A stretch of 34,950 bases of DNA from NCBI GenBank assembly GCA_027069135.1, contig JALXFE010000611.1:1-34950 (forward strand), read 5' to 3'. Position 1 is the stretch's first letter. Each line of letters starts with the position of its first letter. Both the position numbers and the translations under genes were made by a program. The notes under the pieces were generated by a model. The model did no database searches and was not told where the DNA came from. It was given only the letters and a program-made list of their open reading frames with translations. Positions 1 through 34,950 of the stretch are shown piece by piece. Source of the DNA: Thermoanaerobaculia bacterium (GTDB taxonomy: Bacteria; Acidobacteriota; Thermoanaerobaculia; Multivoradales; JAHZIX01).

Positions 1-306
1 AAGCTCATCTCACTCTCCTTTCCGCCCCCCTCCCCGGCCAAAGCGATCGGCGAGGCTTAGGCGGTGTCGTTGCCGGGCCCCCGGCCCCGGCCCCCGTGGC
101 CGGACCGGGAGACCCGAGGTGACTCTAGCCCTGGAAGGCTAGAGAGATTGTAATTCTTCGATTAGATGTTCGGTATTGTACCGCTGGTGATCGTCCTGAG
201 GGTGGCTGCAGCCGATGAGATGGGGAGCGGCGAAAGAAGAGAGGTGGAGCAAAAGAGGCTACCGGGACAGCTGCCGGGAACAATTATAGAGTGAATTCAA
301 GCGGAC
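1..306. other. Leading region without a recognisable gene
   Basis: No reading frame here looks like a protein I recognise. The first 120 bases are very rich in C and G runs, and the rest becomes purine-rich towards the next gene. The only clear structure is the perfect hairpin listed separately at 123-144. The segment probably contains the end of an upstream transcription unit and the spacer before the gene at 363. Confidence 0.5.
123..144. repeat. Perfect 8-bp inverted repeat (hairpin)
   Basis: CTCTAGCC (123-130) and GGCTAGAG (137-144) are exact reverse complements around a 6-base loop. No clean T-run follows, so it is at best a weak terminator. It could also be an operator or RNA hairpin upstream of the secreted protein gene. 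Confidence 0.4.
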
Positions 307-335
307 TTGACAAAGGTCATAATGTGGCAGATAGT
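307..335 (+). promoter_or_regulatory. Sigma70-type promoter for the secreted Cys-rich gene
   Basis: A perfect TTGACA (307-312) is followed after 17 bases by GATAGT (330-335), which matches four of six -10 consensus positions. Transcription would start near 342, just ahead of the AGGAGGG ribosome binding site at about 352-358 and the ATG at 363. This supports the ATG at 363 rather than the upstream in-frame GTG at 291. Confidence 0.5.
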
Positions 336-362
336 AAAATCAAAACTGACATAGGAGGGTCT

Positions 363-1205
363 ATGAAGATGTATGGACGCCGGATTTGGCCGATCATGGT
401 CCTGAGCTTATTCTCAGGAATCGTGGTTCAGGCCCAGGGCAGGATCGACTTCGGGGTGATGAATCCGAAGCTCTCGGAATCGAAGGAAGTGGGTATTGGT
501 TCCTATCGTTTGGTGCAAGAAGAACCGAATTCCTACCGGGTTACCGTTTGGGATCGGGAAGGTGCGGATCTGGCAGATTGTGATGTCGAACTCGAGATCC
601 AGTATACACAGGGAACCTGTCGACTTGTTGCGGGTGGCGTGTACCGCATGACCTGGGATGGGGAGCAAGAGGTCGGAAGCTTCGAGGATCTCGAAACCGG
701 GGAAGCTATCACCGTTCGTTTCGAATGGACGTCCCCTCCCCCGGAGGGCTTGATCGAGCTTGCCCCGGGAGAAGAGCTACCCGTTCCGGAGGGAGACTGG
801 ATCGTCGAGGGGAGCAAGACCAAGGCCGAAGTCGAGAGAGATTGGGGTGATATTCCGAGTTTCGTCGGTAAAGTGGTCGGGGAGGTGCTTCAGACCCTTG
901 GGATTCCGGGGATTGTTCGCGAGGCGGGGACCGACGGGGCCGTCCAGGGCCCCGGGGAATCCTTCGCGTGTGGCCCCGGCCAATTCCGACAGTGTACAGG
1001 GCAAGGCGGGGTCATCGGTTCCGGTGTATCTATAGACGAGGCAAGGTGCTGCAGCGCGGCATCCCAAGACGCCGACGTCTCCTGCCTATGGGTTTCCAGG
1101 ACTTTTTGCTGCGCCAACTCCGTGTGTACAGTCCACGGCTTCTTCGGCTTGTTTGTCCGATGCAACGTCGGCGGTCTGATCTGGCGCTGCGTCGATTGCG
1201 TCTGA
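363..1205 (+). CDS. Secreted cysteine-rich protein of unknown function
   Basis: I do not recognise this family. The ATG at 363 was chosen because AGGAGGG lies just upstream and because it places a normal signal peptide at the N-terminus (charged KMYGRR, hydrophobic IMVLSLFSGIVV, then a probable cut after VQAQ). The mature protein is about 255 residues. Its first half contains acidic, beta-rich sequence with two cysteines. The last 80 or so residues hold eleven cysteines, including two CC pairs, which suggests a disulfide-bonded extracytoplasmic domain. The C-terminus ends in WRCVDCV. An in-frame GTG at 291 would add 24 residues ahead of the signal peptide and is unlikely. The following gene is on the opposite strand, so this looks monocistronic. 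Confidence 0.6.
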   Translation: MKMYGRRIWPIMVLSLFSGIVVQAQGRIDFGVMNPKLSESKEVGIGSYRLVQEEPNSYRVTVWDREGADLADCDVELEIQYTQGTCRLVAGGVYRMTWDGEQEVGSFEDLETGEAITVRFEWTSPPPEGLIELAPGEELPVPEGDWIVEGSKTKAEVERDWGDIPSFVGKVVGEVLQTLGIPGIVREAGTDGAVQGPGESFACGPGQFRQCTGQGGVIGSGVSIDEARCCSAASQDADVSCLWVSRTFCCANSVCTVHGFFGLFVRCNVGGLIWRCVDCV

Positions 1206-1436
1206 GGCATCCCAAGACCTAGGGCCAAGAGGCTCTCCCATCCCCGATTCAAAGGCCGTTGCCCAGACGGCCAGATCTTCGAGAAACAATAAGGCAGTGC
1301 GGAGTCGCTTCTTCGAGAGAAGACGGTGGGGATGCGAGGCAATTCTCGCTGAGCTTATCTTGGCGCCGGGCGGAGGGACCGGGAGGGTCGCCGGAGCTGG
1401 CCACAGGAGGCCGCCGCTACAGCGGTTGGAGCGTCG

Positions 1437-2021
1437 CTAGAGGGCAGCCATAGCCCCAGGGAGGTCGGGCTCCAAGTCTTCGAGACGCTCCAGGTCCGCC
1501 CGCGCCGCGACCCTTGTTAGAACCGTCGCCAGGTCCTCGGAAGAAAGCTCCGCCTCCGGGAAGTCAGCGGGAGAAAGCTGGCCACCGCTGCGTCCCAGGG
1601 CCGTGCTTCTAAGGGCCCCACGATGCGACCGTCGGTACTCGGCAACCTGTGCAGGCCTCGCCCCGAGGGATGGTTGCCAGCTCGGTTCAAGCTGGCCCGC
1701 CAGTTGGGCAATCGTCGGATTTTCGAAAAGTTGACGGGACGTCAGAGCGATGGATCTCTTCTGGGCCTTGGCTACGATGCGGATACTGAGGATCGAATCG
1801 CCCCCCAGATCAAAGAAATTGTCCTCTGCGCCCACCGACTCGAGGCCAAGAACCTCTTGCCAGACTTCTGCCAGGAGGGCTTCCAACGGTGACTTCGGGG
1901 CCACCGGAGGCTGCTCTGAAAGAAAAGGGTCATAGGACCGCTCTTCCAGCAGGCGTCCGAGAAGTTGTCGTTTGGCTGGTGAGAGGCGCCGGATGCGTTC
2001 GCTAACGCGTTCCCTCCTCAC
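1437..2021 (-). CDS. Stand-alone NRPS peptidyl carrier protein
   Basis: The protein (194 aa) carries a thiolation domain with the phosphopantetheine site FFDLGGDSILS; the serine is about residue 76. It is preceded by a linker of the type LSPAKRQLLGRLLEE that often separates adenylation and carrier domains in nonribosomal peptide synthetases. After the carrier, the sequence LSPADFPEAELSSEDL resembles the (T/S)PSDFPL segment I know from NRPS module ends. No adenylation, condensation or thioesterase domain is present, and the frame upstream of the start shows no NRPS sequence before a stop. The GTG at 2021 is preferred because AAGGAG precedes it by six bases; a TTG at 2042 is the alternative. 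It could be a trans-acting carrier or the remnant of a deleted synthetase. Confidence 0.7.
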   Translation of the reverse strand: MRRERVSERIRRLSPAKRQLLGRLLEERSYDPFLSEQPPVAPKSPLEALLAEVWQEVLGLESVGAEDNFFDLGGDSILSIRIVAKAQKRSIALTSRQLFENPTIAQLAGQLEPSWQPSLGARPAQVAEYRRSHRGALRSTALGRSGGQLSPADFPEAELSSEDLATVLTRVAARADLERLEDLEPDLPGAMAAL

Positions 2022-2247
2022 GGGCAGCTCCTTCCGAAACAAAAAGAAAATATAGCGCTGACCATGTTGGGTGCCGGGCCAGCGACAATGATTCTATGTT
2101 GTAGAGATACCAAACGTCTAGAGCTTCTTCGCAGCTCGTCCAAAGGCAGCCCTCACCTACCCCCGATTCTCACAAAATTTCTTCGCAATTCCGCAGAATT
2201 TATGAGTGCACTATGGGCAGATAAAGAGAGCGCCAGGGAGATTTCAT
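2022..2247. other. Intergenic region between the carrier gene and lon
   Basis: Divergent spacer, more AT-rich than its neighbours, with no convincing gene. An imperfect inverted repeat at about 2174-2201 (AAATTTCTTCGC against GCAGAATTT around an AATT centre) could be an operator for lon or for the carrier gene. This is weak evidence. Confidence 0.3.
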
Positions 2248-2276
2248 TTGCAAATCTTACTCGTTGCCACTAAGAT
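2248..2276 (+). promoter_or_regulatory. Putative promoter of lon
   Basis: TTGCAA (2248-2253), a 17-base spacer, then TAAGAT (2271-2276). Each box matches four of six consensus positions. Transcription would start near 2284 and give a leader of about 60 bases before the ATG at 2345. The same TAAGAT box with the same 17-base spacing is seen in front of the borosin precursor gene. Confidence 0.4.
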
Positions 2277-2344
2277 CTATCCGTGAGAGCTGCAGGAGAA
2301 GCCGATTAGACCCCGAAGATCACAAGAAAAGGACGAATACATCG

Positions 2345-4816
2345 ATGCCTGAAGTTTCTACGATTCCGGTCCTGCCCCTCCGGGATGCCGTTCTATTTCC
2401 AGGGGTTACCAGCCCCGTCGTCGTCGGACGCCCCGTCAGCCTCCGGGCGGTCGAGACCGTTCTGAAGAGCTCTGAGAAACTCATCTTCTGCGTCGGCCAG
2501 CGGGCCAACGCCGATATCGTCAAGAAGGAGGATCTCTACACTTTCGGGACTCTCGCTCGCATCGAGCAGATCCAGCGAGGGCCTTCCGGAGTACAGCTGA
2601 TGATCCACAGCCTGAAACGCGGCATCGCCCTCCGGCTGACCGAGCAGGAGGGCTATCTCGTCGCCACGGTGCGCGAGGCCGAGGAAATGCTTCCCGTGGA
2701 TCCCAAAGATGCAACCTTCGAAGCCCTCGAGCGGGAGGTTCGCAGCCGGGCTGCCGAGCTCGGGCAGAAATCCGGGCTACCCAAAGAAGCCGTCGAACAG
2801 GTCTTGAGCGGCCTGGACAACCCGGGAGGCCTGGCAGATCTCGTGGCGGGCTATCTGGATATCCCGAGCCCGGACCGGCAGCGGCTCCTGGAAACCCTTT
2901 CCGTAGAGGAACGGCTGCGGAGCGTCCTGGTCCACATTCAGCGCCAAATCGCCGTCCTCAGCGCTCAGGAAGACATCAAGTCGAAGGTCCAAGAAGAGCT
3001 CGGTGACCGGCAACGCGAAATCTTTCTACGGGAACAGATGAAAGCGATCCAGCAGGAGTTGGGAGAGGACGATGGACGGGAGGAGCTCGACGAGCTACGG
3101 GAAGCCCTGGCGGCCCTCGAGCTTTCCGAGGATGTCCGCAAGGAGATCGACCGGGAGCTGCGCCGTCTCGGCCGGCTGGGACGGGAATCCATGGAATCGC
3201 AGGTGATTCGCACCTACCTCGAGACGATCGCCGAATTGCCGTGGAACAGCCGCAGCTCAGAACAATTGGACCTAAGCCATGCTGCAAAGACCCTGGAAGA
3301 GGACCATTACGGCCTTGAAGACGTCAAAGACCGAGTCCTCGAGTTCCTCGCGGTACGTCAGCTACGGGAACGCAAGAAACCTATGCCGGCAGAGGATGGG
3401 GCGGCCCGAGACGAGACGACCTCGACGGCGAAGCTCTCTTCGGAAGAAGGCGGCCGCAGTCCCATTCTTCTCTTCACCGGCCCCCCCGGGGTCGGCAAGA
3501 CCTCCGTCGCCAAATCTATCGCCCGCGCTATGGGCCGAAAATACATCCGGATCTCCTTGGGCGGAGCCCGGGACGAGGCAGATATTCGAGGCCATCGAAG
3601 GACCTATGTGGCCGCCATGCCGGGACGCATCATCCAGGGCATGAAGCAAGCGGGAACCAAGAACCCGGTATTTCTTCTCGACGAGATCGACAAGTTGGGC
3701 GCCTCCTACCAGGGCAACCCGGCGAGCGCTCTCCTGGAAGTTCTCGATCCGGCCCAAAACGACAGCTTCACGGATCACTACCTGGGAGTCCCTTTCGATC
3801 TGAGCGAGGTCATGTTCATCGCGACCGCCAATTTCCTGCAGAACATCCCCGGTCCCCTTCTGGATCGAATGGAAGTCGTGGAGTTCGATGGCTATACCTC
3901 CCAAGAGAAGCTGGAGATCGCCACGCGCTATCTGATCCCCCGCCAACTGCAGGAAAACGGCCTCGACGAGAAGGAGCTGACCCTCGGGAAGGACGCCCTC
4001 GCCAAGGTCATCGATTCCTACACCCGCGAAGCCGGCGTCCGGCAGCTGGAACGGGAATTGGGCAAACTCTGCCGGAAAGTGGCCCGCAAGGTGGCCGCCG
4101 GAGAGGTGGAGGCCCTCCACTTGAAAGACCCCGACGTCGGCCCCCTTCTGGGCCGCCCCAAGATCCGCCCGGAGCGAGCGGCCTTGGAAGATCAGGCCGG
4201 GGTAGCGACGGGGATGTACTACACGCCAGCCGGCGGCGACATCATGTTCGTCGAGGCGTCGACGATGCCCGGCAAGGGGGAGTTGGTGCTCACCGGTCAG
4301 CTGGGAGACGTCATGCGGGAATCCGCGAGAGCCGCCTGGACCTACGCCAGATCTCACGCGGAGGCGTTGCGGATCAAGCCGGAAGCTCTGAAGGAAGTGG
4401 ACGTACATGTCCATGTCCCCGCGGGAGCCATTCCGAAGGACGGTCCATCCGCCGGCGTCACCCTGGCGACGGCCCTGATTTCCGCACTCTCAAAGCGACC
4501 GGCACGGTTCGACATCGCCATGACCGGAGAGATCACCTTAACCGGCCGCGTTCTCCCCATCGGGGGCGTCAAAGAGAAAATTCTCGGCGGTGTCCGCGCC
4601 GGGCTGAAACGATTCCTCCTGCCCAAGGACAACGAGGCGGATCTGGATGACCTACCGCAGAAGGTTCGGGAATCGATCGAAGTCTTCCCGGTAGAAGAGC
4701 TTGGCGAGGTCCTGGCTCTGACCCTGCGGGACGCCTCGTTCCGGGAAGGACGCCTCCTCTTCACCGGCGATCGCCTCGAAGACGTAACGCCTCTCTCCTC
4801 CATCACTGCCCATTGA
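2345..4816 (+). CDS. lon: ATP-dependent Lon protease
   Basis: Cytoplasmic AAA+ serine protease that degrades misfolded and regulatory proteins. The product is 823 aa, close to the usual bacterial LonA length. In order: an N-terminal substrate-binding domain starting STIPVLPLRDAVLFPG (about 1-205), a coiled helical region, the AAA+ module with Walker A GPPGVGKTS (K385) and Walker B VFLLDEIDK, and a C-terminal protease domain with catalytic Ser702 in KDGPSAG and Lys745 in GGVKEK. The Ser-Lys spacing of 43 equals that of E. coli Lon. A low-complexity insertion rich in E, D and T lies between the coiled region and Walker A (about 345-375). The ATG at 2345 is preferred because it begins at the conserved Lon N-terminus and has AAAAGGA upstream; earlier in-frame codons add non-conserved residues. 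Confidence 0.97.
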   Translation: MPEVSTIPVLPLRDAVLFPGVTSPVVVGRPVSLRAVETVLKSSEKLIFCVGQRANADIVKKEDLYTFGTLARIEQIQRGPSGVQLMIHSLKRGIALRLTEQEGYLVATVREAEEMLPVDPKDATFEALEREVRSRAAELGQKSGLPKEAVEQVLSGLDNPGGLADLVAGYLDIPSPDRQRLLETLSVEERLRSVLVHIQRQIAVLSAQEDIKSKVQEELGDRQREIFLREQMKAIQQELGEDDGREELDELREALAALELSEDVRKEIDRELRRLGRLGRESMESQVIRTYLETIAELPWNSRSSEQLDLSHAAKTLEEDHYGLEDVKDRVLEFLAVRQLRERKKPMPAEDGAARDETTSTAKLSSEEGGRSPILLFTGPPGVGKTSVAKSIARAMGRKYIRISLGGARDEADIRGHRRTYVAAMPGRIIQGMKQAGTKNPVFLLDEIDKLGASYQGNPASALLEVLDPAQNDSFTDHYLGVPFDLSEVMFIATANFLQNIPGPLLDRMEVVEFDGYTSQEKLEIATRYLIPRQLQENGLDEKELTLGKDALAKVIDSYTREAGVRQLERELGKLCRKVARKVAAGEVEALHLKDPDVGPLLGRPKIRPERAALEDQAGVATGMYYTPAGGDIMFVEASTMPGKGELVLTGQLGDVMRESARAAWTYARSHAEALRIKPEALKEVDVHVHVPAGAIPKDGPSAGVTLATALISALSKRPARFDIAMTGEITLTGRVLPIGGVKEKILGGVRAGLKRFLLPKDNEADLDDLPQKVRESIEVFPVEELGEVLALTLRDASFREGRLLFTGDRLEDVTPLSSITAH

Positions 4817-4823
4817 TCAACCT

Positions 4824-4858
4824 CCGGCGGGCGGCTCTGTCGACCCGTCCGCCGGTTT
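4824..4858 (+). terminator. Rho-independent terminator after lon
   Basis: CCGGCGGGCGG (4824-4834) pairs with CCGTCCGCCGG (4845-4855) to form an 11-bp stem with one G-U pair and a 10-base loop, followed directly by TTT. It lies eight bases after the lon stop codon. The T-run is short, but the stem is very stable. Confidence 0.65.
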
Positions 4859-5015
4859 CGACCGCCTTCCTGCTAAAGTGCGTTCGTCCGAGCCCTTCCA
4901 TCGCCCCTCTTCTTCTGCCTGCTGCCCTGCTGTAGCGGGTGAGGAACGAGGACTCATGGATGGCGGTTCGAGGGTCGAACGGCTAGCCCGGACTTCTGGG
5001 AGGAACGTGAGCTGG

Positions 5016-7778
5016 GTGCATAGAACGAAGCAACGATACCCCTGGCTTCGAGGGCTCCCCTTCGCTCTTCTCTCGATCCTTCCGGGCCTCCCGGGCCCGG
5101 CCCATGCCCTGGATCCAGACCGGGCGGTCACCCAATATTTACAGCATCATTGGACCGCCGAGGACGGGCTTCCCGCGGCTCCGATCCGGGCTCTCACCCA
5201 GGACCCGGTCGGATATCTGTGGGTTTGGACCTCCGAAGGCTCCGTCCGCTTCGATGGCAAGAGCTTCTCCGAAGGGAATCCGACGGCGCCCCCCGGAGCC
5301 GCTTCGGGGCAGGCGGCGAGCCGACCCTCAGTCCGGGACCGAGATGGGAACCTCTGGGAGAGCTCTCCTCGAGGCCTGATCCGCCATCGGCGAAATTCTC
5401 CCGATTCGACGGCACCGGGAGATCTGCTGAGCCTCACAGCGGACGCGGACCTTGGGACGATTACCTCCCTCCTGGAAGATCGGGAAGGAAGCCTCTGGAT
5501 CGGCACCGAGGACGCCGGCCTCTTTAGGCTCGACGACGGGGACTTCTTGCTTTGGGGCACAGCGGAAGGGCTCTCGTCATCGGCCGCCCGCACCGTGTTT
5601 CAGGATCACTCCGGAACTCTTTGGATCGGCACCGACGGGGGCGGATTGAACCGTCTACAAGACGGCGACGTCACCACCTTCTCCACTGAGGACGGCCTGC
5701 CCAGCAACGTCATCCTATCGATCTGTGAGACCCGACCCGGCACTCTCTGGATCGGCACCGCCGGTGGCGGTCTCAGCCGATTCCGGGACGGTCGCTTCAA
5801 GACCTATTCGACCACCGACGGCCTCACCAGCGCCGCGGTGACCAGCCTGCTCAGTGATCGCCAGCGCAATCTGTGGATCGGTACCGCCGGCGGTGGCTTG
5901 AACCGCTATCGCAGAGGCCAATTCGATGCCTTCACGACCGAGGACGGCCTCTCCGACGACATCGTCCGCGCCCTGCTGCAGGACCGGGACGGTGATCTAT
6001 GGATCGGGACCGATACCGGCCTCAACCGATTCCGCAACGGAAACATCACCACCTACTCCACGGCTCAGGGCTTGGCCGGCGACCAGATCCTGGCCCTTCA
6101 CCAAGATCGGGACGGCGTGCTGTGGATCGGGACCGACGCCGGCCTCAGCCGGAAGGATGGAGAGGGATTCATCTCCTTCAAGCGAAGGCAGGGATTGTTC
6201 AGCGAGGGACTCGGTCAAATCCTTGACGACTCTCAAGACCGCCTCTGGTTCTGTTCGCAGAAAGGACTCTTCTACCTGGAAAAGCCCAGCCTCGAAAGAC
6301 TGAGCCTGCAAGGGGGTCGCAGGGTTGCGGCCCAGCCGATCCCGGCGGCTCGTCACCTCGATTGCAGCGGCTACAACCAACCGGCAGCGTGGGGCGATCG
6401 GGACGGCCATCTGTGGTTCGCGACAAATTCCGGAGTCCTGGAGCTCGATCCGCAGAATCTATCCCCGCCGCCGGCTCCACCGGTGGTCTTGGAGAGAGTG
6501 CGAACCCGTCTCAAGGATCTCTCGCCGAGCGAGCCGGGACGGCTTCCCGTCGGTCGCCGAGACATCGAATTCCACTACACGGCCCTTTCCCTGAAGAACG
6601 CTTCGCAGGTTCGCTTTCGGGTTCGCCTCGACCCCTTCGACCCGACCTGGATCGATGTCGGAACCCGGCGCAGCACCCGCTACACCAACCTCCCGACCGG
6701 ATCCTTTCGATTTCGCGTCGCCGCTTCCGTCGGGGGCCCTTGGAGCCAACCGGAAGCGGTCTATCGTTTGGCCGTGCCCAAACCCATGTACCGCACCAAG
6801 GCCGCTGTTTCGGCCTTCCTTCTGCTGGGCCTCGTCCTCGGCCGCGGTGTGTACCAGTTGCGGGTTCAACACCTGGTCCGCCGCAACCGGAAGTTGGCGG
6901 CGCAAGTCGCCGAAGGCACTCGCCAAGTGGAAGCGAAAAAACAGGAAGTGGATCGCGCGAACCAACGCCTCGCCATCGCCAATCGACGGCTGCAGAGGGC
7001 CAATGAAGAGCTCTTCGAGCTCGACCAGGAGAACACCGACTTCCTCGCCTTGGCCGCCCATGATCTTCGCGAGCCCCTGGTGACCCTGCAGGGCTTCGCC
7101 GGGGAGCTGCACAGCGTTCTCGAGATCTTGAAAGAAACTTCTGAGGCTCTCGAAGACCTCCCCACCCCGGAGCAGAGACAGCTCCTGACGAGAGCCCTGA
7201 CTGAAGACGCGCCGGAGGCCTTGAGCTTTATCGACACCTCGACGGAGCGCATGGATCAGCTCATCCACGGGCTCATGAGCCTCTCCCGACTGGGCCGCCA
7301 GAAGCTGCACTTCGAGCCCGTGGATTTGGAAGCCCTCGTCCGGGAAGTCCTGAGGAACCTCGGCTACCAAATCTCCAGCCAGGGCGTAGAGGTGGAAACC
7401 CGAAGCCTGCCCTCCGTCGTCGCGGATCGCGCCTCTTTGAAATTGGTTTTCGAGAACCTGCTCAACAACGCCATTCTCTACCTCCAGCCCGGGCGCTTGG
7501 GGCGCATCCTCATCTCCGGGGAAGAGACCGCGGAAGGCTTCACCTTTTCGGTCAGCGACAACGGTCGGGGGATCTCGGAAGCGGCCCGGCCCAAGATCTT
7601 TCAGGTCTTCGGGCGCGGGGATCCACCCCAGATTCCCGGGGAAGGCCTCGGCCTTGCCTTCGTGCGCGCCGCCTTGGAGCGCCACGGCGGAAGCATCGAC
7701 TATCAATCTCAACCGGGTGAAGGGACGACGTTCATCTTCTCCCTCCCCCATCTCGAGCCGGAAGAAACAGATGTTTGA
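5016..7778 (+). CDS. Membrane histidine kinase with two-component-regulator propeller sensor
   Basis: Sensor kinase of about 920 aa. A signal peptide ending PGPAHA is followed by a periplasmic beta-propeller with nine or so LWIGT-type repeats (about 60-480), a Y_Y_Y domain (about 510-590), one membrane helix (about 595-614), a coiled coil, a HisKA domain with phosphoacceptor His682 in AAHDLREP, and a HATPase domain with intact N (NLLNNA), G1 (DNGRGIS) and G2 (GEGLGLAF) boxes. Unlike the Bacteroidetes hybrid systems, it has no receiver or HTH domain, so it must signal to a separate response regulator. The GTG at 5016 gives a compact signal peptide and has GGGAGG upstream. ATG 4956 and GTG 5007 are alternatives; with ATG 4956 the region before the hydrophobic core is unusually long. 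It overlaps the next kinase gene. Confidence 0.92.
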   Translation: MHRTKQRYPWLRGLPFALLSILPGLPGPAHALDPDRAVTQYLQHHWTAEDGLPAAPIRALTQDPVGYLWVWTSEGSVRFDGKSFSEGNPTAPPGAASGQAASRPSVRDRDGNLWESSPRGLIRHRRNSPDSTAPGDLLSLTADADLGTITSLLEDREGSLWIGTEDAGLFRLDDGDFLLWGTAEGLSSSAARTVFQDHSGTLWIGTDGGGLNRLQDGDVTTFSTEDGLPSNVILSICETRPGTLWIGTAGGGLSRFRDGRFKTYSTTDGLTSAAVTSLLSDRQRNLWIGTAGGGLNRYRRGQFDAFTTEDGLSDDIVRALLQDRDGDLWIGTDTGLNRFRNGNITTYSTAQGLAGDQILALHQDRDGVLWIGTDAGLSRKDGEGFISFKRRQGLFSEGLGQILDDSQDRLWFCSQKGLFYLEKPSLERLSLQGGRRVAAQPIPAARHLDCSGYNQPAAWGDRDGHLWFATNSGVLELDPQNLSPPPAPPVVLERVRTRLKDLSPSEPGRLPVGRRDIEFHYTALSLKNASQVRFRVRLDPFDPTWIDVGTRRSTRYTNLPTGSFRFRVAASVGGPWSQPEAVYRLAVPKPMYRTKAAVSAFLLLGLVLGRGVYQLRVQHLVRRNRKLAAQVAEGTRQVEAKKQEVDRANQRLAIANRRLQRANEELFELDQENTDFLALAAHDLREPLVTLQGFAGELHSVLEILKETSEALEDLPTPEQRQLLTRALTEDAPEALSFIDTSTERMDQLIHGLMSLSRLGRQKLHFEPVDLEALVREVLRNLGYQISSQGVEVETRSLPSVVADRASLKLVFENLLNNAILYLQPGRLGRILISGEETAEGFTFSVSDNGRGISEAARPKIFQVFGRGDPPQIPGEGLGLAFVRAALERHGGSIDYQSQPGEGTTFIFSLPHLEPEETDV

Positions 7779-10062
7779 GATCCGGCAGCATCGAGGGCGG
7801 ATGGGCGCAGCCGCTCTCGGGTCGATCCTCCTCTTGGCGACACCGGGGACTTCTGAGGCGTCGCCGACCCTGCCGGAGCTCATTCACCGGCAGTGGAAAA
7901 CCACGGACGGCCTTCCCCACAACACGGTGACGGCTCTCGCCCAGGACAGCACCGGATATCTATGGATCGGTACCGTAGAAGGGCTCGTGCGCTTCGATGG
8001 CGAAGTCTTCACCGTCTTCGACACCAGCACCACTCCGGAGCTTCGAACCAACTTCGTCAACACCCTTCTAGCGACCCGGGACGGGGGCCTGTGGATCGGT
8101 ACCCGTAGGGGCCTCAACCGCTATGAGGGAGGAGTCTTTAGCCTTTACACCTTGGCCGATGGCCTTGCCGGGGACGTCATCGAGGACCTTGCCGACGACG
8201 GAAACGGCACCCTGTGGATCGGTACCCGCGGAGGCCTGAGCAGCTTCTCCGACGGGATGTTCCATAGTTTCGAGGCTGTGGACGGCCTGGCCGGCCCGAC
8301 GGTATTCTCCCTCGCCTTCGACTCCCGGGGAGACCTTTGGGTTGGAGCCAAGGAAGGTCTCTTTCGCTACTCCGACGGCAGCTTCCGCCAATTCGGTCAG
8401 GACCGAGGCCTACGGGACAACTTCGTCGTATCTCTTGAAGCAGGACCGGGCCAGGATCTCTGGGCGGGTACCCTCGACGGGGGTCTCCACCATATCGACA
8501 CCGAGAGCTTTCAGGTGGTTCCGGCGCTTCCCCGGACACCTCCCCGACTCGTCTTCAGTCTCCATCACGACGAGTCCGGCGTCCTTTGGATCGGTACTCG
8601 CACCGGGCTGGAACGCTCTGTCGAAACATCCGGACAGCAGATCCCGGAGATCGGTGACGACCTGGTGATGAGCCTCTTAGAGGATCGAGATCGGCGCCTC
8701 TGGGTGGGAACCCTCCAGAACGGTCTCCACGTCTTGGAAGCCCAGGGCTCCCCAAGATCCGGCGAGCCGCCAATCGTCATGGAGAGCCTCGTCTTCCAAC
8801 AGCAGAGTTTCCTCCCGGACCAGGAGCTGACCCTTCCCAAGGGCCGCGCCGATATAGAGTTCCGCTATACCGCCATCGACTTCGACGATTCTCAGCATCC
8901 TCGCTTTCGGTACTTCTTGGAAGGCTATGACGACTTCTGGGTCGATGCCGGACGTCAGCGCCATGCGGTCTACACCAATCTCCCCCCCGGTAAGTATCGA
9001 TTCCGCGTGCGTAGCGCTCGCGGTCGTAGCGACGTCGCTGAGGCAGCCTATTCCTTCGAGGTTCCGGCACGCTTTTACCAGACCCGGATCTTCAAACTTC
9101 TCGCCCTGGTGGCGATGGCTTCAAGCCTCTGGGGCTTGTTTCTCTGGCGCATCCGCCGGTTGCTCCGGACTCGTATCCTTCTCCAGGAGCGCATTGCCGA
9201 GCAGACCCAGGAAACCCTGAAACAGAGTGATCAACTGGAAGACTTCCATCAACGGCTGGACCGAGCCCACCACCAACTCCGACAAACCAACCGGGAGTTG
9301 AAGAGCCGCAACCGGGAGAAGGCAGATTTCCTCGCCATCGCGACCCATGATCTTCGAGCCCCCCTCGTCAATCTCAAGGGCTTTGCGGCAGAGCTCCGAT
9401 ACTCCCTCGACCAAATCCAAGGGGCCCTGACACCGGCCCTCCGGACCCTCTCTCGAGAGCAAGCGGAGCGGGGCCGCAAAGCTCTGGAGGAAGACGGCCC
9501 GGAAGCGCTCAGCTTCATCGAGGGCTCAGCCCAGAGGATGGAAGACGTGATCGGCCCGATCCTGAAGATGTCCAGATTGGTTCGCCAGCCGCTCAGGATA
9601 CAACCGGTCAGCCTGAAGGAGTGCCTCGATCTCGCCCTCTCCAAGCTCGCCAAGGATCTCGAAGCCTCGCAGGCCGTTCTCGAGATCGGGGAGCTCCCCT
9701 CCCTGCTGGCAGACGCCCGGGCCCTTCAAGAGATCTTCTACCAACTCATCGCCAACGCACTCTCTTCTCTGGCCGGGGATCGGCCCGGCAAGATCGAGGT
9801 GCAATCCCGGCGCGGCCATCACCGGATCCAAATCTCTGTTCGGGATAACGGTCGTCCCCTGGAGGGCCGTCGAGCTTCACGGCCCTTCCAGCTCTTCGGC
9901 CGACCCGTTGACGGAGCTCCGGCAAACCCCGAGATGGGGCTTGGATTCGTCCGGATTCTCGTTCAAAGACATGGCGGAAAGGTTTGGCACGAATCAAATC
10001 TCAGCATAGGTAATACCTTCTATTTTTCTATTCCAAGAGAACCTTCTCCGGTCAGCCCATAA
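7771..10062 (+). CDS. Second propeller histidine kinase, degenerate G1 box
   Basis: Paralogue (763 aa) of the preceding kinase. Its ATG lies inside the end of that gene (8-base overlap, ATGTTTGA), which indicates translational coupling. Order: signal peptide (1-30, ending TSEA), LWIGT propeller repeats (about 45-330), Y_Y_Y domain (about 345-430), membrane helix (about 441-461), coiled coil, HisKA with His526 in ATHDLRAP, then HATPase. The N box (QLIANAL) and G2 (EMGLGF) are recognisable, but G1 reads DNGRPLEG instead of the DNGxG of an active kinase, as in its neighbour (DNGRGI). It may bind ATP poorly and act as a partner of the first kinase, perhaps in a heterodimer. No response regulator is adjacent on the same strand. 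The ORF continues upstream in frame, but the ATG at 7771 is the only start that places the signal peptide at the N-terminus. Confidence 0.9.
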   Translation: MFEIRQHRGRMGAAALGSILLLATPGTSEASPTLPELIHRQWKTTDGLPHNTVTALAQDSTGYLWIGTVEGLVRFDGEVFTVFDTSTTPELRTNFVNTLLATRDGGLWIGTRRGLNRYEGGVFSLYTLADGLAGDVIEDLADDGNGTLWIGTRGGLSSFSDGMFHSFEAVDGLAGPTVFSLAFDSRGDLWVGAKEGLFRYSDGSFRQFGQDRGLRDNFVVSLEAGPGQDLWAGTLDGGLHHIDTESFQVVPALPRTPPRLVFSLHHDESGVLWIGTRTGLERSVETSGQQIPEIGDDLVMSLLEDRDRRLWVGTLQNGLHVLEAQGSPRSGEPPIVMESLVFQQQSFLPDQELTLPKGRADIEFRYTAIDFDDSQHPRFRYFLEGYDDFWVDAGRQRHAVYTNLPPGKYRFRVRSARGRSDVAEAAYSFEVPARFYQTRIFKLLALVAMASSLWGLFLWRIRRLLRTRILLQERIAEQTQETLKQSDQLEDFHQRLDRAHHQLRQTNRELKSRNREKADFLAIATHDLRAPLVNLKGFAAELRYSLDQIQGALTPALRTLSREQAERGRKALEEDGPEALSFIEGSAQRMEDVIGPILKMSRLVRQPLRIQPVSLKECLDLALSKLAKDLEASQAVLEIGELPSLLADARALQEIFYQLIANALSSLAGDRPGKIEVQSRRGHHRIQISVRDNGRPLEGRRASRPFQLFGRPVDGAPANPEMGLGFVRILVQRHGGKVWHESNLSIGNTFYFSIPREPSPVSP

Positions 10063-10073
10063 CTCGGCCGCCC

Positions 10074-10102
10074 TTGCCCCGCTTTTTTTTCTCAGTTAAG
10101 AT
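10074..10102 (+). promoter_or_regulatory. Putative promoter of the borosin cassette
   Basis: TTGCCC (10074-10079), a 17-base spacer containing an eight-T run (10083-10090), then TAAGAT (10097-10102). Transcription would start near 10110, with GGAGGTG at 10122-10128 and the precursor ATG at 10133. The T-run could also end transcription from the kinases, but the stem before it is weak. Confidence 0.4.
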
Positions 10103-10132
10103 AAGTGCATACAATCCAATCGGAGGTGCTTT

Positions 10133-10357
10133 ATGTCGATGCCCTTGTCGAATTTCCTGATTGAAGTAAGCCAGAATCCTGCCCTCGTCCGGAAGCTACG
10201 CGACCAACCCGAGGTGGTCGGTAAGGAAGCCGGCCTCACGGCAGAAGAAATCGCCGCTCTCCTGAGTGAGGACCCTCTGCAGATCCACAAGATTCTTGAG
10301 GGAGGCCTGCAGCTGCGACCGCTGATGCTCCGGCCGCAATACGTCTTCGACAACTGA
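10133..10357 (+). CDS. Split-borosin precursor peptide (SonA-like)
   Basis: A 74-residue protein with a strong ribosome binding site (GGAGGTG). Residues 4-56 match what I recall of the borosin-binding domain of Shewanella SonA: an LSNFL start, a QNPALVRKLRDQPE helix, then AGLTAEEIAALLSED and a final helix. This helical leader binds the methyltransferase. After a GG at 57-58 comes a short hydrophobic tail, LQLRPLMLRPQYVFDN, the probable core whose backbone amides are N-methylated. The core contains a near-repeat LRP-LM-LRP; proline itself cannot be amide N-methylated, so Leu, Met, Val, Tyr and Phe are the plausible sites. The gene sits 54 bases ahead of the matching methyltransferase. A Nif11-type leader or a LigA-like domain was considered, but the partner enzyme makes borosin much more likely. 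The exact core boundary and modified residues are inference. Confidence 0.88.
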   Translation: MSMPLSNFLIEVSQNPALVRKLRDQPEVVGKEAGLTAEEIAALLSEDPLQIHKILEGGLQLRPLMLRPQYVFDN

Positions 10358-10411
10358 TTCTCAGTCATTCGTCAGGTCGGTGTTCTTCGGGCGACCCGAG
10401 GGAGGAGGCCC

Positions 10412-11206
10412 ATGGGATCTCTTGTAGTCGTGGGCACGGGGATCAGCTCCGTCGCCCAGACGACGTTGGAAGCGCGGGGCCACATGGAGCAGGCGGACAA
10501 GCTTCTCTATGTGGTCGCAGATCCGGTCACGGAGACTTGGATCCGGAGATTGAATCTCAGCGCCGAGTCGCTGGAAGACTGCTACCAGGACGGCCAGCAT
10601 CGAGGACTCGCCTACCAAGCGATGACGGACCGCATTCTCGAGTGGGTCAGGAAGGACGACACTCGGGTCTGCGCAGTCTTCTACGGCCATCCCGGAGTCT
10701 TCGTTCGCCCATCTCATGCGTCCATCCGGCAGGCCTTGGAAGAAGGATTCGAGGCACGGATGCTCCCGGGCATCTCTGCCGAGGACTGCCTTTTCGCAGA
10801 TCTTGGCTTCGACCCTGCGGTGCGGGGCTGCCAGACCTTCGAAGCGACGGATTTCCTCCTGCGCAAACCCCGCTTCGACCCCGTCTGTCACGTCATCCTC
10901 TGGCAGATCGGAGTGATCGGCGACGCGACCTACTCCTCCGAAGGCAACTACCGCGAAGACGGTCTACCGGTGCTTCGGGAAGAGCTGCTGAAGCACTACC
11001 CCGCGAGCCACGAAATCTTCGTCTACGCGGCGTCCCAATTCAGCATCGCCAAGCCCATCATTCAAAGAATGCCTCTTGAGGAATTGGGCAGGTCGACCAT
11101 CCCAACCATCGCCACCCTCTACGTACCGCCCCACGGCGAAGGGGTGAGCGATCCGGAGATGGTGAAACGTCTGGGTATGGAAGACCCTCTGAGGGCGTCG
11201 GCTTAG
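10412..11206 (+). CDS. Borosin peptide alpha-N-methyltransferase (SonM-like)
   Basis: SAM-dependent enzyme (264 aa) of the tetrapyrrole-methylase fold that iteratively methylates backbone amide nitrogens of its precursor. The N-terminus MGSLVVVGTGI, the SAM-site motif YGHPGVF and PGISAEDCLFADLGFDP followed by GCQTFEATDFLL closely resemble SonM and fungal OphMA as I remember them. Tyr58, Arg64 and Tyr68 keep the Y-x5-R-x3-Y spacing of the OphMA catalytic residues (Tyr66, Arg72, Tyr76). No leader or core is fused to it; the protein ends soon after the catalytic domain, so this is the split arrangement. The ribosome binding site GGGAGGAGG precedes the ATG. The stop overlaps the stop of the convergent receiver-LpxC gene. 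An ordinary cobalamin or diphthamide methylase is unlikely given these motifs and the adjacent precursor. Confidence 0.93.
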   Translation: MGSLVVVGTGISSVAQTTLEARGHMEQADKLLYVVADPVTETWIRRLNLSAESLEDCYQDGQHRGLAYQAMTDRILEWVRKDDTRVCAVFYGHPGVFVRPSHASIRQALEEGFEARMLPGISAEDCLFADLGFDPAVRGCQTFEATDFLLRKPRFDPVCHVILWQIGVIGDATYSSEGNYREDGLPVLREELLKHYPASHEIFVYAASQFSIAKPIIQRMPLEELGRSTIPTIATLYVPPHGEGVSDPEMVKRLGMEDPLRASA

Positions 11207-12483
11207 CCCTCGGCGGCCAGGATCTGCCGCAGGGCTGCGATGTTATCCCGGTGGCCGGTGAGCTGGGCGGTGACCCGGCCGCGGATTGGATAGCCCAGCA
11301 GGTAGAGGTCACCGACGATGTCGAGGATCTTGTGGCGGGCGAATTCGTCCGGGAACCGCAGCTCCGTATTGATGACATTGTCCTCGCCGACCAGAATGAA
11401 GTTGTCCAGGCGCCCCCCGGAGCCCAGGCCGAGCTCGTTGAGCATCTTCAGATCCCGCATGAACCCGAAAGTCCGAGCCGGGGCGATCTGCTCCTCATAG
11501 GTCTTAAAATCGGTGAGCTCGAAGGAGAAGCTCTGCTCTCCCACCGGCGCCGGGTAGCGGAGGCGATAGGAGACTGCGAACCCGTCGTAGGGTTCCAACA
11601 CGAGGGTCTTATCCCCCTCCCCGACCTGGTATCGGCGATCAACGACCAACTCCTTGCGCGGGACTCCCTGATCCTCGATTCCCGCTTCTCTCAAGAACTG
11701 GCAGAATTCCGCCGCGGAACCGTCCAACACGGGAATCTCCCCATGAACCTTGATCAGCAAATTCGTCACCCCGGCGGCATGGAGGGCGGAAAGAAGATGC
11801 TCCACCGTGCGGATACTCTCCCCGTTCCGTTGGAGCGTGGTGGCGTATTCCGTATCGGCGACCGAGGTGACATGGGCCGGCAAGAGGGTACCTCCGGGGA
11901 TGGTAAGAATGTGAATCCCTTGATCCACCGGTAGAGGTTGGAGCACCATCCCGGTGCGGGTACCGGAGTGGAGACCTAAGCCGTAGATGACGGTGTTCTT
12001 GCGGATCGTCCGTTGGGGAACATCGCTGACCCGGAGTTGAGGAAGCTCCGGCGGCGGTGTCGGTTGGCGCTTCAACTCGATGCGCTCGGCCTCTCGGGCC
12101 AGGCGCCCGGAGGGGTCTACTTTATGCTCCAATGCGCTCGTTGCGGCCTTGATGACCTGCTCGTAGGATAGCGGCTTCTCGATGTAATCTAACGCTCCAA
12201 GCTTGATGGCTCGGACTGCCGTCGAGGCGGTTCCATGGCCGGAAATCATCACGACCGCCGCCGCCGGGTCGGCCTGTCGAATCGCTTCCAGCGTCTCTAA
12301 CCCATCCCGGTCGGGCAACCAGATATCCAAGAAAACTACGTCCGGGCGTTCCGCCTCGTAAATCTGTAGAGCTTCCTCGCCGCTCTCGGTACAAAGGGTC
12401 TCGAAGCCCTCGTCCGCGAGGATGCTCGAGAGCGTCGACAAAATCCCGGGCTGGTCGTCTACGATCAGTACCTGATGAGCCAT
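11203..12483 (-). CDS. lpxC: Response-regulator receiver fused to LpxC deacetylase
   Basis: A 426-aa fusion. Residues 1-120 are a complete CheY/NtrC-type receiver with acidic pocket D9/D10, phosphoacceptor D53 in FLDIWLPDRDG, S81 in MISGHG and K103 in EKP. A proline-rich linker follows. Residues 157-426 are LpxC, the zinc enzyme that removes the acetyl group from UDP-3-O-acyl-GlcNAc in the committed step of lipid A synthesis. Its catalytic Glu228 and zinc ligands His229 (TVEHLLSALH), His384 and Asp388 (EFARHKILD), and general acid/base His411 (TGH) are all present. Ordinary LpxC is about 300 aa without a receiver, so the enzyme may be controlled by phosphorylation. AAGGA precedes the ATG. It is divergent from the sulfatase gene and convergent with the borosin methyltransferase. 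Confidence 0.94.
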   Translation of the reverse strand: MAHQVLIVDDQPGILSTLSSILADEGFETLCTESGEEALQIYEAERPDVVFLDIWLPDRDGLETLEAIRQADPAAAVVMISGHGTASTAVRAIKLGALDYIEKPLSYEQVIKAATSALEHKVDPSGRLAREAERIELKRQPTPPPELPQLRVSDVPQRTIRKNTVIYGLGLHSGTRTGMVLQPLPVDQGIHILTIPGGTLLPAHVTSVADTEYATTLQRNGESIRTVEHLLSALHAAGVTNLLIKVHGEIPVLDGSAAEFCQFLREAGIEDQGVPRKELVVDRRYQVGEGDKTLVLEPYDGFAVSYRLRYPAPVGEQSFSFELTDFKTYEEQIAPARTFGFMRDLKMLNELGLGSGGRLDNFILVGEDNVINTELRFPDEFARHKILDIVGDLYLLGYPIRGRVTAQLTGHRDNIAALRQILAAEG

Positions 12484-12705
12484 AGCTGATCTTCCTTAGA
12501 AGGGGACTAAAGTCCCGTCTTTCGCGACGTGGTGAGCCTCATTGACGGGCTCCCGAGGCCTTCGGAAACCCTTGGTCTACCTAGTCTACCCCGCCGGGTT
12601 TGCCGGAAGCGCTTTGGGGAGGTATTCTCGGGCTTCCGGATACTGCCTCCGGACCGTTCACCGATGGGCGGGAGGCGAGCTCCGAATCAAAACCTCAACG
12701 GCCAC

Positions 12706-14073
12706 ATGAGAAAAATATTGTACAGGATCGCCCTCATTGCATTCTTTGCCTTGGGGTCAGGAGCCTCGAGCTTGGGGGCCTCCGTCGCTCCGGCGCCCCG
12801 ATTTCCCAACATCTTGTTGGTCACCGTCGACACCCTGCGAGCAGACCGCCTATCCGGCTACGGATACAACAAACCGACGAGCCCACACATAGATTCCCTG
12901 CTCCGACAGGGGGCTCGCTTCGCGGAGACTCGCTGTGTCGAGCCCCTTACCGGACCGTCCCTGACCTCCATGCTCACCTCCCTCTACCCTCATGAGCACG
13001 GAGCTACCCGCAACGGCATGGCGATGCGACCGGACCTGCCCTCCTTGCCCAAAGTTCTGGAACGGCGAGGCTTTCGCACCGCCGCTTTGATCAGCAACTG
13101 GACTCTGAAGAAAAACCTCTCCGGCCTCGGGGAGCACTTCGATGAGTACAGGGAAGTCTTTACCCGCAAGCGGTGGTTCGGCCTTCTCAATGACGAAGCC
13201 ACGGGAGAGGACGTCACCGAGGCAGCGATCCGGTGGCTCGAGGAGCATCATGGAAATGGCGAGCGGCGCCCGTTTTTTACCTGGGTTCACTATGTGGAGC
13301 CCCATGCTCCGTACCGCTTTCATCGGGAGCTCAGCTCGAAGTTAGGGCTCAAGGCCGGAGCGGAACCACCGAGGTCCGATCGCTACGACACCGAGGTCGC
13401 TTTTGTGGACGCTGCCATCGGTCGGCTCCTGGACCGGACGAGAGAGCTCTACCCCGCCGAATCGCTGCTCATCATCTTCACCTCTGACCACGGCGAGAAC
13501 TTGGGCGAGCACGGCTATTGGGGACACGGTCGCCACCTCTGGGAGGAAAATCTTCGGATCCCTCTCTCCCTTACCTGGAAAGACACGATTCCCGTCGGCG
13601 TCGTCTCGGGCCCCTCCAGCAATCTGGACCTAGCGCCCACGATTCTCGGCTTGCTGGGCCTACCCCAGCCGGAAACGTTTCAAGGATTTGATTGGTCCGA
13701 AGTGATCCGTCAAAGGAGCCCCCCGCCACAGGAACGAATCACCTATCACCAGGCCCATAAAGGCGCCGTAGGTCCCAATCAAAACCGGGATCGAGTCCGG
13801 CGGAAAGGACTTCTGGAGGTCTCCCAGGTCAGCTCTCGCCAGAAGGAGAGTCTTCGGATCAGAGCCGGCGAAGAGCATTACTGCCTCTACGCGCTACCCC
13901 AGGACTCCAAGGAGAGACGTAGTCTCGTGAGCTCCAAAGCTCGCCCTTCCGAAGGACTGGCGGCTTGGCTCGCCTCGGTTCAAGAAGGTCTCGAAGCAGC
14001 GGATCAAATACCGACTCTTTCCCTCGATGAGGAGTCCATTGAGAAGCTGCGATCCCTCGGATACTTGGACTGA
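12706..14073 (+). CDS. Secreted sulfatase-like hydrolase
   Basis: Alkaline-phosphatase-superfamily enzyme (455 aa) of the sulfatase family. The metal-binding start ILLVTVDTLRADRLSGYG and the second metal site TSDHGENLGEHG are both typical. The residue that would become formylglycine in a true sulfatase (Cys or Ser in C/SxPxR) reads as threonine in the PLTGPSLTSML region, so a conventional sulfatase mechanism is doubtful. Phosphodiesterase or phosphotransferase activity with a Thr nucleophile is possible. The ATG at 12706 is chosen because it begins a signal peptide (RKILYRIALIAFFALGSG); upstream in-frame codons add 59 non-conserved residues. No strong ribosome binding site is visible. The C-terminus LRSLGYLD is common in this family. 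It converges on the c-di-GMP gene with a 19-base gap. Confidence 0.85.
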   Translation: MRKILYRIALIAFFALGSGASSLGASVAPAPRFPNILLVTVDTLRADRLSGYGYNKPTSPHIDSLLRQGARFAETRCVEPLTGPSLTSMLTSLYPHEHGATRNGMAMRPDLPSLPKVLERRGFRTAALISNWTLKKNLSGLGEHFDEYREVFTRKRWFGLLNDEATGEDVTEAAIRWLEEHHGNGERRPFFTWVHYVEPHAPYRFHRELSSKLGLKAGAEPPRSDRYDTEVAFVDAAIGRLLDRTRELYPAESLLIIFTSDHGENLGEHGYWGHGRHLWEENLRIPLSLTWKDTIPVGVVSGPSSNLDLAPTILGLLGLPQPETFQGFDWSEVIRQRSPPPQERITYHQAHKGAVGPNQNRDRVRRKGLLEVSQVSSRQKESLRIRAGEEHYCLYALPQDSKERRSLVSSKARPSEGLAAWLASVQEGLEAADQIPTLSLDEESIEKLRSLGYLD

Positions 14074-14092
14074 GACTCGGCGGGAGTGGGGG

Positions 14093-15466
14093 CTAAGAGG
14101 TGGGCTCAAACGGGGCTCTACCAGCGGAATTGGGACGGCCGAAGTAGTATCCCTGCCCCATATCGATCTTCATTTCGCGCAGGGCCTGGTACTCCTCTCG
14201 GTCCTCGACCCCCTCGGCGATGACCTTGGCGTCGATGGTCGTCGCGATACTCATGAGGCTGTCGAGCATGCTTCTTTTCAACGAGCTTCGGTGGACCTCC
14301 CGAATCAGCGATAAATCCACCTTCAGATAGTCGGGTTCCACCTCGGCAACCGACCTCAAGGACGAATAGCCGGCCCCCACATCGTCAATAGCGATGGGAA
14401 AGCCGATCAATCGTAGAGCTGCGACGCTGCGGCGAAAATCCTGCCAGGCTGTGATGGCGACACGTTCCGTCAATTCCAGGACGATATCTGCGGGTCGGAG
14501 CCCACAGGCTTCCGCCTGCCCCAACAAGCCACGGCAGAAGGAATCCGGATCCGATAGCACCCGGGCTGAGCAGTTGAGGAAGAGTTTCGTACCGGAATCG
14601 AGAGCCCGGGCATGATGCACCGATTTGAGCCGGCAGATTCGTTCCAGCTCGGTGATGTGATCGGTCCCTTCGGCGAAGGAGAAAAGCATCTCCGGACTCT
14701 CGAAGATGCTGCCCGGTGGCCCGCAGGTCAGCGCTTCGAAACCGTGAACCCGGCCGTCCTCGAGACGAACGATGGGTTGAAATCGAATCTCTACATCTCC
14801 GGCGGCGACGATTCGGCGCAGCTCTGCCAGGCGCTTTCCATATTGTTCTTCCCGCCGTTGCCGACTCTGGGCTCTTAGGTCGTCGAGACAACGATAGATC
14901 GTGCGCTCGATGCGCACCATCGGATCGTGCCGTAGGGTCGAGCTGGCGCAATTGAGCATCACCGGTCGCGGACGCTCGTCCCCGAATTGAACCTGGAGGC
15001 GTGCGCTCAGGCGTTGCAGTATTCCCGCCTGGATCTCCCGTAACTGGCCTTCTCCGGCTTCCCCATGGCCCAAACCGACGAAGAGAATGAACTCGTCTCC
15101 ATGAAGGCCGCTCACCACCGCCATATCTGCCTGACGCAACTCGTCGCGCCAGAAAAGGCCCAAGACCTCGGCCACCTGATGTAGAAGATTGTCGTAGGTT
15201 TGCCAGCCGTAAATGGTCTCCAGCTGAGCTTCGCTGCTCAGATCCAGGTAAACCAGGCCGAGACGCTCACCGTGCTCCACCCGGCGGCGAACATCTTCCA
15301 TCACTGCAGGAAGGGAGACAAGGCCCGTGGCCGTATCCACCAGAGCTTCGCGCAACTTCGCTGCTTGGGCGACCAACTCGGATCGTTTGAGCTCTTCTTG
15401 CTCTTCAGCGCGGCTCATGGCCAGTCTCGCACCCCAACAAAGTCTGCTTGGCCATCGCGGCAGCAT
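14093..15466 (-). CDS. GGDEF/EAL c-di-GMP phosphodiesterase
   Basis: Cytoplasmic signalling protein of about 457 aa. The N-terminal half is a diguanylate-cyclase-like domain in which the signature reads HGDEF in place of GGDEF, so synthesis is probably lost. The C-terminal EAL domain keeps the expected metal- and catalysis-linked residues: Glu in FEALT, Asn in FLNCSA, Glu in LELTE, the DD of IDDVGAGYSSL, Lys in LKVDLSLI, Glu in IAEGVE and Gln in GQGYYFGRP. It should therefore hydrolyse c-di-GMP. No membrane segment or sensor domain is present apart from a short N-terminal coiled region. An internal ATG at 15418 (SRAEEQEELKRSEL) is a plausible alternative start; neither start has a strong ribosome binding site. 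Confidence 0.9.
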   Translation of the reverse strand: MLPRWPSRLCWGARLAMSRAEEQEELKRSELVAQAAKLREALVDTATGLVSLPAVMEDVRRRVEHGERLGLVYLDLSSEAQLETIYGWQTYDNLLHQVAEVLGLFWRDELRQADMAVVSGLHGDEFILFVGLGHGEAGEGQLREIQAGILQRLSARLQVQFGDERPRPVMLNCASSTLRHDPMVRIERTIYRCLDDLRAQSRQRREEQYGKRLAELRRIVAAGDVEIRFQPIVRLEDGRVHGFEALTCGPPGSIFESPEMLFSFAEGTDHITELERICRLKSVHHARALDSGTKLFLNCSARVLSDPDSFCRGLLGQAEACGLRPADIVLELTERVAITAWQDFRRSVAALRLIGFPIAIDDVGAGYSSLRSVAEVEPDYLKVDLSLIREVHRSSLKRSMLDSLMSIATTIDAKVIAEGVEDREEYQALREMKIDMGQGYYFGRPNSAGRAPFEPTS

Positions 15467-15922
15467 TTGTCGCCGTTACGATCGACTCCCAAGGTCCTGG
15501 ATAGATCCACGGTTCCTCTGAGCGCAACCACGAGCAAGCCTGCGACGGGCAGAAAAAATAGTCCAAAAGACTCTTCGGAACCCGAGAGAGTCACCACAAG
15601 AGCGGGCATTCAGGATAATTAGAAGAGATTACAAGATATTTTTGTTGTCACAAAAATCCTGATCGAGACGATCATAGCGACATTCCCGCAAGGCTTCAAG
15701 ACGGCCTCGAATCCCAGGATGGAACTCGGAAGGGACATGGTCCCTCCCCTGGCCGAATTGGCCGTGCTGGGCCTGCGGGGGGTGGAGGGACTTCGGGAGG
15801 ACTTAGATCTATGAAACCGTCAGCCTCCATAGGCCTTCTCCTCGATCCTTGCTTTTCATACAAGAAGGGCCCTGAGAGACTCTCCCGTGTTGATCACCAC
15901 ATCGACAGGAGAAAGCACACTC
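15467..15922. other. Intergenic region before the transposase fragment
   Basis: No gene that I can support. It contains an AT-rich hairpin (listed separately) and a 31-codon reading frame at 15719-15814 without recognisable similarity. The segment probably includes the edge of the accessory region and decayed insertion-sequence DNA. Confidence 0.4.
15638..15657. repeat. AT-rich inverted repeat
   Basis: ATTTTTGT (15638-15645) and ACAAAAAT (15650-15657) are exact reverse complements around TGTC. The AT content is far above the surroundings. It could be a promoter-linked operator for the upstream minus-strand c-di-GMP gene, a weak bidirectional terminator, or the edge of an old insertion. Confidence 0.35.
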
Positions 15923-16360
15923 ATGAGCCCCTTCCCATACTACGACCTAATACGACGCTCTAACGACCCGAAATTCCTGCGACTGCGCATCGTGCGCGAG
16001 GCCAAGAAGATCGGAGTCAAGCCAGCGGCCCGGCTTTTCTCCACGACACCCAAGACGGTCCGAAAGTGGCTGGGCCGATATCGAGCCGAGGGTTTTCAGG
16101 GGCTCAACGACCAATCCAAGGCTCCGAACAACCCCCACTCGCCTGTTCCTCTGGACGAGCGGAACAAGGCCATTGAACTCAAGAAGGCCTATCCCTTCTT
16201 TGGCGCCAAACGATTGCGCCGAGACTTCGGAGTCAAGATCAGCGAGAAGACTCTCTGCAAGATCTGGAGGCAGGAAGGGCTACTCAAATTTGCTGAAACG
16301 GTCCTCGACTACGTCAAGGACTGCGGAGTCGATCTGTGGGTAGGAGCAACCTTAGGGTAG
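15923..16360 (+). pseudogene. Truncated HTH-type (IS481/IS3-like) transposase
   Basis: About 145 aa. It begins with a helix-turn-helix block (IGVKPAARLFSTTPKTVRKWLGRYRAEGFQGL) and a second HTH-like block (FFGAKRLRRDFGVKISEKT) of the kind found at the N-terminus of transposases with an rve integrase core. The integrase domain with its DDE residues is missing; after EGLLK the sequence becomes unrelated and stops, overlapping the end of the next gene by nine bases. The ATG at 15923 follows AGGAGA. An upstream GTG at 15887 is possible. The element is inactive; the exact IS family is uncertain. Confidence 0.65.
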
Positions 16361-18739
16361 CTCGACGACGATCCCGGTAGAGCCCGGAGCTGGTATCAGG
16401 GTGAAGGAAATACCGCCGACGGACGCCTCCGGCAGGGGTTGCCGCGGGTCGAGAAATGGGAAACTCAGGTTTCCCTGGAGGTCGGAGACCGCCGAAGTCC
16501 AGAGGCCTGAGCGTGCAGCCTGGATGAGATGATCCGGGCCAAGCTCGAATTCCGAGAATCGAAGGACTGCCCGCGTGTTGGGCCGGGGGGCCCCATCCCC
16601 TCCGACGAGCTGAATGTGAAGGCCGGGCCCGTCCCGCTCGTCGAGCTCAACCGTAGATCCCGGTTGAAGGTCCCTAGGCGAAACGACCTCCAACCAAGTC
16701 TCCGGATGAAAGACTAACCAAGGGCGCTCTTGTCGCAGGCAAGCATCAGACAGCCGGACTCCCCCCAGGGGATCCACTTGGCCGACACAGGCGAAGTCCG
16801 GTCCGCCATCTTCGCGAAACGAAAGGAGGATCGCTCCAGCAGCGGGCTCGCCGCTCGCCAACAGGATGGCCGGTCCTACGAGTTCGTCGATGGGATCGAG
16901 GCGGACCACGAGGGTTTGAGAAGACTCTGGTGGAATCATCAGTCGTTTTTCTGAGGAGTGGAAGCTGGGTGCGGTGGCTCGCAGGTTGTAGTCTCCAGGT
17001 CTCAACCCTACATGAAGGGAGCGGCCCTCCATATCCGTCGCGATGATCATCCCTTCCGCGCTGCCTTCCTCCTCTCTTCCATGGCTACTACTGGCCTCAC
17101 CGAGGACCCCGTTATTGAAACGGGTTACCGGTGAGAGGCCATCGCTCGGGTTGAGGACCACCCATGCTCCCTCGATCGGGTCCCCGGTCGTGGAGCTCTC
17201 GACGGTGGTTTGAACTCGCGAGGGAGCATCCAACTCGATATCGAAGCGACCACTCCCGGAGAAAGTCGAGCGGTGATGGAATGTCCGGCAGGGGCCGTCC
17301 TGAGCACAGGCACGGAGCACTCCCCAGGCCGGCAAACCTCGAGGGCCGTTATTCGGTTTTCCCCCAGCCTCCGGAGGGCGGCCTTGGTAGGCATTGGATT
17401 GACCGAAGTAAAAGATATGAAAGAAAAGCCCATCGTCTGTCGGCCAGTTCCTCAGCGGTGCGAAGGAACCCATGGCGAGCAACTCTAGTCTTCCGGCAAC
17501 CGGCTTGTCTTCCAGGGTTAGCTCGCCAAAGATGTGATGTTCTTCAAGCACCTGGGGGCGACCATGGAGAGTTTCTGGGGCACCTTCGATGAACGGCGCG
17601 AGCTGATCCTCGAGGCCGAAGATCCTTTCGCCATCAATCTCCGCCCAGACCACCGTCTGTCCCCGATCCAGGTTGCCGAATCGATAGTGATGCGGGCCTA
17701 TCGAGAGAGTCTGGGATTCCCCGACCGGGAGGCAATTCCCGAGGTCGATAGCCATCAGGTTGAGGGGTCGATCCCCGCATCTGGAGATACCCACCGTCGC
17801 CTTCCGGTGGGGTCGTTGAGGCTGGTAGTCCACCAAGGCTTCCAGCGTGACTCGGCCTTGCATGGGGATTGTCATCTCATAGGCTGTCCCAGGCTGGGGT
17901 GCCAGCTTGAGCTTTTCGGAGAGAAGGAGCGGATGAGTGGCGAGCAGGAAAGACCGCTGGGCGGGAACCCCGAGAAAGAAGAAGGTCGAGCGCTGACGGT
18001 GAAAAAGAGCGGCGCTGGGCTTGAGCATTCCCGCCCCCGAGTCCTCGATCCCCAGTACGAGGCCGAGATCGCCGGGAGCAGCTTCTTCTTCCGGTTCTGG
18101 CTGTAGGTGGACCATCAGATCCTGCCGGTCCGGACCGGGCGGCTGCGGCCTCGCTAGCGGGATGGACTCGAAGGCAAGGCAGCTTTGCATAGAAGAGATG
18201 GCAAGGAGGCCGCGGGGCGATACGGTATAGGCAAGGAATCGCCCTTCCGGTATCTGTGCCGTCTCCCGTTTCGTCGGTCGTATCGGGTATGTGGCACCAT
18301 GGTCCAAAGAAACGATGTCGAGACGGGTAGCGCCCGTCCAGTCCCCTCCGGAGAAGCGCAACTCGCAAGCTGGAAGTACGGACCACAACAGGCGCTTGGC
18401 AGAGGTCCGTGGGCCGATCTGGAGCCTACCCGTATTCTTGGAGACATACCCTGGAGCCTCGGCGATCCAAGTCCAGATCCCTTCCGGTACCGCCGAGGGG
18501 ACATTCGCCTCGAGGACCAGCTCTTCGTCGAAAGAGCCTTCACGATACATATGGATCTGGCCTTCGGGAAGAATATCTTCCGGTGCTGGCCGTCCACCCT
18601 GGAATTCCGAGCTTGGCACGAGAAGGAATGTCACTTCCGCTGCAAAGGCCCGGCAAGTCGATGGAATCAGTGCCCCTGCCAGAAAGATCGCAGCCCAAAA
18701 GGGAAGGAGGTGCTTCACCAGGGGGCTTGTTGGTAGCAT
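16352..18739 (-). CDS. Large secreted protein with Ig-like/carboxypeptidase-regulatory domains
   Basis: About 795 aa with a signal peptide (LVKHLLPFWAAIFLAGALIPSTCRAFA). The body is beta-rich, and several segments have the phrase structure of carboxypeptidase-regulatory-like or other Ig-like folds, such as TTVESSTTGDPIEGAWVVLN, LHVGLRPGDYNLRATAP, and a C-terminal DLQGNLSFPFLDP. I cannot assign an enzymatic function; it may be a cell-surface or secreted binding protein. The ATG at 18739 is favoured because it starts the signal peptide; it overlaps the preceding small Cys-rich gene by 25 bases, which suggests coupled translation. An ORF extension to 18808 lies wholly inside that gene. It lies between two transposase remnants. 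Confidence 0.65.
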   Translation of the reverse strand: MLPTSPLVKHLLPFWAAIFLAGALIPSTCRAFAAEVTFLLVPSSEFQGGRPAPEDILPEGQIHMYREGSFDEELVLEANVPSAVPEGIWTWIAEAPGYVSKNTGRLQIGPRTSAKRLLWSVLPACELRFSGGDWTGATRLDIVSLDHGATYPIRPTKRETAQIPEGRFLAYTVSPRGLLAISSMQSCLAFESIPLARPQPPGPDRQDLMVHLQPEPEEEAAPGDLGLVLGIEDSGAGMLKPSAALFHRQRSTFFFLGVPAQRSFLLATHPLLLSEKLKLAPQPGTAYEMTIPMQGRVTLEALVDYQPQRPHRKATVGISRCGDRPLNLMAIDLGNCLPVGESQTLSIGPHHYRFGNLDRGQTVVWAEIDGERIFGLEDQLAPFIEGAPETLHGRPQVLEEHHIFGELTLEDKPVAGRLELLAMGSFAPLRNWPTDDGLFFHIFYFGQSNAYQGRPPEAGGKPNNGPRGLPAWGVLRACAQDGPCRTFHHRSTFSGSGRFDIELDAPSRVQTTVESSTTGDPIEGAWVVLNPSDGLSPVTRFNNGVLGEASSSHGREEEGSAEGMIIATDMEGRSLHVGLRPGDYNLRATAPSFHSSEKRLMIPPESSQTLVVRLDPIDELVGPAILLASGEPAAGAILLSFREDGGPDFACVGQVDPLGGVRLSDACLRQERPWLVFHPETWLEVVSPRDLQPGSTVELDERDGPGLHIQLVGGDGAPRPNTRAVLRFSEFELGPDHLIQAARSGLWTSAVSDLQGNLSFPFLDPRQPLPEASVGGISFTLIPAPGSTGIVVELP

Positions 18740-19125
18740 ACATTCTGCCAGCAGCTGGACCAGGGTGTCTCTACGCAGGCATGCCAAAATAGATCGCAAG
18801 ACGCCCAATCTACGCAGCCATAGTCTGCATCGCAGGGCAAGAGGCTCCCAGGGCCCTGGCTTTCTGGCGCTGGGCTCTCAGTTCCTGGAAGAAACGCAGG
18901 ATTCTGGCTTTGAATCAAGACCGGAAGATCCTCTGTTTGCGGCGCGACTTGGGAGTCCTTGGAGTCGGTACCTTGAGCCTGCGGCGGGTTCCCGTTGGCC
19001 TCCTCAGCGAGTCCGATCGTTGGTGTTAGGGCGATGACGAGGAGAGAGGCCAGAAAGGGTCCGGCGATCCGTTGCAGAAAGACGGTTCCAGGCCACGTGA
19101 AACTTGCAGATATTCCGGTGCCCAT
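18715..19125 (-). CDS. Small secreted six-cysteine protein, copy A
   Basis: About 136 aa. A signal peptide (IAGPFLASLLVIALTPTIGLA) is followed by a polar linker, a NPAFLPGTE motif, and a C-terminal domain with cysteine spacing C-x5-C-x5-C-x6-C-x7-C-x4-C, including YGCV, ASCD, FW, ACVE and SSCWQN. The same motifs and exactly the same spacing occur in the neighbouring gene at 19170-19484. I do not recognise the family. The start is uncertain: ATG 19125 fits the signal peptide and leaves a 44-base gap to the paralogue, whereas ATGs at 19152 and 19182 are in frame further upstream. Its 3' end overlaps the large secreted protein gene, so the three are likely co-transcribed. Confidence 0.65.
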   Translation of the reverse strand: MGTGISASFTWPGTVFLQRIAGPFLASLLVIALTPTIGLAEEANGNPPQAQGTDSKDSQVAPQTEDLPVLIQSQNPAFLPGTESPAPESQGPGSLLPCDADYGCVDWASCDLFWHACVETPWSSCWQNVCYQQAPW

Positions 19126-19169
19126 CGAGATTCGAGACCTAGATTCCCACATCCAGCTTAGAATTCCTC

Positions 19170-19484
19170 TCAACTCATGCATCCGTTTTGCCAGCAAGAT
19201 GAGAACGCACTCTCGACGCATGCTCGCCAGAACGGATCGCAGCTGGCACCGTGGACGCAGCCGTATTTTGGCTCACAGGGCATAATATTCTCAGCTGGCT
19301 CGACCGGTTCAGTTCCAGGGAGAAACGCCGGATTCACCGCCAGGTCAGGAGATGATGCAAGATCGGAAGTTGGTGGGTCTTGACTGGGAACCTCCTTCAT
19401 CGTAGCGCCTCCCGAAGCTGAGACCTGGGTTGGGAGGGCCAGAAAGATGAGAATGAAGATGCTGATGAAGGTTCGAGGGTGCAT
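19170..19484 (-). CDS. Small secreted six-cysteine protein, copy B
   Basis: A 104-residue paralogue of the next gene downstream. It has a signal peptide (RTFISIFILIFLALPTQVSA), a short acidic/proline linker, NPAFLPGTE, then the six-cysteine domain with YGCV, ASCD, FW, ACVE and SSCWQN in the same spacing. A good ribosome binding site (AAGGAATAAGGA) sits just before the ATG. The paired arrangement indicates a local duplication. Secretion, even cysteine number and conserved aromatic residues suggest a small disulfide-stabilised extracellular domain. A toxin, effector or binding role is not shown by the sequence. Confidence 0.7.
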   Translation of the reverse strand: MHPRTFISIFILIFLALPTQVSASGGATMKEVPSQDPPTSDLASSPDLAVNPAFLPGTEPVEPAENIMPCEPKYGCVHGASCDPFWRACVESAFSSCWQNGCMS

Positions 19485-19553
19485 TCCTTATTCCTTTCAC
19501 GTTTCTGCTCGAGATAGCTCTTTGGAAGTATACTAGAGAAGATAGATATAAAC

Positions 19554-20402
19554 CTAGGATTGGACTAGGTCTAGGATTCGCCACCTCCAGGGATGGCTGG
19601 ATCCCAGCCGCAGAGTCAGGCGCCGGGCATGTTGGACCACGCGCCCGGGCACGTTGATGATCCAGTAGCGGACGGCCTTCATACGCTTGGTTACCCAGTC
19701 CGCCGCCAGCACCAACTGCTTCATCAGAGAATTGAGATTCAAGGCCAGAATCATGGCGCCCCACCACGCTGCGTTGGCGCCAAAGTACTTCGAGGGGAGG
19801 CACCCGCCGGCCAAGTCATCCTTCATGACCGCATGGGCCTCTTCGCTTTTGCCGCACCGCTCCCGAAGCCACCAGATCACCTCCTCGCCGACCAGATCCA
19901 GGTTTGTGACCACACCGAAAAATTTGAAACGACGAGGATGATCTGGCCCTGGTAGTCGATCACCGGAAATGGAAGAGCCGCTTGGTCGCTCTCCATACCC
20001 TCCAACTCGAGCTGAGCCAAAGGCTCGCGAATAGCCAAGAACCGATACTTGGGACCGTCCTTCTTACGCGCCGACTCGATGGGCACGAAGCAAACCTCGG
20101 CCCATTGCTGGCCCGTATCCACGAGTTGGTCGCCTCGTCGACGCAGCATGCATATTCCGGCCTAACCCGGTCATCAATTCCTGCTGCTGCTGCACAAAGC
20201 CAAGGAAGTCCCGCTTGAACTTTGACAAACCCATCAGCGACCCGCTCGGTGACGGGATGAAAGCCTGGCCCGCCTGCCTCGATTCCTCCGATGTGAGCAA
20301 GATCGAGATAGATCGGAAGACCCCCGTGACCCGTAAGGGTCGTCTTCCTGGTTTCCTGGTCGAGCTGGTAGGGAAGGACGCCTTGAGCCACCATGTCTTC
20401 AC
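19554..20402 (-). pseudogene. Decayed IS1380-family transposase
   Basis: Pieces of an IS1380-type transposase lie in different frames. The N-terminal piece contains LTGHGGLPIYLDLAHIGG. The middle piece contains AEVCFVPIES and KYRFLAIREPLAQLEL. The C-terminal piece (about 19554-19913) contains WLRERCGKSEEAHAVMKDDLAGG and FGANAAWWGAMILALNLNSLMKQLVL, followed by PGRVVQHARRL. The full enzyme is usually 430-500 aa; a stretch between the N-terminal and middle pieces is missing and at least two frameshifts are present, so it cannot be active. It marks one boundary of the accessory segment at 16-20 kb. Confidence 0.8.
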
Positions 20403-20442
20403 CCCCTTGGTGTTTGGTCGTTAGTTGGTACTTTGACCTTAA

Positions 20443-20460
20443 CCCCTGTACTTACAGGGG
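20443..20460. repeat. 18-base palindrome upstream of the RHS-like gene
   Basis: CCCCTGTA (20443-20450) and TACAGGGG (20453-20460) are exact reverse complements separated by CT. It may be an operator or promoter-proximal element of the RHS-like gene, or the terminal repeat of the neighbouring IS1380 remnant. I found no matching copy at the other end of the remnant. Confidence 0.4.
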
Positions 20461-20542
20461 ACCAGCGGGGTTCTTACTTTCTTTGGAGGTGGATCAGGGG
20501 AATCCTCCAAGGCCCGGTCCACTTTGAGACAATGGCCCCGAG

Positions 20543-23500
20543 ATGGGAAACTCAAGATCTTTCGTCCGGGGCCTATTCTTGATTCTGGCCCTGAGCTGGC
20601 CACTCTTTGGGACGGGAGCGAGAGCCGACCCAGGTACCGGGCCGCTGGGGCTACCCCCGCTCCCTTCAGCTTTCGACGTCGATCTGGGAATTCCTCCGTT
20701 GGCAGTGGAAGATTTGGCATCCCCTTCCTGGCCTGCCCTGGCCGAAGGCAACGTCTATCCGCTTCTCGAAGACATAGAAGAGATCGATCCTCGGACCGGG
20801 ACGCTCGGTCTCCGCATCCCGCTGGGAAACCACTTTCCTCTGGGGCCCCGGCTGAGCTACCGATTCGAGTTGGTGTATCGGTCGGATTTCCTGCGCGCCG
20901 GAAACAATCCGATGGCACTCTCCCGGGCAGCTCCCCCGAAGCTTGCCGTGCCCCCGCAAACCAACGCCGGCCTCGGCTGGCAGCTCCACTTAGGGCTCCT
21001 GCGGTCGCAGTCCTCCCGGGAAGACACCACAACCGCCTGGGTCTATGTTTCTTTAGACGGGCAAAGCCATAGCTTTCACGCCCTTCCGGGTCGGGCCCTC
21101 CTCAATCGCCATGGCCTGGAGGTGGCCTACACCAAGGATGGAAGTCACCTGCGGCTGCAAAGAACCGCCCAGGACCAGGTGGACGTGGAGGCCCCCGACG
21201 GCACCGTCTCCCGCTTTCTACGGACCGACTCCCCTTTAAAGAGCCTCGGCTGTGGAAGCTCCCAAGACGGCTGTTGGCGATTGACCGAACGGTGGGATCC
21301 TTATGGCAACCGGCTCTGGTTGGAGTACGACCAGGACGGGGACCACGAGACTTGGACGGTCTTTGATTCCACCGGAAGACACCACGTCCTACGCTTCGGA
21401 TCGCCTTCCTTCGCCGAGGCGGGCCCTCCGGGCCGCCATCGGTACTTGGAGAGCCTAGAGCTCGCCGCCTTCGCCGGAGAGCGGGCGGTCTACGAGTTGG
21501 TGTACGAAGAGGGCTTCCTACCTTTCGGCTGCAACGCCTCGCCGTCCCCCGGTCAGGAGTCCCCAGGGCAGGCGTCCCCAGGGCAGGCGTTCCCGAAGAT
21601 CGAGCCTCTGCTCAAGCGAATCCGCATCCCTGGGGACCGGGGTTTCGACTTTCGATCCAGCCGTTCCATTCTCGATGCCTGTTCCCCCGCTACCAGCCGG
21701 ATCGTAGGGATGACTCTGCCCACCGGCGGGAGGGTCTCCTATTCCTATGCTCGTTGGCCGACGGCCTGCCCGGCGGTATCGACGGCGGCTTCGGCGGCGA
21801 CCGCGGCTTCCTGGAGGGGGGTTCTCCAGAGCGGCCTTTTTCAACGAAGGCTTCGCCTTCCCCGAGGTCCCGTCGTCGCCACCTGGAAGTATCGACCCCG
21901 ACTCGAGGAGCTTCCCGGATCGAGGGCAGCAGGCGGTTGCCGGACGGTGCGAGAAATCACCGTCGACGGCCCGGTATCGGACGGAGCCTTCCGCCGAGAC
22001 ATCTACTATCTGACCCTACCGGGCCCCGAAGCAGTCTCTGCACCCCTCGACACATCCCCTCTCGGGTCTCCCTTTCATCCGGGAGTCCGGATCGGTGCCA
22101 CCGTCGAGGACTTCCGTTATCTGTCTCGTAAGGTCTACGAGTGCCTGGCCCGAAAGGGCTGTGGCGAAGACCAGCTGCGCCGGTCTGTCTACGTGCGCTA
22201 CCTGAGTCAACAAAAGACGGCGGGGTGCGAGCTTTCGACCTCTTCGAGATGTCGGCTGGTCGATCCCGTCCTTCAAGCCCGGCGAACCGTATTCCATGAC
22301 GACGACGGCCGTTTCCTCGAGGAGGAATGGTCACGCTTCGACGGCGTCGTCACCCCCCGGCGACACAGCCGGCGCGACGACTTCCTGGGCATCGAGCGGG
22401 TCTGGGTGGAAGATCTGGAGACGACGGCGACGGGGGAAGTCGAGCTCGAGATGGATTTCTTGAGCGACCGACTCCGAAGCCCGGTGGCTCCCCGAGACTA
22501 CCTGCCGCCTCCAGAAGCCCCTTGGATTCTCCACCCCATTCGACGGCGGGAACGCCGCCAGGGTGAAATTTTCCGGGTTGAAGAGTTGAGCAACGATCGC
22601 GGAGGACTTCCCAGCTGCCGCCGCTTCTGGCGCGATGCGGACGCAAGAAGCCCCCAGGACCTTGTGCTGCGCACCATCCGAGGGATCGTACCCGGAAGGG
22701 ACGCCGGCCTTCCCGTGCGGGAAATCCGGGCCGGCGGCGATCACGGAAAGCTGAGCATCGACATCCTGTGCTCGACTCTCGGCGACACCCCCAGCGGCAG
22801 CCGTTTCGAGCGGAAGATCCGATACCAATATCTGGTTCCGGCGTTTCGAGGTGGCTCTGAGGACATTTCGGAAGCGGTTCTCAGCATCGATCGCCATACC
22901 GGACGACCCTCTCGCCGCCAGGAAAGCAGCGGCGAGGTCACGACGTATCACTTCGATCTTCAGGGACGGCTGCGGACGGTCGCTCCGGAGCCGGAACTCG
23001 GTCAGGCCGAGAGTGTCCTCAAATACCGCAACCCCGCGACCGGACCAGCTTCGGTAGACGTGCTCTCGATGGAGGGAGATCGTACTTTGAACCGCCGACG
23101 CCTCATTTTCGACCCTTTCGGGCGGCCTTTGGAGCTTCGACGCTCGCTCCCTTCCTCCGCTGAGGCGCCTGCTCAGACGTCACGACACATTCGCCTCGAC
23201 CCCTTGGGCCGTCGGCGCTCGGTGGTCCCCGATTCTGCGTCGAGAAAATTCTACGCTCAGCAACAGCTCCGGTGGAGTCGCTACGATCCCTTCGACCGGC
23301 CCCGGAGGATCGAGGCGGAGGAGGGTACCCAGATCGAGCTGAGCTACTCCGGCCAGCGGCGGGTCGCGGCCTCGATCCCGGTACGGCTCAAAGGCAACGC
23401 CTTCGAACCCGTCCGGCAGCGATGGCGCTTCGACCCGCAAGGCCGTCTCGAAGGTGTCGTTGGCCCCCGCCTCGCAACCCGCATGGACCGCGGACCGGAT

Positions 23501-25441
23501 GGGGAGCTACGGTCTCTCATCCGTCAGGCCCTCGAGCTCGAAGGGACGATCCCGAAGGAGGCTCAGACATCGGCCCGCCCGCCGCCCCGGCGGCAACGAC
23601 GAGGGTTCCTCTGGGATGGACGGGGATTCCTGACGGCCGAGACCCATCCGGAGCTGGGTTCCGAGGCCTCCCCGAGCGGCAAGATCCAATGGGGTCGAGA
23701 CGCCCGCGGGCGAGCTATCGACCGCCGGGCTCAGGGTCCCCGCCTCACTCTGGAGCTGGATCCTCGAGGGCGCCGTACCCGGCTCCGCTCGCCTTCCGGG
23801 CTGATGACGGAAGCCTCTTGGGGAAGCGCGCACCTTCCTGGAGACTTTCGCCGTGCCCGCATCGCCCGCGTGAATCGGTTCAGCGAGGAAGGAAAGGCCG
23901 CCACCTGGAGGGTTTCCCAAAGCGATAGTCACCGTGCCACGTCGCATCGCCCTTTCTTCCGGCGAACGCAGATTCTGCGATCCCCGACGGATGGCTCACC
24001 CCCCTCCTCCTGGTTTTTCGAACAGGGATGGCGATACTCCCCCCTCGGCTCGATCCACCGGTGGGCCTACCCGAGGGCCGTCGTGGCGAACGCGGGTACG
24101 GCGGAGGGGGGGCGCTTCGACGTCGAAAGTGAGCATATGGCCGGCCTCACTATCCACCTCGACTGGTCCCTTGATTGGCCCCTCGACCGGTCCCTCGACC
24201 GGCCGGGCTCAGGGCCTTTGAGCTTTACCTACAACCCGGATAGAAGCCTGCGAGGCATCCGCTGGCCTGCGGGAGGAAGACTCCGGCGGACCCTCCCCCG
24301 AACCGGCAGCGAGAGGCTGCGAGCAACCACCCGGGAGGGACGAACGAGCTACGACAGTGGAGAGATTCGCAGCGACCCCCAGGGGTTCCGGTGGGCGGAC
24401 GGGGCCGAACGCTACGTGGTCGACGAGGAGGGGCGCTTGGTCATCGCCACCCTCCGCCGAGCCTGCCCTCGATGCCGTGAGGAACTGGCCTATGACGCTT
24501 TCGACAACATCACCAACATCTACCGCGACGAGAGATTCGATTGGTGGCTCTCGGTGGATCGAAAGAACCGGCTTCTCAAACCGCCCGGAGACGATCAGGG
24601 ACGTGTGACCTACGACGAAGCGGGGCGTATTCACCGACTCACCTGGAGCTGGCAATTGCCGCCGCCGGCTCTCCAGCCCCTGACCTTCGATTACGGCGCT
24701 GCCGGTGGCCTGCAACGTATCCGTGCCGGGGCACCCGAGAGACCCTATCGGGACTGGCAGCTCATCCCCGGTCCGGACGGCCGACCGACGGTCGTTCTTA
24801 ACGGCATCGACGGAGGTGGAACGATCGCGCTACGAGATCTCGACGGCCGCCCCTTGAACACCTGGAAGATCGGGAAGGGTCAGCCCCCGGCGCCGAGCTA
24901 CGGAGCCCTCCGAGCCCATCGGGAATTCCTCTACGGCCCCGGGGGATTGTTGGGCGAGAAGCTCGCCGGAGCAGACCTTCGCTATATCTTTGCCGATGGG
25001 AGAGGCACGCCACGGTTTGCTATCGGTACCGGCGGTGAGACTTCAGAGCTCCCACTCTTTTATCCCTTCGGCCACCGATTCGACCGGAACCCGGCCGAGG
25101 GCCCCCGGGAATCTCCGGCGGACGCTTTCTTCGCTCCGACCTTCGCCGGCCACGAACGACTTCCCGAAGGCCTTTCTCTCGATGCCCAGGGCCGCCCCTA
25201 CTCGCCCCAGCTCCTGCGTTTTCTCACCCCGGCCCGTTCCCACGGCACCTGGAATCTCTACTCATTCCTCCCGCCACAGCTGGGCCAAGCGCCCCGGACG
25301 GGACATCCGGAGGGACCGGCGAAAGCGCTGCAACTCCACCAGCAGCGGATCTGGGGTCTCCTCTCCGAGGATGAGTACGAAGGGCTCGATATCCCGGTGA
25401 CTCAGGACCGTGGACAGCTTCCAGTACAAAAGACCCTGTAG
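20543..25441 (+). CDS. Secreted RHS/YD-repeat-type protein
   Basis: A 1632-residue protein with a signal peptide (RSFVRGLFLILALSWPLFGTGARA). The N-terminal part (about 30-400) resembles the wall-associated or spike-like front of RHS family proteins, with YPLLEDIEEIDPRTGTLGL and ISYRFELVY-like strands. The middle contains diverged YD-type repeats (HLRLQR, YDQDGD, YHFDLQGRLRTV, YDPFDRPRRIEAEEG, YDEAGRIHRL). The end keeps a weak RHS core (YGPGGLLGEK, LRYIFADGRGTPRFAI, FAGHERLPEGLSLDAQGRPYSPQLLRFLTPA, NLYSF). After NLYSF a short polar tail of about 60 residues follows; no toxin fold is evident. It starts at ATG 20543 with no strong ribosome binding site. The last 180 bases overlap the convergent glycosidase gene. 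No immunity gene is seen downstream on the same strand. Confidence 0.75.
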   Translation: MGNSRSFVRGLFLILALSWPLFGTGARADPGTGPLGLPPLPSAFDVDLGIPPLAVEDLASPSWPALAEGNVYPLLEDIEEIDPRTGTLGLRIPLGNHFPLGPRLSYRFELVYRSDFLRAGNNPMALSRAAPPKLAVPPQTNAGLGWQLHLGLLRSQSSREDTTTAWVYVSLDGQSHSFHALPGRALLNRHGLEVAYTKDGSHLRLQRTAQDQVDVEAPDGTVSRFLRTDSPLKSLGCGSSQDGCWRLTERWDPYGNRLWLEYDQDGDHETWTVFDSTGRHHVLRFGSPSFAEAGPPGRHRYLESLELAAFAGERAVYELVYEEGFLPFGCNASPSPGQESPGQASPGQAFPKIEPLLKRIRIPGDRGFDFRSSRSILDACSPATSRIVGMTLPTGGRVSYSYARWPTACPAVSTAASAATAASWRGVLQSGLFQRRLRLPRGPVVATWKYRPRLEELPGSRAAGGCRTVREITVDGPVSDGAFRRDIYYLTLPGPEAVSAPLDTSPLGSPFHPGVRIGATVEDFRYLSRKVYECLARKGCGEDQLRRSVYVRYLSQQKTAGCELSTSSRCRLVDPVLQARRTVFHDDDGRFLEEEWSRFDGVVTPRRHSRRDDFLGIERVWVEDLETTATGEVELEMDFLSDRLRSPVAPRDYLPPPEAPWILHPIRRRERRQGEIFRVEELSNDRGGLPSCRRFWRDADARSPQDLVLRTIRGIVPGRDAGLPVREIRAGGDHGKLSIDILCSTLGDTPSGSRFERKIRYQYLVPAFRGGSEDISEAVLSIDRHTGRPSRRQESSGEVTTYHFDLQGRLRTVAPEPELGQAESVLKYRNPATGPASVDVLSMEGDRTLNRRRLIFDPFGRPLELRRSLPSSAEAPAQTSRHIRLDPLGRRRSVVPDSASRKFYAQQQLRWSRYDPFDRPRRIEAEEGTQIELSYSGQRRVAASIPVRLKGNAFEPVRQRWRFDPQGRLEGVVGPRLATRMDRGPDGELRSLIRQALELEGTIPKEAQTSARPPPRRQRRGFLWDGRGFLTAETHPELGSEASPSGKIQWGRDARGRAIDRRAQGPRLTLELDPRGRRTRLRSPSGLMTEASWGSAHLPGDFRRARIARVNRFSEEGKAATWRVSQSDSHRATSHRPFFRRTQILRSPTDGSPPSSWFFEQGWRYSPLGSIHRWAYPRAVVANAGTAEGGRFDVESEHMAGLTIHLDWSLDWPLDRSLDRPGSGPLSFTYNPDRSLRGIRWPAGGRLRRTLPRTGSERLRATTREGRTSYDSGEIRSDPQGFRWADGAERYVVDEEGRLVIATLRRACPRCREELAYDAFDNITNIYRDERFDWWLSVDRKNRLLKPPGDDQGRVTYDEAGRIHRLTWSWQLPPPALQPLTFDYGAAGGLQRIRAGAPERPYRDWQLIPGPDGRPTVVLNGIDGGGTIALRDLDGRPLNTWKIGKGQPPAPSYGALRAHREFLYGPGGLLGEKLAGADLRYIFADGRGTPRFAIGTGGETSELPLFYPFGHRFDRNPAEGPRESPADAFFAPTFAGHERLPEGLSLDAQGRPYSPQLLRFLTPARSHGTWNLYSFLPPQLGQAPRTGHPEGPAKALQLHQQRIWGLLSEDEYEGLDIPVTQDRGQLPVQKTL
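21545..21589 (+). repeat. Three tandem 15-bp units in the RHS-like gene
   Basis: Two exact copies of TCCCCAGGGCAGGCG (21560-21574 and 21575-21589) are preceded by a diverged copy (21545-21559). They encode a repeating SPGQ(E/A) linker. Because the unit is a multiple of three, copy-number change would keep the frame. Confidence 0.8.
24158..24205 (+). repeat. Four tandem 12-bp units in the RHS-like gene
   Basis: Units related to CTCGACCGGTCC at 24158-24169, 24170-24181, 24182-24193 and 24194-24205 encode LDWS, LDWP, LDRS and LDRP. This is another in-frame microsatellite-like expansion in the same gene. Confidence 0.75.
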
Positions 25442-26695
25442 CAGACCCGGGGCGACTTCTTCCGCCGCCTGGCGTAGCCCTTGGACGGCCAAGGCCCGCT
25501 CCCGGGGGACGAGCGGATTCTCACCCCAGATCACCAACCGAGGTTCCACTTCCCGGCCCAACCACCGCCCCTCGTCGACGACAGAAAAGCCGCCGCTGGC
25601 CCAAGGCTCCAAAGTACATCCCTGACGGCTGGTATAGCCCAGCTCCGAGAAGACCACCGGCAGGCCCTCCAACCCCTGCTCCTTGCGAAACCCCACGATC
25701 CCGGCGAGAATTCTCCGCCATCCCGCTTCGAGCAGCATCGAGAACTCCGGCCGGGACTCCGGGCCCCACCGACTCCGCAGGGGAAAATAGGCGTTGATGC
25801 TGAGAACATCCAAATGCCGCCAGAAACCCACGTCTTGGTATTGGTCGAAATTCGCCGCGTAGGTCAAGCGCCCGGAATAGACCGCCCGTACCCTCTCGAT
25901 CAACCGTACCCATTCGTCGTCGAGGAGCCTCCGGCGCTCGTTCATGGCCTCGAGCGCCGCGACCTCGTCGGTGTCGGTCACCCGTTGGGCCCAGTCGCGA
26001 TAGGTGCCCTGGCGCTCTGCCAAGAAGGCTTCGAGGGACGGTAACCCTTCAGAACCGGGGACTTCCAGGTGGTGGCCAGCAATCCCGTCCTCCTGGGCTA
26101 GAATCCTTTCCCGGTAGGCCGCTTGCTTTTCTTCGTTGAGATAGAACTCGTGGAGGGGAGGAAGCTCGACCAGCGGCAGCGTCGATGTCAACTCGTTCAT
26201 CTCGCTGGCGATCCCCAAGAGATCCACCCCCTCCGCCTGTGCCGTCCGCCCCCAGGTCACGGCGAAGTCCGTGTACTGCCGAAACCAGCTCTCGACCATC
26301 TCCGGCGTGCGGGGTTGGATCATCCCATGCCAGAGAAATCGATTGGCCTCGAAGGCGTGGTCCAGAGCTACCCGGAGGATCAGGACGACTTTGAGCCCCG
26401 CAGCTTTGGCGGTTCGGATCTCGTTCAAGACCGCATCGTTTTCCTCGTCGAACCAGATGTGGTCGGTATCCCAATTCCCCTGGTGGGCATAGACCGTCAC
26501 CGAAACGGTGTTCATCCCCGAAGCCTCGAGGGTCCGGACCCAATGCTCGTGGTCCGGCTCGTTGACCTGGATTCCCCCCAGGAAGAAGTCGTCGTCGATC
26601 TCCGCGCCCTGCCAATCGAAGCCCAGGATTCCTCCCAGGGCGACGGCCATCAGGCTCACGGTCAAGGCGGTCAGCAAAGATTTCTTCAGTGTCAT
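25262..26695 (-). CDS. Secreted GH113-like glycoside hydrolase
   Basis: A 477-aa TIM-barrel enzyme with a signal peptide (KKSLLTALTVSLMAVALGGILG). The pattern matches GH113 beta-mannanase-like proteins: an early strand MNTVSVTVYAH, the DHIW and VVLILRVALDH strands, the probable acid/base Glu in GIASEMNELT, the typical YSGRLTYAANFDQY and FWRHLDVLSINAYFPL strands, and the probable nucleophile Glu in PVVFSELGYTSRQG. A final LYWKLST strand with HRDIEPFVL closes the barrel. Substrate is not certain; beta-1,4-mannan or a related glycan is inferred from the family. The ATG at 26695 follows a GAGAGA-type ribosome binding site. Its 3' end overlaps the RHS-like gene antisense by 180 bases. The gene is downstream of moaA on the same strand with a 129-base gap. 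Confidence 0.85.
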   Translation of the reverse strand: MTLKKSLLTALTVSLMAVALGGILGFDWQGAEIDDDFFLGGIQVNEPDHEHWVRTLEASGMNTVSVTVYAHQGNWDTDHIWFDEENDAVLNEIRTAKAAGLKVVLILRVALDHAFEANRFLWHGMIQPRTPEMVESWFRQYTDFAVTWGRTAQAEGVDLLGIASEMNELTSTLPLVELPPLHEFYLNEEKQAAYRERILAQEDGIAGHHLEVPGSEGLPSLEAFLAERQGTYRDWAQRVTDTDEVAALEAMNERRRLLDDEWVRLIERVRAVYSGRLTYAANFDQYQDVGFWRHLDVLSINAYFPLRSRWGPESRPEFSMLLEAGWRRILAGIVGFRKEQGLEGLPVVFSELGYTSRQGCTLEPWASGGFSVVDEGRWLGREVEPRLVIWGENPLVPRERALAVQGLRQAAEEVAPGLLQGLLYWKLSTVLSHRDIEPFVLILGEETPDPLLVELQRFRRSLRMSRPGRLAQLWREE

Positions 26696-26824
26696 CGTTC
26701 TCTCAACTCGACGTTTCAGTTCCGCTCTCGACTACGGATCCCTGCACCGAAGGGTTCACTTCGACCGCTTTGGAGGCGGGTCCGAGAAGCCGGTTCCAGG
26801 GGCTAGGAACTTTTGTGCTTGGCG

Positions 26825-27862
26825 TCAGCCACCGATCCGGAACATCTCGACTTTCTTGGTCGGTTGGAAGGTGCCGGCCCGCAAAGCTGCGGTGCGGTCT
26901 TCGGAATAGCGATCCGTTCGCCGCTGCCAGATGGCTCGGATGAGACTCTCGATCTCTTGCGGGGACGCTCCCCGCCGAAGAGGCTCCTTGAGATCGTGGC
27001 CGACGACGCCGAAGAGGCAGGTAAAGAGCTTGCCTTCAGCGGAGAGCCGCACCCGCGAGCAATCGCCACAGAAGGGCTGAGTGACGGAAGGGATCAGGCC
27101 GACCTCCCCGCCACCGTCTCGATAGCGGTAACGATCCGCGACGTCGCCCGGATGATTCTTGTTTACGGGTTCCAAAGGCATCTCCCGGTCGATGCTCTCA
27201 AGAATCTCCCGAGCGGACAGGACAGCCCCCTCGTCCCAGGAATTGACTGTTCCGACGTCCATATATTCGATGAATCGGAGCGTATATCCCTGGTCCCGAG
27301 CCCATCGGGCCAGGGGCACGATCTCGGCGTCGTTCATTCCTTTGATGGGCACCACGTTGAGCTTGATGGGCCCCAGGCCCGCCTTCCGGGCTGCCGCGAG
27401 TCCGGCCAGAACTTTGTCCAGCTCCATCCCCAAACCGTTGATCCGGCCGAACACTTGAGGCACCAGGGAGTGAAAGCTCACCGTGACCCGTCGCAGGCCC
27501 GCTGCCGCCAACGCCTCGGCTTGCTGCGCCAAGAGATAGCCGTTGGTGGTCAAGGCCAGGTCTTCGACACCGTCTAGCTTTGCCAGGTCCCGAATCAGAG
27601 TCTCCAATTGCGTCCGCACCAGAGGCTCGCCGCCGGTGAGGCGAATCTTGCGCACGCCGAGCCCGACGAAAATCCGGGCCAGATGGGTCACTTCTTCGAA
27701 GCTGAGGATCTCCTCGCGGGGAAGAAATCGGTATTGCTGGCTGGCCGGCATGCAGAACGTGCAGCGGAAGTTGCAACGATCCGTGACGGAGATCCGCAGA
27801 TCTGTCATTGGGCGCTCTAGGGTGTCGGTGAGGGGAAGGACGGGTAGCACGGGTAGCTCCAT
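26825..27862 (-). CDS. moaA: GTP 3',8-cyclase MoaA
   Basis: Radical-SAM enzyme (345 aa) that starts molybdenum cofactor synthesis by converting GTP to 3',8-cH2GTP. The N-terminal cluster motif is C-x3-C-x2-C (DRCNFRCTFCMP), followed by RLTGGEPLVR. The C-terminal second cluster is FCGDCSRVRLSAEGKLFTCL, and VGTVNSW and IKLNVVPIKGMND are typical of the family. ATG 27862 is chosen because GGAG precedes it by eight bases; the open frame continues to 28468 only as a shadow of the neighbouring transporter gene. The last residues are TFQPTKKVEMFRIGG, a normal MoaA C-terminus. Confidence 0.95.
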   Translation of the reverse strand: MELPVLPVLPLTDTLERPMTDLRISVTDRCNFRCTFCMPASQQYRFLPREEILSFEEVTHLARIFVGLGVRKIRLTGGEPLVRTQLETLIRDLAKLDGVEDLALTTNGYLLAQQAEALAAAGLRRVTVSFHSLVPQVFGRINGLGMELDKVLAGLAAARKAGLGPIKLNVVPIKGMNDAEIVPLARWARDQGYTLRFIEYMDVGTVNSWDEGAVLSAREILESIDREMPLEPVNKNHPGDVADRYRYRDGGGEVGLIPSVTQPFCGDCSRVRLSAEGKLFTCLFGVVGHDLKEPLRRGASPQEIESLIRAIWQRRTDRYSEDRTAALRAGTFQPTKKVEMFRIGG

Positions 27863-27927
27863 CGGTTCAGCTCCAGAAAAGCCATCATACCAGGCAAGCG
27901 GCAGGAAACCGCGAGAATGTGCCGGCC

Positions 27928-28791
27928 CTACGCCGCGGTGGGCCCCCTGATCCACACCACGGTAGCGAGCAGGATGACGGCACAGCCCACCAGGGGCCAC
28001 GGACCCGGCACCTCCCCATGAAAGAGAAAGGCCCACACGGGACTGAAGAGCAGCTCCAGGAGCAGCAAGAGAGACACCTCGAGGGCCCGCACCTGACGCA
28101 GCGCCCGGGTCAGAAAGACGTAGGCCAAAGCGATCTGGACGACCCCCAAATAGACGACAGCGACCCAATCCGTCGGCGCGCTGGGCCCTATGGGAAATGC
28201 GAAGGGGAGGCAGATCAGGAAAGCCAACAGATTCCCTGCCAGCACCGCTGCCGACGCCCCTCCCTTTCCTGTCGCTTCCAACTGCCTCAGGCCCAGGAGC
28301 GTCAACCCCCAGGTCAAGCCCGTGAGGGCGGCCACCAGATTCCCCAGCAAGGGAGAAGGAGCCGTCGCGGCGGGAACCTCGGTACCCAGAAAAAATGTGA
28401 CCATGCCCGCCGCCAGGGCCAGCATGAATCCCCCGTCCCAGCCACGGATCCGTTCCCGCAGCAACCACGGACCGAGGAGCAATACGTAAAGAGGAGCCGT
28501 GTATTGCAAGAAAATCGCGTTGGCCGCGGTCGTCAGCCGATTAGCCAAGACATATAGAACCAGGGTCAGAGCATAGGCTACGGCGACCCGCAGGGTTCCT
28601 CGGTTCCAGCCCCGGCGGGTCGAAGGCAAGACGATCACCAGAACCACGGCCGCGAACAGGCAGCGAAAACCTGCGATCTGCCAAGGCCCCAACGCCGTCG
28701 CCTTGACCGCGGCTCCGCCGGTAGAAAAGAGCAAAGCCGCGAATACGATCAGCAGGCGAGGCCCGATGAGCGGGTTCCCGGACTCAGACAT
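27928..28791 (-). CDS. EamA/DMT-family transporter
   Basis: Integral membrane protein of about 287 aa with some ten hydrophobic segments in two homologous halves, as in the drug/metabolite transporter superfamily. The first half opens with LLIVFAALLFSTGGAAVKA and IAGFRCLFAAVVLVIV; the second contains LVAALTGLTWGLTLLGL and LELLFSPVWAFLFHGE. Substrate unknown. ATG 28791 is preferred over a TTG at 28803. It lies 65 bases upstream of moaA on the same strand and 44 bases after the LOG-family gene, so the three may form one transcript. Confidence 0.88.
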   Translation of the reverse strand: MSESGNPLIGPRLLIVFAALLFSTGGAAVKATALGPWQIAGFRCLFAAVVLVIVLPSTRRGWNRGTLRVAVAYALTLVLYVLANRLTTAANAIFLQYTAPLYVLLLGPWLLRERIRGWDGGFMLALAAGMVTFFLGTEVPAATAPSPLLGNLVAALTGLTWGLTLLGLRQLEATGKGGASAAVLAGNLLAFLICLPFAFPIGPSAPTDWVAVVYLGVVQIALAYVFLTRALRQVRALEVSLLLLLELLFSPVWAFLFHGEVPGPWPLVGCAVILLATVVWIRGPTAA

Positions 28792-28835
28792 CGGATCGGA
28801 CAAGGCTTGTGCTCGGGCGGATCAGGAATGGCGGA

Positions 28836-29657
28836 TCAGGAAGGAGGAAGATCCTCGAGAACCTCGGGATCGATGGGGATAGTGGCCCGTTCTCCAAGGT
28901 ACCAGCGGGGTTTGAGGCTCTTCTTGCGGGCCAATTCGCCCACCTCCAAGCCAAAGCGCTCACGGACCTGATCGACGATGAAGGTCGTGGCTTCCTCCGG
29001 GGAATCGGTTACGAAGATCCGATTCGGATCCTCGGCGCCGATCGTTCCTGCCGCCACCATATCTTTCTGCATGAACTCAATCACCGGCCCCCAATACTCC
29101 GTTCCCATCAAGACCAAGGGAAAACGCTGGATCTTGCCGGTCTGGATCAGCGTCAGGGTCTCAAAGATCTCGTCCATCGTGCCAAAGCCCCCCGGCATCA
29201 CCACGAACGCGTAGGAGTACTTGACCAACATCACCTTGCGGACGAAGAAATACCGGAAGTCGACCCAGGTGTCGAGATAGGGATTGTGCGAGGTCTCGAA
29301 GGGAAGCTCGATATTGCAGCCTACGGAGCGACCTCCGGCCTCCTTGGCCCCCCGATTCGCGGCCTCCATGATGCCGGGGCCACCACCGGTCAAGAGAGTG
29401 AAGCCGGACCGGGCCAGCCGCCCCCCGACCTCCCGGGCGAGACGGTAGAAAGAATGATCCTCCTTGAACCGAGCCGAGCCGAAGACCGTGACGCACGGTC
29501 CGACGAAATGAAGGGTCCGGAACCCTTTCAGGCATTCCCAAAAGATCCGAAAGGCACGCCGAAGATCCTCGAGTCGGCGCTGAGGTCCCTCCAGGAACCG
29601 CCCCTCCTCCACACTCGCGGCTCGCCCCCCGGCGGAGGGTCGGTTCTCATCGCTCAA
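28836..29657 (-). CDS. LOG-family (TIGR00730) nucleotide-binding protein
   Basis: About 273 aa. The Rossmann-type motifs GGGPGIMEA and PGGFGTMDEIFE define the LOG/lysine-decarboxylase-like family, whose members often release cytokinins or hydrolyse nucleoside monophosphates (ribonucleotide phosphoribohydrolase). VTVFGSARF near residue 55 is the usual first strand. The N-terminal helix and C-terminal tail make it longer than the minimal LOG protein. The start is a TTG at 29657 or a GTG at 29612; neither has an ideal ribosome binding site. The exact nucleotide substrate cannot be told from sequence. Confidence 0.9.
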   Translation of the reverse strand: MSDENRPSAGGRAASVEEGRFLEGPQRRLEDLRRAFRIFWECLKGFRTLHFVGPCVTVFGSARFKEDHSFYRLAREVGGRLARSGFTLLTGGGPGIMEAANRGAKEAGGRSVGCNIELPFETSHNPYLDTWVDFRYFFVRKVMLVKYSYAFVVMPGGFGTMDEIFETLTLIQTGKIQRFPLVLMGTEYWGPVIEFMQKDMVAAGTIGAEDPNRIFVTDSPEEATTFIVDQVRERFGLEVGELARKKSLKPRWYLGERATIPIDPEVLEDLPPS

Positions 29658-29708
29658 AGGCTTAGAAAGACTCCTTAAGGCCCTGCATCCCTCGGATTGG
29701 GCTTCCCA

Positions 29709-31376
29709 TCAGGGACAGGTGGCAAAGGCCGCCGTGTCTAAAATCGGCTGAAACGGAGTCTGAAAGGGACTGCTATAGATCTTGATAGCACCGGATTCGG
29801 TATCCGTCACCGTCAGCTCCACCCCGACATCGGTGAGGCCGGAGGCGAAAAACCAGAAGGCGTTAAAGGAAGAACTACACTGATTGAGAACCTTGACGAA
29901 CAATTCCGGGTTCGTTGGTTGAAAGAACCAAAAATACCCGGCATCCTCGAGCAACTCGACACCGTTGCCCAAGCCCTGAGAACCATTGGCGCTCCCAGGA
30001 GCCATCCATTCCACTTCCACCTTGAAGCGATCGTCGTTGAGGCAAAGGACCCGATTGCTCGGTATGCAACCACCGCCCGCGACGAGAGGATAGAGACTCC
30101 TTATGGCGGCTCGATCATCCGAGCCCAATTGAGCCCCCCGGCCATCGCCGTGAGCAAAGGCCCGCATCAATGCGGCATCTTCGGTGGCGTCACAGGGATC
30201 CTCGGGAGTGCCTTCGCAGGAGTGACCGAGCCCGAGGGTGTGGCCCAACTCGTGGGCAAAGACCTCTCGGGCACTGTTGCCTTGGCTCAGAAAACATCCA
30301 GTATTGGCGTTGGTAACGATGTCCGCCGCGAGAATCGTGACGTATTCCGTCCCCTGAAAGTTGTGGGTGATCTGACTCGAAGGATTGGAAACGAACCAGG
30401 GACCGGCAGCGGCAATCACACCGCCCTGGGTGCAGCTGAAGGGGGAAGGAAAGATGCTCGTATTGTTGTTCGGATCGTCAAAGGCAATGGCGCTGACCAA
30501 CAGATCGAGAGTGCAGTTGCTTGGATCCACCTGGTCGTCACAAGGGAGGCTCAAACCACCGCTTAGGTTGGTCGTTCCGCCGAATTGGAGGTTGATATTG
30601 GTACCGGGGTCAGCGTTCCAGGCAGCGAGTGCTGCCTGGAATTCCACGAAGCCACCACCCGGAAGGCCGGGTTGCCCTGTCTGCTGAGCAAAGAACACTA
30701 CCGGGGTTCCAGTATCAAAATCCTGCCAACGAAAATTGAACCCGGTCACAGGATCCAGGAAAAGAGTGAAATTCCGGCTGATAGTTTGGAGCTCGGAGGC
30801 CGTGAGGTCCACGAAATAATCATCGGTCGTGGACAGCCCCGCAGCACGCTCTTCGAGCCAGTGGCGAAATTTGGAATAGTCCCGGACACCATCTCTGACA
30901 GAAGTCAAACGTCCAGGGAAGGTCACGGCTTCGGCGGACCTCAAATCCCGAAAAGCCCAGGTATGGACCCCATGATCGATGATGTGAAAAGCGCCCAAAC
31001 TGAATTGCGTCAAACGATAGGCACCGTCGCTGCTGAGGGAGAGAAACACCAGAGCTCTCTCTCCATTGATGAACTTTGGCGCCCCTTTGATCATGAGGCT
31101 GAGGCCACTCGGCGTCTGCCCGCCCAGAACTCGGATCACTAGGGAATCCCCCGTGATAGATCCCTTGAGGACCCGATGGACCTCCACCTGGTAGTCCGTA
31201 AACGGCTTTCCGTCCGGCGCGGAATAGCTCGAACCGATGACTCGGACCTCGGCGATGACGGGAGCGGAGTCCGCCAAGGCCCCATCCGCCATCGGCACAT
31301 AGGTCACGGCGAGCGCCGGGACGGAGCCCCACAGCAACAGTAGAAGTAACGAAAAAAGGATCGATCGGTGGGACAT
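29709..31376 (-). CDS. Secreted matrixin-like (M10) metalloprotease
   Basis: A 555-aa protein with a signal peptide (SHRSILFSLLLLLLWGSVPALA). The zinc site is AHELGHTLGLGHSCEG, a metzincin HExxHxxGxxH motif, followed by AALMRAF as the likely Met-turn and DDRAAIRSLYP, typical of the end of matrixin domains. The N-terminal 200 residues (VEVHRVLKG, GGQTPSGL and so on) form a separate beta-rich region, and a beta domain of roughly 100 residues follows the protease. ATG 31376 has AAGGAG eight bases upstream. Upstream in-frame codons to 31592 are not conserved-looking. It lies downstream of an M28 peptidase on the same strand, with 256 bases between. Confidence 0.9.
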   Translation of the reverse strand: MSHRSILFSLLLLLLWGSVPALAVTYVPMADGALADSAPVIAEVRVIGSSYSAPDGKPFTDYQVEVHRVLKGSITGDSLVIRVLGGQTPSGLSLMIKGAPKFINGERALVFLSLSSDGAYRLTQFSLGAFHIIDHGVHTWAFRDLRSAEAVTFPGRLTSVRDGVRDYSKFRHWLEERAAGLSTTDDYFVDLTASELQTISRNFTLFLDPVTGFNFRWQDFDTGTPVVFFAQQTGQPGLPGGGFVEFQAALAAWNADPGTNINLQFGGTTNLSGGLSLPCDDQVDPSNCTLDLLVSAIAFDDPNNNTSIFPSPFSCTQGGVIAAAGPWFVSNPSSQITHNFQGTEYVTILAADIVTNANTGCFLSQGNSAREVFAHELGHTLGLGHSCEGTPEDPCDATEDAALMRAFAHGDGRGAQLGSDDRAAIRSLYPLVAGGGCIPSNRVLCLNDDRFKVEVEWMAPGSANGSQGLGNGVELLEDAGYFWFFQPTNPELFVKVLNQCSSSFNAFWFFASGLTDVGVELTVTDTESGAIKIYSSPFQTPFQPILDTAAFATCP

Positions 31377-31632
31377 GGTGCAAGCTCCTTGCCAAGAGAC
31401 GGAAGCACCGTCGGCCGCGTAACTAAGCTCTTCGGACCTAGTGGGGGGCGCGGAAGGGCCGACGCCGGTGCGATGTTGTCCTCCATTCTGACACAAGATC
31501 TCGGCCCATGCCACAATCCCATGGACTTTCCCAAGACTCACACAACACCCGCCAGTGTCCCCCATGGGTGTCCTCCTTCGAAGCGAACTCAAATCTTGAC
31601 TGATCCGGTTGGCAATTCGAGCAGGACCCTCG
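31377..31632. other. Spacer between the M28 and M10 protease genes
   Basis: No gene seen. It includes the leader and probable promoter region of the metalloprotease gene; I could not identify a convincing -35/-10 pair on the minus strand. Confidence 0.4.
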
Positions 31633-33993
31633 CTAGAAAAAGCGCGAGGCTTTGACCATCGTCATATCGCTATCCCAACGAAACGGCCGGGGCATGGTCT
31701 CGATGGGGCGCGCCGGAGCTTCCGCGGGTAGACCGTAGGTGCCGTCCACGACCAGAAACTCCACCGCCTGAGTCTGGTTGAGCTCGACCTCGAGAGTGAG
31801 GCCCTGGCGAGCGTCCCCCAGAAACAGAAAGAGCCAAGCAGCCTCCCCATTTCCTCCGACGGGAGAATCTCCCAGGTCCTGACGCTCCCCATTGACCGAA
31901 AACGCCTGGACCGCGGCCAACGATTCGACTCCCACCGCCAGCCGCTGCGAGGGCCGACGGGAACGTATCCGGACGGCTATCTTGAATGTCCCATCGCCTT
32001 GATCCTGCCGGTGGATCAGATCGATCTGCGGTGTCTCCAGGGAAAGGACCGGTGCCTCGGCGATCAAAAAACCGCGGCGCCCGGACCTCGGGAGGCACCA
32101 TTCGAGGCGGGACTTGACAGGGTCGGTCCCAAGGACGGGCTCCATCCAAGGCGACGGCTTGGGGTCCGGGCTCCCCCACCGCGCGAGGTCCCCACCGGGA
32201 TCGACGCAATAGATCAGGCTGTCGCCCCGGGGGTGCTGGGCATCGAAACTGGGCTTGCGGACCGCGATCACGAGGAGAATCAAGGACGCGACGAGGCAGA
32301 GCGCCGGGATCCAGAAGGCGCCCCGCTGGGCCACCGGAGCCCAAAGATGAGCACAGAGCCCGACCCCGAGAGCGACGAGGGGCATGGCGGCCCAGGCGAG
32401 GGGTAACCCCAGGGCCCCCAGCAGCAGATAGACCAGCGGAACCCAGAGCAGCAGGACCGGGAGCGCCGCCAGACCTCCCAGGCCCCACGACCACCAGGGT
32501 TTCTGTGCCTCCCCTTCCTCTTCCCGCACCCCCAAGGCCACCAGGGCCGCGAGCGATAGGAGACCTGCAAAGGTCGGCCACAGAAAGATATAGCTGGCTC
32601 CGGGCACCAGGACCGCCGTCACCAGGGCCAGGAGTGAAGTCAGGAACGTGGTCCCGAGCACGACGCTCCCAGCACCGGCAGCGCGGACCATGGGCAGGAG
32701 CACGAAACCCGCCGCCGCCAGGGCCAAGAGCACGAAAGCCCCCTGATAGGTCGATGCCTTATAGGACAAGGCCAAGGGCAGCCCGCCGAAATCGGGATCG
32801 AGATGAGCCGCCTGCTGCCAGGCGAGAAGGCTCACCCCCCCCGCCAGCGCCGCCGCCAGGAGGACCCCACCGGCGGCCCGGAGGTCGGCCGATGGCCGGG
32901 TCAAACCGCGACGCACCGTGAGCACCGCAAGGGAGAGCCACATCGCGATCAATGCCAGGGCCAGCGGCAGCGCCCAAGCCGCCGGATACACCACCAGTTG
33001 GTTTCCGTAGAGATTGAAATACACCGCCTGCCCGACGGGGAGCTCCGCAAGGCTCTCGCGGTCTAAGGCCCGCAGGAGGCCCAGGGCTTGCTCCCCCATA
33101 TGCTGAAGGCTAGCCGGATCGAGATTTTCGACGGAGTCCCGGGCCGAGTGATACCGCGGGTAATCACCGATGAAGGCAAAATCCATGCCTTCCAAACCTG
33201 CGCCGGTGAACACCGAAAGGTCCGTGTCGTTGGGGAGAAACCGGAAGACTTCATAGCCCAGGGAGCTCGCTCGCGGAGCCTTGACGGCCCGCCCCAGCAG
33301 CCTCGTGAGCCAGCCGTTGGCAGCACCGGTACGAAACATCAGAGCCGGACCGGAGCTCCCTCGTGCTTCCAGGTTCAAAGCGACGCCGACTCTCTCGGCC
33401 CAGGGATGTTGGTCCACGAAGACCTGGGCTCCCAACAGGCCGGCTTCCTCCCCGTCGCTGATCAGGATCAGGAGCTCATGGTCCAGGGATTCTTCGGTCC
33501 CTAGGGCCCGAAGAACCTCCAGGATCGCCGCTACGCCGGAACCATCGTCTCCGGCTCCTGGGCTATAGGGGACCGAATCGTAGTGGGCCATCAGCAGCAG
33601 GGCCGGCTGCTGACCTCCGCCGGGCCGCCGCGCGACGATGTTTTCCAGGCTCGCGACGCGGGCCGGACCTCCCCAGGCCGAAGGTCGCACGGCGGTCGCC
33701 TTCTGCAAGTCCACTTCGAGCCCCGCGGCCTCGAGGATTCCGACCAACCGTTCCCGGACTTGGGCGTGGGCCTCGGAGCCTATTGTTCGTGGCTGGGCCG
33801 CGATCCAGCGAAGGTCTTTAAGAGCTCTCCCGGCGGAGAACTCGCCCTCCGGGGCATCCGGTCCGAGAGGATCTGTAAACTCCTGCGAAGATTGAAAGGC
33901 GGCCCAGCCGACCCAGCCGAGAAAGATCAGCGAGAGCAAGGCCCGCAGGGCCAAGCCTCGAGCGGTGGACACCGGGGGGACTTCGTTCTCCAA
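31633..33993 (-). CDS. M28-family zinc aminopeptidase with membrane tail
   Basis: About 786 aa. An N-terminal hydrophobic segment (LRALLSLIFLGWVGWAAF) anchors the protein. A co-catalytic zinc peptidase domain follows, with ligands in MAHYDSVPYS and AGDDGSGVA, the catalytic Glu pair in SDGEEAGLLGA, a bridging region LNLEARG, and the final His in YPRYHSARDSVENL. The C-terminal half has about eight more hydrophobic helices and then a beta domain. The plan resembles ER-type M28 peptidases (Fxna/ERMP1-like). TTG 33993 is preferred because AGGGAGG lies five bases upstream; a TTG at 34014 would overlap the CheW stop codon and a GTG at 33972 is also possible. Confidence 0.88.
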   Translation of the reverse strand: MENEVPPVSTARGLALRALLSLIFLGWVGWAAFQSSQEFTDPLGPDAPEGEFSAGRALKDLRWIAAQPRTIGSEAHAQVRERLVGILEAAGLEVDLQKATAVRPSAWGGPARVASLENIVARRPGGGQQPALLLMAHYDSVPYSPGAGDDGSGVAAILEVLRALGTEESLDHELLILISDGEEAGLLGAQVFVDQHPWAERVGVALNLEARGSSGPALMFRTGAANGWLTRLLGRAVKAPRASSLGYEVFRFLPNDTDLSVFTGAGLEGMDFAFIGDYPRYHSARDSVENLDPASLQHMGEQALGLLRALDRESLAELPVGQAVYFNLYGNQLVVYPAAWALPLALALIAMWLSLAVLTVRRGLTRPSADLRAAGGVLLAAALAGGVSLLAWQQAAHLDPDFGGLPLALSYKASTYQGAFVLLALAAAGFVLLPMVRAAGAGSVVLGTTFLTSLLALVTAVLVPGASYIFLWPTFAGLLSLAALVALGVREEEGEAQKPWWSWGLGGLAALPVLLLWVPLVYLLLGALGLPLAWAAMPLVALGVGLCAHLWAPVAQRGAFWIPALCLVASLILLVIAVRKPSFDAQHPRGDSLIYCVDPGGDLARWGSPDPKPSPWMEPVLGTDPVKSRLEWCLPRSGRRGFLIAEAPVLSLETPQIDLIHRQDQGDGTFKIAVRIRSRRPSQRLAVGVESLAAVQAFSVNGERQDLGDSPVGGNGEAAWLFLFLGDARQGLTLEVELNQTQAVEFLVVDGTYGLPAEAPARPIETMPRPFRWDSDMTMVKASRFF

Positions 33994-34010
33994 GCTGGCC
34001 TCCCTTGTTC

Positions 34011-34592
34011 TCAAGGCTCTGAGGCCCCAGCCTCAGGTCGCATCAGGGCGTCGAGCTCCAGGAGCACCAGAACCCCTTCCTCCCGGGGAACGACTCCCCG
34101 ACCGAGGGCGGTCAGGGCCGCCCGTCGGTCCGGCGATTCCTGCACTTCGCTCGGCAGAATTCTTTCCATCTGTTGCACCCGATCGACCAGAAGCCCGACG
34201 GGGCCGCTCGGGCCGTCGGTGACGAGGATCCGGTTGCCCTCCCCGGCTTCCGTGGCCTCCATTCCCAAGCGGACCCGCAGGTCCACCACCGCCAGCACAC
34301 GGCCCCGCATATTCGTGACCCCCCGCAGGCTAGCGGGAGATCTCGGCACCCGGGTGATGGTCCCGACTCTCAGGACCTCCCGGACCTGTTCCACCTTGAG
34401 CCCGAAGAGTTCCTCGCCCAAGACGAAACTTACCCAAAGCTCCGGAGTTTCTTCCGGTTCGGAGGATTCGTCGAGCTCCTCCTCGGCCAATACCTCCAGA
34501 TACTCTCGTAACGTCAAGGATTCTTCGGTCGCCTGGGTCGTGTCGCCTCCGGGCAAGCTTCGGATACCTTTTTTGGGTTTTTTCTTGACCAT
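34011..34592 (-). CDS. CheW-like chemotaxis coupling protein
   Basis: A 193-aa cytoplasmic protein with a lysine-rich N-terminus, an acidic linker and one CheW domain (about 52-185): LWVSFVLGEELFGLKVEQVREVLR, then ITRVPRSPASLRGVTNMRGRVLAVVDLRVRLG, and GLLVDRV. CheW links receptors to the CheA kinase. The start is the ATG at 34592; no strong ribosome binding site is visible. It follows cheB by 59 bases and precedes the M28 gene by 17, so chemotaxis genes probably continue beyond the window edge. Confidence 0.92.
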   Translation of the reverse strand: MVKKKPKKGIRSLPGGDTTQATEESLTLREYLEVLAEEELDESSEPEETPELWVSFVLGEELFGLKVEQVREVLRVGTITRVPRSPASLRGVTNMRGRVLAVVDLRVRLGMEATEAGEGNRILVTDGPSGPVGLLVDRVQQMERILPSEVQESPDRRAALTALGRGVVPREEGVLVLLELDALMRPEAGASEP

Positions 34593-34651
34593 GGAATCGT
34601 AGTGTCTCGATGGATTTGGAAGCTTCGCGATCCTATCAAGGCTAGGCCGGC

Positions 34652-34950
34652 CTAGGTCAAAAGCTTCGTGAGGCGTCCCCCGAGGGCTTCCAAAGAGGCT
34701 TCCTCCCGCACCGCACCCCGGTTTTTTGCAGCTCTCGGCATCCCGTAGACGACACAGGTTGCGGCATCTTGGGCAACTGTATAGCCACCGGAGCGCATCA
34801 CCTGCTGCATGCCCTCCGCACCATCGCTGCCCATACCGGTGAGGAGAACCGCCAGGGTCCTCGGACCGAGAACCTGGGCCCCGGATGCGAAAAGGATATC
34901 GACGGAGGGCCGGTGGCGGGCATCTTCCGGTGCTTCGCTCAGCCGGCAGA
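34652..34950 (-). CDS. cheB: CheB protein-glutamate methylesterase, C-terminal part
   Basis: Partial gene that runs off the right end of the window; only the last 98 residues are visible. VDILFASGAQVLGPRTLAV, LTGMGSDGAEGMQQVMRSGG and AQDAATCVVYGMPRAA are the characteristic end of the CheB methylesterase domain, including the Asp of the catalytic triad in GSDG. CheB removes methyl groups from chemoreceptors. The receiver domain, if present, would be outside the window. Stop codon TAG at 34652-34654 (minus strand). Confidence 0.93.
   Translation of the reverse strand, partial: CRLSEAPEDARHRPSVDILFASGAQVLGPRTLAVLLTGMGSDGAEGMQQVMRSGGYTVAQDAATCVVYGMPRAAKNRGAVREEASLEALGGRLTKLLT

Follow-up and report, generated by a model that had tools for sequence, protein, structure and literature searches.

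The gene pair described here raises the question of whether a small peptide and the methyltransferase encoded directly after it in an uncultured Thermoanaerobaculia bacterium make up a borosin cassette, and what such a cassette would be for. Borosin enzymes allow peptides whose backbones are N-methylated to be made ribosomally. Direct reading of the window, by which we mean the whole 34,950-nucleotide stretch that was analysed, confirms the positions and frames that an earlier note had given for two ORFs on one strand and the gap of 54 bases between them (Table 1). The same note took the pair for a two-gene split borosin, a reading that is borne out by sequence, profile, active-site residues, tree and fold; we consider it highly probable that the cassette is a split borosin, which by analogy with SonM/SonA is predicted to methylate the backbone of the precursor tail. 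Ribosome-binding sites are strong at both genes, and the third-position GC of precursor and enzyme (0.71 and 0.76) falls in the range spanned by the window's Lon, kinase and LpxC genes (0.71-0.76); by codon use the pair therefore looks resident rather than recently acquired. Scans for consensus promoters and terminators gave no match, although such a consensus says little for this phylum. No second copy of either gene was found in the host genome, an assembly of 7.17 Mb in 626 contigs that is 97% complete.

Table 1. Features of the borosin cassette and the genes preceding it (positions in the window)
Feature	Position	Strand	Basis
Sensor histidine kinase 1 (Reg_prop, Y_Y_Y, HisKA, HATPase_c); outside core cassette	4878..7778	+	Pfam; order kept in L026, L027
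Sensor histidine kinase 2 (Reg_prop, Y_Y_Y, HisKA, HATPase_c)	7654..10062	+	Pfam; order kept in L026, L027
Shine-Dalgarno of precursor gene, GGAGG	10122..10126	+	Read directly; 6 bases before ATG 10133
Borosin precursor peptide gene, 74 aa	10133..10357	+	SonA PDB matches; leave-out BBD profile; five-helix model and loose tail
Borosin binding domain (BBD), residues 1-55, predicted docking leader	10133..10297	+	SonA profile match 5-57; helices; superposition
Predicted core, residues 63-74, PLMLRPQYVFDN	10319..10354	+	SonA register and P-x-[FY]-V element; inferred
Shine-Dalgarno of enzyme gene, GGGAGGAGG	10400..10408	+	Read directly
Borosin alpha-N-methyltransferase, 264 aa, SonM-like	10412..11206	+	PDB matches; active-site residues; model; tree

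Against the PDB, the enzyme matches OphMA (6.2e-54) and SonM (3.3e-53), and no other enzyme family comes closer than 0.015, the value for a tetrapyrrole methyltransferase. The residues Tyr58, Arg64 and Tyr68, which the earlier note had singled out, were correctly named: together with Y91 they align with Y58, R67, Y71 and Y93 of SonM, and most of the relatives compared, about 105 in all, keep equivalents of the four. F97 likewise aligns with F99 of SonM. An AlphaFold model of the enzyme (pLDDT 92) superposes on SonM with a TM of 0.88, within a range of 0.88-0.91 for SonM and OphMA. In a quick maximum-likelihood tree, the check that the note had proposed for a grouping with cobalamin/siroheme methylases, the enzyme instead nests among the borosin methyltransferases with SonM and OphMA; the host's own SUMT and RsmI fall outside this group, on very long branches that leave their exact place unsure. 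A rival view, that the enzyme is a common methylase of this fold acting on tetrapyrroles or rRNA and the peptide its neighbour by chance, draws on Pfam, which assigns TP_methylase alone. However, matches to tetrapyrrole methylases are poorer by about 50 orders of magnitude, the best NCBIfam equivalogs for siroheme and cobalamin synthesis (E 0.008-0.04) lie far under their cut-offs, and the borosin tyrosines and arginine are missing from the host SUMT. As SUMT and RsmI are present elsewhere in the genome, and the peptide independently matches SonA, we regard this explanation as extremely improbable.

The precursor (MSMPLSNFLIEVSQNPALVRKLRDQPEVVGKEAGLTAEEIAALLSEDPLQIHKILEGGLQLRPLMLRPQYVFDN) gives a more modest signal on its own. 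Its top seven PDB matches are all SonA constructs, at an E-value of 0.0066, with a profile match that spans residues 5-57; a profile of seven sequences brings SonA to 3.5e-11. A profile of 68 precursors, from which the sequences of the local set had been left out to avoid circularity, finds the window peptide at E=1.2e-10, compared to 0.039 for the best of 20,000 shuffles, and matches no other ORF of the window. Matches to the peptide profile elsewhere in the host genome were dismissed as weak (E 0.65 and above). The precursor model consists of helices at residues 5-14, 16-24, 26-33, 37-45 and 48-55 and a loose tail of 19 residues, and five helices are also the layout described for the borosin binding domain of SonA (PMC8429565). 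With this model, 49 of 50 among the Foldseek matches listed are SonA or OphMA-family chains, and VIA-align places it on 7ltr_I (Z 7.4, 1.8 A over 52 residues) and 7ltc_B (Z 7.8). For helical bundles, Z scores of this size are modest, which is why the fold weighs only jointly with the sequence match; these middling scores and the peptide-alone statistic of 0.0066 were counted against the split-borosin reading. A precursor that carries a borosin binding domain is thus encoded in an ORF separate from that of the enzyme.

This architecture is already known: it is type IV if that term is taken to mean that enzyme and precursor have genes of their own (PMC8429565), and it corresponds to class 3 in the scheme of PMC11395268. 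The type IV pair SonM/SonA of Shewanella oneidensis, which has been shown to methylate (PMC8429565), resembles the window cassette in having a separate, adjacent enzyme and a BBD-core precursor of about 70 aa, in the equivalents of Y58/R67/Y71/Y93 and in a five-helix leader; the enzymes are of nearly the same length (263 residues in SonM and 264 in the window) and about 38% identical. The window differs in its phylum, Acidobacteriota, in the sensor kinases upstream, in its core and in the side-clamp loop of the enzyme, which is three residues shorter than that of SonM and has the spacing of OphMA. The fused fungal borosins OphMA and dbOphMA share the methyltransferase domain and the Y-x5-R-x3-Y spacing, and part of their clasp is homologous to the window BBD; in contrast to the separate genes here, they carry enzyme, clasp and core in one chain, which methylates its dimer partner.

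From SonM/SonA and OphMA we infer how the cassette would work. The enzyme would form a SAM-dependent homodimer, and with the precursor a dimer of heterodimers in which the five-helix N-terminal domain docks on the enzyme, leaving the flexible C-terminal tail to reach into the active-site channel. There, Y58, R64 and Y68 would stabilise the deprotonated backbone amide, whose nitrogen would take a methyl group from SAM. Methylation is expected to be iterative, proceeding in the N-to-C direction over one residue or several.

Which residues would be methylated may be judged in two ways. Superposing residues 4-72 of the model on residues 3-71 of the SonA chain brings L64 and L66 onto L63 and I65, the methylated residues of SonA (PMC8429565). 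Furthermore, a P-x-[FY]-V element is common to the window and to its family relatives L026 and L027, as PQYVFDN here and as PPVFVQSTV and RPIFVQSTV in the relatives. Likely candidates for methylation are thus L64/L66, by the SonA register, or Y70-V71-F72, and judged by conservation within the family the P-x-[FY]-V element would be the better candidate. The two relatives have longer tails, ending FVQSTVVDLAASA and FVQSTVAELPLPV; the window tail is shorter than both, differs at its end and is unconserved outside the element, which was counted against the split-borosin reading. One could propose on this basis that the cassette is of borosin origin but decayed, with a shortened tail that is no longer a substrate and nothing methylated. 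Yet the ORFs are intact, the ribosome sites are strong, the active-site residues are all kept, the genome has only this one BBD peptide, and equally short tails are found in other precursors, all of which makes decay quite improbable. Inspection of the three frames after the peptide revealed no frameshift behind the shorter tail.

Some borosin loci elsewhere have unusual components. At L031:6312-7271, L032:3224-4183 and L033:442-1401, the gene just before an intact enzyme encodes a BBD joined to a degenerate borosin methyltransferase domain; these fusions have lost the equivalents of R67, Y71 and Y93, carry FHGHPGV and have no core behind, and it is possible that they are pseudo-enzyme partners. 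A second, degenerate methyltransferase (FSGHPTICV) immediately follows the intact enzyme at L030:2603-3310. In the BBD peptides at L028:17677-18324 (-) and L030:1533-1790, repetitive lysine-rich tails (AIKAKTAPIKAKTA repeats; KKKTAKKKKKTAKKKAAKKK) replace the hydrophobic core.

Borosins had been presented in the earlier note as rare, and this was an overstatement: an alignment-based scan of GTDB species genomes revealed at least 549 stretches encoding relatives, and a review describes bacterial borosin types as widespread (PMC11285071). The best 80 of these stretches come from Cyanobacteria, Proteobacteria, Chloroflexi, Actinomycetota, Myxococcota, Planctomycetes, Gemmatimonadota, Acidobacteriota and contigs labelled as archaeal, the latter including Thermoplasmata and Nitrososphaera sp. 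AFS. Of 396 genomes sampled from the host's phylum, 13 have a match, which is strong in ten. A single-sequence scan of genome contigs found no relatives, because its short patterns are not conserved. Borosin methyltransferases occur on archaea-labelled contigs at L039, L054, L062, L066, L075, L100 and L104, possibly through contamination. The enzyme of Nitrososphaera sp. AFS groups with that of the window in the tree (support 89), and its contig is possibly a contaminant.

What distinguishes the cassette is its surroundings. The window has, in order, Lon, two sensor histidine kinases with a Reg_prop propeller, the precursor, the enzyme and a converging response-regulator/LpxC fusion. Kinase 2 stops 70 bases upstream of the precursor; its start, at 7654, was listed mechanically, and the true start is probably further in. 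Our family sample comprised four genomes, and in both of the others in which the region is assembled, precursor and enzyme lie side by side, the enzyme being 58% identical to that of the window. The pairs of HKST-UBA06 (L026/L038) and G002 (L027) agree with the window in gene order, upstream kinases and downstream fusion: G001 (L026) has the identical order including the end of Lon, and G002 differs from the window in that other genes are inserted before LpxC. The cassette therefore has a conserved address within the family (Lon, two sensor kinases, precursor, enzyme, LpxC), which is new here. Loss of the enzyme in G003, of the same genus, was considered and rejected; LpxC and the orthologous Lon are absent from that assembly as well, which points to a probable gap in it at this stretch and makes the absence there uninformative. 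Domain annotation of the neighbours agrees with the earlier note that no further tailoring enzyme adjoins the cassette, and in this respect it is minimal, as the note had called it; the description does not hold for the two sensor kinases that precede it in conserved order.

Three other features of the window are recorded here. The response-regulator receiver fused to LpxC, the lipid A deacetylase (11203-12483, -), is 76-77% identical to the fusions of G001 and G002 and suggests phospho-control of an essential envelope enzyme. Towards the left end, an ORF at 1437-2042 (-) with a phosphopantetheine carrier domain (PF00550) is perhaps part of an NRPS/PKS remnant. Two adjacent small ORFs, at 18715-19221 (-) and 19170-19484 (-), end in cysteine-rich stretches that are related to each other (YGCV..ASCD.FW.ACVE..SSCWQN), match no Pfam family and are possibly paralogous secreted peptides.

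The conserved kinases bear on the purpose of the cassette. A methylated peptide could serve signalling, as a regulator or ligand of a kinase, instead of being a secreted product, an alternative that differs from the split-borosin reading in purpose and not in chemistry. Two sensor kinases lie directly upstream on the same strand and are conserved in the family; only four Y_Y_Y matches occur in the host genome, two of them at the cassette. No protease or exporter adjoins the cassette among the annotated neighbours, which fits a signalling purpose and was counted against the split-borosin reading; if there is one, it would be encoded at another locus, or else the tail would stay bound to its leader.

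Kinases also adjoin the cassette in other lineages. When loci were grouped by the tree, 9 of 36 clades had a kinase no more than 700 bases away in half or more of their members, with retention of 3/3, 5/5, 3/3, 8/8 and 11/17 within clades. In Acidobacteriota other than the host, a Ser/Thr kinase, in most cases one with TPR repeats, frequently abuts the cassette, and at L028 (7942-18928) a unit of forward Ser/Thr kinase, reverse BBD peptide and forward enzyme is repeated three times in tandem. In Alteromonadales a histidine kinase follows the precursor at 8/8 loci; the three of these kinases that were scanned are hybrids carrying two receiver domains. The cyanobacterial clade has a Ser/Thr kinase at 11/17 loci. 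Retention of the kinase within clades argues for function, and the adjacency suggests that some borosins may take part in signal transduction. However, kinases are abundant (32-110 Ser/Thr kinases per genome in most genomes), 27 of the 36 clades do not show this linkage, and kinases might simply regulate expression. The probability of finding 9 of 36 clades depends on the assumed chance rate: 9e-6 at 4%, which is our own estimate and about what genome kinase counts suggest, 1.7e-3 at 8% and 0.02 at 12%. As both the clades and the rate were chosen by hand, and the loci picked by similarity to the window enzyme, the enrichment is suggestive only. Taken together, a signalling purpose is conceivable but rather doubtful, and it is unlikely that there is a kinase-coupled subset, including the window cassette, in which the methylated peptide, perhaps still attached to its leader, partners the neighbouring sensor or Ser/Thr kinase.

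Among titles, abstracts and counts in the literature, and leaving aside the two main split-borosin surveys, we found no paper that links borosins and kinases in substance, and the literature searched states no biological role for bacterial split borosins. As a split borosin, the cassette is a pair that is both compact and testable, and it comes from a lineage that has been little studied; its interest is moderate and would be greater should the association with kinases turn out to be functional. Its kinase-side address, echoed in cyanobacteria, Alteromonadales and other Acidobacteriota, provides a concrete hypothesis for what some borosins do: if the kinase-coupled reading is true, borosin chemistry would serve bacterial signal transduction.
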